From Holdemanella porci (lineage in GTDB: Bacteria; Bacillota_I; Bacilli_A; Erysipelotrichales; Erysipelotrichaceae): 52,067 nucleotides of DNA. The notes below the pieces were generated by a model. That model was not told where the DNA came from. It did not search any database and worked only from the letters and a program-made list of their open reading frames with translations. Below, piece after piece: positions 1 to 52,067 of this stretch. A program made the translations under genes and the position numbers. Location: the NCBI RefSeq assembly GCF_009696075.1, contig NZ_VUMR01000008.1:1-52067 (forward strand). The letters are read 5' to 3'. How positions within the stretch are numbered: the stretch's first letter is position 1; each line of letters starts with the position of its first letter.

Positions 1-16
1 TGCTTTATTAGCCATT

Positions 17-81
17 ATAATCACCATTCTTTCTTATTTTGATAGCTTGAACACCTTCATTATAGAAAGAATGGTGATTAT
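17..81. repeat. 18-bp perfect inverted repeat, 29-nt spacer
   Basis: Positions 17-34 and 64-81 are exact reverse complements (left arm begins ATAATCACCATT). No U-rich tract follows on either strand, so it does not look like an intrinsic terminator. It lies directly beside the hairpin-rich block at 103-161 and may belong to the same element. Its role is unknown. Confidence 0.7.
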
Positions 82-94
82 TTTGTATAACATT

Positions 95-170
95 TTTTGA
101 CACCACCCGCATAGCAGGTGGTTTTGTCGTTTCGTACTTCGTACTCAACTGGCTAAAGCCAAAAGCGTAA
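95..170. repeat. Hairpin-rich non-coding block, possible end of an IS200/IS605-like or MITE element
   Basis: Two compact hairpins are visible. At 103-121, arms CCACCCGC/GCAGGTGG flank a 3-nt loop; all pairs form on the minus strand through a G-U wobble. At 150-161, arms TGGCT/AGCCA flank AA. A short GTAC-TTC-GTAC palindrome lies between them at 134-144. Subterminal hairpins of this kind are known at ends of IS200/IS605-type elements. No transposase is present, so the assignment is inference. Confidence 0.35.
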
Positions 171-173
171 AAC

Positions 174-198
174 AAAAAATGGATCAGCCGATCCATTT
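174..198 (-). terminator. Intrinsic terminator after the M19 dipeptidase gene
   Basis: A 9-bp stem (177-185 with 190-198) with a 4-nt loop is followed on the minus strand by a run of six U residues. The stem overlaps the stop codon of the upstream gene. Confidence 0.8.
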
Positions 199-1189
199 AC
201 AACACTTCTTTATAAACTCTTAATACATTCTTATAGAAGATTTTTTCTACTTCTTCTTGTGTTAGCCCTGCCTTATATAAAGCTTCTTCTAATAAATTCA
301 TCATAGAAGCATTTTCAATTTCTAAAGGACATGAAATACCATCAAAATCTGTACCTAATCCAATCACATCAATTCCAGCAAGATCTTTGATATATAGAAT
401 ATGTTTCACCATATCTTCTACACAACTCTTATGATCATCACGATCAGCCAAGAAACTGCCACAGAAATTAAGTCCCATGACACCACCACGTTTTGCCAAT
501 TGAAGAATCATATCATCACTCATATTACGGGCTACATTACATACGCTTCTTGCGTTTGAGTGTGAAGCCACAAATGGTTTTGTCGTATATTTCAATACAT
601 CATAGAAACCAGCATCATTTAAGTGAGAAACATCAATGATCATGCCTAGTCTTTCCATTTCTTTTACATATGAAATTCCAAACTCTGTCAATCCTCTTTC
701 TGTATCTACACTACGCTTATAGTTAGGTCGATTTCCATTCATATCTTTCATAGAAAGGTTTGGATAACCAATTCCATTCTCATAATTCCATGTTAAGGCA
801 ATCATTCTTACACCCATGCGATAGTAGTTTCTTAACATCGCTAAATCATTGAAGCAAACACCACCATTTTCAAGTGTCAACAAACTCGATAATTTTCCTT
901 CTTTATCATTTTTTTCAATATCACAAAACGTATATACAGGTGCAATACAATCTGCATACTTATCCATTTGTGTACAATATTCATCATACAAGCGCATTGT
1001 CTGTTGCTCAGGAATCGCTAGTTCTTTTTGATCTGTAAACAACGCAAAATTCTGCAATAAATAATTCCCCTTTTTCATTTTTTCTAAATCAATCGACAAA
1101 TCATTCGAATACAAACTTGCCTCTTTACCCTTTAAATCACGACTCAATAATTCTAGAATCGTATCACAATGCATATCGACTACTCTCAT
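197..1189 (-). CDS. Membrane dipeptidase (peptidase M19 / renal dipeptidase family)
   Basis: A 330-residue zinc-dependent dipeptidase of the M19 family, which hydrolyses a range of dipeptides. The N-terminal metal motif HCD (residues 7-9), the metal-bridging Glu in LENGG (about 107-111), SHSNARS around residue 208 and the GLGTDFDGI segment near the C terminus are all visible. There is no signal peptide, so it is probably cytoplasmic. The ATG at 1189 has an AAAGGAG site inside the end of the upstream HAD gene, with only 3 nt between the two genes, so they are co-transcribed. A terminator overlaps the stop codon. The physiological substrate cannot be read from sequence. Confidence 0.9.
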   Translation of the reverse strand: MRVVDMHCDTILELLSRDLKGKEASLYSNDLSIDLEKMKKGNYLLQNFALFTDQKELAIPEQQTMRLYDEYCTQMDKYADCIAPVYTFCDIEKNDKEGKLSSLLTLENGGVCFNDLAMLRNYYRMGVRMIALTWNYENGIGYPNLSMKDMNGNRPNYKRSVDTERGLTEFGISYVKEMERLGMIIDVSHLNDAGFYDVLKYTTKPFVASHSNARSVCNVARNMSDDMILQLAKRGGVMGLNFCGSFLADRDDHKSCVEDMVKHILYIKDLAGIDVIGLGTDFDGISCPLEIENASMMNLLEEALYKAGLTQEEVEKIFYKNVLRVYKEVL

Positions 1190-1192
1190 ATT

Positions 1193-1999
1193 CTACAACT
1201 CCTTTAACCATTCTATACAGCCATCTTCATAGCATGAAGGAACAATTTTATTTGCGACTTTTTTACATGCTTCACAACCATTTTCAAGAGTAACACCAAG
1301 ACCAGATGCTTCTAATACAGGCGCATCACTTGAACCATCTCCGATGGAACTGACATCTTTCCAAGAGATTTCAAGATTCTTCAACAAGCGGTTCACACTA
1401 TTTAACTTTCCACAATCCTTATGAATAATGTCAATCATCGTATCTGTACTATGCACAACTTTTACATTACAATTTAATTCAATAATCGATTTCATTTCAT
1501 CATAAATTGAATCCATTCGTGATTTTGAATCCGATACAGACACTTTCCACACAGAACCCTTTAAATATTTTTCCATGTGATTCGTTAAAATGTAATCCAC
1601 ATCACAATTATGCATATCCAGTTCAAATCCATGTGTCATTTTATTTGCCACAAAATAATCGGGTTGACTATATCCAACGCCTAAATTATGCTTTTGAGCA
1701 TATTGCCAAATAAATGAAACATCGTTATTTGAGATTACATACTCAAACATCGTCTTTTTCATTTTCACATCAAAACAATGGGCTCCATTACAACTAATGA
1801 CATATCCACCAAAATCTTGCATCAAAATCTGTTTAGACAATGGATATACGCCTTGAAAGCATCGAGCTGAATTTAATACGACTAAGACATCTTTTTTTTC
1901 AACTTCAATCAATGCTTCTTTAACAGCTTCATTTACATAGATTCCACTACTTGGATTCATTAAAGATCCATCTAAATCACATACAATTGTCCTAACCAT
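1193..1999 (-). CDS. HAD-superfamily hydrolase (Cof-like, subclass IIB)
   Basis: A 268-residue phosphatase. Motif I is DLDGSL (residues 8-13), motif II is in LNSAR, and motif IV is GDGSSDAPVL near the C terminus, where the second acidic residue of the usual GDxxND is kept as D. The middle is a type C2 cap. Family members dephosphorylate sugar phosphates or nucleotides; the substrate here is unknown. AAAAGGAAG precedes the ATG. The gene follows the enolase terminator, so it has its own unidentified promoter or depends on read-through. It forms an operon with the downstream M19 dipeptidase. Confidence 0.85.
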   Translation of the reverse strand: MVRTIVCDLDGSLMNPSSGIYVNEAVKEALIEVEKKDVLVVLNSARCFQGVYPLSKQILMQDFGGYVISCNGAHCFDVKMKKTMFEYVISNNDVSFIWQYAQKHNLGVGYSQPDYFVANKMTHGFELDMHNCDVDYILTNHMEKYLKGSVWKVSVSDSKSRMDSIYDEMKSIIELNCNVKVVHSTDTMIDIIHKDCGKLNSVNRLLKNLEISWKDVSSIGDGSSDAPVLEASGLGVTLENGCEACKKVANKIVPSCYEDGCIEWLKEL

Positions 2000-2043
2000 A
2001 TAGCACTTCCTTTTACTTGCTTAATAGTAATACGAAACGTCAC

Positions 2044-2068
2044 AAAAAAAAAGACCCCGAAGGGTCTT
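2044..2068 (-). terminator. Terminator after eno
   Basis: Read on the minus strand, AAGACCC-TTCG-GGGTCTT (a UUCG tetraloop on a 7-bp stem) is followed by at least seven U residues. It separates eno from the HAD gene. Confidence 0.9.
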
Positions 2069-2094
2069 AATTAGCTAAAGTTCTTAGTGAAATA

Positions 2095-3447
<1,353 letters not shown>

Positions 3448-3460
3448 TTAAGCTAATAAA

Positions 3461-3489
3461 ATAATAGCACGCAAGCCATCTAAAATCAA
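3461..3489 (-). promoter_or_regulatory. Promoter of eno
   Basis: On the minus strand, -35 TTGATT (3484-3489) and -10 TATTAT (3461-3466) are separated by exactly 17 nt. The -35 overlaps the stop codon of the upstream U32 gene. The predicted start is near 3454. Confidence 0.75.
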
Positions 3490-5651
3490 CGATTATAGGC
3501 TCTGAAAGCGGTTTTAACTTCCTCTTGGTTCTCATCAGTAAACACAAATCTAAAATGTTTTATACCATACGATTCATAATCTTTTCGATTTTCAATTTCA
3601 TCCATAATATTCACATCATACAATCGCATGTGACAATCTTTATCTCCAAGCAAAAAGACACGCTTTCCATCTAAGCCTTCAAGCTCATAACGATGATGAT
3701 GGCACAAACCACAATTCATTCTCTTACCATCTTTTAAAGCCGTATTTACAGGACAATGTTTCATCGTCATCAAGCGTCGTTTCTGATATAAAGTCTTATA
3801 GACTGGAGCATCAAAATGATAACGACTTGAAAAAGCCTTCATAATTTTTTCAACCTGATACTTGTCACACTCATCACTGATTACACAGCTTTCATATCCC
3901 ATTTCTAAGATAGCAGCCACACTATACGAATTGGAAACATTTAATGAATCTACAATTTTTCCTTTACCTAGATGCGCATTCACAAATCCATCAACACTCT
4001 TTATATTTGATTTTTCTAAGATTTGATTACTGTTAAACATTTCACTCACATAACAAGAAGAATCATCAACCTTTTGATTCATTGAATTAATTTCAAACAA
4101 ATCAAATGAGGTTTTACTCTCTTGTGGAATATAACTATATTCTTTTTCAACAAGCGGCTCCTGTTTTAAACAAGCCTCTTTCATTTTCTCAAGAGCATCC
4201 CTACGAAGTTGGTTCATAACTGAAATCGGAAAATAAATATCTTTACCCAAATGATATTCAATATGATCAAAACTTGCCCAACTATCTTTTGTCTTAGAAA
4301 ACTGTTTGTTTAACGTTTCTTCATCCGTTGCACGCTTTAAAGCCTGTACACTATCAATTTCAGTAGAAACACAAACGCTTGTCGAATCCTTATACACTTC
4401 CATTACCATCGGCTTTCCAACTGCACTACAAGTTACTATCGCATTAACCTTGCTTTGACGATTGGATGTACGAATTTCTTTCTCAATTGTTTTATTCAAT
4501 TCAGAATCCATTGTTTTACGAACAATACTACCTACATGAACCCCTACTGGTCCTTCGATTAGAACTGTATTATTTTTAGGCATGAAAGAAATCAACTTTT
4601 GTTTCTTATCATACATAAAATTCACATGACAACCTAAGTTCTCTTTTTCAAAACGAATTCCATCATTTTGATGCAAATCTTGACTTAATTGAATACAAAT
4701 CTTATTTTTATTTACCTTTACAACCTTGCCAATTTCAATTCCTTGATGATTACAAGTTTTACTATTCATTAATTCTTTGCCACTAGCCCTATACATATGG
4801 CCTACAGTATATTCTCGATTGAATGTAACACGTAAGTTTTGTTTGTCCTCAACATTTCGTTCCATATTCTCTAATACCTTTTTGACTTGTGAAACACTCT
4901 CATAAACATATGGAGCACTCTTCATTCGCCCTTCAATTTTTAACGAACAAACCCCCATATCCGCTAATGTATTCACTTCATCAATCAAAGATAGATCTTT
5001 TGGACTTAATACATATTCTCCATGCGTATCCACTTTATTTCCATCTTCATAAAGGGTGTATTTCATTCGACATGGCTGTGCACACATTCCACGATTTCCA
5101 CTTCGTCCATAATGTACACTTGAAAAATAACATTGTCCTGAATAACAAATACATAAAGCTCCATGCACAAAAACTTCCACTTCAATTCCTGTATCTACAC
5201 ATGCTTGAATTTCTTCTTTTGTACATTCTCTAGCTAAAACAACACGTTGAACACCTAATTTTTTTAGTTGTTCAATTTGATAAGGGTTAGAAACTGAAAG
5301 CTGAGTAGAAGCATGCAGCACCAAATTGGGTAGTCTATGATGCAAAAGATGAATAAATCCTAAATCTTGAATGATCAAAGCATCTACACCAAAAGAATGA
5401 ACCATCTTTGCCATATTGTAGGCATCTTCCATTTCATCCTCATATAATATTGTATTCATCGTAATATATATTTTTACGCCACACAAATGACATCTTTCAA
5501 TAACTTCTTTTGTAGTTTCTAAGTCAAAATTATTTGCGAATGCCCTAGCCCCAAAACTAGGCAAGCCAAAATAAACAGCATCACATCCGGCTGCTAATGC
5601 TGCATTTAATGCTTCCATACTTCCTACGGGTGCTAATATTTCTGGTCTCAT
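3486..5651 (-). CDS. U32 family protein, RlhA-like (23S rRNA C2501 hydroxylase family)
   Basis: A 721-residue U32 protein. It starts MRPEILAPVGSMEAL and carries the family Cys signature HGALCICYSGQC, then RGMCAQPCR. These cysteines are the known Fe-S ligands of U32 RNA-modifying enzymes. A long C-terminal part of DUF3656 type holds a further Cys cluster (NCGLC, then DKDC). This architecture matches RlhA/YdcP, which makes 5-hydroxycytidine in 23S rRNA; annotation as a collagenase-like protease would be misleading. The start is the ATG at 5651 (AAAGGAG 8 nt upstream); a longer frame begins at a TTG that overlaps this site. It follows the DtxR-like regulator after a hairpin terminator. Confidence 0.85.
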   Translation of the reverse strand: MRPEILAPVGSMEALNAALAAGCDAVYFGLPSFGARAFANNFDLETTKEVIERCHLCGVKIYITMNTILYEDEMEDAYNMAKMVHSFGVDALIIQDLGFIHLLHHRLPNLVLHASTQLSVSNPYQIEQLKKLGVQRVVLARECTKEEIQACVDTGIEVEVFVHGALCICYSGQCYFSSVHYGRSGNRGMCAQPCRMKYTLYEDGNKVDTHGEYVLSPKDLSLIDEVNTLADMGVCSLKIEGRMKSAPYVYESVSQVKKVLENMERNVEDKQNLRVTFNREYTVGHMYRASGKELMNSKTCNHQGIEIGKVVKVNKNKICIQLSQDLHQNDGIRFEKENLGCHVNFMYDKKQKLISFMPKNNTVLIEGPVGVHVGSIVRKTMDSELNKTIEKEIRTSNRQSKVNAIVTCSAVGKPMVMEVYKDSTSVCVSTEIDSVQALKRATDEETLNKQFSKTKDSWASFDHIEYHLGKDIYFPISVMNQLRRDALEKMKEACLKQEPLVEKEYSYIPQESKTSFDLFEINSMNQKVDDSSCYVSEMFNSNQILEKSNIKSVDGFVNAHLGKGKIVDSLNVSNSYSVAAILEMGYESCVISDECDKYQVEKIMKAFSSRYHFDAPVYKTLYQKRRLMTMKHCPVNTALKDGKRMNCGLCHHHRYELEGLDGKRVFLLGDKDCHMRLYDVNIMDEIENRKDYESYGIKHFRFVFTDENQEEVKTAFRAYNR

Positions 5652-5667
5652 TTTCCTTGCTCCTTTC

Positions 5668-5698
5668 AAAATAAAAGCTACAGATACAATCTATAGCT
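5668..5698 (-). terminator. Terminator between the DtxR-like regulator and the U32 gene
   Basis: A 10-bp stem (76-85 with 89-98 of the 5600 block, one G-U pair) with a 3-nt loop is followed on the minus strand by TTTATTTTG. It overlaps the regulator's stop codon. Because the U32 start is only about 20 nt further on, partial read-through is likely. Confidence 0.65.
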
Positions 5699-6068
5699 AG
5701 TCTTTATTATTTTGATAATACTTTTTAATTGCCTCAAAAGATTCTTGCGAAATCACATGTTCAATACGACAAGCATCTTCTGTCGCAATATTTTTAGGTA
5801 CCCCAATATTTTGTAGCATTTCTGAAAAGAAAGTATGACGCTCATATGTTTCTTCTGCGATTTTCTTTCCTTCTTCACTCAAAGTTAAAAATTTACTAAC
5901 ATCTAAAGCAATTAATCCTTGCTCAGACAATAATTTTACGGCATGTGAGACGCTAGGCTTAGAAAAACCCAAATAACTTGCGACATCAACGCTACGAACA
6001 TGATCTAAACATTTTGATAAAACTAATATGGCTTCTAAATAATCTTCCATCGATTCGCCTAACTGCAT
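5697..6068 (-). CDS. DtxR/MntR-family metal-dependent transcriptional regulator
   Basis: A 123-residue winged-helix regulator with a dimerisation domain. Metal-ligand positions are visible: D9 and E12 in ESMEDYLEAI, H78 in YERH, and C100, E103 and H104 in EDACRIEH. MntR has Glu where this protein has C100, while DtxR/IdeR has Cys there; conversely D9 is MntR-like where DtxR has Met. The metal could therefore be Mn(II) or Fe(II). The ATG at 6068 is chosen because GAGGAG lies 8 nt upstream; the ATG at 6074 is only 2 nt from that site. It is transcribed divergently from the TetR-like gene. Confidence 0.88.
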   Translation of the reverse strand: MQLGESMEDYLEAILVLSKCLDHVRSVDVASYLGFSKPSVSHAVKLLSEQGLIALDVSKFLTLSEEGKKIAEETYERHTFFSEMLQNIGVPKNIATEDACRIEHVISQESFEAIKKYYQNNKD

Positions 6069-6098
6069 ATTCATTACTCCTCTAACTCTTTTTTTTTA

Positions 6099-6127
6099 AT
6101 TTTAAGCTAGTCCTCTTTTAAAGTCAA
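6099..6127 (-). promoter_or_regulatory. Promoter of the DtxR-like gene
   Basis: On the minus strand, TTGACT (6122-6127) and TAAAAT (6099-6104) are 17 nt apart. The -35 abuts the TGTCATGACA palindrome, so one bound protein could affect both divergent genes. Confidence 0.75.
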
Positions 6128-6144
6128 TTGTCATGACATATAAT
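6116..6144 (+). promoter_or_regulatory. Promoter of the TetR-like gene, predicted leaderless
   Basis: A perfect -10 TATAAT lies at 6139-6144, with a weak -35 TTTTAA at 6116-6121 (17-nt spacer). The predicted transcription start coincides with the ATG at 6151, leaving no room for a ribosome site. Confidence 0.65.
6129..6138. promoter_or_regulatory. Palindromic operator candidate TGTCATGACA
   Basis: A perfect 10-bp palindrome directly abuts the tetR-like -10 and lies 1 nt beyond the -35 of the divergent regulator gene. The position suits autorepression by the TetR-like protein, or control by the DtxR-like one. It is shorter than typical operators of either family, so the assignment is inference. 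Confidence 0.45.
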
Positions 6145-6150
6145 AGTAGT

Positions 6151-6681
6151 ATGAACGATACAAAACTAACGATCGCAAATGCGCTATTAATTCTATTAAA
6201 GACACAATCATTAAACAAGATTACAGTCACGCAGATCACAAAAGAAGCAAATCTAACAAGACAAACATTTTATCGTAATTTTGAAGATAAAGAAGATCTA
6301 GTGAATTGGTATTTTGAAAAGCTATGCCTAGACTCTTTTAAAGAAATGGCTGATCAAACCACTTTAAAAGAAGCTTTGATTAAAAAATTCACTTTTATCC
6401 AAAGCCAAAACACATTCTTTAAAGAAGCCTTTAAAGAAGATGACTACAATTCTTTGACAAACTATGACTATCGCTGTATCTATGATTTCTACAAAAAGAA
6501 AATCGAAACAAAAACAACAATTGATCCACAACTAGACTTTCTACTTCAAATGTATTGTCATGGATCTATTGAAATGACTAAGTTATGGGTTGAAAAAAAT
6601 ATGTATCTAGATATAGAAACGCTAGTCAATATGTTGATTGAATCCATGCCCGAAAGATTGAAACAATATGTCAATCTTTAA
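6151..6681 (+). CDS. TetR-family-like transcriptional regulator
   Basis: A 176-residue protein with an N-terminal helix-turn-helix (ITVTQITKEANLTRQTFYR) and an all-helical C-terminal ligand domain rich in aromatic and charged residues, like Firmicutes TetR proteins of the DhaS/YcfQ type. The chosen ATG sits 6 nt after a TATAAT and has no ribosome site, suggesting a leaderless mRNA; an in-frame ATG at 6133 lies upstream of the predicted transcript. The 3' end overlaps the convergent pentapeptide-repeat gene by 11 nt. Target genes are unknown. Confidence 0.8.
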   Translation: MNDTKLTIANALLILLKTQSLNKITVTQITKEANLTRQTFYRNFEDKEDLVNWYFEKLCLDSFKEMADQTTLKEALIKKFTFIQSQNTFFKEAFKEDDYNSLTNYDYRCIYDFYKKKIETKTTIDPQLDFLLQMYCHGSIEMTKLWVEKNMYLDIETLVNMLIESMPERLKQYVNL

Positions 6682-7285
6682 CTACAATACCTAAAAGTCT
6701 CACAAATTCAAGTGCCTGGGATGAATTCACGACAACACCTGTTAATTTATCACTCGACACAGCAATGTTTTCAATTTCACAGCTTGAGAAATCAAGCTCT
6801 TTTAATTTTGTGTTAAACCATTTGGTTGAATTTAATATACATTTATCAAATGAAGTATTTTTAAAATTACATTGAACAAATTCTGAACCCGTTAAATCAT
6901 TGATGTCAAATGCACAATCTTTAAATGTACTGCCACCAAAGTCACAATAATGTCCTTTGCATAATTGAAATAATGTGTCTTGAACTAAGCTTTGTGAAAG
7001 TTCCATCCCACTGATTCGACAAGAAATGAAATGAACACGGCTTAAACTACATTGATTCAAGTGTACATTTACAAATTCACAGTGATCAAAAATAATATCC
7101 ATACATTCAATAAAGCTAAAGCTACAATCATTCATTTGACACTTGCTAAATTTACACCCATCCATCGTGATATTATCTAAGTTTTCTTCAATACAAACAT
7201 TCTCAAAAACATAATCACTCACATACGATTCATATGTCCATTCATCTATTGGTTCTAAACAATTATTTATTTTTAGTTTTTTCAT
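6671..7285 (-). CDS. Pentapeptide-repeat protein
   Basis: A 204-residue protein. Roughly residues 35-180 follow the five-residue repeat A(D/N)LXX in a cysteine- and phenylalanine-rich form (CKFSK, CSFSF, CEFVN, CDFGG, CAFD, CNFKN, SFDKC), which should fold as a right-handed quadrilateral beta-helix. The tail LTGVVVNSSQALEFVRLLGI occurs in other cytoplasmic members. Some pentapeptide proteins (Qnr, MfpA) bind DNA gyrase, but most have no known function and none is claimed here. Its ATG overlaps the stop of the upstream gene (ATGA), so translation is probably coupled. It ends convergently inside the tetR-like gene. Confidence 0.85.
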   Translation of the reverse strand: MKKLKINNCLEPIDEWTYESYVSDYVFENVCIEENLDNITMDGCKFSKCQMNDCSFSFIECMDIIFDHCEFVNVHLNQCSLSRVHFISCRISGMELSQSLVQDTLFQLCKGHYCDFGGSTFKDCAFDINDLTGSEFVQCNFKNTSFDKCILNSTKWFNTKLKELDFSSCEIENIAVSSDKLTGVVVNSSQALEFVRLLGIVVKD

Positions 7286-7884
7286 ATATTTTTGATTTTT
7301 AATAATACTTCCTGATTAAACAAGATATCTTTTAATAATTGTAAATCTTCATAACTCACAAAATCATACTCTGCACGATTTAAAATAATATAGATTTGTT
7401 GAAGAGCATTTTTAAGTTCCATCCATCCTTCTGGCGTACCAAACGCTTCATCAAACAACTTATGAATGTTGTCCTCATTCATTAAAGGATATAAATAGGA
7501 ATAGATGGTTGTCGTTGAAGGATTATTAAATCCATCAAAGAAATTCTTAAAGATAGGGTAGATATATTTTCGTAACATGTTCAAAGTGGCTTTCGCATAA
7601 AATAAGGCACTCGCACTAAAATCTGCATCCTTTACATCTTCATAATAGACTTCCAAATCACTTCCTGCTTCGATTTGATCTAAGACACTTCCCGGAAAAT
7701 CTGCATAATCTTCTTCATTTATATTTAAAGCTTCATAAAAGTCCGTTTCTTCTTCAGGCTCTTCGTTTTGTTTCATATTATTCATCATATTTTGAGCCAT
7801 GTCATTTAACTTATTCTTTTCTTCATCGCTCATATTGTCCATCATTCTTGAAATGGCAGAAAAATCAATATCACTAAATTTCAT
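7282..7884 (-). CDS. Uncharacterised acidic protein upstream of the pentapeptide gene
   Basis: A 200-residue protein I do not recognise. Residues 1-45 are Met/Asn/Asp/Glu-rich (ISRMMDNMSDEEKNKL), followed by an EEPEEETDFYEAL stretch; the remainder looks helical and aromatic. There is no signal peptide, transmembrane helix or cofactor motif. The ATG at 7884 is supported by GAGGTAAT upstream; a longer frame to 7920 has no support. The 4-nt overlap with the pentapeptide-repeat gene suggests that the two products act together. The promoter was not identified. Confidence 0.7.
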   Translation of the reverse strand: MKFSDIDFSAISRMMDNMSDEEKNKLNDMAQNMMNNMKQNEEPEEETDFYEALNINEEDYADFPGSVLDQIEAGSDLEVYYEDVKDADFSASALFYAKATLNMLRKYIYPIFKNFFDGFNNPSTTTIYSYLYPLMNEDNIHKLFDEAFGTPEGWMELKNALQQIYIILNRAEYDFVSYEDLQLLKDILFNQEVLLKIKNI

Positions 7885-7928
7885 GTTTATTACCTCATTT
7901 CTAACATGTATTATACACAAAACATAAG

Positions 7929-7957
7929 TGGATTAACATAAACAAATATATTAGAAT
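7929..7957 (+). promoter_or_regulatory. Promoter of the vanX-like operon, predicted leaderless
   Basis: The -10 TAGAAT (7952-7957) ends 6 nt before the ATG at 7964, and a weak -35 TGGATT (7929-7934) lies 17 nt upstream of it. No Shine-Dalgarno-like sequence precedes the ATG. Confidence 0.55.
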
Positions 7958-7963
7958 ATATAC

Positions 7964-8578
7964 ATGAAATTATTAAATATACAAAAAGAAATCCCCGATA
8001 TTCTTTTGGATATTCGCTATTGCACAACTTACAATTTCATCGGTGAAATCATTGATGGCTATATAGATCCGGTAGCGTTAGGAACAAAAGAATTGGTGGA
8101 GCAATTAAAAGTAATCAATTCAAAGGCAAGACAAATGGGATATCGATTAAAGATATGGGATGCCTATCGACCTCAAAGTGCCCTTGATCATTTCATGACT
8201 TGGAAAGATACTGAGGATGATAAAATGAAATCCATTTTCTATCCAAAATATCCCAAAAAATATCTTTTTGAGAATGACTTTATCATTGAAAAATCAGCGC
8301 ACACCAGAGGTAGCACTGTCGATTTAACTTTAGTTGATGAAAAAACAGGAAAAGAATTAGATATGGGATCTTACTTTGATTACTTTGGCGATATTTCTAG
8401 TCCATTATACACAAAAGGATTAACGAATCATCAAATAAACAATCGCAAGACACTTAGAAATTTAATGTTAGACAATGGATTTATCCCTTTAGAATCCGAG
8501 TGGTGGCACTATACTTTAAAGGATGAACCCTATCCAGATACTTATTTTAATGTGGAGGTAAAATCTGATGGAAACTAA
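7964..8578 (+). CDS. D-alanyl-D-alanine dipeptidase, VanX-like (peptidase M15D)
   Basis: A 204-residue zinc dipeptidase. All VanX active-site residues are present and nearly co-numbered with enterococcal VanX: R69 in YRP, H113 and D120 in SAHTRGSTVD, E179 and H182 in EWWH. It should cleave D-Ala-D-Ala. It lacks a signal peptide, so it is cytoplasmic. No vanH, vanA or vanSR genes are adjacent, so a role in peptidoglycan dipeptide recycling or D-Ala catabolism is more likely than glycopeptide resistance (inference). It is the first gene of a four-gene operon and overlaps the next by 11 nt. Confidence 0.9.
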   Translation: MKLLNIQKEIPDILLDIRYCTTYNFIGEIIDGYIDPVALGTKELVEQLKVINSKARQMGYRLKIWDAYRPQSALDHFMTWKDTEDDKMKSIFYPKYPKKYLFENDFIIEKSAHTRGSTVDLTLVDEKTGKELDMGSYFDYFGDISSPLYTKGLTNHQINNRKTLRNLMLDNGFIPLESEWWHYTLKDEPYPDTYFNVEVKSDGN

Positions 8579-8939
8579 ATTATGGTCCGCTTTAATTGGA
8601 CTTTCAAAAACTGTGGATTCAAATCCAAAAACAGAACATACAGACTCAATCATCATGGATTGTCTTCAACATTTAAAAAATCATACGGTAACACAAGATC
8701 TAATTGATTTAGTACACAAAGAAAAAGACAAAATATCACCAGGATGTAAAACGTGTCTGCATCCTTGTGGCAATACAAGTGATTATGACATGTCTTTGAT
8801 TAATGACAAGAAAAAGGAATTGATGAATCAAATCCTTCATTTAAATGATATTAACTTCATCTATCGTGGCCTATGTTATTTAGGCTTTGACATTGATGAT
8901 TCTTATATTGATGAATTGATAGAAGAGGGCAAGAAATAA
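8568..8939 (+). CDS. Small Cys-motif protein of unknown function
   Basis: A 123-residue soluble protein. C60-x2-C63-x3-C67 sits in PGCKTCLHPCGNTSDYDM and could bind a metal or Fe-S cluster. A similar CxxCxxPCGxTxDYDM segment occurs, as I recall, in small clostridial proteins sometimes labelled hydroxylamine reductase; I cannot verify this, and the rest of Hcp is absent. GGAGGT precedes the ATG. It overlaps vanX-like by 11 nt and shares one base (TAATG) with the next gene, so it is tightly coupled to the wall-related genes. Confidence 0.7.
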   Translation: METKLWSALIGLSKTVDSNPKTEHTDSIIMDCLQHLKNHTVTQDLIDLVHKEKDKISPGCKTCLHPCGNTSDYDMSLINDKKKELMNQILHLNDINFIYRGLCYLGFDIDDSYIDELIEEGKK

Positions 8940-9766
8940 TGAAAAAAAGAAAAATTCGCTATGACCGTATTTTATTGCCTATCTTAATACTGTGTGTAAT
9001 TATCTTTGGAATATCTTCATGTCATAAAACAGAAGAAACAAAAGTTCAATCAAAACCCATTCATACTACAACTGATTTTTTAAAGAACGCGTTAAAACCC
9101 GTTGGTCAAACACTCTATATTTATGGTGGAGGCTGGAACGAAGCGCAAACAGGTTCCGGAACTGAAGCGTTAACTTTGGGCTTATCTAAGGAATGGAAAT
9201 CCTTCTATGATACACAAGATAGTTCATACAATTATGAAAACTATATGTATGAAATCCATAAAGGACTCGATTGTTCAGGCTATGTCGGTTGGACTATCTA
9301 CAATACTCTCGAAACCAAATCCAATCATGGCGATGGCTATGTATTAAAGGCTGAAGAAATGACAAAAACATTTGCGAATATGAAGTTAGGAAGCTACAAA
9401 GATTCAATTCAAAACGCAAAACCAGGTGATATTGTCTCTATGGCGAATGCTCATGTTTATATTGTATTTGCCGTATGTGAAGATGGCAGTTTATTGATTG
9501 CTCACTCTAGTCCTCCTGGAGTTAAAATTTCAGGTACATATGACCAAAATGGAAATTCAAATTCACAAGCTGTCGGATATGCACAAAAAATCATGGAAAC
9601 GTATTATCCAGACTGGTACAGTCGTTATCCAAATTGCACTGTCGATTCTAGTTTTACTGAACCAAGTAATGTATCTTTATTTCACTGGAATTCAAAAACA
9701 TTAAAAGATGTCGATAAATTGAATTCTATGACGGTTCATCAAATCATTCAAACTTTATTTCAATAG
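8939..9766 (+). CDS. NlpC/P60-type lipoprotein, putative peptidoglycan endopeptidase or amidase
   Basis: A 275-residue surface protein. After a Lys/Arg-rich start comes a hydrophobic segment (11-27) ending in ISSC28, a plausible lipobox. The NlpC/P60-like domain has its catalytic Cys in GLDCSGYVGW (C112) and candidate histidines at H172 (AHVYIVF) and H189 (LLIAHSS). Such enzymes cut peptide stems of peptidoglycan. It follows a VanX-like dipeptidase, suggesting a wall-turnover module in which fragments are released outside and the dipeptide degraded inside (inference). The start overlaps the previous stop by one base. Confidence 0.8.
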   Translation: MKKRKIRYDRILLPILILCVIIFGISSCHKTEETKVQSKPIHTTTDFLKNALKPVGQTLYIYGGGWNEAQTGSGTEALTLGLSKEWKSFYDTQDSSYNYENYMYEIHKGLDCSGYVGWTIYNTLETKSNHGDGYVLKAEEMTKTFANMKLGSYKDSIQNAKPGDIVSMANAHVYIVFAVCEDGSLLIAHSSPPGVKISGTYDQNGNSNSQAVGYAQKIMETYYPDWYSRYPNCTVDSSFTEPSNVSLFHWNSKTLKDVDKLNSMTVHQIIQTLFQ

Positions 9767-9776
9767 GGAGGTCAAC

Positions 9777-10082
9777 ATGGAAAAAGATTGGAAATTATTT
9801 AAAAAGAAATTGGGTGGCTGGCAAGAAGCCTATATGGATAGATTGATTGAAGAATATAAGGACATACTAAATTCAGATGCATCATCTTTTGATAAATACT
9901 ATACTCTTCGTAAGAAAATTTATGAGGATTATAAAAGTCCTGGTGTTTTGGCAAGAGATGTATCTCGTTCAAATATGTTTATCATTTTGTTAGGATTATT
10001 GCGCGATGAAGCAATCACCATGGATGATCTAGATGAGTTTAGTGATGAGCTAAAGGAAGATATTAAACAATGTATAAAGTAA
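9777..10082 (+). CDS. Uncharacterised small helical protein, last gene of the vanX-like operon
   Basis: A 101-residue protein with no motif I recognise. It is predicted mostly helical, basic at the N terminus (EKDWKLFKKKLGGWQEAY) and acidic at the C terminus (DDLDEFSDELKEDIK). There is no signal peptide or clear membrane helix. AGGGAGG lies 7 nt before the ATG. It sits 10 nt after the NlpC/P60 gene and is followed by a shared terminator. Confidence 0.75.
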   Translation: MEKDWKLFKKKLGGWQEAYMDRLIEEYKDILNSDASSFDKYYTLRKKIYEDYKSPGVLARDVSRSNMFIILLGLLRDEAITMDDLDEFSDELKEDIKQCIK

Positions 10083-10107
10083 AAAGCCGAAAAATCGGCT
10101 TTTCTTA
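10082..10107. terminator. Bidirectional terminator between the vanX-like operon and metQ
   Basis: A 9-bp stem AAAAGCCGA/TCGGCTTTT with a 4-nt A loop (10082-10103) is followed by TCTTATT on the plus strand. On the minus strand the stem ends in U residues close after the metQ stop. Confidence 0.8.
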
Positions 10108-11028
10108 TTAGTCTTCTTTTTTACCAGCTAACTCTTTTAATGCTTTTAAAGAATTCACTTTCTTTGAATATAAAGTCAATGGGGCAGAACTTGTATCACC
10201 AATCGCTGTTAAATCATATCCTTGTGCTTTACATTCATTTTCTAAATACGCTTTGTGTTGAAATGAGTTCAAATCAATTTCGCCATTATTTAAAGCTTCA
10301 TTTGGTAAGTTATATGCATCAAATACAACTACATCTAAATAGATTCCAGAATTTTCATCATCTAATACTTTTTGTACCGCTCTAAATGTATCGGCAGAAC
10401 CACAAGTACCAATCTTAATAACTTTCTTTCCATCTGAACTTGATTGATATCCTTCAATATCGCTCACAAAATTTTTATTGACTGTATAATCTTTATCATA
10501 TTCAAATGCAGGAACACTTGCTCCTTTATTCTTTTCTAGAATGTATTCAGCTACCAACTGACTTTGGTATGCCTTTATTACTTTTTGATAATCCTCATTA
10601 TCTTTATCGGCAGTACGCGCAACGATCACATTAATAAATGGATTATCACTTCCTACTTCTTGTACTTCCGTAATTAAACCATCCTTTTTAGGTTTTAATC
10701 CAGCTGGAATCGCATATGTTCCATTGATTGTGGCTGCTCCAAAATCATCCAAAGTCGAAACTAATGTATTGGCTTGTGTAGGAACAATTTCAATATTGTA
10801 TTTATACTTCGTAACATCCTTCAATTCTGGAGTCCAACCAGCCTTGTCATCCACTTCAATCAAGCCAGCTTTTTCTAGAAGCAATAACCCTCTTCCACCA
10901 TTTGTGGCATCACTTGGAATACCAATTTTTACAGGTTCACTTGATGACTTTGATGAACATCCTGTAAGTAATGTTGTAGCTACTAAGCCTGCTGTTAAAA
11001 ATGTTTTAAATATTTTATTTGTCTTCAT
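10108..11028 (-). CDS. metQ: Methionine-binding lipoprotein MetQ, circularly permuted
   Basis: A 306-residue lipoprotein with signal peptide and lipobox LTGC24, expected to bind methionine (or a related amino acid) for the MetNI transporter. The order of its two parts is reversed relative to ordinary MetQ. Residues 33-174 match the usual C-terminal part (IPSDATNGGRGLLLLEKAGL, then INGTYAIPAGL, then NPFINVIVAR). After a polar linker (about 175-202), residues 203-306 match the usual N-terminal part (VIKIGTCGSADTF, NLPNEALNNGEIDLNSFQHK, LYSKKVNSLKALKEL). The frame is intact, has a good ribosome site, and sits 18 nt after metI, so it is not a pseudogene. A shared terminator follows. Confidence 0.92.
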   Translation of the reverse strand: MKTNKIFKTFLTAGLVATTLLTGCSSKSSSEPVKIGIPSDATNGGRGLLLLEKAGLIEVDDKAGWTPELKDVTKYKYNIEIVPTQANTLVSTLDDFGAATINGTYAIPAGLKPKKDGLITEVQEVGSDNPFINVIVARTADKDNEDYQKVIKAYQSQLVAEYILEKNKGASVPAFEYDKDYTVNKNFVSDIEGYQSSSDGKKVIKIGTCGSADTFRAVQKVLDDENSGIYLDVVVFDAYNLPNEALNNGEIDLNSFQHKAYLENECKAQGYDLTAIGDTSSAPLTLYSKKVNSLKALKELAGKKED

Positions 11029-11046
11029 AATCCTTTTCTCCCTCTT

Positions 11047-11745
11047 TTATTTATGAAATAATTCTTTATTCGTTGTTGCTTTTGACAATGTATTCCCCAA
11101 TAATTGAATCAACGAAACAATGATCAATAATAAGATCACACATAAATTCACAACATCTTGATAATGTAAGTTTTGTCCATAATTAATTGCGAACGAACCA
11201 ATTCCACCAGCACCAACTGCACCTGCAGAAGTTGTTAATCCAATCAATGAAATAGCCGTAATGGTTGTTACACGAATCAAATCCGGTAACGCCTCATGCA
11301 GATAAACACGAAAGATAATTCCTAGTGTTGAGCTTCCCATGCTTCTAGCGGCCTCTATTTTTCCTGGATTTACATCCGCTAATGCCGTTTCGACTTGTCT
11401 TGTGTAGAATGGAACCGCTCCAAAGACTAATGGAACAACAGCCCCTTTGACTCCAATCGAAGTACCCGCAATACTTCGTGTTAACGGAATCAAGAAAATC
11501 AACAGGATGATAAATGGTACGGCTCTAAACACATTCGTGATAACTTCTAAAATAAAATGAATAATCCGATTTGGCTTAATCCCATCTGTCTTTGTTACAA
11601 TCAATGAAATTCCAAAAGCACCTCCAATTAGTAATGTAATCAAGCCTGCGATGAAAAACATTTGATACGTTGCAGTCAATGCTGTTAAAAATATATCCCA
11701 ATAATTGGCAACATTTGGAAAGAAATCCACTATAAATTTAGGCAT
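11047..11745 (-). CDS. metI: Methionine ABC transporter permease MetI
   Basis: A 232-residue membrane protein with about five transmembrane helices and the ABC-permease EAA loop (EAARSMGSSTLGIIFRVYLHE), which docks on MetN. GAVGAGGIGSFAINYG near the C terminus is typical of MetI. The ATG at 11745 lies inside the end of metN (8-nt overlap), with GGAGGTG upstream. It follows metN and precedes metQ, the usual N-I-Q order. Confidence 0.95.
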   Translation of the reverse strand: MPKFIVDFFPNVANYWDIFLTALTATYQMFFIAGLITLLIGGAFGISLIVTKTDGIKPNRIIHFILEVITNVFRAVPFIILLIFLIPLTRSIAGTSIGVKGAVVPLVFGAVPFYTRQVETALADVNPGKIEAARSMGSSTLGIIFRVYLHEALPDLIRVTTITAISLIGLTTSAGAVGAGGIGSFAINYGQNLHYQDVVNLCVILLLIIVSLIQLLGNTLSKATTNKELFHK

Positions 11746-12784
11746 GATGAATCACCTCCACTTTTACATTAGATTCATGTAGAAAATCTATGGCACGCTG
11801 TACATTTTCTTTAGCCCCTTCAATTGAAGCAATAATGCCACCCAAAGCATCCGCATTAATGACATCTACATTGGCCAACATGATATTTACATCCACATTA
11901 TATTCACGAGATATTTTTGAAATGGTTGCACTACCAACACTATCTCTAGTGAATGTAAGTTTAACTAATTTACTATCTGTAGGAATAATTGTCTTATTCT
12001 CAATCAACTTCGTAATATTCGATAATGCAGAAGACGAGTTGATAAATTTTTTGGTAATCTCTTCTTTAGGATTGGCGAAGATATCATATACATCTCCTTC
12101 TTCAACAACCTTACCATTCTCCATAACTGCCACACGGTTTGCGATAGATTTAATCACACTCATTTCATGTGTGATCAAGATAATTGTTATTCCTAATCTT
12201 TTATTTAAATCCCTCAATAACTTTAGAATGGATTCTGTCGCATCTGGATCTAAGGCAGAAGTTGCTTCATCAGAAAGTAACACCTTAGGATTGTTTGATA
12301 AGGCTCTTGCGATGGCTACACGCTGTTTTTGTCCACCCGATAATTGTGATGGATACACATATTTTTTATCTGCCAAATCTACAAGATCTAATAATTCATC
12401 CACACGAGTCTCAATTTCTTTCTTTGATAACCCCGTATATTTTAATGGGTACGCCACATTATCAAATACAGTGCTTCGATCTAATAAATTAAAATGTTGA
12501 AAGATCATTCCTATGGATCGTCTTAACTCTCTTAATTTCTTTTGACTTATATCTAAACTTCCTTGATTTGCACTTACTTTTCCAAACCCTTCAATTTCAA
12601 TACTTCCAGAATCTGGAATCTCTAAAAAGTTCAAGCATCGAACCAAAGTACTTTTACCAGCACCAGAATATCCAATCACCCCATAGATTTGCCCACTTTC
12701 AATATGTAGTGAAACATCATCTACGGCATGTACGTCTGCATTCTTTAAATGATAGGTTTTATCCAAATGTTCTATATTAATCAT
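11738..12784 (-). CDS. metN: Methionine ABC transporter ATP-binding protein MetN
   Basis: A 348-residue ATPase. Walker A is GYSGAGKST (38-46), the signature is LSGGQKQR, and Walker B is VLLSDEATSALD. A C-terminal NIL/ACT-like domain (about 265-348) in other MetN proteins binds methionine and shuts the transporter (trans-inhibition), adding post-translational feedback. GGAG lies 8 nt before the ATG. The gene is preceded by a Met-rich leader ORF, antiterminator and terminator, so its transcription is probably controlled by attenuation. Confidence 0.96.
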   Translation of the reverse strand: MINIEHLDKTYHLKNADVHAVDDVSLHIESGQIYGVIGYSGAGKSTLVRCLNFLEIPDSGSIEIEGFGKVSANQGSLDISQKKLRELRRSIGMIFQHFNLLDRSTVFDNVAYPLKYTGLSKKEIETRVDELLDLVDLADKKYVYPSQLSGGQKQRVAIARALSNNPKVLLSDEATSALDPDATESILKLLRDLNKRLGITIILITHEMSVIKSIANRVAVMENGKVVEEGDVYDIFANPKEEITKKFINSSSALSNITKLIENKTIIPTDSKLVKLTFTRDSVGSATISKISREYNVDVNIMLANVDVINADALGGIIASIEGAKENVQRAIDFLHESNVKVEVIHHA

Positions 12785-12804
12785 TTATAACACTCCAATC
12801 TAAC

Positions 12805-12831
12805 AAAAAAAGCCGAGGACTTTTCCCCGGC
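12805..12831 (-). terminator. Attenuator terminator of the metNIQ leader
   Basis: On the minus strand, GCCGGGG-AAAAGT-CCTCGGC (7-bp stem with one G-U) is followed by seven U residues, all before the metN ribosome site. It lies 10 nt after the stop codon of the leader ORF. Its 5' arm is also needed by the competing antiterminator. Confidence 0.88.
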
Positions 12832-12873
12832 AATCGCACACTTAAATAAGCGACAAACGAATTGAAAACCGGG
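12826..12873 (-). promoter_or_regulatory. Antiterminator of the metNIQ leader
   Basis: Region 2 lies within leader codons 18-23: CCCGG (12869-12873) and CAATTCG (12858-12864). It can pair with region 3: CCGGG (12826-12830) and CGATTG (12831-12836, with one bulged base). Region 3 contains the terminator's 5' arm, so the two structures exclude each other. A ribosome stalled on the Met codons leaves region 2 free; one that reads on disrupts it. Confidence 0.75.
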
Positions 12874-12925
12874 TCACATTTTTTAACATATACATTTGCA
12901 TCATTGACATCATCATTGTTTTCAT
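12842..12925 (-). CDS. Met-rich leader peptide of the metNIQ operon
   Basis: A 27-codon ORF with a perfect AAGGAGG site 8 nt before its ATG. The peptide begins MKTMMMSMMQMYML: 8 of the first 13 residues are Met, using consecutive ATG codons 4-6 and 8-9. The ORF ends in TAA 10 nt before a strong terminator, which is followed by metN. It has the layout of a trp- or his-type leader peptide, with methionyl-tRNA as the sensed species. The last Met codon (12887-12889) is 13 nt before the antiterminator arm, so a ribosome stalled at any Met codon should leave that arm free. I know of no characterised example for methionine (inference). Confidence 0.85.
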   Translation of the reverse strand: MKTMMMSMMQMYMLKNVTRFSIRLSLI

Positions 12926-12950
12926 TTTCGTTTCCTCCTTGCATGTTTGT

Positions 12951-12979
12951 ATTCTACAAGAAGGTTATGTTATTGTCTA
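12951..12979 (-). promoter_or_regulatory. Promoter of the metNIQ leader transcript
   Basis: On the minus strand, TAGACA (12974-12979) and TAGAAT (12951-12956) are 17 nt apart. The predicted start near 12944 is just before the leader peptide's ribosome site. The promoter lies 30 nt after the LysR-type gene. Confidence 0.8.
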
Positions 12980-13009
12980 ATTGTTAAATTTTTGAAGCAG
13001 TTATAAAAA

Positions 13010-13930
13010 TTATTTATTACTAAAATAATCCTTCATCGTTTGAATATACGTACTACCAATCTCACTCAACACTGTATTTTTCCTTGTGATATACCCAATT
13101 TCCATCATAGAATTGGGATTCTCTACATTCGCTTCATAAGGCACAACTACATAGTCATCCCCATTCAAATCACGACTAATAATTCCAGAACATAAAGTAT
13201 ATCCATTCAGTCCTCTCATTAAATTCAGCATCGTAGCACGATCATTCACTTGAATCTTTCTTGGAAATTCATTTTCAACCAATATCTCCTCTGCCGTATA
13301 CATCGAAGGATTATCCCCTTGATCAAAAGTCATATTTGGATATGGCAATAATTCTTCATACGTAATTGATTTTTTCTTGGCAAGAGGATGCCCCTTATAC
13401 AAATACACAAAGGCATCGCAATTGGCTAATTTATGAAATTCTAAATTCCACTCATCAAATTGTTTCATCATAAAACGACGATTATAGTTGGATAAATATA
13501 AGATTCCTATCTCACTTAAAGAATTACCTACATCCTCAATAACATGCATCGTCTTTGTTTCGCTAATCGCAAAATCATATTTAGAAGTCCCATACTTCTT
13601 CACTGTATCCACAAATGCTTTGGTCGCAAATGAATAGTGCTGGCACGAAACACGAAACTTATTTCTTCGTAAACTTACATCTTCATAACGATTTTTTAAT
13701 AATTCATATTGTTGGTACAACTGTCTTGCGTATGTTAAAAATTCTTGTCCTTGTTGCGTCACAGTGACTCCATGACTTGTACGATTAAAGATTTGAATAT
13801 CCAGTTCTTTTTCAAGTGATTGAATGGCAGACGTTAAAGTAGGTTGAGACACAAAAAGCTTTTCAGCCGCCTTATTCATAGATTTCTCATCTGACACCGT
13901 TAATACATAAAGTAATTGTTGAAGCGTCAT
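13010..13930 (-). CDS. LysR-family transcriptional regulator
   Basis: A 306-residue regulator. The N-terminal winged HTH (residues 1-60; SMNKAAEKLFVSQPTLTSAI) is standard, and the C-terminal substrate-binding-fold domain senses a small molecule. The ATG at 13930 has AAAGGAGA upstream. The gene is directly upstream of the metNIQ promoter on the same strand, with no terminator between, and follows the M20 amidohydrolase. LysR proteins often control neighbours, so metNIQ or the M20/ABC genes are candidates; no operator was identified. Confidence 0.93.
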   Translation of the reverse strand: MTLQQLLYVLTVSDEKSMNKAAEKLFVSQPTLTSAIQSLEKELDIQIFNRTSHGVTVTQQGQEFLTYARQLYQQYELLKNRYEDVSLRRNKFRVSCQHYSFATKAFVDTVKKYGTSKYDFAISETKTMHVIEDVGNSLSEIGILYLSNYNRRFMMKQFDEWNLEFHKLANCDAFVYLYKGHPLAKKKSITYEELLPYPNMTFDQGDNPSMYTAEEILVENEFPRKIQVNDRATMLNLMRGLNGYTLCSGIISRDLNGDDYVVVPYEANVENPNSMMEIGYITRKNTVLSEIGSTYIQTMKDYFSNK

Positions 13931-13953
13931 TTTCAGTCTCCTTTATTTATATA

Positions 13954-13981
13954 ATTTTAATGAATATTTGTTGATTTTCAA
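13954..13981 (-). promoter_or_regulatory. Promoter of the LysR-type gene
   Basis: On the minus strand, TTGAAA (13976-13981) and TAAAAT (13954-13959) are 16 nt apart, just upstream of the AAAGGAGA ribosome site. Confidence 0.6.
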
Positions 13982-13990
13982 GATTCCATA

Positions 13991-14016
13991 AAATAAAAGA
14001 GCTTGAAAAGCCCTTT
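13991..14016 (-). terminator. Terminator after the M20 gene
   Basis: A 9-bp stem (13996-14004 with 14008-14016, one G-U) has a 3-nt loop and is followed on the minus strand by TTTTATTT. Confidence 0.75.
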
Positions 14017-14029
14017 AAATGTTACATAA

Positions 14030-15235
14030 TTAATTCTCTTTTTGATGTTCTACATGCCAAGCATGATCCTCTTTAACTTTCGCAAGTTCTTCTGGATTTT
14101 CAAATAATTCGAGTGCCGTAAAAGCCAATGCTTTTGCCCCTTTGACAATCGCATCCATTGCCTTTTGACTACATGAAGCATTGACCATATCTTGACTATG
14201 TCCTGCAATCTGTACATCTGTAATACTAATATGTGGCTGAATCGTAGGTACAACCTGACTAATGTTACCCACATCACTACTTCCTGGCATTACCACGTCT
14301 TCTACATGTTTTACAGTATTGCCAAGTTCTGTAATATATTTTTCATAGATTGCATCTAAAGAAGGTGTTAACACCATATTTTCTACAAGATTTTGATACA
14401 ACTTCATACTCGATGTACAACCCGTCTGTAAAGCGGAGCCCTTCACAATATTCTCTACTTTTTCATATAACTCATGCAACGTATCAATATCGGCAGCTCG
14501 AATATAATATTTGGCCTTTGTGTATTCTGGAATGACATTGGGAGCTGTTCCCCCATCAACAATTACACCATGAATACGAATGCGATCTGTTAGTTGTTGT
14601 CGTAAAACACCAATGGCTGCATATGTTAAGATCTGCGCATCCAACGCATTGATTCCATCTTGAGGACATCCTGCTGCATGCGCCGGTTTTCCCCAAAATT
14701 CAATATCTACAGGTGCACATGCATAATTACGCGTACTTAATCCATCTTCTGGACCTGAACCTGGATGCACGCATAGGGCAAAATCCACATCTTTTAAATA
14801 TCCCTTCTTCACAAAAGAACCTTTGGCACTTCCATTTTGTCCACCCTCTTCTCCAGGCGTACCATATACACGTACTTCTCCGCCAATTTGATCCACGACA
14901 CTTTTTAAAGCAGCACCCGCAAGAGAAGAAGTAGCACCAAACACATTATGTCCACATCCATGGCCTAAACCTGCAAGAGCATCATATTCTGCTAGAAAAA
15001 CAACCGTAGGACCTGGTTTATTACTTTTGTAGGTTGCCGCAAAGCCTGTACGATGTCCTGCCGCTGGTAATTCAATCTCAAAGCCTTCTTTTTTTAATTG
15101 TTCACTCAAGGTTTGAGAAGCAAAATATTCAAAGTCACTAACTTCTGGCTTGGCATGAATAGCCAAAGAAATATCTTGATATACTTTTGCGTTTGTATCT
15201 ATAAATTGAGAAATTTGATTCTTTAATTCTGACAT
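14030..15235 (-). CDS. M20D family amidohydrolase/peptidase (AbgB-like)
   Basis: A 401-residue metallo-amidohydrolase. Metal-site segments are visible: GHGCGHN, GTPGEEGG and the C-terminal AGHSQDM. A lid domain lies in the middle (about 180-300; PAHAAGCPQDGINALDA). Family members remove acyl or aminobenzoyl groups from amino acids, for example p-aminobenzoyl-glutamate hydrolase; the substrate here is unknown. The ATG at 15235 has AGGAGGAA upstream, while a longer frame runs through the promoter. It lies downstream of an amino acid ABC transporter but has its own promoter. Confidence 0.9.
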   Translation of the reverse strand: MSELKNQISQFIDTNAKVYQDISLAIHAKPEVSDFEYFASQTLSEQLKKEGFEIELPAAGHRTGFAATYKSNKPGPTVVFLAEYDALAGLGHGCGHNVFGATSSLAGAALKSVVDQIGGEVRVYGTPGEEGGQNGSAKGSFVKKGYLKDVDFALCVHPGSGPEDGLSTRNYACAPVDIEFWGKPAHAAGCPQDGINALDAQILTYAAIGVLRQQLTDRIRIHGVIVDGGTAPNVIPEYTKAKYYIRAADIDTLHELYEKVENIVKGSALQTGCTSSMKLYQNLVENMVLTPSLDAIYEKYITELGNTVKHVEDVVMPGSSDVGNISQVVPTIQPHISITDVQIAGHSQDMVNASCSQKAMDAIVKGAKALAFTALELFENPEELAKVKEDHAWHVEHQKEN

Positions 15236-15263
15236 AAAATAGTTCCTCCTAAAAGTTGAGTCT

Positions 15264-15292
15264 ATTGTACAAAGAACAAGTGCTATATTCAA
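15264..15292 (-). promoter_or_regulatory. Promoter of the M20 gene
   Basis: On the minus strand, TTGAAT (15287-15292) and TACAAT (15264-15269) are 17 nt apart. It follows the terminator of the upstream ABC operon. Confidence 0.75.
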
Positions 15293-15340
15293 ATTCTATT
15301 TATTTATATCTAGTTATAAATTATTTTTATATTTTAAACA

Positions 15341-15363
15341 AAAAGAAAAACGGCTTAGCCGCT
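15341..15363 (-). terminator. Terminator after the amino acid ABC operon
   Basis: A short stem AGCGGC/GCCGTT (one G-U) with a TAA loop is followed on the minus strand by TTTCTTTTTG. It touches the stop codon of the binding-protein gene. Confidence 0.65.
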
Positions 15364-16145
15364 TATTCTTTCGTTAGATCCTCACCAAAATACTTGATAG
15401 AAATCTTAGATAAAGTTCCATCTTCTTTTAGTTCTTTTAAAGCCTTATTTACAGCTTTCTTTAAAGAGGTATTATCATCCCCTTTTACCATTGGGATGGC
15501 ATAGGGTGTAGATTCTTTAGATTGATCAACAATTTTAAATGAACTATCCTTTGTCGTCTGAAGATAATCATTGATAGAAGTAGCTGCATTGATTGTCGCA
15601 TCCACACCACCACTCTTTACAAGATCCATACATTTCGTTAAATCATCTACGCCTTTTACAGTAGCCCCATAGTCTTCACCCAATTCCATATAAGTAGATC
15701 CAATCGAATTGGCAGTTGTCTTTCCTTTTAAATCATCAAACGAAGTAATTGTCGTATTATCATTACGAACAACTAAGACTGTGTGATCATACGCATAAGG
15801 TGTAGAAAAATCAAATTTCTTTTCTCTTTCCTTTGTGATATCGACACCATTAATAACTAAATCATACGTACCCGTTGATAATCCAGTTAATAATCCATCC
15901 CATTTGCCTTCCACAATATTGGCTTTTACGCCTAATTTTTTGGCAATATTCTTAGCGACTTCCACATCAACACCTATCAATTGATCATCCTTATCATGAT
16001 AAGAAAATGGTTGCCAATCTCCTTCTAAACCAATTGTGATTTCGCCTTTATCTTGAATTGCATCTAAATGATCCTTACTAGATCCACATCCTGCTAAAGT
16101 AAATACCATAGTTGCACTTAATAAACCTGCTAACAATTTTCTCAT
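15363..16145 (-). CDS. Polar amino acid ABC transporter substrate-binding lipoprotein
   Basis: A 260-residue lipoprotein with lipobox LAGC (Cys about 20) and a family 3 (PBPb) binding fold. ITIGLEGDWQPFSYHD starts the first lobe, with GVDVEVAKNIAKKLG and a DLVINGVDIT segment after it, typical of glutamine/cystine/histidine-type receptors. The ligand cannot be assigned from sequence. It is the last gene of a permease-ATPase-receptor operon with 1-3 nt gaps. Unlike MetQ in this window, its lobe order is normal. Confidence 0.92.
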   Translation of the reverse strand: MRKLLAGLLSATMVFTLAGCGSSKDHLDAIQDKGEITIGLEGDWQPFSYHDKDDQLIGVDVEVAKNIAKKLGVKANIVEGKWDGLLTGLSTGTYDLVINGVDITKEREKKFDFSTPYAYDHTVLVVRNDNTTITSFDDLKGKTTANSIGSTYMELGEDYGATVKGVDDLTKCMDLVKSGGVDATINAATSINDYLQTTKDSSFKIVDQSKESTPYAIPMVKGDDNTSLKKAVNKALKELKEDGTLSKISIKYFGEDLTKE

Positions 16146-16146
16146 C

Positions 16147-16887
16147 TTACATTTCCTCTTTCCTTAAAAAATCTTTTGTTCGTTCTTGTTTCGGATTTTC
16201 AAAGAAATTCTTTGAACTGCCCTCTTCAACAATTTTCCCTTTTTCCATTAAAATCACATGACTAGAAACATTCTTCGCGAAAGCCATCTCATGCGTGACC
16301 ACAACCATAGTCATTCCTTCATTAGCCAGTGTTTTCATAACACTTAAAACTTCTTGAATCAACTCTGGATCAAGAGCTGAAGTCGGTTCATCAAAATAAA
16401 TAATGTCTGGATTTGTTGCTAAAGCTCTTGCGATTGCGACACGCTGTTGTTGTCCACCCGATAATTGTGAAGGATAATGAGACGCACGATCTTTCATTCC
16501 TACTTTTTCAAGCATCTGCATACCAATCACATTGGCCTCTTCTTTAGAAATATTTCGCGCTACAGTAAGACCTAATGTTACATTTTGTAGGGCTGTTTTA
16601 TTCGCAAATAAATTGTAATTTTGAAATACAACCCCTGTATGCTTTCTAAGATGGGCAACATCCTTCTTTGATGTATTTGATAAATCATAAGATTTTCCAT
16701 TAAAAATCATAGTTCCTGCATCAGCTGTCTCTAAATAATTAATACAGCGAAGTAAAGTTGTCTTACCTGATCCTGAAGGACCTAATATCGCAATGACATC
16801 GCCTTTATTGACCGTAAGATCCATTCCATTCAAAACATTTAAATTTCCAAATGATTTATGAATATCTTTAATTTCTAATAAAGCCAT
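16147..16887 (-). CDS. Polar amino acid ABC transporter ATP-binding protein
   Basis: A 246-residue ATPase of the GlnQ/HisP type. Walker A is GPSGSGKT (36-43), the Q-loop is in VVFQNYNLF, the signature is LSGGQQQR, Walker B is [12 protein letters not shown], and the H-loop is VVTHEM. It powers uptake by the adjacent permease. The start lies 3 nt after the permease stop and its own stop 1 nt before the receptor start, so it is clearly one transcript. Confidence 0.95.
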
Positions 16888-16890
16888 ACT

Positions 16891-17547
16891 CTATCTCCCC
16901 GCCTGATAATAATTCAGCTTCTTTTCACCCCAAGCTTGCAGCCAAGTTAAAACTGTACAGAAAATCAAATAAACTAAAGCCACTTCTATGTATAACTGCA
17001 TAAACTGATAAGTTCTTCCGGCAATTCTTTCTGTCTGCATAAACATTTCTGTAACTGTGATATTGGCAGCTAAAGACGTATCTTTTACAAGTGAAATCAA
17101 GTTATTAAACAATGATGGAAATGCACTTCGAAAAGCTTGCGGTAAAATAATATGCGTCATAATCTGCATATAGCTCATTCCTACACATAGTCCAGCTTCC
17201 ATTTGTCCTTGTGGTACACTTTCAATCGATCCGCGAATGGTTTCTGCACAATACGCGCCTGTATTTAATGAAAATACAATAATCGCTGCCGTAATAGCCG
17301 ATATTCTCACACCAATCGATTGCATCCCAAAATACATAATAAATAATTGTACAAGCATAGGTGTTCCTCTAAATATCCAAATATAGAATTGAACAACATA
17401 CTTCATAACCGGAACTTTCGCATATTGTATCAAGGCACAAAAAATGGCCAACACCATAGCTAGAACAAAAGAAATGATTGCCAAAGGTAATGTCATTACA
17501 ATTCCCGAAATAAATATCTTTGGGAATGATTCTAAAAACAATTCCAT
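16891..17547 (-). CDS. Polar amino acid ABC transporter permease
   Basis: A 218-residue permease of the HisM/GlnP family. It has about five transmembrane helices, the FRGTPMLVQLFIMYFG segment, and an EAA loop (GQMEAGLCVGMSYMQIMTHIILPQAFR). AGGGAGG precedes the ATG. It is the first gene of the operon, preceded by a promoter whose spacer contains a perfect inverted repeat. Confidence 0.94.
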   Translation of the reverse strand: MELFLESFPKIFISGIVMTLPLAIISFVLAMVLAIFCALIQYAKVPVMKYVVQFYIWIFRGTPMLVQLFIMYFGMQSIGVRISAITAAIIVFSLNTGAYCAETIRGSIESVPQGQMEAGLCVGMSYMQIMTHIILPQAFRSAFPSLFNNLISLVKDTSLAANITVTEMFMQTERIAGRTYQFMQLYIEVALVYLIFCTVLTWLQAWGEKKLNYYQAGR

Positions 17548-17574
17548 TCTTTTCCTCCCTAAAATCTTTATACT

Positions 17575-17605
17575 ATTCTACACCCTAAAGTGAACTTTAG
17601 GTCAA
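17575..17605 (-). promoter_or_regulatory. Promoter of the amino acid ABC operon with an embedded operator-like palindrome
   Basis: On the minus strand, TTGACC (17600-17605) and TAGAAT (17575-17580) are 19 nt apart. CCTAAAG-TTCA-CTTTAGG (17583-17600), a perfect 7-bp inverted repeat, fills the spacer. A bound repressor would block RNA polymerase. The cognate protein is unknown. Confidence 0.5.
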
Positions 17606-18541
17606 CTAAATCAATCCAAACGATTTTAATATCGTTAACCAGAATGTAATACTAAAAGCACTAAGCAATGTTGTCAGCATCACAACACTTGATGTTAAAA
17701 CACCTTTATGCCCCATACTTTTAGCCATCACAAAACCAGATACGGTTGTACTTGAACCACACATAATCAAAATGGCAACTAAGGCTTGATTTCTGAATCC
17801 TAATAAAGCTGCAATTGGTAAGAAGATCGTACAAAAACCAATTAACTTCATAAATGTACAAAATAAAGATGGTTTCAATTCTCCTTTCGCCTGATCAAAA
17901 TCAAAAGTGGCTCCCATCGCCATTAAACCCAGTGGTGTTGCCGTACTTGCAATCATAGAAATTGTTTTATTGATAACTTGTGGCAGTTTAAACGGTAATA
18001 TACTAACAAGTACACCTATCACAATGCCTAGAATTAGTGGATTCTTTATAATTCCAATGAATGTTTTCTTATAATCAACCTTCGATTGTTCAGCCTTAAA
18101 GAAAGATAGAATCACAACAGATACTACGTTATAAACAAATACAACACTCATCAACATCAATGGTGCAACACCTACATCTGGATAAATATTTGATGTTAAT
18201 GCAAGTCCTAATAAGGCAGCACTACTTCTGTAACAAGCTTGAATAAATTCACCTTGAATCGCTTTATCTTTTAATCGCAATGAAAATAATATCGATAATA
18301 GAATACTAATTAGAGTAGATACAACACAAAATACGACAAACTTTGTATCCCAAAGATCTTTAAAATTAGATTTAGACACATCGACAAACAACAATAGTGG
18401 CAATGATACTTTAAAGACAAATGAATTCAACTTTAATGCCAATGTATCATCTAGAATATTCATTTTATTCAAGAAATAACCGACAACCATCAATAGAAAG
18501 ACGGGAATCGTTGCATTTAGGCTAAATAATAAATTTTCCAC
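17606..18541 (-). CDS. AEC family (auxin efflux carrier-like) transporter
   Basis: A 311-residue membrane protein with about ten hydrophobic segments. MVVGYFLNKMNILDD near the start and the C-terminal CGSSTTVSGFVMAKSMGH are typical of Firmicutes AEC/malate-permease-like proteins. These export or import organic acids or amino acids; the substrate is unknown. The start is GTG at 18541, preceded by GGAGGG. It is divergent from the fucO-like gene and directly precedes the promoter of the amino acid ABC operon. Confidence 0.85.
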   Translation of the reverse strand: MENLLFSLNATIPVFLLMVVGYFLNKMNILDDTLALKLNSFVFKVSLPLLLFVDVSKSNFKDLWDTKFVVFCVVSTLISILLSILFSLRLKDKAIQGEFIQACYRSSAALLGLALTSNIYPDVGVAPLMLMSVVFVYNVVSVVILSFFKAEQSKVDYKKTFIGIIKNPLILGIVIGVLVSILPFKLPQVINKTISMIASTATPLGLMAMGATFDFDQAKGELKPSLFCTFMKLIGFCTIFLPIAALLGFRNQALVAILIMCGSSTTVSGFVMAKSMGHKGVLTSSVVMLTTLLSAFSITFWLTILKSFGLI

Positions 18542-18635
18542 AAAAATCCCTCCAAAACTTTCTTAAAATTTTAGCACAAATATTGGATAATATGCACTAA
18601 AACACTTATATGTGACATTATTATCAATTTGTAAC

Positions 18636-18664
18636 TTGTATGTAAGCGCTTGTACTCGTAAAAT
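18636..18664 (+). promoter_or_regulatory. Promoter of the fucO-like gene
   Basis: TTGTAT (18636-18641) and TAAAAT (18659-18664) are 17 nt apart. The spacer is almost filled by a cre-like sequence. The predicted start is near 18671, leaving a 29-nt leader with AGGAGGAA. Confidence 0.7.
18641..18654 (+). promoter_or_regulatory. cre-like site (CcpA operator)
   Basis: TGTAAGCGCTTGTA matches the Bacillus cre consensus TGWAARCGYTWNCW at all but one defined position. It lies between the -35 and -10, a position expected to give catabolite repression. That CcpA binds is inference from the consensus. Confidence 0.65.
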
Positions 18665-18699
18665 AAAATTAACAAGTATATGAGGAGGAAATAATACTT

Positions 18700-19863
18700 A
18701 TGGCAAATCGTTTTATTTTAAATGAAACAAGTTATCATGGTGCTGGAGCCATCAAAGAAGTGGTTACAGAAGTTAAAGCACGTGGATTAAAGAAAGGTTT
18801 AGTTGTTACAGACAAAGACTTGATCAAATTTGGTGTAGCTACTAAAGTCACAGACTTATTAGATGAAGCTGGACTTCCTTATGAAATCTATGATGAGGTT
18901 AAGGCAAACCCAACTGTTGAACAAGTTAAAAATGGTGTACAGGCAGCTAAAGATGCCGGTGCAGACTATTTAATCGCTATTGGTGGTGGAAGCCCACAAG
19001 ATACTTGTAAAGGTATTGGAATCATCTTGGCAAACCCAGAATTTGAAGATGTTGTTAGCTTGGAAGGTGTTGCTCCAACTAAAAACAAATCTGTCCCAGT
19101 TATCGCTATTGCAACTACAGCAGGTACTGCAGCAGAAACTACAATCAATTATGTAATTACAGATACTGAAAAGAGAAGAAAATTCGTTTGTGTAGATGCT
19201 CACGATATTCCAGTTGTTGCGATTATCGATCCAGAAATGATGTCAAGTATGCCAAAGGGCTTAACTGCAAGTACTGGTCTTGACGCATTAACTCACGCTA
19301 TTGAAGGATACACAACTTTAGCTGCTTGGGAACTTGCTGATACGTTAAACTTAAAAGCTATCGAAATCATTTCAAGAAGCTTACGTGCTGCATGTGCTAA
19401 CGATCCAAAAGGACGTGAAGACATGGCACTAGGACAATATATGACAGGTATGGCATTCTCTAACGTTGGTTTAGGTGTTGACCACGGTATGGCTCACCCA
19501 TTAAGCGCATTCTACGGAATCCCTCACGGTGTTGCTTGTGCTACATTACTTCCATACGTTATGGAATTCAACAAAGATTACACTGGTGAAAAATTTAGAG
19601 AAATCGCTCGTGTAATGGGAGTTGAAGGTGTTGATGAAATGTCTCAAGAAGAATATCGTCAAGCTGCTATTGATGCCGTTATTCAATTAAGTAAAGATTG
19701 TGGAATTGCTCAAAGTTTAAAAGAAATCGGTGTTAAAGAAGAAGACTTACCTACATTAACAGATTCAGCTATGGCTGACGTATGTACAGGTGGTAACCCA
19801 CGTCCATGTACTAAAGAATTGATCTTCGACTTATATAAATACGCATTTAACGGAAGAGACTAA
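18700..19863 (+). CDS. fucO: Iron-containing alcohol dehydrogenase, FucO-like (lactaldehyde reductase)
   Basis: A 387-residue group III dehydrogenase very similar along its whole length to E. coli FucO as I recall it (start MANRFILNET, then DYLIAIGGGSPQDTCK, TTAGTAAETTINYVITD, CTGGNPRP). The metal ligands are D195, H199, H262 and H276; the NAD(P) loop is GGGSPQD (95-101). FucO reduces L-lactaldehyde to 1,2-propanediol during fucose or rhamnose fermentation. No fucose or rhamnose genes lie nearby, so a general fermentative alcohol/aldehyde role is possible. AGGAGGAA precedes the ATG. The cre-like site implies sugar repression. A strong terminator follows. Confidence 0.93.
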   Translation: MANRFILNETSYHGAGAIKEVVTEVKARGLKKGLVVTDKDLIKFGVATKVTDLLDEAGLPYEIYDEVKANPTVEQVKNGVQAAKDAGADYLIAIGGGSPQDTCKGIGIILANPEFEDVVSLEGVAPTKNKSVPVIAIATTAGTAAETTINYVITDTEKRRKFVCVDAHDIPVVAIIDPEMMSSMPKGLTASTGLDALTHAIEGYTTLAAWELADTLNLKAIEIISRSLRAACANDPKGREDMALGQYMTGMAFSNVGLGVDHGMAHPLSAFYGIPHGVACATLLPYVMEFNKDYTGEKFREIARVMGVEGVDEMSQEEYRQAAIDAVIQLSKDCGIAQSLKEIGVKEEDLPTLTDSAMADVCTGGNPRPCTKELIFDLYKYAFNGRD

Positions 19864-19874
19864 TATGTCCATTT

Positions 19875-19904
19875 AGAAGGCAATCTAGTTGCCTTCTTTT
19901 TTTT
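19875..19904 (+). terminator. Terminator after the fucO-like gene
   Basis: A 9-bp stem AGAAGGCAA/TTGCCTTCT with a 5-nt loop is followed by seven further U residues. Confidence 0.92.
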
Positions 19905-19910
19905 CTGTGT

Positions 19911-19936
19911 AAAAAAAGATGAGATCACTCTCATCT
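19911..19936 (-). terminator. Terminator after the Ig-like/NlpC-P60 gene
   Basis: On the minus strand, an 8-bp stem AGATGAGA/TCTCATCT with a GTGA loop is followed by a U-run of at least six. Confidence 0.88.
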
Positions 19937-19938
19937 CA

Positions 19939-20808
19939 TTAACGATTTACATGAACATATCCAATAAATGGTTGGTTACATTCAACACTATAAATTGTTG
20001 TCTGATTTCCATACCATCCACCATGAACAGCCTGACCATTACCAATATATAATGCGACATGTCCTTGATAGACACAAATATCTCCTGGAACTGGATTATT
20101 TGTCAAAGGTCCTAAGCTTAAATAAGCTGCTGGTGCACCATGGAAATTAATTCCTACAGCAGCAAGTGAATTTGTCACTAACATTGTACAGTCTTGATAT
20201 ACACCAATCTGAGCTAATGCTGCATCGGCAATTCTTTGGTAGAAATTCTTTTCTACATTTACCGTAATATTTTTTTCACTTACATTTCCCGCTTTATCTT
20301 TCGCTTTAATGGACGTTGTAACAGTTCCTGTATTTGTTGTATCTACATTTTCAGTCAAAGTCACAGTTCCTTCTTCATTTAATGAAACATAGCGATTGAT
20401 ATCAAATGCTTCATTTTGTTCCACTGTAATTGTATCCTCACAAGTAATTACAGGCGCTGTTGTATCTTCTACCTTGACACTTACTTCAGCACTGTGCTTT
20501 TCATTTGTATTTTTGTTTTTCCCTTCAATAGAAACTGTTTGTTTACCAACCGTATCAATATCTAAATCTTTTACTTTTACCTTGTAGTTTTTTGATTCAT
20601 ATACAGATACATTTTTTGTTTTCTTTTTAAACTTTACATTCGCATATTTTTTATGCAATTCTTTTGTAAATACAGACTGCATTGAATCAGCATTCTGATA
20701 TTCAATTTTATAAGCTGGTGTGTTTTCTTTTGCTGCAACACTTGTAACACCTCCAAATGTAGATGTAGCAATCATCACACTCGCAAATACTTGCATTAAT
20801 TTTTTCAT
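19939..20808 (-). CDS. Secreted protein with bacterial Ig-like region and C-terminal NlpC/P60 domain
   Basis: A 289-residue secreted protein. The signal peptide probably cuts after VAA (residue 26). An N-terminal basic region (30-80) is followed by one or two Ig-like modules (about 80-185; DTTAPVITC and KAKDKAGNVS are typical of cell-surface DUF5011-like repeats). The C-terminal NlpC/P60 domain has catalytic C207 (QDCTMLVT), H250 (GHVALYIG) and H262 (AVHGG). It probably cleaves peptidoglycan cross-links or stems. The ATG at 20808 is chosen because GAGGAGG lies upstream; a longer frame starts inside that site. It is monocistronic. Confidence 0.88.
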   Translation of the reverse strand: MKKLMQVFASVMIATSTFGGVTSVAAKENTPAYKIEYQNADSMQSVFTKELHKKYANVKFKKKTKNVSVYESKNYKVKVKDLDIDTVGKQTVSIEGKNKNTNEKHSAEVSVKVEDTTAPVITCEDTITVEQNEAFDINRYVSLNEEGTVTLTENVDTTNTGTVTTSIKAKDKAGNVSEKNITVNVEKNFYQRIADAALAQIGVYQDCTMLVTNSLAAVGINFHGAPAAYLSLGPLTNNPVPGDICVYQGHVALYIGNGQAVHGGWYGNQTTIYSVECNQPFIGYVHVNR

Positions 20809-20965
20809 TGTTATGGGCCTCCTCATTGCTCACACAATTAAAGAGGCTACACTATTTTCTCGTAAGTGTCAAAAGAATATCCGTATTTCCCACAATTTAA
20901 CATATTAATTTGTTTAAATTTGCCATTATTAACAAGTCCGTCCCATTTTTTTGCACTTTTTAGTG

Positions 20966-20994
20966 AAAAAAAGAACTACAAGATTTGTAGTTCT
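20966..20994 (-). terminator. Terminator after metK
   Basis: On the minus strand, a 10-bp stem (20972-20981 with 20985-20994) with a 3-nt loop is followed by a U-run. The remaining 20809-20965 holds only a possible weak promoter for the secreted protein (TTGACA, 17 nt, TAGCCT). Confidence 0.9.
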
Positions 20995-21000
20995 AAACAA

Positions 21001-22095
21001 TTAATATTCCAATTTTTTAACCTTTTCCCAAGTAAATTGAGGATCACCAAAATGTCCATAGCATGATGTTTTGTGGTAAACTGGCTTTCTTAAATCCAAT
21101 TCGGAAATGATGTTTCCTACTTCAAAATTGAAGTTTTTCTTAACGATTTCTAATAGTTTTTCATCATCAAACTTACCTGTTCCAAAAGTGTCTACACATA
21201 AAGATACAGGTTGTGCTTTACCAATTGCATACGCAACTTCAACTTCACAACGACGAGCTAAGCCATTGGCAACAATGTTTTTAGCTACATAACGAGAGTA
21301 GTAAGCAGCACTACGGTCTACTTTCGTAGGGTCTTTACTAGAGAAGCATCCTCCTCCAATACGTCCACGTCCACCATATGTATCACATACGATTTTACGT
21401 CCTGTCGTTCCTGAATCTCCCCATGATCCACCTACAACGAAGCTTCCAGATGGGTTGATTAAATATTTTGTGTTTTCATCTAAATATTTTTCATCAATGC
21501 AAGGTTTAATCACTTCATTCATGATCAATTCTTTAATTTCTTCTTGTGTAATATCTTTTGAATGTTGAGTTGAAACAACGATTGTATCAATACGTTTGAT
21601 TTCATCATTTTCATATTCAACAGATACCTGTGTTTTTCCATCTGGTTTTAATAAATCTGGATGAGCACGACGTACTTTTGTCAATTGACGAGCTAAAAGG
21701 TGTGCATAATAGATAGTTAATGGCATATACTCATCATTTTCATCACAGGCATAACCAAACATAATACCTTGGTCACCAGCACATACTTCATCACGATTTA
21801 CGGCATTGTGAATTTCAGGACTTTGTTGATTCACAACAGTATGTACATGATATTCTTCTGTGTATCCAATACGTTTGATTTCATTCAATGCGATTGTTTC
21901 ATAATCCAATTCTGCCTTTGTATTACATTCACCATAAATTAACACAAAATCATCTTTAATTGTACATTCAACAGCCATATTTGAATATGGGTCTTGAGCT
22001 AATGCAGCATCTACGATTGCGTCGGCAATTTGGTCACAAATTTTATCTGGATGACCTTCAGTAACACTTTCACTTGTAAAAATATAGTCTTTCAT
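21001..22095 (-). CDS. metK: S-adenosylmethionine synthetase
   Basis: A 364-residue enzyme making SAM from methionine and ATP. It begins MKDYIFTSESVTEGHPDKIC, has AGDQGIMFGYA and GSFVVGGSWGDSGTTGRKI (triphosphate-binding region), and ends FTWEKVKKLEY. The length is slightly under the usual 380-395. The start is the ATG at 22095 with GAGGAG upstream; an in-frame extension to 22134 would run through the riboswitch terminator and is rejected. It is controlled by the SAM-I riboswitch upstream. Confidence 0.97.
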   Translation of the reverse strand: MKDYIFTSESVTEGHPDKICDQIADAIVDAALAQDPYSNMAVECTIKDDFVLIYGECNTKAELDYETIALNEIKRIGYTEEYHVHTVVNQQSPEIHNAVNRDEVCAGDQGIMFGYACDENDEYMPLTIYYAHLLARQLTKVRRAHPDLLKPDGKTQVSVEYENDEIKRIDTIVVSTQHSKDITQEEIKELIMNEVIKPCIDEKYLDENTKYLINPSGSFVVGGSWGDSGTTGRKIVCDTYGGRGRIGGGCFSSKDPTKVDRSAAYYSRYVAKNIVANGLARRCEVEVAYAIGKAQPVSLCVDTFGTGKFDDEKLLEIVKKNFNFEVGNIISELDLRKPVYHKTSCYGHFGDPQFTWEKVKKLEY

Positions 22096-22123
22096 TTTGT
22101 CTCCTCTTCTCTTACTTATCCAT

Positions 22124-22150
22124 AAAAAAAACATACTTTAAGAAGTATGT
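22124..22150 (-). terminator. Riboswitch-controlled terminator of metK
   Basis: On the minus strand, ACATACTT-CTTA-AAGTATGT is followed by seven U residues, 29 nt before the metK ATG. Its 5' side (plus-strand 22139-22148) can instead pair perfectly over 10 bp with 22162-22171, which overlaps the 3' strand of aptamer helix P1. This is the usual S-box antiterminator arrangement. Confidence 0.9.
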
Positions 22151-22161
22151 TACAAATCTTT

Positions 22162-22256
22162 ATACTTCTTATCGCTGTTAGCAGGACCACCTTAACATAT
22201 CGTCAGGTTGGCGTGAAGTCAACGAGCTAACTCTCTACTTCAACTCTGGATAATTT
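22162..22256 (-). promoter_or_regulatory. SAM-I (S-box) riboswitch aptamer
   Basis: Read on the minus strand, TTATCCAGAG opens the aptamer and GATAAG closes P1 (22249-22253 with 22169-22173). AGAGA and AGCTC form the P2 equivalent, GTTGA occupies the kink-turn position, and GCCAACC then AAGGTGG make P3, in the order of the SAM-I consensus. Several positions differ from consensus (GTAGAGA for GGAGGGA) and the P4 region is compact. SAM binding should release the downstream terminator and lower metK expression. Confidence 0.85.
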
Positions 22257-22270
22257 TTTTACGCATAAAG

Positions 22271-22299
22271 ATTAAAACATGAAACTACAAATAATGCAA
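22271..22299 (-). promoter_or_regulatory. Promoter of metK
   Basis: On the minus strand, TTGCAT (22294-22299) and TTTAAT (22271-22276) are 17 nt apart. The predicted start near 22264 lies just upstream of the riboswitch. Confidence 0.65.
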
Positions 22300-22350
22300 G
22301 AAATTCATCACCATAATTATACATATCTTCATTTATGTATTTCAAAATAC

Positions 22351-22377
22351 AAAAATGGCTAAATTATCTAGCCATTT
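22351..22377 (-). terminator. Terminator after the LUD-domain gene
   Basis: A 9-bp stem AAATGGCTA/TAGCCATTT with a 7-nt loop is followed on the minus strand by TTGTATTTTG. Confidence 0.75.
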
Positions 22378-22381
22378 CATT

Positions 22382-23011
22382 CTAATATCCTAATACTTCA
22401 TCCACTAAGATGACATGAATACGATCGGGTTCCATGCTGTTTCTTGTGATGACCAGCTGATCACAAATGCAGCCTTGGGCTAAACAATTTGCACAACTAC
22501 CTGTTAATTGACAAGGTCTGTTTCCACTAAAACGTTGATTATTAATGGGTGCAGCCACATTTCTTACTCTAGAAATTGCACTATCTAAATCTTTTGTCAC
22601 CTTATTCATACCTACGATCATTATGACATGTCTAGGCCCAAAACATAAACATGACACACGATTACAATGCCCATCCATATTGACTAAAATTCCATCTTCT
22701 GTCATCGCATTGCTACTCATTAAATAGTAGTCTGCATAAAAACAATCTCTTTCCAACTTGTACTTTTCTTCGGCATTTTTTGCCTGATCTCGATCAATGA
22801 CTTTGAAATTTCTTTTATAAAGCTCTTCCTTGATACCAATCTTATTTAAAGTATCTGAGCCTCCCCAGCCGACACTTGAGCCCGGCTTCATTATTTCAAA
22901 TGCCAAATCCAAAGCTTCTTGTTTAGAATGCACATAATACCCATTCATATGTCTGTTTTTTAAGCCTTGAATCACTTTTTTAGATAATAAATCATTTCGT
23001 TTTGTGATCAT
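22382..23011 (-). CDS. LUD-domain (LutC-like, DUF162) protein
   Basis: A 209-residue member of the LUD family, which includes LutB/LutC of L-lactate oxidation. VGWGGSDTLNKIGI (about 47-60) and NRVSCLCFGP are family features. An extra Cys cluster near the C terminus (SCANCLAQGCICDQ) could bind metal or Fe-S. No lutA or lutB is adjacent, so a lactate role is not supported by context; stand-alone members are common in Firmicutes. It is co-transcribed 3 nt after dnaE, with GAGGTG before the ATG. Confidence 0.85.
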   Translation of the reverse strand: MITKRNDLLSKKVIQGLKNRHMNGYYVHSKQEALDLAFEIMKPGSSVGWGGSDTLNKIGIKEELYKRNFKVIDRDQAKNAEEKYKLERDCFYADYYLMSSNAMTEDGILVNMDGHCNRVSCLCFGPRHVIMIVGMNKVTKDLDSAISRVRNVAAPINNQRFSGNRPCQLTGSCANCLAQGCICDQLVITRNSMEPDRIHVILVDEVLGY

Positions 23012-23014
23012 TTT

Positions 23015-26000
23015 TTACACCTCAATCCACTCTATTTTATTCACTACAATCGATGATGGTCGATCCTTCTTTCCTTGAATCAGACAAATACGATCTTTTT
23101 GAATGTTTTCTTTTTGTTGTTCATACAAACGAGGCATCATAACCGCATCCATTTTACCAGCTTCATCCTCGACACTCATAAAGCACATCCAATCACCTTT
23201 CTTTGTCTTGTGCGTTCTAAAAGACGCAATACGCACTAAAATATTCATATATCCATCTTTATTTACTGCATTTAACAATGGTATACAATTTGGATAGTTA
23301 TGCATACGTAAAGACTGCACAGGATGTTCACTCACATAGAAACCGTATACATATTGCTCTTTTTGGGCTTTTTGTATTGGATTCTCTTTGATTCTTTGAA
23401 TGCCTGGACGAGAGACAATACTAAAATCGAAACGTAAATTGTTCGGATCTTCAATTCGCACAATATTTACATAATCAATCAGTTTTCTTAAGTTCTCATT
23501 AAGAGTTGCACGATTATATCCAAAACAATCCAATGCTCCGCCATCAATTAAAATTCGAATCGTAGATTCATTGATCTTATACATACTTGCCTTGGCAAGA
23601 AAATCAAATAAATCTATATATGGTGCATGTTCTAAAATCGTTGGATAAATTGTTTTCCCTACACCTTTTAAAACTTGTAGCGGCATACGAATTGAATTCT
23701 GTTCAATCGTATAGAAAGCTTTTGAATGATTAATATCACACCCATTCACAACGATATTTCTTCGTTTACATTCATAAATATATTGTGAAGTTTTTATACC
23801 TGAACCAATGACACTATTTAAAAGGCTCTGATAGAAATATAAGGGATAATTTGCCTTTAAATAAGCCATTTGATAAGCTACTAAGCTATAGGCATAACTG
23901 TGTGATTTATTAAATCCATAACCGGCAAATTGTTCCATAATGGAAAATATCTCATTGGAAACAGAATCCTTAATACGATTCTTTCGAGCTCCTAAAATGA
24001 ATTGCTCTTTTAAATTCTGCATGACATCCACTTTCTTTTTCGACATAGCCTTTCTTAGTGTATCTGCTTGTGCCAAGCTAAATCCGCCAATCACTTGGGC
24101 TGTCTGCATAACTTGTTCCTGATAAATCATGATACCATAGGTTTCCTTTAAGATTGGTTCTAGTAAAGGATGAGGATACACGACTTTTGAAGGATCCTTT
24201 TTTCTTTCAATATATGTATCAATATGCTGCATCGCTCCAGGACGATATAAAGCAAGTACAACACTGATATCTTCAAATTTGTTGGGTTGTATCTTTTGTA
24301 GTAAAGATGTAATTCCACTAGATTCCAATTGAAATACACCTAAAGTGTTTCCAAACGATAATAATTGATATGTTTTCGCATCCTTTAAATTGATTTTCAT
24401 CATATCCAAAGAAATATGTTTTTGTTCTTTTAGATTTGTGACAATTTCATGAATCGTCGTTAAATTACGTATGCCCAAAAAATCCATTTTGATCAAACCC
24501 AAATCTTCTAAATATTCCGCTGCAAATTGTGTAGCCTGAATATCTCCATCGACACTGACAAGTGGACAGACATTCACAATAGGCTGATCTGAAAGAACAA
24601 TTCCTGCCGCATGCAAAGAGGTGTGTCGTGGTAATCCTTCAACGTTTACACACATCTTAAATAATTCAGTTAATTTTTGATCTGACTGGATCCTTTTTCG
24701 AAATAAAACATTCTCATTATAGGCCTGCATCAACGTAATTTTAGATGTATTCTTTAACATCTTAGAAAGTTCATCCACAATTCTTGCCGGAATATTCATA
24801 ACACGCCCTACATCACGAATGGCTTGTCTTGCTTGTAATGTATTGAATGTTACAATATGACTCACATGATCCTGTCCATAGAGTTTGCGAACATATTGAA
24901 TCACTTCATCTCTTCTATCATCTGGAAAATCCGTATCGATATCCGGCATGGAAACACGTGATGGATTTAGAAATCTTTCAAACAATAAATTATTCTGAAT
25001 TGGATCAATATGTGTAATACCTAAACAATAAGCTACTAAAGAACCGGCTGCACTACCACGCCCTGGACCTACAAATATGTCTTGACTTCTGGCATATCGA
25101 ATAAAATCCCATACAATCAAAAAATAATCGGTAAATCCCATAGTGACTATGACATTTAATTCATATTCTAAACGTTTGATATAGGTAGGGTTTAAATTTC
25201 CATTTAAACGTTTTTCTAACCCCTTTTTACAAAGCTTGATCAAATAGTCTCTAGAATCAATCTGAAGTTTATTTTTAAATACAGGAAGTTTGGACTTTTG
25301 AAAAGCCATTTGAATATTGCACATTCTTGCGATTTCTTCTGTAGCGATCAATTCACTTTCATCATACAACGCTTCCATTTCCTGTTGACTTCTTAAATAT
25401 CTTTGAAATTGTACGTCCAAACCTTGATTTTCAATATTCGTTTGTTTGGCAATAGCCCTTAATACTTGTAAAGATTTTACGTCTTCACTATTCTCATACA
25501 GAATTCGAGATAGAGCCACACGTTTACAATCAAGTTGTTTTAAAATTCGATTATCGGCTCTTTTTTTACCCGAATCATTCATAGATACAGAAATATAGAA
25601 ATCTGAAAAAGATTTTTTACACAATTCTACAAATGCACTTAACTTTTCTAAATCTTGATGTTCAATATATGCACTGAATGTATCTTTCCCATCGCTGGAA
25701 GTTAATACCACACAATCTATGGCATACTTTGTAACTTCTTCAAAAGATACATTTCCTTTTATGATCGAACTTAATTTATATAAATTCTGTAGACCCATAT
25801 CATTCTTCGCTAGAAGAATAAAATGAAATGGCTCCTCATTATAGATGGAATCAACTTCTAAACCAATAATCGGATGTACATTGTGCTTTTTGCATAATTG
25901 ATAGAACTCCATCGTTCCATACATCACATTATGATCGGTTAAACAAACATGATTATATCCGAGTTGTTTTTGATGAAGAATCATATTTTCTAAACGAATA

Positions 26001-26047
26001 GGTGATTCAAGTAAAGAGTATGAACTTCGCATATGTAAGTGAACCAT
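23015..26047 (-). CDS. dnaE: DNA polymerase III alpha subunit, DnaE type
   Basis: A 1010-residue replicative polymerase. The PHP domain is first (residues 1-200; HLHMRSSYSLLESP and CLTDHNVMYG). The polymerase core contains GPGRGSAAGSLVAYCLG and the catalytic PDIDTDFPDDRR (about 367). Helix-hairpin-helix and a C-terminal OB domain (MNILVRIASF) follow. There is no proofreading exonuclease insertion, so this is DnaE rather than PolC. In Firmicutes DnaE typically extends primers beside PolC. It is somewhat shorter than B. subtilis DnaE (about 1115). AAAGGTGGG precedes the ATG. It is followed by the LUD gene. Confidence 0.96.
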   Translation of the reverse strand: MVHLHMRSSYSLLESPIRLENMILHQKQLGYNHVCLTDHNVMYGTMEFYQLCKKHNVHPIIGLEVDSIYNEEPFHFILLAKNDMGLQNLYKLSSIIKGNVSFEEVTKYAIDCVVLTSSDGKDTFSAYIEHQDLEKLSAFVELCKKSFSDFYISVSMNDSGKKRADNRILKQLDCKRVALSRILYENSEDVKSLQVLRAIAKQTNIENQGLDVQFQRYLRSQQEMEALYDESELIATEEIARMCNIQMAFQKSKLPVFKNKLQIDSRDYLIKLCKKGLEKRLNGNLNPTYIKRLEYELNVIVTMGFTDYFLIVWDFIRYARSQDIFVGPGRGSAAGSLVAYCLGITHIDPIQNNLLFERFLNPSRVSMPDIDTDFPDDRRDEVIQYVRKLYGQDHVSHIVTFNTLQARQAIRDVGRVMNIPARIVDELSKMLKNTSKITLMQAYNENVLFRKRIQSDQKLTELFKMCVNVEGLPRHTSLHAAGIVLSDQPIVNVCPLVSVDGDIQATQFAAEYLEDLGLIKMDFLGIRNLTTIHEIVTNLKEQKHISLDMMKINLKDAKTYQLLSFGNTLGVFQLESSGITSLLQKIQPNKFEDISVVLALYRPGAMQHIDTYIERKKDPSKVVYPHPLLEPILKETYGIMIYQEQVMQTAQVIGGFSLAQADTLRKAMSKKKVDVMQNLKEQFILGARKNRIKDSVSNEIFSIMEQFAGYGFNKSHSYAYSLVAYQMAYLKANYPLYFYQSLLNSVIGSGIKTSQYIYECKRRNIVVNGCDINHSKAFYTIEQNSIRMPLQVLKGVGKTIYPTILEHAPYIDLFDFLAKASMYKINESTIRILIDGGALDCFGYNRATLNENLRKLIDYVNIVRIEDPNNLRFDFSIVSRPGIQRIKENPIQKAQKEQYVYGFYVSEHPVQSLRMHNYPNCIPLLNAVNKDGYMNILVRIASFRTHKTKKGDWMCFMSVEDEAGKMDAVMMPRLYEQQKENIQKDRICLIQGKKDRPSSIVVNKIEWIEV

Positions 26048-26072
26048 GAAATCCCACCTTTCTTTCTAAAAT

Positions 26073-26081
26073 ATTATACCA
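26073..26081 (-). promoter_or_regulatory. Extended -10 promoter of dnaE
   Basis: On the minus strand, TGGTATAAT is a perfect extended -10 (TGnTATAAT). No good -35 is visible because the terminator of nrnA occupies that region. Confidence 0.65.
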
Positions 26082-26085
26082 TAAG

Positions 26086-26113
26086 AAAAAGAGATAGCTT
26101 CTTAAGCTACCTC
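26086..26113 (-). terminator. Terminator after nrnA
   Basis: A 10-bp stem (26091-26100 with 26104-26113, one G-U) with a 3-nt loop is followed on the minus strand by UUUUUC. It overlaps the nrnA stop codon. Confidence 0.8.
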
Positions 26114-27034
26114 TCGATTTGATAAAATTTCAATAATTTGATTGACTTGATCACGTGTTAAGTTTTTGATTCCACTTGCACATTCGTGACCACCACCACC
26201 AAATTCCATGGCAACATTACGAATTGGAATATTTCTTGAACGTAAAGACGCACTATAATGTACACGATCTTCCATACGCGTAAACAATGCCCACATTTCA
26301 ACACAATCGATACCTGCTAAACAATAGACTTTGTCTTTAGCATCTGTAAAGCTTAAACCAAATTCTTCATAATCTTCACATTCTAGAATTGAATAAAGGA
26401 ACTTGTTTTTAAACACTGTATGATTACGTACAACAGTTTCATATTTATAGTCTTCCATGGATTTTGAAAAGTTCAATTGTTCCACTTTTGTGACATCTAC
26501 ACCTTGTTCGAATAAATATTTTGCGGCATCAAATGTAGCTGGGCGAACATTATTTGTCGTAAAACGAATATTGTCCGCTGTTAATCCAAGATATAACATC
26601 AGAGAACTTTGTAGAGGAATGTTAGCCTTTTTTTCTTGTAAATACAAAGCTAATAACTCACATGTGGCACTTGCCTTATCATCAATCCATTCTTCATCAC
26701 AAATGGTTTCTACTTGTACGTGATGATCAATACGAATTGATTTTTTAGCCAATTGATACCTGTCATCATCAATGCGTGCAGCATTTGAAGTATCTAAAAC
26801 AATTGCCAAGCTGGAAGCTACTACTTCATCATCTACAACATCCATGTGTACGTTGTTTCTTTGTGAAACTGGACAATCATTACCTAAACAATAGATTTTT
26901 TTATTTGGATAAGCACTTTCTAAATAGTACTTTAAGCCAAATTGTGATCCTATCGCATCCATGTCGGCAAAAACATGGCGAAAAATTGTGATTGTATTAA
27001 AATCTTTTACGCTTTCTAAGATATCATTAGGCAT
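26102..27034 (-). CDS. nrnA: DHH/DHHA1 phosphoesterase, NrnA-like (oligoribonuclease / pAp phosphatase)
   Basis: A 310-residue DHH-family enzyme. HVFADMDAIGS gives the first metal motif (DxD) and RIDHHVQVE the DHH motif; DHHA1 ends with GGGGHECASGIK. Members of this size degrade nano-RNA and dephosphorylate pAp; the exact substrate (pAp, nano-RNA or pApA) is not decidable here. It overlaps ackA by 8 nt and closes the smc-ftsY-ylxM-ackA-nrnA run. Confidence 0.88.
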   Translation of the reverse strand: MPNDILESVKDFNTITIFRHVFADMDAIGSQFGLKYYLESAYPNKKIYCLGNDCPVSQRNNVHMDVVDDEVVASSLAIVLDTSNAARIDDDRYQLAKKSIRIDHHVQVETICDEEWIDDKASATCELLALYLQEKKANIPLQSSLMLYLGLTADNIRFTTNNVRPATFDAAKYLFEQGVDVTKVEQLNFSKSMEDYKYETVVRNHTVFKNKFLYSILECEDYEEFGLSFTDAKDKVYCLAGIDCVEMWALFTRMEDRVHYSASLRSRNIPIRNVAMEFGGGGHECASGIKNLTRDQVNQIIEILSNREVA

Positions 27035-28226
27035 TAGCCATCAAATCCTTGTAAGCATCACGTGCAATGACTAATTCTTCGTTTGTTGGCAATAACCAAA
27101 CTTGCATTTTTGATTCAGGAGAACTTAATAATTTTTCAACGCCACGAACTCCATCGTTGTCTTCTGGTTTTACAACAACACCAAATGCTGATAATCCATC
27201 ACAGATTCTTTGACGCATTGCACAATCATTTTCACCGATACCACCGGCAAAAACAATCGCATCAGCACCACCCATTAATCCGTAGTATCCTGATACAACT
27301 TCAACAATACGATTTACATATACGTTTTGAGTTAAAATAGCACGTGGATTTCCTTCTTTGACAGCGGCTTCAATGTCACGACCATCACTAGAGATTCCAC
27401 TTACGCCTAACATACCCGATTTTTTATTCATGATTGTATCCATTTCATCTGGTGTATATCCATATTTATTTTCTAAGAATGGAACGATTGCAGGATCAAT
27501 ATCTCCACAACGAGTTCCCATCATGATTCCTCCAAGAGGTGTGAATCCCATTGATGTTTTATATGATTTACCATTTTTAACCGCTGTAATACTAGCACCA
27601 TTTCCTAAGTGGCAAGTGATGATATTCATTTCTTCTTGTGTTTTTCCTTGAAGCTCAGCCAAACGTTTTGTCAAATATTCATGACTTGTTCCATGAGCAC
27701 CATAACGACGTACCTTATCGTTAGTATAATATTCATATGGAAGAGGGAAAATATAGTTTTCTTCTGGCATACTTTGGTGGAATGCTGTATCAAATACGAA
27801 TGTGTGTTTACACTCTGGTAAAGCATCTCTAAATGAACGATATCCAACTAATGCAGCTGGGTTGTGTAATGGAGCCAATGCACATAATTCTTCTACTTTA
27901 GCTTCAACATCTGCATCTACAGGTACTGAATGAGAGAAATATTCTCCACCATGAACAACACGATGACCAATCGCTTTGATATCTTCCAAACTATTTACAA
28001 CTTTGTGTTCAATTAATGCTTCCATTAATTTTTTTACAGCCACTGCATGATCTTTGATATCTAAGATCTCTTCAATTTTTTCTCCATTGGCTTTCATTCC
28101 AAAAATAGAATCGTTTAAACCAATACGTTCTACGTTTCCTTGTGCTAGAACTTCTTCTTCTGGCATTTTGAAAACTTGGAATTTCAAAGATGAACTTCCT
28201 GCATTAACACTCATAACAATCGACAT
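27027..28226 (-). CDS. ackA: Acetate kinase
   Basis: A 399-residue acetate kinase (acetyl phosphate + ADP to acetate + ATP). Signature 1 is VMSVNAGSSSLKFQVF (about 4-19). GHRVVHGG, HLGNGASITAV and GGIGEN follow, all family hallmarks. AGGAGG lies before the ATG. It is placed 12 nt after ylxM and overlaps nrnA; pta is not in the window. This location, inside the protein-targeting gene run, is unusual compared with B. subtilis, where ackA is elsewhere. Confidence 0.97.
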   Translation of the reverse strand: MSIVMSVNAGSSSLKFQVFKMPEEEVLAQGNVERIGLNDSIFGMKANGEKIEEILDIKDHAVAVKKLMEALIEHKVVNSLEDIKAIGHRVVHGGEYFSHSVPVDADVEAKVEELCALAPLHNPAALVGYRSFRDALPECKHTFVFDTAFHQSMPEENYIFPLPYEYYTNDKVRRYGAHGTSHEYLTKRLAELQGKTQEEMNIITCHLGNGASITAVKNGKSYKTSMGFTPLGGIMMGTRCGDIDPAIVPFLENKYGYTPDEMDTIMNKKSGMLGVSGISSDGRDIEAAVKEGNPRAILTQNVYVNRIVEVVSGYYGLMGGADAIVFAGGIGENDCAMRQRICDGLSAFGVVVKPEDNDGVRGVEKLLSSPESKMQVWLLPTNEELVIARDAYKDLMANA

Positions 28227-28238
28227 TTTTTGATCCTC

Positions 28239-28532
28239 CTAAAAAATTTCTTTTAATATTTCGATTTGTTCAACATCTTCATGATGTAAAATCCATGAAT
28301 CCAATAATTTTTTCTTAGCAACATAGCCAATCGCTGCTTCATATTTTTCCAGTAATTTCGTAGCTCGATGTACCGAATCCATTGCGGCTGCACGAGAAAT
28401 CTCTAGTTCCTCACTTATTTCAGTATAAGAGAAATCTTCCTCATAGTAAAGAGATAATATCTCTCTTTGACGCTTAGTCAACAAGTCTCCATACACATCT
28501 AATAAATCATTCGCATCTAATTTTGAAATCAT
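28239..28532 (-). CDS. ylxM: YlxM-family HTH protein associated with SRP genes
   Basis: A 97-residue UPF0122 protein with an RNA polymerase sigma-like HTH (LTKRQREILSLYYEEDFSYTEIS). Homologues sit beside ftsY/ffh and, in streptococci, modulate the signal recognition particle. It shares one base (TAATG) with the end of ftsY, so translation is coupled. In B. subtilis ffh follows ylxM; here ffh is about 20 kb away and ackA takes its place. Confidence 0.9.
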   Translation of the reverse strand: MISKLDANDLLDVYGDLLTKRQREILSLYYEEDFSYTEISEELEISRAAAMDSVHRATKLLEKYEAAIGYVAKKKLLDSWILHHEDVEQIEILKEIF

Positions 28533-29491
28533 TATTCTTCCATACCCTTTGTGATTCCCATCAAGAAGGCATTGATATCAAATGGTCTTAAATCAGCAGG
28601 CTTTTCTCCTAGACCTAAAAAACGAACTGGTAAGTGTAGTAGATCACGAATTGCGAGTACAACTCCACCTTTTGCCGTACCATCCATCTTCGTTAAAACG
28701 ATACCTGTTACATCAGTTGCTTCCAAGAATACTTTTGCTTGTGAAATACCGTTTTGACCTGTTGTCGCATCTAAAACTAACCAGACTTCTTGTGGTGCTC
28801 CCTCAATTTCTCTTTGTACAACACGGTGCATCTTACTTAATTCATTCATTAAATTTGTTTTATTTTGTAGACGACCCGCTGTATCGCAAATCAAAATATC
28901 AATACCATTTTCTTTGGCATAACGACAAGCATCAACTAATACGGAACTTGGGTCTTGGTTCATTTTTCCTTTAACACAATGCACACCTAAACGTGTTGCC
29001 CAAGTATCAATTTGATCAATAGCTCCAGCACGGAATGTGTCGGCTGCAGCAACCGCGACTTTCTTACCTTGTTCCTTGTAGTATTGAATTAATTTTGCAC
29101 TTGTAGTTGTCTTACCACTACCATTTACACCAACCATTAAAATAACAGTTGGCCCTTCTTCATTCATTTTAATTGGTTCATCGTTTGATTCATCATAGAA
29201 ATCATAAAGAATTGAAACCAAATAATCTAACATGGAATCATATTCTTTAACATGTTTTCCATTTGATTCAAACGCATCCACAATTTTTTGTGCTGTATGA
29301 ATACCCACATCACTCTCAAGTAGAATAACCATAATTTGCTCTAATAGGTCATCATCAATTCCATGAAAGTTATTGGATAAAGCACGCATACGATCTCCAA
29401 AGCTTTTCTTTGAACGATCAAGGCCTGATAAATATTTATCTTTATCTTCACTTTTTACGAAAGCTTCTTTTATTTTCGAAAAGACCGACAT
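28532..29491 (-). CDS. ftsY: Signal recognition particle receptor FtsY
   Basis: A 319-residue SRP GTPase. The N domain is residues 1-100, then the G domain: G1 GVNGSGKTTTSAK, the insertion-box motif DTFRAGAIDQ, G3 DTAGR, G4 TKMDGTAKGG. The acidic A domain is very short, so membrane binding must rely on the N-terminal helix. It receives SRP-ribosome complexes at the membrane with Ffh (encoded at 48754-50172). It lies 2 nt after smc. Confidence 0.97.
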   Translation of the reverse strand: MSVFSKIKEAFVKSEDKDKYLSGLDRSKKSFGDRMRALSNNFHGIDDDLLEQIMVILLESDVGIHTAQKIVDAFESNGKHVKEYDSMLDYLVSILYDFYDESNDEPIKMNEEGPTVILMVGVNGSGKTTTSAKLIQYYKEQGKKVAVAAADTFRAGAIDQIDTWATRLGVHCVKGKMNQDPSSVLVDACRYAKENGIDILICDTAGRLQNKTNLMNELSKMHRVVQREIEGAPQEVWLVLDATTGQNGISQAKVFLEATDVTGIVLTKMDGTAKGGVVLAIRDLLHLPVRFLGLGEKPADLRPFDINAFLMGITKGMEE

Positions 29492-29493
29492 TA

Positions 29494-32418
29494 CTATTCC
29501 TCCTTAGCTATATGTACTGCATCTTTCAATTGCACTTTTAACACTTTACTAACACCATCTTTTTGCATTGTAACCCCATATAACGTATCACACTGTTCCA
29601 TAGTTCCTGGTCTATGTGTTACCGCAATAAATTGAGATTGACCACGATAATGAGATAAATAACGAGCAAAACGCTCAACATTTGCCTGGTCTAATGCAGC
29701 TTCTACCTCATCAAAGATACATAAAGGCATTGTACGAGCCTTTAATATCGCAAACAATACACTAATCGCAATCAAAGCTTTTTCTCCACCCGAGAATGTC
29801 TGGATATTTTTAACCATTTTTCCAGGAGGCTGAACATCAATATCAATACCCGTATTCAATACGTCTTCTGGATCCACCATAGAAAGACTAGCACGTCCTC
29901 CACCAAACATAGCCTTGAATACGCCATCTAGTTCAGCATTAATTTTATTAAACATCTCAGTAAATTGACTGATCATTGTCTTATCCATCTCATCAATAGC
30001 TGCCAATATTTGTTGACTTGCCTTTTCTAAATCTTCTTTTTGGCTTGTCATAAAATCAAAACGTTCTTTGACTTCTTTATATTCGTTTGGTGCATCCAAA
30101 TTCACATTTCCCAAACGAGAAATTGCTTGACGAAGTTGAATAACTTCTTCTTTAGCACTTTCGAGTTCGACATCTTCTTTTTTAGTTAACGCGTACTCAT
30201 ATGTCATTTCATAATCTGTGCTTAAGCGATTCAATGCGTTCTCTAACTGCGTTTTGATTTTCACAACTTCCATTTCATAGTTATGGATCTGCGATTGTTT
30301 AGAACTCATTTCTCTACGAACTAAACGAATCTGATTTTCAAGTTGTTCTGCTTCATTTCCTTTATCAAAACGAGTCTGACGCAAGCTTTGAATCTCTAGA
30401 GACAATGAATCCAATACAGCATGCATCTTAGACATTTGTACAACAAGATCATCTTGTGCTAATTCACCACTATCTTCAATATCTACACCTAACTCCTGAT
30501 ATTCAGCTAAAATCGAATCATATTTTGCCTTTTTAGTCGCACAAATATTTTCTAGCTTAGCCAATTCAATCTGTAAAGTTACAATCGCATCGTTTTCTTT
30601 TTGAAGTTTCTGCGTAAGAATCTCTGTTTCATCCAAACAATTGTCGGCTTTGATTTTTTGCCCCTCGATTTTTGAATTGATTGTTTCTAATTCCTGTCGC
30701 ATTGTGACTGGTGTACTTTGATTCTTCGTAACACCACCCGTCATGCTACCACCTGTATGTACGATATCACCATCTAGGGTAACAATTTTATATGCATAAC
30801 GTAATCGTTTCGCAGTTTCATTCGCATTCTGCAATGTATCCACCACAATCACATTACCAAGCAATCGTTCTTTAACTGGATCAAAGATCTCTTTACAGTC
30901 AACACATTCACTCGCAAAGCCTAAAAAGCCTGGACTTGTTGAAGCAATCGTGATCACTTGTTCATTCATTTTTCTAGGATGACATACACTTAATGGTAAG
31001 AAAGTTGCACGTCCACTACGGTTTCGTTTCAAGAATGAAATGGCATTTCTTGCATCTGCCTCATTTTTAGTGATGATTTGATAGATACTTCCACCTAATG
31101 CTGCATTTACCGCCAATGCTTTATCGGCATGTGCAATCAACAATTCACTGACAACTCCATAAACACCAGATAAAGAGTTTTTTGTCTGCATTACAGAACG
31201 CACACCTTGTTGATGTGCAAAAGGCTGCTTCATCATATTTTCCAATACTTGTCTACGATTTTGTAGCTGTATCAATATATTGTTTGCCTTATCCGATTCA
31301 TAACGAGCCTTAGAAATTTTTGTTTTCAAATCATTCACAATATTACGACGGTTATTTAAATCTTGTTGCGCCTGCATTAAACGCTGATGACGATCCTGAT
31401 ATTCGAATCGTGCTTCTTCAAGCATAGCCTGCAATTCTTTTTGACGAGCTTGTTTATCCGCTACCTGCAACATATACTTACGCTTTTCATCCTGCTCGAT
31501 TTTACGTCTTTCAAGCTGATAATTTTCTTCCATCGCTTTTGTGTATTTTCCTTGAAGCTCATTGATTTGTTTATCTAGAGCATACATTTCTTTTCGAATG
31601 CTTTCTAAGCGATTTTCCTGCTTTAAAAGCTCCGCATTTTCTGATGTATGCATAGCTTGCATATCAAACAATTCTTTATTGATCTGATTGATTTTATCAT
31701 TATATTGATCAATATCCTCAACCAATACACTAATTTCAATTTTAGAAAGTTTATCTCTTAAAGAAATATATTTTTCTGCCTTTTTAGCTTGTTTTTCCAA
31801 AGGTCCAATTTGTCTTTCAAGCTCATCTAGAATATCCTGCAAACGATCTAGATTTTCTTTTGTCTGCTCTAATTTAGACAATGACACCTTTTTTCTCTTT
31901 TTATACTTTGCGACACCCGCAGCTTCCTCAAATAAAGAACGTCTATCTTCTGGCTTGGCATCCGCAAAAGAAGAAATATTTCCCTGCGTAATAATACTTA
32001 AGGAATCTTTTCCTAATCCTGTATCCATGACTAAATCATTAATATCTTTTAATCGGCATGGTGTTTTATTTATAAAATAACTTGCTTCATTATTGGCACG
32101 TAAAATTTGTCGTGTTATTTCGATTTCATCAAAATCCGAATCAAAAACACGTGTTGAATTGTCAAATACCAATGTAACGCGTGCCATGTTTACAGGTTTT
32201 CTATATTCACTTCCTGAGAAGATAATATCTGACATATTAGTACCTGAACGAAGTGATTTAACACTCTGTTCACCTAGTACCCAACGAATGGCATCATTCA
32301 CATTACTTTTACCACATCCGTTTGGTCCTACAATGCCTGTAATATCTTGATCAAATTGAATCACTGTTTTATCTGCAAAGCTTTTAAAGCCTTGTAATTC
32401 AATACGTTTTAAAAACAT
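29494..32418 (-). CDS. smc: Chromosome segregation protein Smc (short form)
   Basis: A 974-residue SMC ATPase. Walker A is GPNGCGKSN (about 33). A coiled coil follows to about 410, then a hinge (about 420-540; [18 protein letters not shown]), the return coiled coil, the signature [12 protein letters not shown] and Walker [14 protein letters not shown]. It is about 200 residues shorter than B. subtilis Smc (1186), the loss lying in the coiled-coil arms; Mollicutes have similarly short SMCs. The ATG at 32418 has GGAGGG upstream; the preceding TTG is not used. rnc is not directly upstream. It is first in the smc-ftsY-ylxM-ackA-nrnA run. Confidence 0.97.
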
Positions 32419-32443
32419 CAAGACCCTCCACTCTAACTAGTGT

Positions 32444-32452
32444 ATTATATCA
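32444..32452 (-). promoter_or_regulatory. Extended -10 promoter of smc
   Basis: On the minus strand, TGATATAAT is a perfect extended -10, about 20 nt from the ribosome site. No convincing -35 is visible. It diverges from hlyIII. Confidence 0.65.
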
Positions 32453-32491
32453 AAAAAATCACATAAAATATATCTAGTATCATTTTCTAGA

Positions 32492-32520
32492 TTGTATATT
32501 ATTTATTATTATATTATAGT
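32492..32520 (+). promoter_or_regulatory. Promoter of hlyIII, predicted leaderless
   Basis: TTGTAT (32492-32497) and TATAGT (32515-32520) are 17 nt apart. The -10 ends 6 nt before the ATG at 32527. No ribosome site is present. Confidence 0.6.
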
Positions 32521-32526
32521 ATGTGT

Positions 32527-33183
32527 ATGAACAAGAAAGATAGTATGCGGTATGTTTATCCACTTTGTTTTGGTGAAGAAGTAGGAAACTGTATCACACA
32601 TGGAGTTATGGCACTTTTGATTCTATTTGCACTTCCATACTATAGTGTTCGTGCTTATTTACAAGGCGGAGTAATCAAAACACTTGGAACAGCAGTATTC
32701 TTGATTTGTCTGCTCTTTATGTTTACAGGGTCTTGTCTTTACCACAGCATGCCGCATGAAACAACACACAAATATGTATTTAGAAAATTAGATCACATCA
32801 TGATCTTATTGGCTATCGCAGGTACTTATACGCCCATTTGTCTAAATCTTATGAACAACTGGAAAGGATATACAATTTTAGCTATCGAATGGGTTATGGT
32901 AATTGCTGGAATCTTATTGAAATCGATTGCGACGAAAAGTTATCCTAAACTTTCAATGGTAATCTATATGGTCATGGGTTGGTTAGCTATCTTTATCTTA
33001 CCTACGCTAATCAAAGAAACTCAACCTATATTTATCATTTTGATTGCCTTAGGTGGTTTTATGTACACCATGGGTACTTTCTTTTATTCAAAACCACAAA
33101 AAAGATATTTTCATTTTGTATGGCATATCTTCATCATTTTAGCTAGTATTTGTCACTTATTAGCTATTCTTTATTTTATGTAA
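32527..33183 (+). CDS. Hemolysin III / PAQR family membrane protein
   Basis: A 218-residue protein with seven predicted transmembrane helices. The family zinc-site residues are visible: SCLYHS on one helix, LDHIMI on another, and H-x(7)-H (HIFIILASICH) near the C terminus. PAQR proteins are intramembrane hydrolases or receptors; the bacterial role is unclear despite the hemolysin name. The ATG at 32527 fits the promoter; another in-frame ATG at 32521 lies immediately after the -10. It stands alone on the plus strand between rseP and smc. Confidence 0.88.
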   Translation: MNKKDSMRYVYPLCFGEEVGNCITHGVMALLILFALPYYSVRAYLQGGVIKTLGTAVFLICLLFMFTGSCLYHSMPHETTHKYVFRKLDHIMILLAIAGTYTPICLNLMNNWKGYTILAIEWVMVIAGILLKSIATKSYPKLSMVIYMVMGWLAIFILPTLIKETQPIFIILIALGGFMYTMGTFFYSKPQKRYFHFVWHIFIILASICHLLAILYFM

Positions 33184-33228
33184 AAAGAACCTATATCTTG
33201 GATTTTCCAAAATATAGGTTCTTTTTTT
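33183..33228. terminator. Bidirectional terminator between hlyIII and rseP
   Basis: A long stem (33183-33196 with 33212-33225), plus an inner TTGG/CCAA extension, is flanked by A-runs and U-runs. It serves both convergent genes and overlaps the rseP stop codon. Confidence 0.88.
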
Positions 33229-34300
33229 AAAACAATCGTATGATATCATTATATGTCGCGTATAAAAACAGCAACATCAAGAGTACAAAACTTGCCATGA
33301 TGATATTTTCTACTACTTTTGTAGAAACTTTTCGACCAATTAGTTTTTCAATCAATAAAATCAAGATTCTTCCGCCATCAAGTGCTGGAATGGGAATAGC
33401 ATTAAAGATTCCAATATTTAATGAAATCATCGCAAACAAACTAAAATACATGTCCAATCCATATTGTACAGATTTGCTAGTGACATTTAAAATGCCAACG
33501 GGACCCGATAAGTTTTCTAATCCCTGTCCGTGAATGATCATATTCAAAGATTTAAATATAGTTATTGCACTATCCCAGGTATTTTGACAGCCAATCCATA
33601 AAGATTGATACCAAGGAATCTTCTTCGCATATGCAATCGCCTTATAGCCAAGTGTATAGCCTTCTATATCTTTATCATAAGATGGAGTTAGTGTAGTTTC
33701 AAATGTTGTGCCATCACGCTTTATAGTTAATGTCAATGTATCATGATGATATTGAATAAACTCTAAAATTTCATTTTGTGTTTTAGGTTGAATACTGTTT
33801 CCATCTTCACTTTGAACTTTAACGATGTGATCATCTTTTTCTAGACCTGCTTTTTGTGCCACAGAGTCCTCTTCGACTACATAGACAACTGGTTTTGCAT
33901 CTTCTATTACATAGCCTTGAGCTAGGGCCACACCCATATATATGATCCATGCCAATAAAATATTCATCACAATACCAGCCATCATGATGCAGACTTGTTT
34001 CCATTTTTCAATACCGTTTAAGCGTCTATTTTCCGGAACATCCTTTAGCCAGCTATCTTCTTCACTTTGTGAGCCATCTTCTTCACCAGCCATCATTACA
34101 TAGCCGCCAAAAGGAATGGCGCGAATTGAAAAAGCAGTCTCTTTTCCTTGTTTTTGATAAAGACATGGTCCCATACCAATAGAAAATTCTTTACAGTAAA
34201 CCCCAAAATGTTTAGCAACTAAAAAATGTCCTAACTCATGTAAAATGACAATCACGCTTAGCATCACGACAAATGCTATTATACCAATAATAAAATCCAT
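33227..34300 (-). CDS. rseP: RIP metalloprotease RseP (site-2 protease family)
   Basis: A 357-residue intramembrane zinc protease. The active site is HELGH (about 21-25) in the first helix. Residues of the PDZ domain (about 120-200; SVAQKAGLEKDDHIVKV) and the third metal ligand in PALDGGRIL are visible. It cleaves membrane-bound anti-sigma factors and remnant signal peptides. It follows cdsA by 11 nt; dxr, which lies between cdsA and rseP in B. subtilis, is absent. A bidirectional terminator follows. Confidence 0.95.
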   Translation of the reverse strand: MDFIIGIIAFVVMLSVIVILHELGHFLVAKHFGVYCKEFSIGMGPCLYQKQGKETAFSIRAIPFGGYVMMAGEEDGSQSEEDSWLKDVPENRRLNGIEKWKQVCIMMAGIVMNILLAWIIYMGVALAQGYVIEDAKPVVYVVEEDSVAQKAGLEKDDHIVKVQSEDGNSIQPKTQNEILEFIQYHHDTLTLTIKRDGTTFETTLTPSYDKDIEGYTLGYKAIAYAKKIPWYQSLWIGCQNTWDSAITIFKSLNMIIHGQGLENLSGPVGILNVTSKSVQYGLDMYFSLFAMISLNIGIFNAIPIPALDGGRILILLIEKLIGRKVSTKVVENIIMASFVLLMLLFLYATYNDIIRLF

Positions 34301-34311
34301 TCTATTCCCCC

Positions 34312-35079
34312 TTAGAGAATGATTGTATATAAAACATTAAATACCATGATATTCAATAATAGTGAATCCACACGATCTAAAACGCCACCATGCCCTGGTA
34401 AAAGATTAGAGAAGTCTTTTACAGCAAAATAACGTTTAATAGCACTAAAGCACAAATCTCCAAGTTCTGCAGTAATAGGGCATACTAAACATAAGAACGT
34501 ATTCAAAACTGGGTTTAAGTTTGATACGTAGCTAAAACTAACCACAAAGCTTAATGCAAAACCAAATACAATTCCTCCTACAAAACCTTCCCAACTCTTT
34601 TTAGGTGAGATTCTAGGATTCATTTTGTGCTTTCCAATAGCTCGACCCACAAAATAAGCTCCCGTATCACTTCCGTATGTTGCAAAAACAATCGTCCATA
34701 GGTACTGATGAACGTTTGCGATTTGTCCTACCGCATGATATACGAGGGAGAAAATTATAACGTATGAAATACACACAAAGGCATCTATGATTGAGAAGTT
34801 TTCAACAAAAACAACAAGACTCCATAAAAATACAACAATCAGTGTCATCACAACGAAAAAGTATTTATCCGGTAAAACTCTTGTTAAAACGACAGCTAAA
34901 GCACTGAGTGGAAGAACATATTTAGGCCAGTTTTTAAAATCTGGCTGAATATGCATCCATTCATATGCACCTGTACAAACAATAAATAAGGCAAGAGCTT
35001 CTAACCAATATCCTCCAAAAGCTACCGGTAGTGCTACAACAAGAATGATACCAATGGCGGTAATTATTCTTTGTTTCAT
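34312..35079 (-). CDS. cdsA: Phosphatidate cytidylyltransferase CdsA
   Basis: A 255-residue membrane enzyme with about seven hydrophobic segments. It makes CDP-diacylglycerol from phosphatidate and CTP. The CDS signature is complete: SAIKRYFAVKDFSNLLPGHG followed by GVLDR, which carries the catalytic Asp. The ATG at 35079 has GGAGG upstream and overlaps the uppS stop (ATGA), so translation is coupled; a longer frame inside uppS is rejected. Confidence 0.96.
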   Translation of the reverse strand: MKQRIITAIGIILVVALPVAFGGYWLEALALFIVCTGAYEWMHIQPDFKNWPKYVLPLSALAVVLTRVLPDKYFFVVMTLIVVFLWSLVVFVENFSIIDAFVCISYVIIFSLVYHAVGQIANVHQYLWTIVFATYGSDTGAYFVGRAIGKHKMNPRISPKKSWEGFVGGIVFGFALSFVVSFSYVSNLNPVLNTFLCLVCPITAELGDLCFSAIKRYFAVKDFSNLLPGHGGVLDRVDSLLLNIMVFNVLYTIIL

Positions 35080-35768
35080 GAAGTTAAGCCTCCAAACCTG
35101 CGATCTCTTGAAGCAAATTCGTCTAGACAATCTTTTAATTCTTTTTCATCAAAATCAGGCCATGTGACTGGTGTAAAAATCAATTCCGTATAGGCGAGTT
35201 GCCACAACAAATAATTCGAAATACGAAGTTCTCCACTTGTACGAATCATCAGATCAATGTCTTCTGGTACAAATAAATATTTTGAGAACTCTTCCTCAGT
35301 TAAATCGTTTTCACGTTTACCTTGAGCAACCTCATCCGCATATTTTTTCATACCAAGTAACATTTCTCTTCGCGAACCGTAATTAATGGCTAAGCATAAT
35401 TCTAATCCAGTATTATCCTTAGTCATATTTACAGCCTTATTAATTACATTTTGTGTTGCTTGTGGGAATTTTTCTAATTCACCGGCAAAAGTTACACGAA
35501 TGTTCTTTTCCATCAATTCATTAATATATTTATTAAAGAATAGTCCTGGTAATTTACATAAATAGGAAACTTCATCTTCTGGTCTTTTCCAGTTTTCTGT
35601 TGAAAAAGCATATAGAATCAATTTTTGAATTCCCATATCTTGTGCAGCTAGAGCCACAGTACGAATTGTATCCGCACCCTTTTTGTGTCCTGCCGTTCTT
35701 GGTAAGCCTCTTTTTTTTGCCCAACGACCGTTACCATCCATAATTATAGCTACTGTTTTTGGTGCCAT
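35076..35768 (-). CDS. uppS: Isoprenyl transferase (undecaprenyl diphosphate synthase)
   Basis: A 230-residue cis-prenyltransferase that makes the C55 lipid carrier for wall synthesis. The catalytic region IIMDGNGRWAKKRGLPR is at residues 8-24, with RTSGELRISNYLLWQLAYTE and TPVTWPDF near the C terminus. The ATG at 35768 has AAAAGGAGG upstream. A hairpin-U tract separates it from frr, so uppS-cdsA-rseP may be expressed at a lower level than pyrH-frr. Confidence 0.97.
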   Translation of the reverse strand: MAPKTVAIIMDGNGRWAKKRGLPRTAGHKKGADTIRTVALAAQDMGIQKLILYAFSTENWKRPEDEVSYLCKLPGLFFNKYINELMEKNIRVTFAGELEKFPQATQNVINKAVNMTKDNTGLELCLAINYGSRREMLLGMKKYADEVAQGKRENDLTEEEFSKYLFVPEDIDLMIRTSGELRISNYLLWQLAYTELIFTPVTWPDFDEKELKDCLDEFASRDRRFGGLTS

Positions 35769-35783
35769 AAAAACCTCCTTTTT

Positions 35784-35810
35784 AAAAAAGTCCAAATCAA
35801 GTTTGGACTT
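35784..35810 (-). terminator. Hairpin terminator between frr and uppS
   Basis: On the minus strand, AAGTCCAAA-CTTGA-TTTGGACTT (9 bp) is followed by four more U residues, immediately before the uppS ribosome site. It overlaps the frr stop codon and probably acts as a partial terminator. Confidence 0.75.
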
Positions 35811-36354
35811 AGACATTTAATATTTCTTTTTTCTTTGCTTCACAAATTGAATCAACATCTTTAATATATTTGTCTGTTAATTTTTGTGATTCTTCTAATG
35901 TTTGTTTTTGTTCGTCTTCTGGAAGTTCTTTATCTTTTTTAATAGCATCGTTCGCATCACGACGTACGTTACGAATCGCAATCTTAGCTTCTTCACCATA
36001 TTTTTGTGCATCTTTAGCTAATTCTTTACGACGATCTTCAGTTAATTGAGGAACTTGAATACGAATGACATCTGCTTCTGCTTGAGGATTCAATCCTAAG
36101 TTAGCAGCTTGAATTGCGTGTGCAATATCTTTAATGATTGAACGATCATAAGGTTTAATAACAAGTTGTGTACCTTCAACAACAGAAATCTGTGCCATCT
36201 GGTTGATTGGTGTCATTGCACCATAATATTCAACTTGTACACGTTCTAACATTTGCCCACTGGCACGTCCAGTACGGATATGACGAAGATTTGATTCTAA
36301 ATTATCAATAACACCCATCATTTTTTCTTCTGCATTTAATAAAATATCACTCAT
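35809..36354 (-). CDS. frr: Ribosome recycling factor
   Basis: A 181-residue protein of standard length. It starts MSDILLNAEEKMMGVIDNLE and has LRHIRTGRASGQMLE and the C-terminal three-helix bundle (RRDANDAIKKDKELPEDEQK). With EF-G it splits post-termination ribosomes. It lies 11 nt after pyrH, the usual arrangement. Confidence 0.98.
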   Translation of the reverse strand: MSDILLNAEEKMMGVIDNLESNLRHIRTGRASGQMLERVQVEYYGAMTPINQMAQISVVEGTQLVIKPYDRSIIKDIAHAIQAANLGLNPQAEADVIRIQVPQLTEDRRKELAKDAQKYGEEAKIAIRNVRRDANDAIKKDKELPEDEQKQTLEESQKLTDKYIKDVDSICEAKKKEILNV

Positions 36355-36365
36355 TTTAATTCTCC

Positions 36366-37076
36366 TTATTTCTTTTTAGTGATTGTTGTACCGTTAACTT
36401 CACGGCGAACTGCTTTGACAATATTACCAGGTTCATTCATATTGAAAACAACTAAATCAATATCATTATCCATGCACATACTAATAGCTGTTGAGTCCAT
36501 GACTTGTAATCCCTCGTTTAATACGTCCATATAATTTAGTGTGTCGTATTTCTTAGCATTTGGATTTTTCTTTGGATCTGAATCATAAACCCCATCAACA
36601 CCATTTTTTGCCATCAAGATAACATCTGCATTAATTTCAGATGCACGTAATGCTGCCGTTGTGTCTGTTGAGAAGTATGGAGAACCTGTACCAGCTCCAA
36701 AAATAACGATTCTTCCTTTTTCCAAGTGACGTAAAGCACGTCTTAAGATGAATGGTTCTGCAACCTTTTGCATTTCAACAGCTGTCTGTACTCGTGTTTG
36801 AACGCCTTCTTGTTCTAATGCATTTTGAACAGCTAAAGCGTTGATTACAGTACCTAACATACCCATATAATCGGCTTGAGCACGGTTCATTCCCATTTCA
36901 GCCATCATCTTACCACGGATGAAGTTACCACCACCGACAACAATTGCTAATTCTACCCCTAATTTTTGTACTTCTTTTAACTCTTTTGCCAATCTTTTTA
37001 AGATTTCTGGATCAAAAGCAGCTTCAGGGCTAGACAAAGCTTCGCCACTTAATTTTAATAAAACACGTTTATACAT
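36366..37076 (-). CDS. pyrH: UMP kinase
   Basis: A 236-residue hexameric UMP kinase making UDP for pyrimidine synthesis. Start [15 protein letters not shown], glycine loop [10 protein letters not shown], and the [20 protein letters not shown] segment are typical. The ATG at 37076 has AAGGAG upstream; a longer frame is unsupported. A terminator lies between it and tsf, and it appears to have its own promoter. Confidence 0.98.
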
Positions 37077-37106
37077 AATATTGCTCCTTATTGAATTGTC
37101 ACAACA

Positions 37107-37135
37107 ATTATACACTATATTACGCTATTTAAAAA
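37107..37135 (-). promoter_or_regulatory. Promoter of pyrH
   Basis: On the minus strand, a perfect TATAAT (37107-37112) lies 17 nt from TTTTTA (37130-37135), which is part of the U-tract of the preceding terminator. Confidence 0.6.
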
Positions 37136-37164
37136 GAAAAACCCTTGGAATTTCCAAGGGTTTT
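37132..37164 (-). terminator. Terminator after tsf
   Basis: An 11-bp stem (37138-37148 with 37154-37164, AAACCCTTGG/CCAAGGGTTT) is followed on the minus strand by UUCUUUUU. Confidence 0.9.
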
Positions 37165-37179
37165 AAAGTAAAAGATAAA

Positions 37180-38070
37180 TTACTTAGCCATTTGAGCAGC
37201 AACTTCTTCAGCAAAGTTTTCTTCGCGTTTTTCGATACCTTCACCAGTTTGGAAACGTACGAAAGTTACTACTTCAGCTTTGTTGTCTTTCAAGAATTGA
37301 GAAACCTTAGTTTTAGGTTCTAAGAAATATTCTTGATCTAATAAGCATTGGTCTTTAAAGTGTTTGTCAACTTTTCCTTTTAAGATTCCTGCCAATACTT
37401 TTTCTGGCTTGTTAGCCATGCTAGGATCAGCCTTCATCATTTGTAATTGAAGTTCACGTTCGTGTTCAACTTCTTCACCTGGTACTTCAGCTTGAGATAC
37501 ATATTTTGGAGCCATACTAGCAACTTGCATTGCTAAGTTTTTAGCTACAGTAGCATCTTGAGTTCCTTTAACAACTACAACAGCAGAAATTGATCCACCC
37601 ATGTGCATGTATGAACCGAAGATTTCATCATCTGCTTTTTCAACAACAGCAACACGACGGAAAGAAATCTTTTCTCCGATAGTAGCTGTAGCGTTGATGA
37701 TTAAATCATTGATAGTTCCTTCAGCAGTTTGAACATTTAAAGCTTCTTCAGTTGTAGCAGGTTTGTTTGCAAGAATTGCTTCTTGTAAAGTATCCATTAA
37801 ACCTAAGAATTGTTCGTTCTTACTTACGAAGTCTGTTTCTGAGTTAACTTCGAATAATACAGCAGTGTTTCCACTAACAGCAACACGAGTTAAACCTTCA
37901 GCAGCGATACGTCCTTCTTTTTTAGCAGATTTTGCGATTCCTTTTTCACGTAACCAGTCAACAGCTTTTGCAATGTCACCTTCACATTCAGTTAAGGCTT
38001 TTTTGCAATCCATCATACCAGCACCTGTTTTTTCACGTAATTCTTTTACTTGAGCAGCAGTGATAGCCAT
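37180..38070 (-). CDS. tsf: Elongation factor Ts
   Basis: A 296-residue nucleotide exchange factor for EF-Tu. The UBA-like N terminus (VKELREKTGAGMMDCKKALT) and the TDFV motif (NSETDFVSKNEQF, about 77-89) are present, followed by two core subdomains. AGGAGG lies upstream. It follows rpsB by 25 nt with a strong terminator after it, forming the classic rpsB-tsf operon. Codons look optimised for high expression. Confidence 0.98.
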   Translation of the reverse strand: MAITAAQVKELREKTGAGMMDCKKALTECEGDIAKAVDWLREKGIAKSAKKEGRIAAEGLTRVAVSGNTAVLFEVNSETDFVSKNEQFLGLMDTLQEAILANKPATTEEALNVQTAEGTINDLIINATATIGEKISFRRVAVVEKADDEIFGSYMHMGGSISAVVVVKGTQDATVAKNLAMQVASMAPKYVSQAEVPGEEVEHERELQLQMMKADPSMANKPEKVLAGILKGKVDKHFKDQCLLDQEYFLEPKTKVSQFLKDNKAEVVTFVRFQTGEGIEKREENFAEEVAAQMAK

Positions 38071-38095
38071 TTTAGCATCCTCCTATATTTTTTTA

Positions 38096-39001
38096 TTATT
38101 CAGCAGCTTTTGCTTCTTCAGCTTTTGCAGCTGGTTTTACGTCATCATTTTTCTTATTGAAAGGACGACGGTTTTTACGTTCTAAGTTACGTTTTCTACG
38201 TTCTTCATTTCTTTGACGGCGACGACGTTCGTTTTCAGCGATTTGTGCTTCAACATTTTTGATTACGTCTTCCATAGTTACATCATCTTCAGTTTCTTCT
38301 AAGTAAGCCATTTCTAATAGACCACCCTTAGCATCAACGATAGCGTCTGCTAAGATTGTTGTAACTAATTTGATTGAGCGAACTGCATCATCATTAGAAG
38401 CGATTGCAAAATCAGCATCTTCTGGATCACAGTTTGTATCTAACATAGCGAATACAGGGATTCCTAATTTTTTAGCTTCAGCGATTGCATTGTGTTCTTC
38501 TTTTGGGTCAATAACAACTAATGCATCTGGAAGTTTCTTCATTTCTTTGATTCCACCTAAAGAACCTTCCAATTTAGCTTTTTCTTTATGTAAGTTAGCT
38601 TGTTCTTTCTTAGTGTAAACTTCGATTTTTCCGCTAGCTTCCATTTCTTCGATTTCTACTAAACGTTTAATACGTTTTTGGATTGTACGGAAGTTTGTTA
38701 ATAAACCACCTAACCAACGTTTGTTAACGTAGAAAGATCCTGAACGTAAAGCTTGTTCTTCAACAACTTCTGCAGCTTGTTTCTTTGTTCCTACGAACAA
38801 TACTTTTCCTCCACGTTCACTAATTGCTTTTAATTCATTGTAAGCAGCTTCGATTTGTGCTTGAGTTTGGTTTAAATCTACGATATAAACCCCGTTGCGA
38901 CTTGTGTAGATGAATGGTTTCATCTTTGGGTTCCAACGGCGAGTCTGGTGACCAAAGTGAACACCGTTCTCTAACATTTTCTTCATTGATACGATTGACA
39001 T
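38096..39001 (-). CDS. rpsB: 30S ribosomal protein S2 with charged C-terminal extension
   Basis: A 301-residue S2. Core motifs are GVHFGHQTRRWNPKMKPFI (14-32), VNKRWLGGLLTNF, and DPEDADFAIASNDDA. The core ends near residue 230; a 70-residue tail follows, first acidic (ETEDDVTMEDV), then Arg-rich (ERRRRQRNEERRKRNLERKN), then Lys/Ala/Glu-rich. B. subtilis S2 (246) has only a short acidic tail. The ATG at 39001 has AGGTAGGA upstream. Its own promoter and a structured leader precede it. Confidence 0.97.
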   Translation of the reverse strand: MSIVSMKKMLENGVHFGHQTRRWNPKMKPFIYTSRNGVYIVDLNQTQAQIEAAYNELKAISERGGKVLFVGTKKQAAEVVEEQALRSGSFYVNKRWLGGLLTNFRTIQKRIKRLVEIEEMEASGKIEVYTKKEQANLHKEKAKLEGSLGGIKEMKKLPDALVVIDPKEEHNAIAEAKKLGIPVFAMLDTNCDPEDADFAIASNDDAVRSIKLVTTILADAIVDAKGGLLEMAYLEETEDDVTMEDVIKNVEAQIAENERRRRQRNEERRKRNLERKNRRPFNKKNDDVKPAAKAEEAKAAE

Positions 39002-39106
39002 AATAGTCCTACCTTTCCGTTTCTCCTCCATCATTTCAGACGCATGCAACACTGATGTGCACGGGCAAACGAATCCATGATGTGTGTTATAAGCGCAATC
39101 ACGCGC
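39002..39106 (-). promoter_or_regulatory. Structured 5' leader of rpsB-tsf
   Basis: The roughly 105-nt leader starts with a 6-bp hairpin (AAGCGC/GCGCTT, 39091-39108). It contains CATCAT that can pair with ATGATG just upstream of the GGAGGAG stretch, so structure could occlude a ribosome-like site. S2 autoregulation is known in E. coli; whether this leader does the same is inference. Confidence 0.4.
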
Positions 39107-39112
39107 TTTTAC

Positions 39113-39141
39113 ATTATAGCAATAACCTTTTTAACTTGCAA
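39113..39141 (-). promoter_or_regulatory. Promoter of rpsB-tsf
   Basis: On the minus strand, TTGCAA (39136-39141) and a perfect TATAAT (39113-39118) are 17 nt apart. It lies 4 nt beyond the xerC stop. Confidence 0.85.
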
Positions 39142-39145
39142 GTTG

Positions 39146-40021
39146 TTATTTTTCAAAAGGATGCGCTTTTTTATAAGCCTTCACTAACTGTGCTGTAGTT
39201 ACATGCGTATAAATTTGTGTTGTTGATAAAGATGAATGTCCTAGTAACTCTTGAACAACACGAATATCCGCTCCATTATCTAATAAATGTGTCGCAAAAC
39301 TATGTCTCAACATATGTGGATGCAATTTCATATGCATTCCAATGGCTTTGGCATGTTTATCCATTAAATACTGAATACCACGAGAAGTTAATTGTTTACC
39401 TCTTAAATTCACAAATACATGATCATCCACTGCATATTTTGACCAAAAACTATTTTTATATTCCAACAATTCTTTTTCAAAACCTTGGTAAAAAGGTACA
39501 ATACGATCTTTATCCCCTTTACCTCGAATATGCACGATTCGATTGTTTAAATCAATTTGATTCCATTCCAAAGAAACACATTCACTAACACGTAATCCAC
39601 ATGCATACATCATCGTAAATAATATGCGATCGCGATATTGATCTTCTTTGGCGTCATTATAAGAATTTAAAAATTCCTGAATTTCTTCTACAAATAAAAA
39701 ATCTGGAATTTGTTTTGACTTCTTTGGTGTCTGTATCCCTAATAAAGGATTTTCATTGATACCCATATACTCTGCCAAATACGCATAGAAAGAACGATAT
39801 ACACTCATTTTACGTGCAATCGAACTTGATTTTAAATGATCCAATGTGGCTAGAAAATTCATAAAAGTCAATCTGTCACACAATTCAAAAGAATCCATAG
39901 ATTGACTTAATAAATATTCTTTATATTGGTTCAAATCATTTTTATACGATTCGATAGTTTTATCTGATTGCGTATTCTTTCGATATATATATTTTAGAAA
40001 ACGATCAATCAACTCATCCAT
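39146..40021 (-). CDS. xerC: Tyrosine recombinase XerC-like
   Basis: A 291-residue tyrosine recombinase. The N-terminal SAM-like core-binding domain (1-95) precedes the catalytic domain with the full set: R in CGLRVSE, K in RGKGDKDR, H-x-x-R in [13 protein letters not shown] in LGHSS, and nucleophile Y in IYTHV. Position after topA-trmFO matches xerC (codV) of Bacillus, so it probably resolves chromosome dimers; it is not linked to a mobile element. The ATG at 40021 overlaps the end of trmFO by 8 nt. Confidence 0.93.
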
Positions 40022-41312
40022 TGACTTGTTCCTGGATTTCTTGAATACGAGAAAGTGCCTGAGCAGCAAATTTTTCTTTACGCTCGTGTTTCTTACATTT
40101 TTCGTTTAGATGCATAATGCCAAAGTTTGCATTCATTGGCTGGAAATGTTTTGGATCACAATGTGTAATATAGTATGCTTGTGAGCCCATCACACAAGTA
40201 TTTCCAAAACAAATTGGTTCTTTACCTTGCATATACAACGACATATTGATTCCGGCAATCAATCCGGATGCACAAGATTCAACATAGCCTTCAACTCCGG
40301 TTAATTGTCCGGCAAAGAATAAATCATCACGTTTCTTTGATTGATATGTTTCTTTTAAAACAATTGGACTTGATAAATAAGAATTTCGATGCATAACACC
40401 ATAACGAGTAATTTTCAAATTTTCTAATCCAGGAATCAAAGCGAAAACTCTTCTTTGTTCAGGCCAAGTTAAATGTGTCTGGAAACCAACAATATTGTAC
40501 ATACTTGCAGCTACATTATCTTGGCGTAACTGAACTACGGCAACGGGATGTGAATCCTTGTCTTTTTCCAATCCCACCGGCTTTAATGGCCCAAACAACA
40601 TAGTCTTCTTTCCACGTCGTGCCATTTCCTCAATGGGCATACAACCTTCAAAATATGTTTCTTTTTCAAAATCGTGCAAATTCACACATTCTGCATGAAT
40701 CAATGCATCATAGAATGCTTCAAATTCATCCGCATTCATCGGACAGTTGATATAACTTGCTTCACCTTTGTCATAGCGAGACTTATAGTAGGCTTTACTA
40801 AAATCAATCGAATCCTTTTCAATAATAGGTGCTGCTGCATCATAGAAATGGAAAGTATCTTCAGAAGTGAAATCATGTATAGCCTTCGCTAGAGAATCAC
40901 TTGTCAAAGGTCCTGTTGCGATAATGCATGGTCCTTCTGGTAAAGCTGTCATTTCTTCATTGACAACGTCGACCAATGGATGATTTTTGATTGTATCAGT
41001 AATATATTGTGAAAAAGTCTCACGATCAACTGCCAACGCACTTCCAGCTGGTACAGCATGCATATCTGCTGATTTCATAATCAATGAATCCATTTGGCGT
41101 AATTCCTCTTTTAAAATACCTACCGCATTATTCATCGCATTGGATCGAAGTGAATTCGAACACACAAGTTCCGCAAATTGATCTGTATGAAAGGCTGGAC
41201 TTTCCTTTTTAGGACGCATTTCAATCAATCGAACCGGAATATTTCTTTTTACGAGCTGCCATGTTGCCTCACACCCGGCAAGTCCTGCTCCTACAACCGT
41301 AACTTGTTCCAT
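40014..41312 (-). CDS. trmFO: tRNA uridine-54 C5-methyltransferase TrmFO (folate/FAD)
   Basis: A 432-residue flavoprotein that makes ribothymidine-54 in tRNA using methylene-tetrahydrofolate. The N-terminal FAD-binding [14 protein letters not shown] (3-16), [20 protein letters not shown], and the C-terminal [13 protein letters not shown] are hallmarks. It shares one base with the topA stop and overlaps xerC by 8 nt, conserving the Bacillus order topA-trmFO-xerC. Confidence 0.97.
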
Positions 41313-43444
41313 TATTTATCTTCCTCTGTTTTCTTAGGTACTTTTTTTATATAGTGACATTTTGGATAATTTGAACAACCAATGAAAGTTGTCCCAAAAC
41401 GTGATTTTCTTCTGACAAGCTCATGTCCACACTCCGGACACATTTCACCTGTTGGCTCAGGTTTCGCCTTCTTTTTCAAAGATTCGATAGTTTTGCATTC
41501 CGGATAATTTGAACATGCCCAGAACTGGCCATAACGCCCTCTTTTAATCACCATCTTAGCTCCGCAGTTCGGACAGATTTTTTCTTCTTTTGCCTCTTCT
41601 GGAAGTTCTTCTTCATCATTTTCAGTGTAGCGACATGTTGGAAAGTTAATACAAGAAATAAACTTACCAAAACGACCATTACGATAAACAAGCTCTCCAC
41701 CACATTCAGGGCAAGTACGTCCTACACGTTCTAATTCCTTCTTTGGCATTTTTTCATAGGCATCTTCTACAAGTGGAGCAAATTTATCATAGAATTTGTG
41801 CATGTAAGATACAGAGTCCTCGTTTCCTTCGGCAATTTCATCCAAAGTTTTTTCCATATCTGCCGTATATTCTACGTTAATGACACTTGAGAAATACTGT
41901 TGTAGTTTTTCATTTGTCAAAATCCCCTGCTCACTAGGAATAAATACCTTCGTCTTTGAAGTTTCACTTGCCTTTTCTAATGAGGCATAGCCGCGTTTTT
42001 GTAAGGTATCAATAATTGTCGCATATGTACTTGGACGACCAATTGACTTTTCTTCAAGATCTTTAATCAGACGTGCTTCTGTATAACGTGCTGGTGGTTC
42101 TGTAAAGTGCTGCTTTGAAGTTGGAGTTACATTTTTTAAAACTTCATTTTCTTCCAACTTAGGAAGTAAAGCATCACTTTGTTTTTCATATTTAGAATAT
42201 ACTTTGTAGTAACCATCAAAAGTCATAGTTTGTCCGCTTGCACTAAATTCTAAATCGTTGTTTGTGATTTTAACACTCGTCACATCATATACGGCATCTT
42301 TCATTAAGGATGCCAAAGTACGCGCATAAATTAGTGAATACAAACGATATTGATCATTCGTTAAATGGTCTTTGATGGATTCGGGTGTACGATTAATGTT
42401 TGTTGGTCGAATGGCTTCATGTGCGTCCTGCGTATTTTTACCATTCTTTTGATGTACATGTCCAACATATTCTTTACCATATGTATTTGTGATGAATTTC
42501 TTGGCATCTGAAACAAAAATATCAGATAAACGTGTTGAGTCCGAACGCATATACGTGATCAAACCTTCCATATTTCCGCCTAGATCAATACCTTCATACA
42601 TTTTTTGAGCTACACTCATTGTCTTCTTTGCACCAAATCCTAATTTTGTACTGGCTTCCTGCTGCATAGTCGATGTTGTAAATGGAAGTTTAGGTTGTTT
42701 CTTTTTCTGTTTTTTAGAAATCGATGAAACAATATATTCTCCATTGCACCTTTCCAAAAGTGCTTTAGCTTCTTCTTCATCTTTGATTTTAGGCTTTTTA
42801 CCTTCAACCTTCACTAAATCTGCTTCAAATGCTTTATTCTGCTTTTTACATTGTGCATGAATCGTCCAATACTCTTCTTGTTTAAACGCCTTGATTTCAT
42901 TTTCACGATCAACAATCAATTTCAACGCCACAGATTGCACACGTCCTGCAGATTTAGACTGGATTTTATTCTGCAGCAATTTGCTGAGTTTAAACCCAAT
43001 AATTCGATCTAACATACGACGTGTTTCTTGTGATTTCACAAGGTCCATATCAATTTTTCTTGGTGCTTTCATAGCTTCAAGAATTGCAGGCTTCGTGATT
43101 TCATGGAAAACTATACGATTATTGTCTTCTGTATTTAAATCTAATACACGTGCTAAATGCCATGCGATTGCTTCTCCTTCACGGTCCGGGTCACTGGCAA
43201 GATAGATATCTTGTGCTTTAGAAGCGTACTCTTTTAATTCTTTCACTACTTCTTTTTTCTCTTTGCTAATTTTATATTTAGGTTCGAAATCATGATCTAC
43301 ATCAATTCCTAAACCTTCTTTTCCGCTTGTCGCCAAATCACATACATGGCCTTTGCTGGAAACAACTCTGTATTCTTTTCCTAAATATTTTTCAATCGTC
43401 TTCGATTTGGAAGGCGACTCCACAATAACTAAATGTTTTTTCAT
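41312..43444 (-). CDS. topA: DNA topoisomerase I
   Basis: A 710-residue type IA topoisomerase that relaxes negative supercoils. The TOPRIM domain has [13 protein letters not shown] (5-17) and [14 protein letters not shown]. The catalytic Tyr is in [13 protein letters not shown] (about 298). Three C-terminal zinc ribbons ([27 protein letters not shown], each with a second Cys pair) fill residues 585-705. GGGGG precedes the ATG, and its own promoter lies at 43469-43497 after dprA. Confidence 0.98.
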
Positions 43445-43468
43445 TTGTTTCCCCCATATTCACGCTAT

Positions 43469-43497
43469 ATAAAACATTAAAAATTTCAATTTGTCAA
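43469..43497 (-). promoter_or_regulatory. Promoter of topA
   Basis: On the minus strand, a perfect -35 TTGACA (43492-43497) lies 17 nt from TTTTAT (43469-43474). It follows the dprA stop. Confidence 0.65.
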
Positions 43498-43500
43498 TCC

Positions 43501-44232
43501 TCAGATATCATCAATGTCTTTTATATCCACCAAAATATTGGCTCCATTACTAATCAAGTAGTTACATCCTTGATACTTTTCATCTTGAAAAGCTGTAGGC
43601 ACACAATAAATAGGAACACTCAATTCGAGACATTCATTCACAGTAATCATTGTTCCACTTTTATAGGTTGCCTCAATCACAACTAAATTGCTGCTTAAAG
43701 CGGCAATCAAGCGATTACGCCATGGAAAGTGATAAGCCAAAGGCTTCACATGCATGGGATATTCACTAATGATCAATCCACTTTTTTTCATCCTTTCAAA
43801 TAAAAACGTGTTTTCCTTTGGATAAATCACATTGATCCCACAACCAAGCACACCAATTGTTTTTGATGCATTCAAATGGGCCCTGGCATCAATACCTTTG
43901 GCAAGCCCAGATACAATGACGTACCTTGATTGGAGTCTTTGTACGATTGTATCCGTATTTTGCAGTGCCTGCACTGAACAGTTTCTAGCTCCTACTATAC
44001 CTACACCTTTTTCTTTCAACAAACAAACATTACCCTGATAAAAAATAATCCATGGCGGATATCTTAAATGTTTAAATGCTTCAGGATACATCTCATCAAC
44101 GATTGTAAGATAAGGATATGGATATGCAATGATGGAATAGTTTTCATGTGCCTTTATCGCATTGCCAATTTTCTTCCAATCTCCATCATATTGGATGGCA
44201 TACCATAAAATAGCTTCTCTTTTTATTCTCAT
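43501..44232 (-). CDS. dprA: DNA-processing protein DprA (short form)
   Basis: A 243-residue DprA/Smf protein that loads RecA on incoming single-stranded DNA. The Rossmann-like core is intact: GIVGARNCS, IVSGLAKGIDARAH, GVLGCGINVIYPKEN, FPWRNRLIAALS, SGTMITV. A C-terminal winged helix, present in many longer homologues, is missing. The ATG has no ribosome site and lies only 13 nt after a terminator U-tract, so it might be leaderless or poorly translated. It sits between rnhB and topA as in Bacillus. Confidence 0.92.
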   Translation of the reverse strand: MRIKREAILWYAIQYDGDWKKIGNAIKAHENYSIIAYPYPYLTIVDEMYPEAFKHLRYPPWIIFYQGNVCLLKEKGVGIVGARNCSVQALQNTDTIVQRLQSRYVIVSGLAKGIDARAHLNASKTIGVLGCGINVIYPKENTFLFERMKKSGLIISEYPMHVKPLAYHFPWRNRLIAALSSNLVVIEATYKSGTMITVNECLELSVPIYCVPTAFQDEKYQGCNYLISNGANILVDIKDIDDI

Positions 44233-44245
44233 ATACTCATATACG

Positions 44246-44276
44246 AAAAAAAAGAGACTTTTAACTAAAAAAGTCT
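44246..44276 (-). terminator. Terminator after rnhB
   Basis: On the minus strand, an 8-bp stem AGACTTTT/AAAAGTCT with a 6-nt loop is followed by eight U residues. The loop contains the rnhB stop codon. Confidence 0.85.
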
Positions 44277-44873
44277 AATTTCTTCAAGTTTTTTTACAGG
44301 ACCATAACTTCTTCGATAGAAATCCTGTAATCCATACTTGTTTAAAGCTTCAATATGCGCTTTTGTCGGATATCCTTTATGTTTGGCTAAACCATACTGT
44401 GGATACATTTCATCCAACTTTTTCATCCAGCGATCACGCGTAACTTTCGCTAAAATACTTGCCGCCGCAATAGACAATGATTTTTGATCTCCCTTCACAA
44501 TAGCTTGATAAGGTTTATCAATATCTGGTAATGGCATCGCATCACTCAACACAAAATCACATTGTGCTTTATTGGCAATTTCCATCATAGCTTCTTGAGT
44601 TGCACGATAGATATTTTTCCTATCAATCGTCTTTTCATCTACAACTAAAATTTGATAGTACAAAGCATCCTGAATAATTATTTTAAACAACTTTTCTCGC
44701 TTTTTTTCACTCAATTTTTTAGAATCATCAATTAACACATTTTGATATCCCTTTGGAAAGATAACTCCTGCTACCATCAATGGACCGGCAATAGGGCCTC
44801 GCCCTGCTTCGTCCATACCAAGTACACTTTGATTTTGATCCCAGTAATCATGCTCCAAAGGTCTATCCAACAT
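44265..44873 (-). CDS. rnhB: Ribonuclease HII
   Basis: A 202-residue RNase HII that removes ribonucleotides and RNA primers from DNA. The GMDEAGRGPIAGPL motif (about 19-32) supplies the catalytic DE pair; further acidic residues lie in VLSDAMPLPD and the conserved SIAAASILAKVTRD. It overlaps the end of rbgA by 11 nt, so translation is coupled. Confidence 0.97.
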   Translation of the reverse strand: MLDRPLEHDYWDQNQSVLGMDEAGRGPIAGPLMVAGVIFPKGYQNVLIDDSKKLSEKKREKLFKIIIQDALYYQILVVDEKTIDRKNIYRATQEAMMEIANKAQCDFVLSDAMPLPDIDKPYQAIVKGDQKSLSIAAASILAKVTRDRWMKKLDEMYPQYGLAKHKGYPTKAHIEALNKYGLQDFYRRSYGPVKKLEEIRLF

Positions 44874-45711
44874 GTGGTTTCTCCCAAGTAATCAAGCCAC
44901 ACTTATTTTCACGGATATCTTTGACAAAACTTAACATCAAACGATTTTCATCAATTTCACCCTTTAATAAATAACCACGTTTTATGGCGATATTCTGTAA
45001 TGTTTCATAAGGCGTATCCACAATCTTGACATGATATACTGTATCAAAGATTTCAGGTTTTTCCTGCATTAAATATTCACACGCAAATAATGCCAAATCG
45101 TCCATATTTACAACTTGATCTTTTACTGAACCCAATAGAGCAAGTTTTAGACCTACTTGTTGATCTTCAAATTTTGGCCATAATACACCCGGCGTATCTA
45201 ATAGCTCAAGTGTTTGACCTACCTTAATCCATTGAAGACTCTTTGTCACGCCTGGACGATCTCCAGTTTGAGCCGCTTTACGTTTCGCAAACGTATTAAT
45301 AAATGTGCTTTTACCTACGTTAGGAATTCCACACACCATGGCACGCAAAGCTCTAGGCTTCATTCCTCTACGTTTTTGTTTTTCAATTAAATTGATACAT
45401 AATTCATTCGATGCCTTAATCAATTGTTTTGAGAAATTTTCATGAATAAAATCCAATGCTAATACTTTTTGATTCTCTGTTTCTAAGGCATTTACCCATT
45501 GTTTGGTAAGTTCTTTATCAGCCTTATCTTTTTTTGACAAAAGAATCAAACGCGGTTTATTTTGAATCAATTGATCCAACATTGGATTTTTACTGGCATC
45601 TGGCATTCTTGCATCACGAATCTCAATCACAAAATCAACTTTTTTTAAATTCTCTTCCATTTGCCTTTTGGCCTTGGTCATATGACCTGGAAACCATTGT
45701 ACGTTTGCCAC
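44863..45711 (-). CDS. rbgA: Ribosome biogenesis GTPase RbgA (YlqF)
   Basis: A 282-residue circularly permuted GTPase. G4 (LLSKKD) comes before G1 (GIPNVGKSTF), then G2/G3 (GDRPGVTKS, DTPGVLWP), the normal order for this family. The start VQWFPGHMTKAKRQM is diagnostic. It acts late in 50S subunit assembly. It overlaps lepB by one base and rnhB by 11 nt. Confidence 0.97.
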   Translation of the reverse strand: MANVQWFPGHMTKAKRQMEENLKKVDFVIEIRDARMPDASKNPMLDQLIQNKPRLILLSKKDKADKELTKQWVNALETENQKVLALDFIHENFSKQLIKASNELCINLIEKQKRRGMKPRALRAMVCGIPNVGKSTFINTFAKRKAAQTGDRPGVTKSLQWIKVGQTLELLDTPGVLWPKFEDQQVGLKLALLGSVKDQVVNMDDLALFACEYLMQEKPEIFDTVYHVKIVDTPYETLQNIAIKRGYLLKGEIDENRLMLSFVKDIRENKCGLITWEKPHVG

Positions 45712-46340
45712 TAATCTTTCACTCCTATATCTGAAATTGGTAACAAGACTAACATCTTCTTGGCAAAGATCTGTGATTTCTTAACAGGGCCTACATAGCG
45801 TGAATCTTTAGAATAAGGACGATTATCCCCCATTACGTAATATTCGTCATCTTTTAATTTCACTTCTTCAAAATCCACAACATTCGTATTATCGGCATCT
45901 GGTACTTTATTAAAGTAACCAAATTTATCTACCAATGATTGACGATAGTCCGGATCTATATATTTAGTCTCATCCAATACTTTTCCATTAATATATACAA
46001 CATCATTTACACAGCTTACTGTATCACCTGGTAAACCTATTACACGTTTTACCCAATGTGTTTTCTGTCCCTCTTCTTCCATGGTTACAACGACTATATC
46101 CCCTCGTTCTACACCATTCAATAATACGCCTCCAACATTGGTGAATCCAAATTCACCATCTTTCAATGTTGGATACATACTTCTTCCATCTACACGAACT
46201 GGGTGAGCAACAAAGTTCACAAACAATAAAATTACGATTGCACTTACTACAAATACTTTTATGAATCCAAGTATATCTTCTAGTAAAGTACGTTCGTCAT
46301 CCTCATTGTACCTTAGTTCGTTTTTCTTTGAATTCTTCAT
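45711..46340 (-). CDS. lepB: Signal peptidase I
   Basis: A 209-residue type I signal peptidase. One N-terminal membrane helix lies at about 26-46. Catalytic Ser54 is in DGRSMYPTL and Lys98 in VKRVIGLPGD; box E is GDNRPYSKDSR. It removes signal peptides on the outer face of the membrane; substrates probably include the secreted NlpC/P60 protein here. It follows the rplS terminator and leads into rbgA. Confidence 0.97.
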   Translation of the reverse strand: MKNSKKNELRYNEDDERTLLEDILGFIKVFVVSAIVILLFVNFVAHPVRVDGRSMYPTLKDGEFGFTNVGGVLLNGVERGDIVVVTMEEEGQKTHWVKRVIGLPGDTVSCVNDVVYINGKVLDETKYIDPDYRQSLVDKFGYFNKVPDADNTNVVDFEEVKLKDDEYYVMGDNRPYSKDSRYVGPVKKSQIFAKKMLVLLPISDIGVKD

Positions 46341-46390
46341 ATAATCTCTAACCCCCTAAATGTTATAAATCTATTATAAAGCTATTTAGA

Positions 46391-46420
46391 AAAAAAAGCC
46401 TGAAAATCAGACTTTTTTTT
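46391..46420. terminator. Terminator after rplS
   Basis: A 7-bp stem AGCCTGA/TCAGACT with a 3-nt loop is flanked by A-runs on one side and U-runs on the other. On the minus strand the U-run is at least seven. It lies 6 nt beyond the rplS stop. Confidence 0.85.
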
Positions 46421-46425
46421 AACAA

Positions 46426-46773
46426 TTAACGAACTTCTTTTAAACGAGCAGCTTTACCCGAACGGTTACGTAAGTAAGATAACTTGTTACGACGTACTTT
46501 ACCGTGACGAACTACTTCAATGTGGTCAATGATTGGTGAGTGTAAAGGGAATTTACGTTCAACACCAATTTGGTTAGAAATCTTACGAACTGTGAATGTT
46601 TCAGAGATTCCTCCACCTGCACGTTCAATTACAACACCTTCAAATACCTGGATACGGCTCTTGTCCCCTTCTTTGATTTTAACGTGAACACGAACAGTAC
46701 TTCCAGAACGGAATGCTGGAATATCAGTCTTCAATTGTGATTTTGTTACTTCATTAACTAATCCTAAGTTCAT
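46426..46773 (-). CDS. rplS: 50S ribosomal protein L19
   Basis: A 115-residue L19 of normal length. [20 protein letters not shown] and [20 protein letters not shown] are diagnostic. It has AAGGAGAA upstream, its own promoter and a structured leader, and a terminator after it, so it can be expressed separately from rpsP-trmD. Confidence 0.98.
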
Positions 46774-46853
46774 TTTCTTTTCTCCTTCTTTTCTAATATT
46801 TGGTTATCAGTTCATTCACACAATGTGCCAGCGGAACTACCTATGCGTAAACG
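46774..46853 (-). promoter_or_regulatory. 5' leader of rplS, probable L19 leader motif
   Basis: The roughly 80-nt leader contains a GCGT/ACGC hairpin, then AGGTAGTTCCGCTGGCACATTG, where GTTC can pair with a later GAAC around CACATTGTG. A structured L19 leader is known in low-GC Gram-positives and thought to mediate autoregulation; I assign it by position and general form, not by a covariance search. Confidence 0.5.
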
Positions 46854-46860
46854 CCCATTA

Positions 46861-46889
46861 ATATTACCATGACAATAGATTTTGCGCAA
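46861..46889 (-). promoter_or_regulatory. Promoter of rplS
   Basis: On the minus strand, TTGCGC (46884-46889) and TAATAT (46861-46866) are 17 nt apart, just after the trmD stop. No terminator is visible between trmD and rplS, so read-through from trmD is also possible. Confidence 0.5.
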
Positions 46890-46892
46890 GAA

Positions 46893-47615
46893 TTATTTTT
46901 TGATTTTTAATACTGAATCGACTACTTTTTGATCTTCTTTATTTAAATTTAAATTTTCTAATAAATCCGGACGATACATCGCTGTTCTTTTTAAAGACTC
47001 TTCATGTCTATACTTCTTGATGTTCGCATGATGACCACTCAATAATACATCTGGAACTCTTTTTCCATCATAGATTTCTGGCCTAGTATATTGAGGATAT
47101 TCTAAAAGTCCATTTGAGAAAGAATCATCATCACTGGAATCTTGGCGAATAACACCCGGTAAAATACGTAATATGCAATCGCACATGACCATACATGCAC
47201 TTTCACCACCAGTTAATACAAAGTCCCCTAAAGACATTTGAATATCTACATAATCACGAATTCGTTCATCAAATCCTTCATAGTGACCACAAATAAAAAT
47301 TAAATGTTCCTTTAAAGATAATTCCTTTGCGATGGATTGATTAAATGTCTTACCTTGAGGTGTCAATAAAATCACTGTACTATTTTCTGTACGAATGGAT
47401 TCTAATGCATCTAATATAGGTTGACACATTAATACCATTCCCGCACCACCACCATATGGTGTATCATCCACGTGGCCATGTTTTTCTTTTGTGAACTGAC
47501 GAAAATCGATGGTTTCAAACTCAAATAAATCTTTTTCTTTGGCACGCTTTAAAATACTTGTTGTCATTAAAGGTTCAAAGTATTCTGGAAATAATGTTAA
47601 TACAGATATTTTCAT
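46893..47615 (-). CDS. trmD: tRNA (guanine-37-N1)-methyltransferase
   Basis: A 240-residue SPOUT methyltransferase. MKISVLTLFPEYFEPL opens it, GGGAGMVLMCQP and LTPQGKTFNQ follow, and the knot that binds SAM contains ICGHYEGFDERI and LGDFVLTGGE. It protects against +1 frameshifting. It overlaps rimM by 4 nt in the conserved rpsP-KH-rimM-trmD order. Confidence 0.98.
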   Translation of the reverse strand: MKISVLTLFPEYFEPLMTTSILKRAKEKDLFEFETIDFRQFTKEKHGHVDDTPYGGGAGMVLMCQPILDALESIRTENSTVILLTPQGKTFNQSIAKELSLKEHLIFICGHYEGFDERIRDYVDIQMSLGDFVLTGGESACMVMCDCILRILPGVIRQDSSDDDSFSNGLLEYPQYTRPEIYDGKRVPDVLLSGHHANIKKYRHEESLKRTAMYRPDLLENLNLNKEDQKVVDSVLKIKK

Positions 47616-48100
47616 CGTAAGCCTTCCATTTCACGAATTGTGATTTCATGAGCTTCTTTGTTCACATCAACAATAAATGCAGGTACAAAAGGCAATAAGA
47701 AACTGTTTCCTCTTGATTTTACGCGAAGTACTAGATTGGCACCTGTTTCTAAAATATCTACAACTTCTCCAAGTTTTTCTTTTTCTTCATTATAAACCGT
47801 ACAATGCATTAATTCATGATAATAATATTGACCTTCTTCAAGTTCAGGTAAATCCTCTTGGGCAATAAATAAATTTTTTGTTTTCAATTGTTCTGCTTTT
47901 TCAATTGAATCAACACCTTCAAAATAACAATAGCCAAAACCCTTTTGTTCGCGATAACGCACAACGGTTAATGTACGACCATCTTCTAAATGTAATACTC
48001 TACCTTTTTCAAAACGATGCTGCGGATCATCTGTCACAAGATACATTTTACATTCACCCTTAAGTCCATGCGTATTAATGATTTGAGCTACTTTTATCAT
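47612..48100 (-). CDS. rimM: 16S rRNA processing protein RimM
   Basis: A 162-residue ribosome maturation factor for the 30S head. The N-terminal barrel (INTHGLKGECKM) and the PRC-barrel (YYYHELMHCTVYN, LLPFVPAFIVDVN) are both present. AGGAGG lies before the ATG, directly after a hairpin-U tract that may reduce read-through from rpsP-KH. Confidence 0.96.
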   Translation of the reverse strand: MIKVAQIINTHGLKGECKMYLVTDDPQHRFEKGRVLHLEDGRTLTVVRYREQKGFGYCYFEGVDSIEKAEQLKTKNLFIAQEDLPELEEGQYYYHELMHCTVYNEEKEKLGEVVDILETGANLVLRVKSRGNSFLLPFVPAFIVDVNKEAHEITIREMEGLR

Positions 48101-48112
48101 ATGTTCCTCCTA

Positions 48113-48140
48113 AAAAAATCAGGATGTGAAATCACATCCT
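48113..48140 (-). terminator. Hairpin terminator or attenuator between the KH gene and rimM
   Basis: On the minus strand, AGGATGTG-ATTT-CACATCCT is followed by GATTTTTTT and then immediately by the rimM ribosome site. It overlaps the stop codon of the KH gene. Because rimM and trmD continue in the operon, it is probably partial. Confidence 0.65.
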
Positions 48141-48387
48141 AATACGCTTCAAATTTTACTGAAATTCTTTTGTGTACATCACGCGCCGCAATAGACATCA
48201 TTTGACGAATACTGCTAGCCATAATACCCTTACGGCCAATTAAGCGTGCAACATCTTCGCTGTTGGCATATACATACAATAAAATTTCATTATCATTTGT
48301 AGTTGCCATTGTTTTTACAGATAATGCTTTTTGATCATCTACAAGTGGTAAACAAATGTCTAATAATGTTTTTTCTAAATCAATCAT
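48139..48387 (-). CDS. khpA: KH-domain RNA-binding protein (KhpA/YlqC family)
   Basis: An 82-residue single KH-domain protein. The GxxG loop lies in LIGRKGIMASSIRQ (about 53-66). Homologues (KhpA) dimerise with KhpB and bind small RNAs, affecting division and wall synthesis in streptococci. It shares one base with the rpsP stop, the standard place for ylqC. Confidence 0.95.
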   Translation of the reverse strand: MIDLEKTLLDICLPLVDDQKALSVKTMATTNDNEILLYVYANSEDVARLIGRKGIMASSIRQMMSIAARDVHKRISVKFEAY

Positions 48388-48656
48388 TATTTTGAACTTT
48401 TCGCTTCGTGCATTTCTTTTAAAACACCTTCGTGTGATAAAATTGAACGAACTGTATCAGTTGGTTGTGCACCGTTGCTTAACCATTTCTTTGCTAATTC
48501 TTTGTCTAAAGTTACTTTTTCTTCAGCTTTAGTTGGGTTGTAAGTACCGATTTGTTCGATAAAACGACCATCACGAGGACTACGTGAATCAGCAGCTACT
48601 ATACGGTAGAAAGGAGCTCCCTTTTTACCCATTCTTTTTAAACGTAATTTAACCAT
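48387..48656 (-). CDS. rpsP: 30S ribosomal protein S16
   Basis: An 89-residue S16, normal length. [20 protein letters not shown] and [18 protein letters not shown] are diagnostic. It is first in the rpsP-khpA-rimM-trmD operon, with a strong promoter upstream. Confidence 0.98.
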
Positions 48657-48696
48657 ATTTAAATTCCTACCTTTTCTAATTTATTAAAGCTCATAA

Positions 48697-48725
48697 AGAA
48701 TAACATGAATAAAAAGATGTGTCAA
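48697..48725 (-). promoter_or_regulatory. Promoter of the rpsP operon
   Basis: On the minus strand, a perfect TTGACA (48720-48725) and TATTCT (48697-48702) are 17 nt apart. No hairpin terminator is visible between ffh and this promoter. Confidence 0.78.
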
Positions 48726-48753
48726 GTATTTTTACTTTACACCTTAATTTTTT

Positions 48754-50172
48754 TTATTTTTTCTTCTTTTTCTTTTTCGGTTTCTGTTTTTTACTACCAG
48801 AATGCTTTGACATTCCAGGCATTCCGCCTCCACGCTGCATATTCTGTAGTGCAGACATATCAGGAAGTTTTGCCTTACCGCTCATCATCTTTGTCATCAT
48901 TTGCATCTGTTCTAATTGATTAATCAAACGATTAACATCCATGACTTTAACTCCTGCACCCTTGGCAATACGATTCTTTCTTGATGCTTTTAAACATGAT
49001 GGATTTTCACGTTCATATTCTGTCATCGATAAAATAATGGCTTCACTCTTTTTCATCTGTGAATTCATTTTTTCATCATCTAAATTTTTAGCTACCTTAT
49101 TAATACCAGGAATCATATTCATCATTTTCTGCATAGATCCCATTTTAGAAACCTGGCCTAATTGTGCTAATAAATCATTGAATGTAAAAACACCCTGTTT
49201 CATACGTTCAGCCGTTTTTTTCTGAACTTCAATATCTAATTTATCTTGAGCCTGCTCAACTAAAGTGACGATATCTCCCATTCCCAAGATACGATCTGCC
49301 ATACGATCTGGGTGGAACTCTTCTAGGTCATCTACTTTTTCACCATTTGACACAAATAATACAGGTACATTTGTGATAGAACGAACTGACAACAATCCTC
49401 CACCACGTGCATCGCCATCCATTTTTGTAACGATCAATCCTGTTACAGATAATTGTTCATTAAATTCTTTTGCGACAGTCACTATATCTTGACCTGTCAT
49501 CGCATCTACAGTTAATAAAATTTCATCAGGAACAACAAGATCCTTCATTTGTTGAAGTTCCTGCATTAATGCTTCATCAATGTGCAAACGACCAGCCGTA
49601 TCGAAAATCACTAAATCTTTTTGACGATCTTTCGCATAGGCCAATGCCTGTCTTGCTGTTTCAACCGCAGATGTTTCTGGTCCACAAGTAAACACTTCTA
49701 CATCAATACTTTTTCCTAATGTCTGCAACTGTTCAATAGCTGCAGGACGCACAACGTCACATGCGACTAATAAAACACGACGTGCTAATTTGTTTTTGCA
49801 GTAATTCGCAATTTTTGCACTTGCTGTAGTTTTACCAGTACCCTGTAAACCAACCATCATAACCGTAGTCATGCCTTGCTTTTTAAAGTGAATACGAGCA
49901 TCTTCTTCACCTAATAATACTTGCAATTCATCATGTACGATTTTAACAACCATTTGACTAGGATTTAAAGAATCTAATACTTCTTGTCCTAGTGCTTTTT
50001 CTTTTACATTTTCAACGAAGCTCTTTACTACATTGTAATTAACATCTGCCTCTAATAATGACATGCGCACTTCTTTTAACATGTCATTCATATTTTTCTC
50101 AGTCAGTTTTCCCTGTCCTGAAATATTTTTAAATGCTTTATTTAAACGTTCACTTAATGATTCAAATGCCAT
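48754..50172 (-). CDS. ffh: Signal recognition particle protein Ffh
   Basis: A 472-residue SRP54 GTPase. N domain (1-90), G domain with GLQGTGKTTASAKIA, DVVRPAAIEQL, DTAGRLHID and TKMDGDARGG, then a Met-rich M domain that binds signal sequences and 4.5S/6S-type SRP RNA. The C terminus ends in a run of lysines (KPKKKKKKK), a longer basic tail than usual. GGGGAGA lies upstream of the ATG. ftsY and ylxM, its usual neighbours, are about 20 kb away on the same strand. Confidence 0.98.
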   Translation of the reverse strand: MAFESLSERLNKAFKNISGQGKLTEKNMNDMLKEVRMSLLEADVNYNVVKSFVENVKEKALGQEVLDSLNPSQMVVKIVHDELQVLLGEEDARIHFKKQGMTTVMMVGLQGTGKTTASAKIANYCKNKLARRVLLVACDVVRPAAIEQLQTLGKSIDVEVFTCGPETSAVETARQALAYAKDRQKDLVIFDTAGRLHIDEALMQELQQMKDLVVPDEILLTVDAMTGQDIVTVAKEFNEQLSVTGLIVTKMDGDARGGGLLSVRSITNVPVLFVSNGEKVDDLEEFHPDRMADRILGMGDIVTLVEQAQDKLDIEVQKKTAERMKQGVFTFNDLLAQLGQVSKMGSMQKMMNMIPGINKVAKNLDDEKMNSQMKKSEAIILSMTEYERENPSCLKASRKNRIAKGAGVKVMDVNRLINQLEQMQMMTKMMSGKAKLPDMSALQNMQRGGGMPGMSKHSGSKKQKPKKKKKKK

Positions 50173-50206
50173 AAATTATAATCTCCCCAAACTGATATAA
50201 GTTTAC

Positions 50207-50710
50207 CTAATTTTTATTTAAATTACAATGGAAGGCCAATCGACTTTGTCCATTTTTTAAATAAATTGTACCTACATGTTTAAATCCATGCTTCAACATG
50301 AAATTTTGCATAGGCTTGTTGTCCATATGTGTGTCCATACGAATATTATCAATCTTAGATTCACAATATTCTAAAATGATGTCAGCCATATGCTTTTTTA
50401 AACCTCGTGTTGCGATACGATGAATAACACCATACGGTTCATCATTTAGCCATTGGCCATCATATATTTTATTGTAACAAGGATCAATACCACAATAAAA
50501 CACAAAACTTGCTTGAATGCCATCTTCATCTTCTAAAACGTACATTTCATTTTTTTCAATATCCTCAGTCAATATTTCTCTTGATGGATATCCATTTGTC
50601 CATTGATTTGTATTTCCTGTAGAAACCATGAATTTTCTAGCTCGTTCATAGATTTCTAATAAAACAGGCATATCTTCTAGAGTTGCCTTACGAATTAATT
50701 CTCTTGCCAT
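50207..50710 (-). CDS. GNAT-family acetyltransferase
   Basis: A 167-residue N-acetyltransferase. IRKATLEDMPVLLEIYERA opens the fold; RIATRGLKKHMADIILEYCE corresponds to the acetyl-CoA-binding A motif, and NFMLKHGFKHVGTI is the C-terminal B motif. The classic Q/RxxGxG/A is degenerate (TRGLKK). The substrate is unknown. The ATG at 50710 lies in the end of the glycosyltransferase gene (16-nt overlap), with GGATGG upstream, so the two are co-expressed. Confidence 0.85.
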   Translation of the reverse strand: MARELIRKATLEDMPVLLEIYERARKFMVSTGNTNQWTNGYPSREILTEDIEKNEMYVLEDEDGIQASFVFYCGIDPCYNKIYDGQWLNDEPYGVIHRIATRGLKKHMADIILEYCESKIDNIRMDTHMDNKPMQNFMLKHGFKHVGTIYLKNGQSRLAFHCNLNKN

Positions 50711-51627
50711 TTTAAAGACCATCCAAACTTTACACATGCGATTAAACGCCATACAACATATCCAATACGATAGAATATGTTAATTTTTGACCAATCAATT
50801 ACAGCCGGTACATAGACAGGTTGATCTTTTCTAGAATAGAAAAAAATCAAAGTATATAGAATTACCATATCACTATTATAAAAGTTAATATCATAATAAA
50901 AATTTTCATTTGGAAACCATTGATGTAAACAAAGCTCCTGATATTCATAGGCTGCACGCATTTCATACGCCTGTACAAGATCCATGTGATCTGTTAAAGA
51001 TCCTGGACGTTTAACGTAATGATAATAACAGTTAGGTATTATTGAAACGCGATTTGCATTATAGATTGCTTTAAAAACTGTGTACGTATCTTCGAATCCC
51101 TTTTTCTCATCTGGAAATTTAACATCTTTAAAACAAGAAGCCGCATATAGTTTTCCCCAAGGATAATTATTAATACCTTTATTTTGACTCAATGCTCTTA
51201 ATGCAGATAAAGAATCCATAGTTTTTTTTCGCATCGGACTCACTGGAATTGATAATCCTTTATATTCAATACAGTATCCACAAGTAACAATCTCACTTTG
51301 CGTTTTAATAGCTTCATTTATCATTGTTTCGATCATATGCGGATTTAAATAATCATCACTATCAACAAACAAATAATAATCCCCAGTTGCCTTTTCTAAT
51401 GCACGATTTCGAGTTGTAGAAATACCTGCATTTTCATAGCTATATACATGAATAAAATCATATTTAGAAGCATATAATTCGGCAATATCCAATGATGAAT
51501 CTGTAGTTCCGTCATTAATAATAATGATTTCTATATTTTTGTATGTCTGTAAAAGAATAGATTCAAGACATTTCGATAAATATTTTTCCACATTGTATAC
51601 TGGAATCAATATACTCACTTTATACAT
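50695..51627 (-). CDS. Family 2 glycosyltransferase
   Basis: A 310-residue GT-A enzyme. VSILIPVYNVEKYLSKCLES (4-23) is the nucleotide-sugar-binding start, IIINDGTTDSS follows, and the metal-binding DxD is FVDSDDYLNPHM. This family adds sugars to wall polymers, capsule or glycolipids; donor and acceptor are unknown. The ATG at 51627 has AAGGAGG 8 nt upstream. It lies directly downstream of the rRNA operon but has its own promoter. Confidence 0.92.
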   Translation of the reverse strand: MYKVSILIPVYNVEKYLSKCLESILLQTYKNIEIIIINDGTTDSSLDIAELYASKYDFIHVYSYENAGISTTRNRALEKATGDYYLFVDSDDYLNPHMIETMINEAIKTQSEIVTCGYCIEYKGLSIPVSPMRKKTMDSLSALRALSQNKGINNYPWGKLYAASCFKDVKFPDEKKGFEDTYTVFKAIYNANRVSIIPNCYYHYVKRPGSLTDHMDLVQAYEMRAAYEYQELCLHQWFPNENFYYDINFYNSDMVILYTLIFFYSRKDQPVYVPAVIDWSKINIFYRIGYVVWRLIACVKFGWSLKWQEN

Positions 51628-51672
51628 GAACGGCCTCCTTAAATGCCAAAATACAATATCCCTTAGTAAAGA

Positions 51673-51701
51673 AAATATCAAATTTATATATAAGAATCAA
51701 C
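51673..51701 (-). promoter_or_regulatory. Promoter of the glycosyltransferase gene
   Basis: On the minus strand, TTGATT (51696-51701) and TATTTT (51673-51678) are 17 nt apart, just after the U-tract that ends the rRNA operon. Confidence 0.6.
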
Positions 51702-51710
51702 AACAATCTA

Positions 51711-51719
51711 AAAAAAAAG
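51711..51719 (-). terminator. U-tract ending the rRNA operon
   Basis: Eight U residues follow the 5S 3' end almost directly. Helix I of 5S or its G/C-rich 3' end may act as the terminator stem. Confidence 0.55.
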
Positions 51720-51836
51720 GACCCGGCAGCTAGCTATCTTCGCAGGGGCAAGCCCAACTATTGTCGCCGTGAAAGTGCTTAACTTCTGAGTTCGGGATGA
51801 GTTCAGGTGTGTCCACTTTGCTATCGCCACCGGATC
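51720..51836 (-). rRNA. rrf: 5S ribosomal RNA
   Basis: A 117-nt gene on the minus strand. Helix I pairs GATCCGG with CCGGGTC at the two ends, and the conserved loop sequence CCGAACTCAGAAGTTAAGC is present. A 57-nt spacer separates it from 23S. Confidence 0.96.
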
Positions 51837-51893
51837 TTGAGTTCTCTTTCGATCCCTCAAAACCGAACAACTATTCTGAAGAAATTCCATATT

Positions 51894-52067
51894 CCTGATT
51901 AAGTCCTCGACCGATTAGTACCAGTCAACTCCGTACATCACTGCACTTCCATCCCTGGCCTATCTACCTTATCGTCTTTAAGGGGTCTTACTTCTTGCGA
52001 ATGGGAGATCTCATCTTGGAGTAGGCTTCGTGCTTAGATGCTTTCAGCGCTTATCCTTTCCCTACTT
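51894..52067 (-). rRNA. rrl: 23S ribosomal RNA, 3' end (partial)
   Basis: The last ~174 nt of 23S rRNA on the minus strand, cut by the window edge. GGACTGAAAGCATCTAAGC-like and GGTACTAATCGGTCGAGG sequences near the 3' end are conserved 23S features. The exact mature 3' end is uncertain by a few bases. Confidence 0.95.

Follow-up and report, generated by a model that had tools for sequence, protein, structure and literature searches.

Known and proposed attenuators of methionine genes

Methionine genes of the Bacillota are usually described as being under the control of S-boxes and Met T-boxes. The S-box, or SAM riboswitch (RF00162), attenuates Met/SAM genes through binding of SAM, and the Met T-box (RF00230), found at metN in both Erysipelotrichaceae and Lachnospirales, is an RNA that itself senses uncharged tRNA, with no translated leader. 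In the classical trp, his, leu, phe and thr attenuators, a short ORF close to the promoter carries a run of the cognate codons and is accompanied by an intrinsic terminator and a competing upstream helix, all ahead of the cognate operon. Exchange of T-boxes and leader peptides is known for some amino acids other than methionine, e.g. at hisS/hisZ in bacilli (PMC2965389).

For methionine itself, the earlier leader proposals in the open-access literature are C. jejuni MetL, C. jejuni CJsORF19 and S. lividans metL. In C. jejuni, MetL lies upstream of metBA and was proposed to be a Met-codon attenuator, with an RNA that ends shortly past the stop codon (PMC3847290) and with ribosome profiling support in the form of a start-codon signal (PMC11955535). 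A Met leader was also proposed for a metQ-like gene of the same species, with CJsORF19 (MMYQMR) lying ahead of it (PMC11955535). In S. lividans TK24, metL was predicted to encode a leader peptide upstream of metNIQ (PMC8079986). An experimental test of a Met leader peptide was not found in the open-access literature.

The locus described here lies on the minus strand of the window, i.e. the whole 52,067-nt stretch of Holdemanella porci DNA that was analysed, and consists of a short Met-rich ORF followed by metNIQ. The short ORF, the run of cognate codons, the intrinsic terminator and the cognate downstream operon of the classical attenuators are shared by this locus in the classical order and spacing, together with a probable competing helix, but the amino acid is Met, the antiterminator is weaker than the terminator at equilibrium, the host belongs to the Bacillota, and the operon encodes a transporter instead of a biosynthetic pathway. 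Like C. jejuni MetL, the window has a Met-codon leader proposed to attenuate Met genes, although MetL has three Met codons only and belongs to the Campylobacterota. S. lividans metL is likewise proposed for a metNIQ operon, but its transcript is leaderless, its peptide MSTTSDRTPATEATTTPGARCMCRRMCAF holds two internal Met and three Cys, and a typical Rho-independent terminator is missing. The Met T-box shares with the window leader the gene, the input (tRNA-Met charging) and the output (terminator read-through), but is absent from the window locus, whereas the S-box shares the attenuation of Met/SAM genes in Bacillota. The suggestion of the initial annotation that no Met leader-peptide attenuator is known was too strong in view of these three earlier predictions, and the window leader is not wholly unprecedented.

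Judged from sequence, the metNIQ leader is very likely a methionine-specific, ribosome-mediated transcription attenuator that senses charged elongator tRNA-Met. The evidence for such an attenuator comprises the anatomy of the locus, conservation in an ortholog, the enrichment of Met runs specifically upstream of metN, and the absence of a T-box or S-box; from these we infer the transcription start, translation, stalling, antitermination and Met response of the leader.

Architecture of the metNIQ leader

The promoter, the AAGGAGG site, the 27-codon ORF with 8 Met in 13 codons, the U7 terminator 10 nt past the stop codon and metNIQ were all found where the initial annotation had placed them, on the minus strand:

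13010-13930, minus strand: lysR-type regulator gene, directly upstream of the leader; the order lysR-leader-metNIQ also occurs in the closest ortholog locus (L119/L229)
12951-12979, minus strand: candidate sigma-70 promoter, TAGACA (12979-12974), 17-nt spacer, TAGAAT (12956-12951), between the lysR end and the leader; 10 of 12 consensus matches
12934-12940, minus strand: Shine-Dalgarno (SD) sequence AAGGAGG of the leader ORF, 8 nt ahead of the ATG, read directly
12842-12925, minus strand: leader peptide ORF MKTMMMSMMQMYMLKNVTRFSIRLSLI and stop, 27 codons, 8 Met in the first 13; backed by an in-frame homologous leader in L119 and an enrichment test
12868-12873, minus strand: probable antiterminator 5' strand CCCGGU (codons 18-20), pairing with 12826-12831; CCGG at the homologous L119 codon, shuffle p 0.04-0.07
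12826-12831, minus strand: probable antiterminator 3' strand GCCGGG, common to the terminator 5' arm
12805-12831, minus strand: intrinsic terminator, stem 12831-12824/12819-12812 (8 bp, 6 G-C), loop AAAG, U7 at 12811-12805, -14.3 kcal/mol
11738-12784, minus strand: metN, methionine ABC transporter ATPase, ATG at 12784; TIGR02314, E 1.3e-117, 392.6 bits, below the curated cut-off of 499.7
11047-11745, minus strand: metI, methionine ABC transporter permease; NF008049, E 1.5e-53, below the curated cut-off
10108-11028, minus strand: metQ, methionine-binding lipoprotein with its halves in permuted order; profile match

The leader carries its own SD, a run of Met codons and then a terminator before metN, three features that mark leader-peptide attenuators, while the promoter is a consensus match only. 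One terminator was found in the region against 0.1 expected, and the leader together with its terminator is well supported. The promoter-like pair is present as had been claimed but is not significant alone, as three promoter-like sites were found where 3.0 were expected. A 55-aa ORF overlapping the leader (12944-12777) was rejected because it has no SD.

MetQ of the window looks circularly permuted, its first half corresponding to profile positions 99-236 of PF03180 (NlpA lipoprotein) and its second half to the N-terminal part. The same order is found in the operon of the closest ortholog and, by eye, upstream of metN in L040. Further upstream in the window (14030-18541, minus strand) lie an M20-type amidohydrolase, a cystine-like ABC importer (substrate-binding protein, ATPase and permease) and an auxin-efflux-type permease, possibly a cluster for sulphur amino acid uptake. 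In L015 and L124, metN directly follows an apparent amidohydrolase gene like that of the window.

The methionine run and its conservation

The Met run of the window leader is far beyond chance. With the local base composition, at least 7 Met in 12 codons would arise at a given start with a chance of about 3e-9. At least 5 Met in 12 codons were found in 9 of 188 distinct metN-upstream regions but in only 2 of 2432 control stretches of the same length drawn from the same loci, and at least 6 in 4/188 against 0/2432; none of 1880 shuffled regions reached 5. A search of the whole 2.07-Mb genome for the pattern ATGATGATG-N(0-12)-ATGATG gave four occurrences, one being the leader; the other three lie in unrelated contexts and look interior to ordinary genes, not like leader ORFs.

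The closest MetN found among 273 genomes is that of L119 (69% identical), where lysR, leader and metNIQ follow in the same order and an SD, a leader MKNKCGFIKMMMCMYRRNIRCPSRSRFF with its stop, and a terminator are present. A gap-free stretch of 20 codons, running to a common stop, was obtained when the two leaders were aligned globally. Met codons 9, 11 and 13 of the window are Met in L119 (3/3), while the other residues agree at 2 of 16 positions (R19 and R23), and the CCGG of the antiterminator strand stands at the same leader position. The regulatory Met codons are conserved between these two leaders, in a comparison with one close ortholog only. The expectation of a conserved Met run upstream of metN in relatives was borne out by this homologous leader; elsewhere in the family mostly T-boxes occur. 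Beyond L119, no leader was found among the metN loci of Erysipelotrichaceae scanned, and in a genome of the same genus (G021) the sole metN is a 45% paralog without such a leader.

The neighbouring lysR gene allows two further readings of the locus. The terminator might merely end lysR transcripts or set a fixed metNIQ level, with the Met-rich ORF a product of chance or drift: lysR is co-directional and ends at 13010, no other terminator was found between 13010 and 12831, and the antiterminator is statistically weak. Against the Met enrichment far past chance, the leader conserved in frame in L119 and the recurrence of independent leaders at metN in other phyla, such an arrangement is highly improbable. 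Alternatively, the LysR-type regulator itself could be the main Met sensor and the leader of little effect. It lies directly upstream of the leader in both the window and L119, and a LysR-like ORF, read from the sequence, seems to precede metN in L169, a locus without a Met leader; but a regulator of this kind leaves the Met run and the terminator unexplained, and its primacy is given very little credence, even if both layers of control could coexist. Attenuation by the leader peptide remains the preferred reading.

Absence of T-box and SAM riboswitch at the window metN

The T-box (RF00230) and SAM riboswitch (RF00162) covariance models gave no match upstream of the window metN, even at E up to 5, and no T-box was found upstream of metN in L119, L039, L044 or L045. 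In the Erysipelotrichaceae, T-boxes precede 64 of the 77 metN loci scanned (14/17, 19/20, 17/20 and 14/20), two of them about 1 kb upstream, and most of the next relatives of the window MetN (60-64% identical) carry them. At the putative specifier position, which was inferred from the pattern, ATG follows GAA-N in 56/64 motif hits. The genome of the window has 19 T-box matches elsewhere, so that it uses T-boxes, just not at metN. Its only SAM riboswitch match, a full-length model match with a terminator-like hairpin behind it, lies upstream of metK (21001-22134) at window positions 22166-22256 on the minus strand and is sub-threshold, with 36.4 bits against a gathering value of 44.4.

Within the Erysipelotrichaceae, one Met sensor (the T-box) seems to have been replaced by another (the leader peptide) at metN. 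Inside a single family, a translated leader appears to do the job of a T-box at one and the same gene. This apparent exchange of RNA sensors is the most interesting part of the finding, and natural pairs, the window and L119 versus L120-L132, make it directly testable.

Folding of the leader RNA and proposed mechanism

The alternative helix that had been proposed between leader codons and the terminator 5' arm exists in the folding models. Codons 18-20, CCCGGU (12873-12868), pair with GCCGGG (12831-12826), and together with inner pairs the fold reaches -15.2 kcal/mol, the best one before the terminator 3' arm exists. The last Met codon is separated from the antiterminator strand by 13 nt, a spacing that was confirmed, and the RNA left free by a ribosome at Met13 starts beside CCCGGU. 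The helix is, however, not thermodynamically dominant. Once the full terminator is available, the terminator plus a small hairpin wins (-19.0 kcal/mol), and equilibrium folding gives the terminator a probability of 0.97 even when codon 13 is occupied by a ribosome; antitermination would therefore have to be kinetic. Compared with shuffled sequences, the window antiterminator shows a modest excess (p 0.068 for gain and 0.040 for total), and that of L119 is no better than shuffles (p 0.18/0.27). On these models the window antiterminator is probable.

In the proposed mechanism, the leader RNA would start just after the -10 box and be translated at once from the strong SD. With charged elongator tRNA-Met, the ribosome would cross the Met codons to the stop and cover or clear codons 18-23, and when Met is plentiful the hairpin 12831-12812 would end transcription ahead of metN. 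When Met is scarce, the ribosome would stall within codons 4-13, the Met run, and its front would lie some 13 nt past codon 13, leaving CCCGGU free to capture the terminator 5' arm as it emerges, so that the terminator would not be finished in time and metNIQ would be transcribed. Since Met has a single codon, which also serves as the start codon, such a device must read the elongator, not the initiator, tRNA-Met, and the window leader poses this specific question of elongator versus initiator reading. Attenuation of metNIQ by stalling at Met codons, as originally suggested, gains sequence-level support from L119, where the Met run, the reading frame, the stop and the antiterminator strand are conserved, from the absence of a T-box and from convergent leaders at other metN genes.

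Recurrent leaders at other metN loci

Leaders rich in Met or in Met and Cys, most of them with a strong terminator, were also found ahead of further metN genes, namely those of an uncultured Clostridia MAG (L039), Agathobaculum (L044/L160), Lachnoclostridium phytofermentans (L045) and the Lachnospirales loci L170, L174, L176 and L177, and a second metN of genome G626 (L168). A different Met-rich leader, MFIVNARMSGRMCMNMLYYAQMLPDRQNMKLL, was observed in L298, an 82% MetN relative of Agathobaculum L044/L160, and most Flavobacterium metN loci examined are preceded by a Met/Cys leader. The hairpin of L176 is strong but lacks a U-run, and this locus was counted as a leader only, and Parasutterella L050, whose Met-rich ORF end has no matching terminator, was not counted as an attenuator.

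Mapped onto the MetN tree, the leader label requires a minimum of 8 changes along well-supported branches, hence several gains (or losses); the leaders of these lineages are unrelated and several origins are needed. Attenuators with Met (often Met and Cys) leaders probably form a widespread class with repeated origins ahead of metNIQ among Bacillota and Bacteroidota, and in Erysipelotrichaceae they would have taken the place of the Met T-box with the same input (tRNA-Met charging) and output. Leaders with Cys recur in other lineages, which points to a common form of sulphur amino acid sensing overlooked by annotation, which misses these leaders because no Rfam family matches the window leader or any other metN leader found.

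The presence of Cys in many of these other leaders also means that the signal may be broader than Met, and the same anatomy would be expected if the translated leader sensed Met or SAM through its nascent chain, as an arrest peptide, or responded to generally slow translation instead of to uncharged tRNA-Met. But the run consists of Met codons, as codon starvation predicts, and residues other than Met and Cys vary freely between L174 and L177, the window and L119, and L160 and L298, unlike those of sequence-specific arrest peptides; sensing of this kind is very unlikely. Motifs rich in Met, or in Met and Cys, can bind Cu(I), and the small protein could have a function of its own, e.g. the binding of copper or other soft metals, and merely be cotranscribed with metNIQ. 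The length and most of the sequence of the leaders vary, and in the metN-seeded survey a terminator often follows the Met run; such a separate function is extremely unlikely. Reading of tRNA-Met charging by the ribosome is retained as the preferred explanation.

Folding of the other leaders gave a mixed picture. The antiterminators of L160, L168 and L170 are no better than shuffles (p_gain 0.5-1.0), and that of L045 gave p 0.03/0.015. In L177, the terminator has a folding probability below 0.1 as long as the ribosome occupies the Met-rich part and 0.93 once it is past; in L174, the values are mostly below 0.5 and 0.93, a switch less sharp than that of L177. Both leaders end in a YSHPGK motif, in whose codons CUCCC pairs with GGGAG of the terminator. 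Between the two, Met/Cys positions are kept at 10/11 against 15/27 for the others (p 0.04; p 0.01 before the terminal motif). The Lachnospirales leaders L174, L175, L177, L045 and L170 are Cys-rich as well as Met-rich, and their signal may extend beyond Met to sulphur amino acids more generally.

In Flavobacterium (L087, L108 and L231-L252), a conserved leader of 22-32 aa, like MKKxNQKMNNYYxxSMMCCxxVMxFxDLAYI, with a terminator GAAAGCCUUUC...GAAAGGC, was observed at most metN genes examined. Its Met/Cys core is kept, and a CUGGCUU stretch can pair with AAGCC of the terminator. The codon-position bias is weak (1425, 1516 and 1797 differences by position), and these leaders are not put forward as carrying a strong coding signal. 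The CUGGCUU of the leader end is retained even in L088, whose ORF stops earlier, which suggests a constraint at the RNA level.
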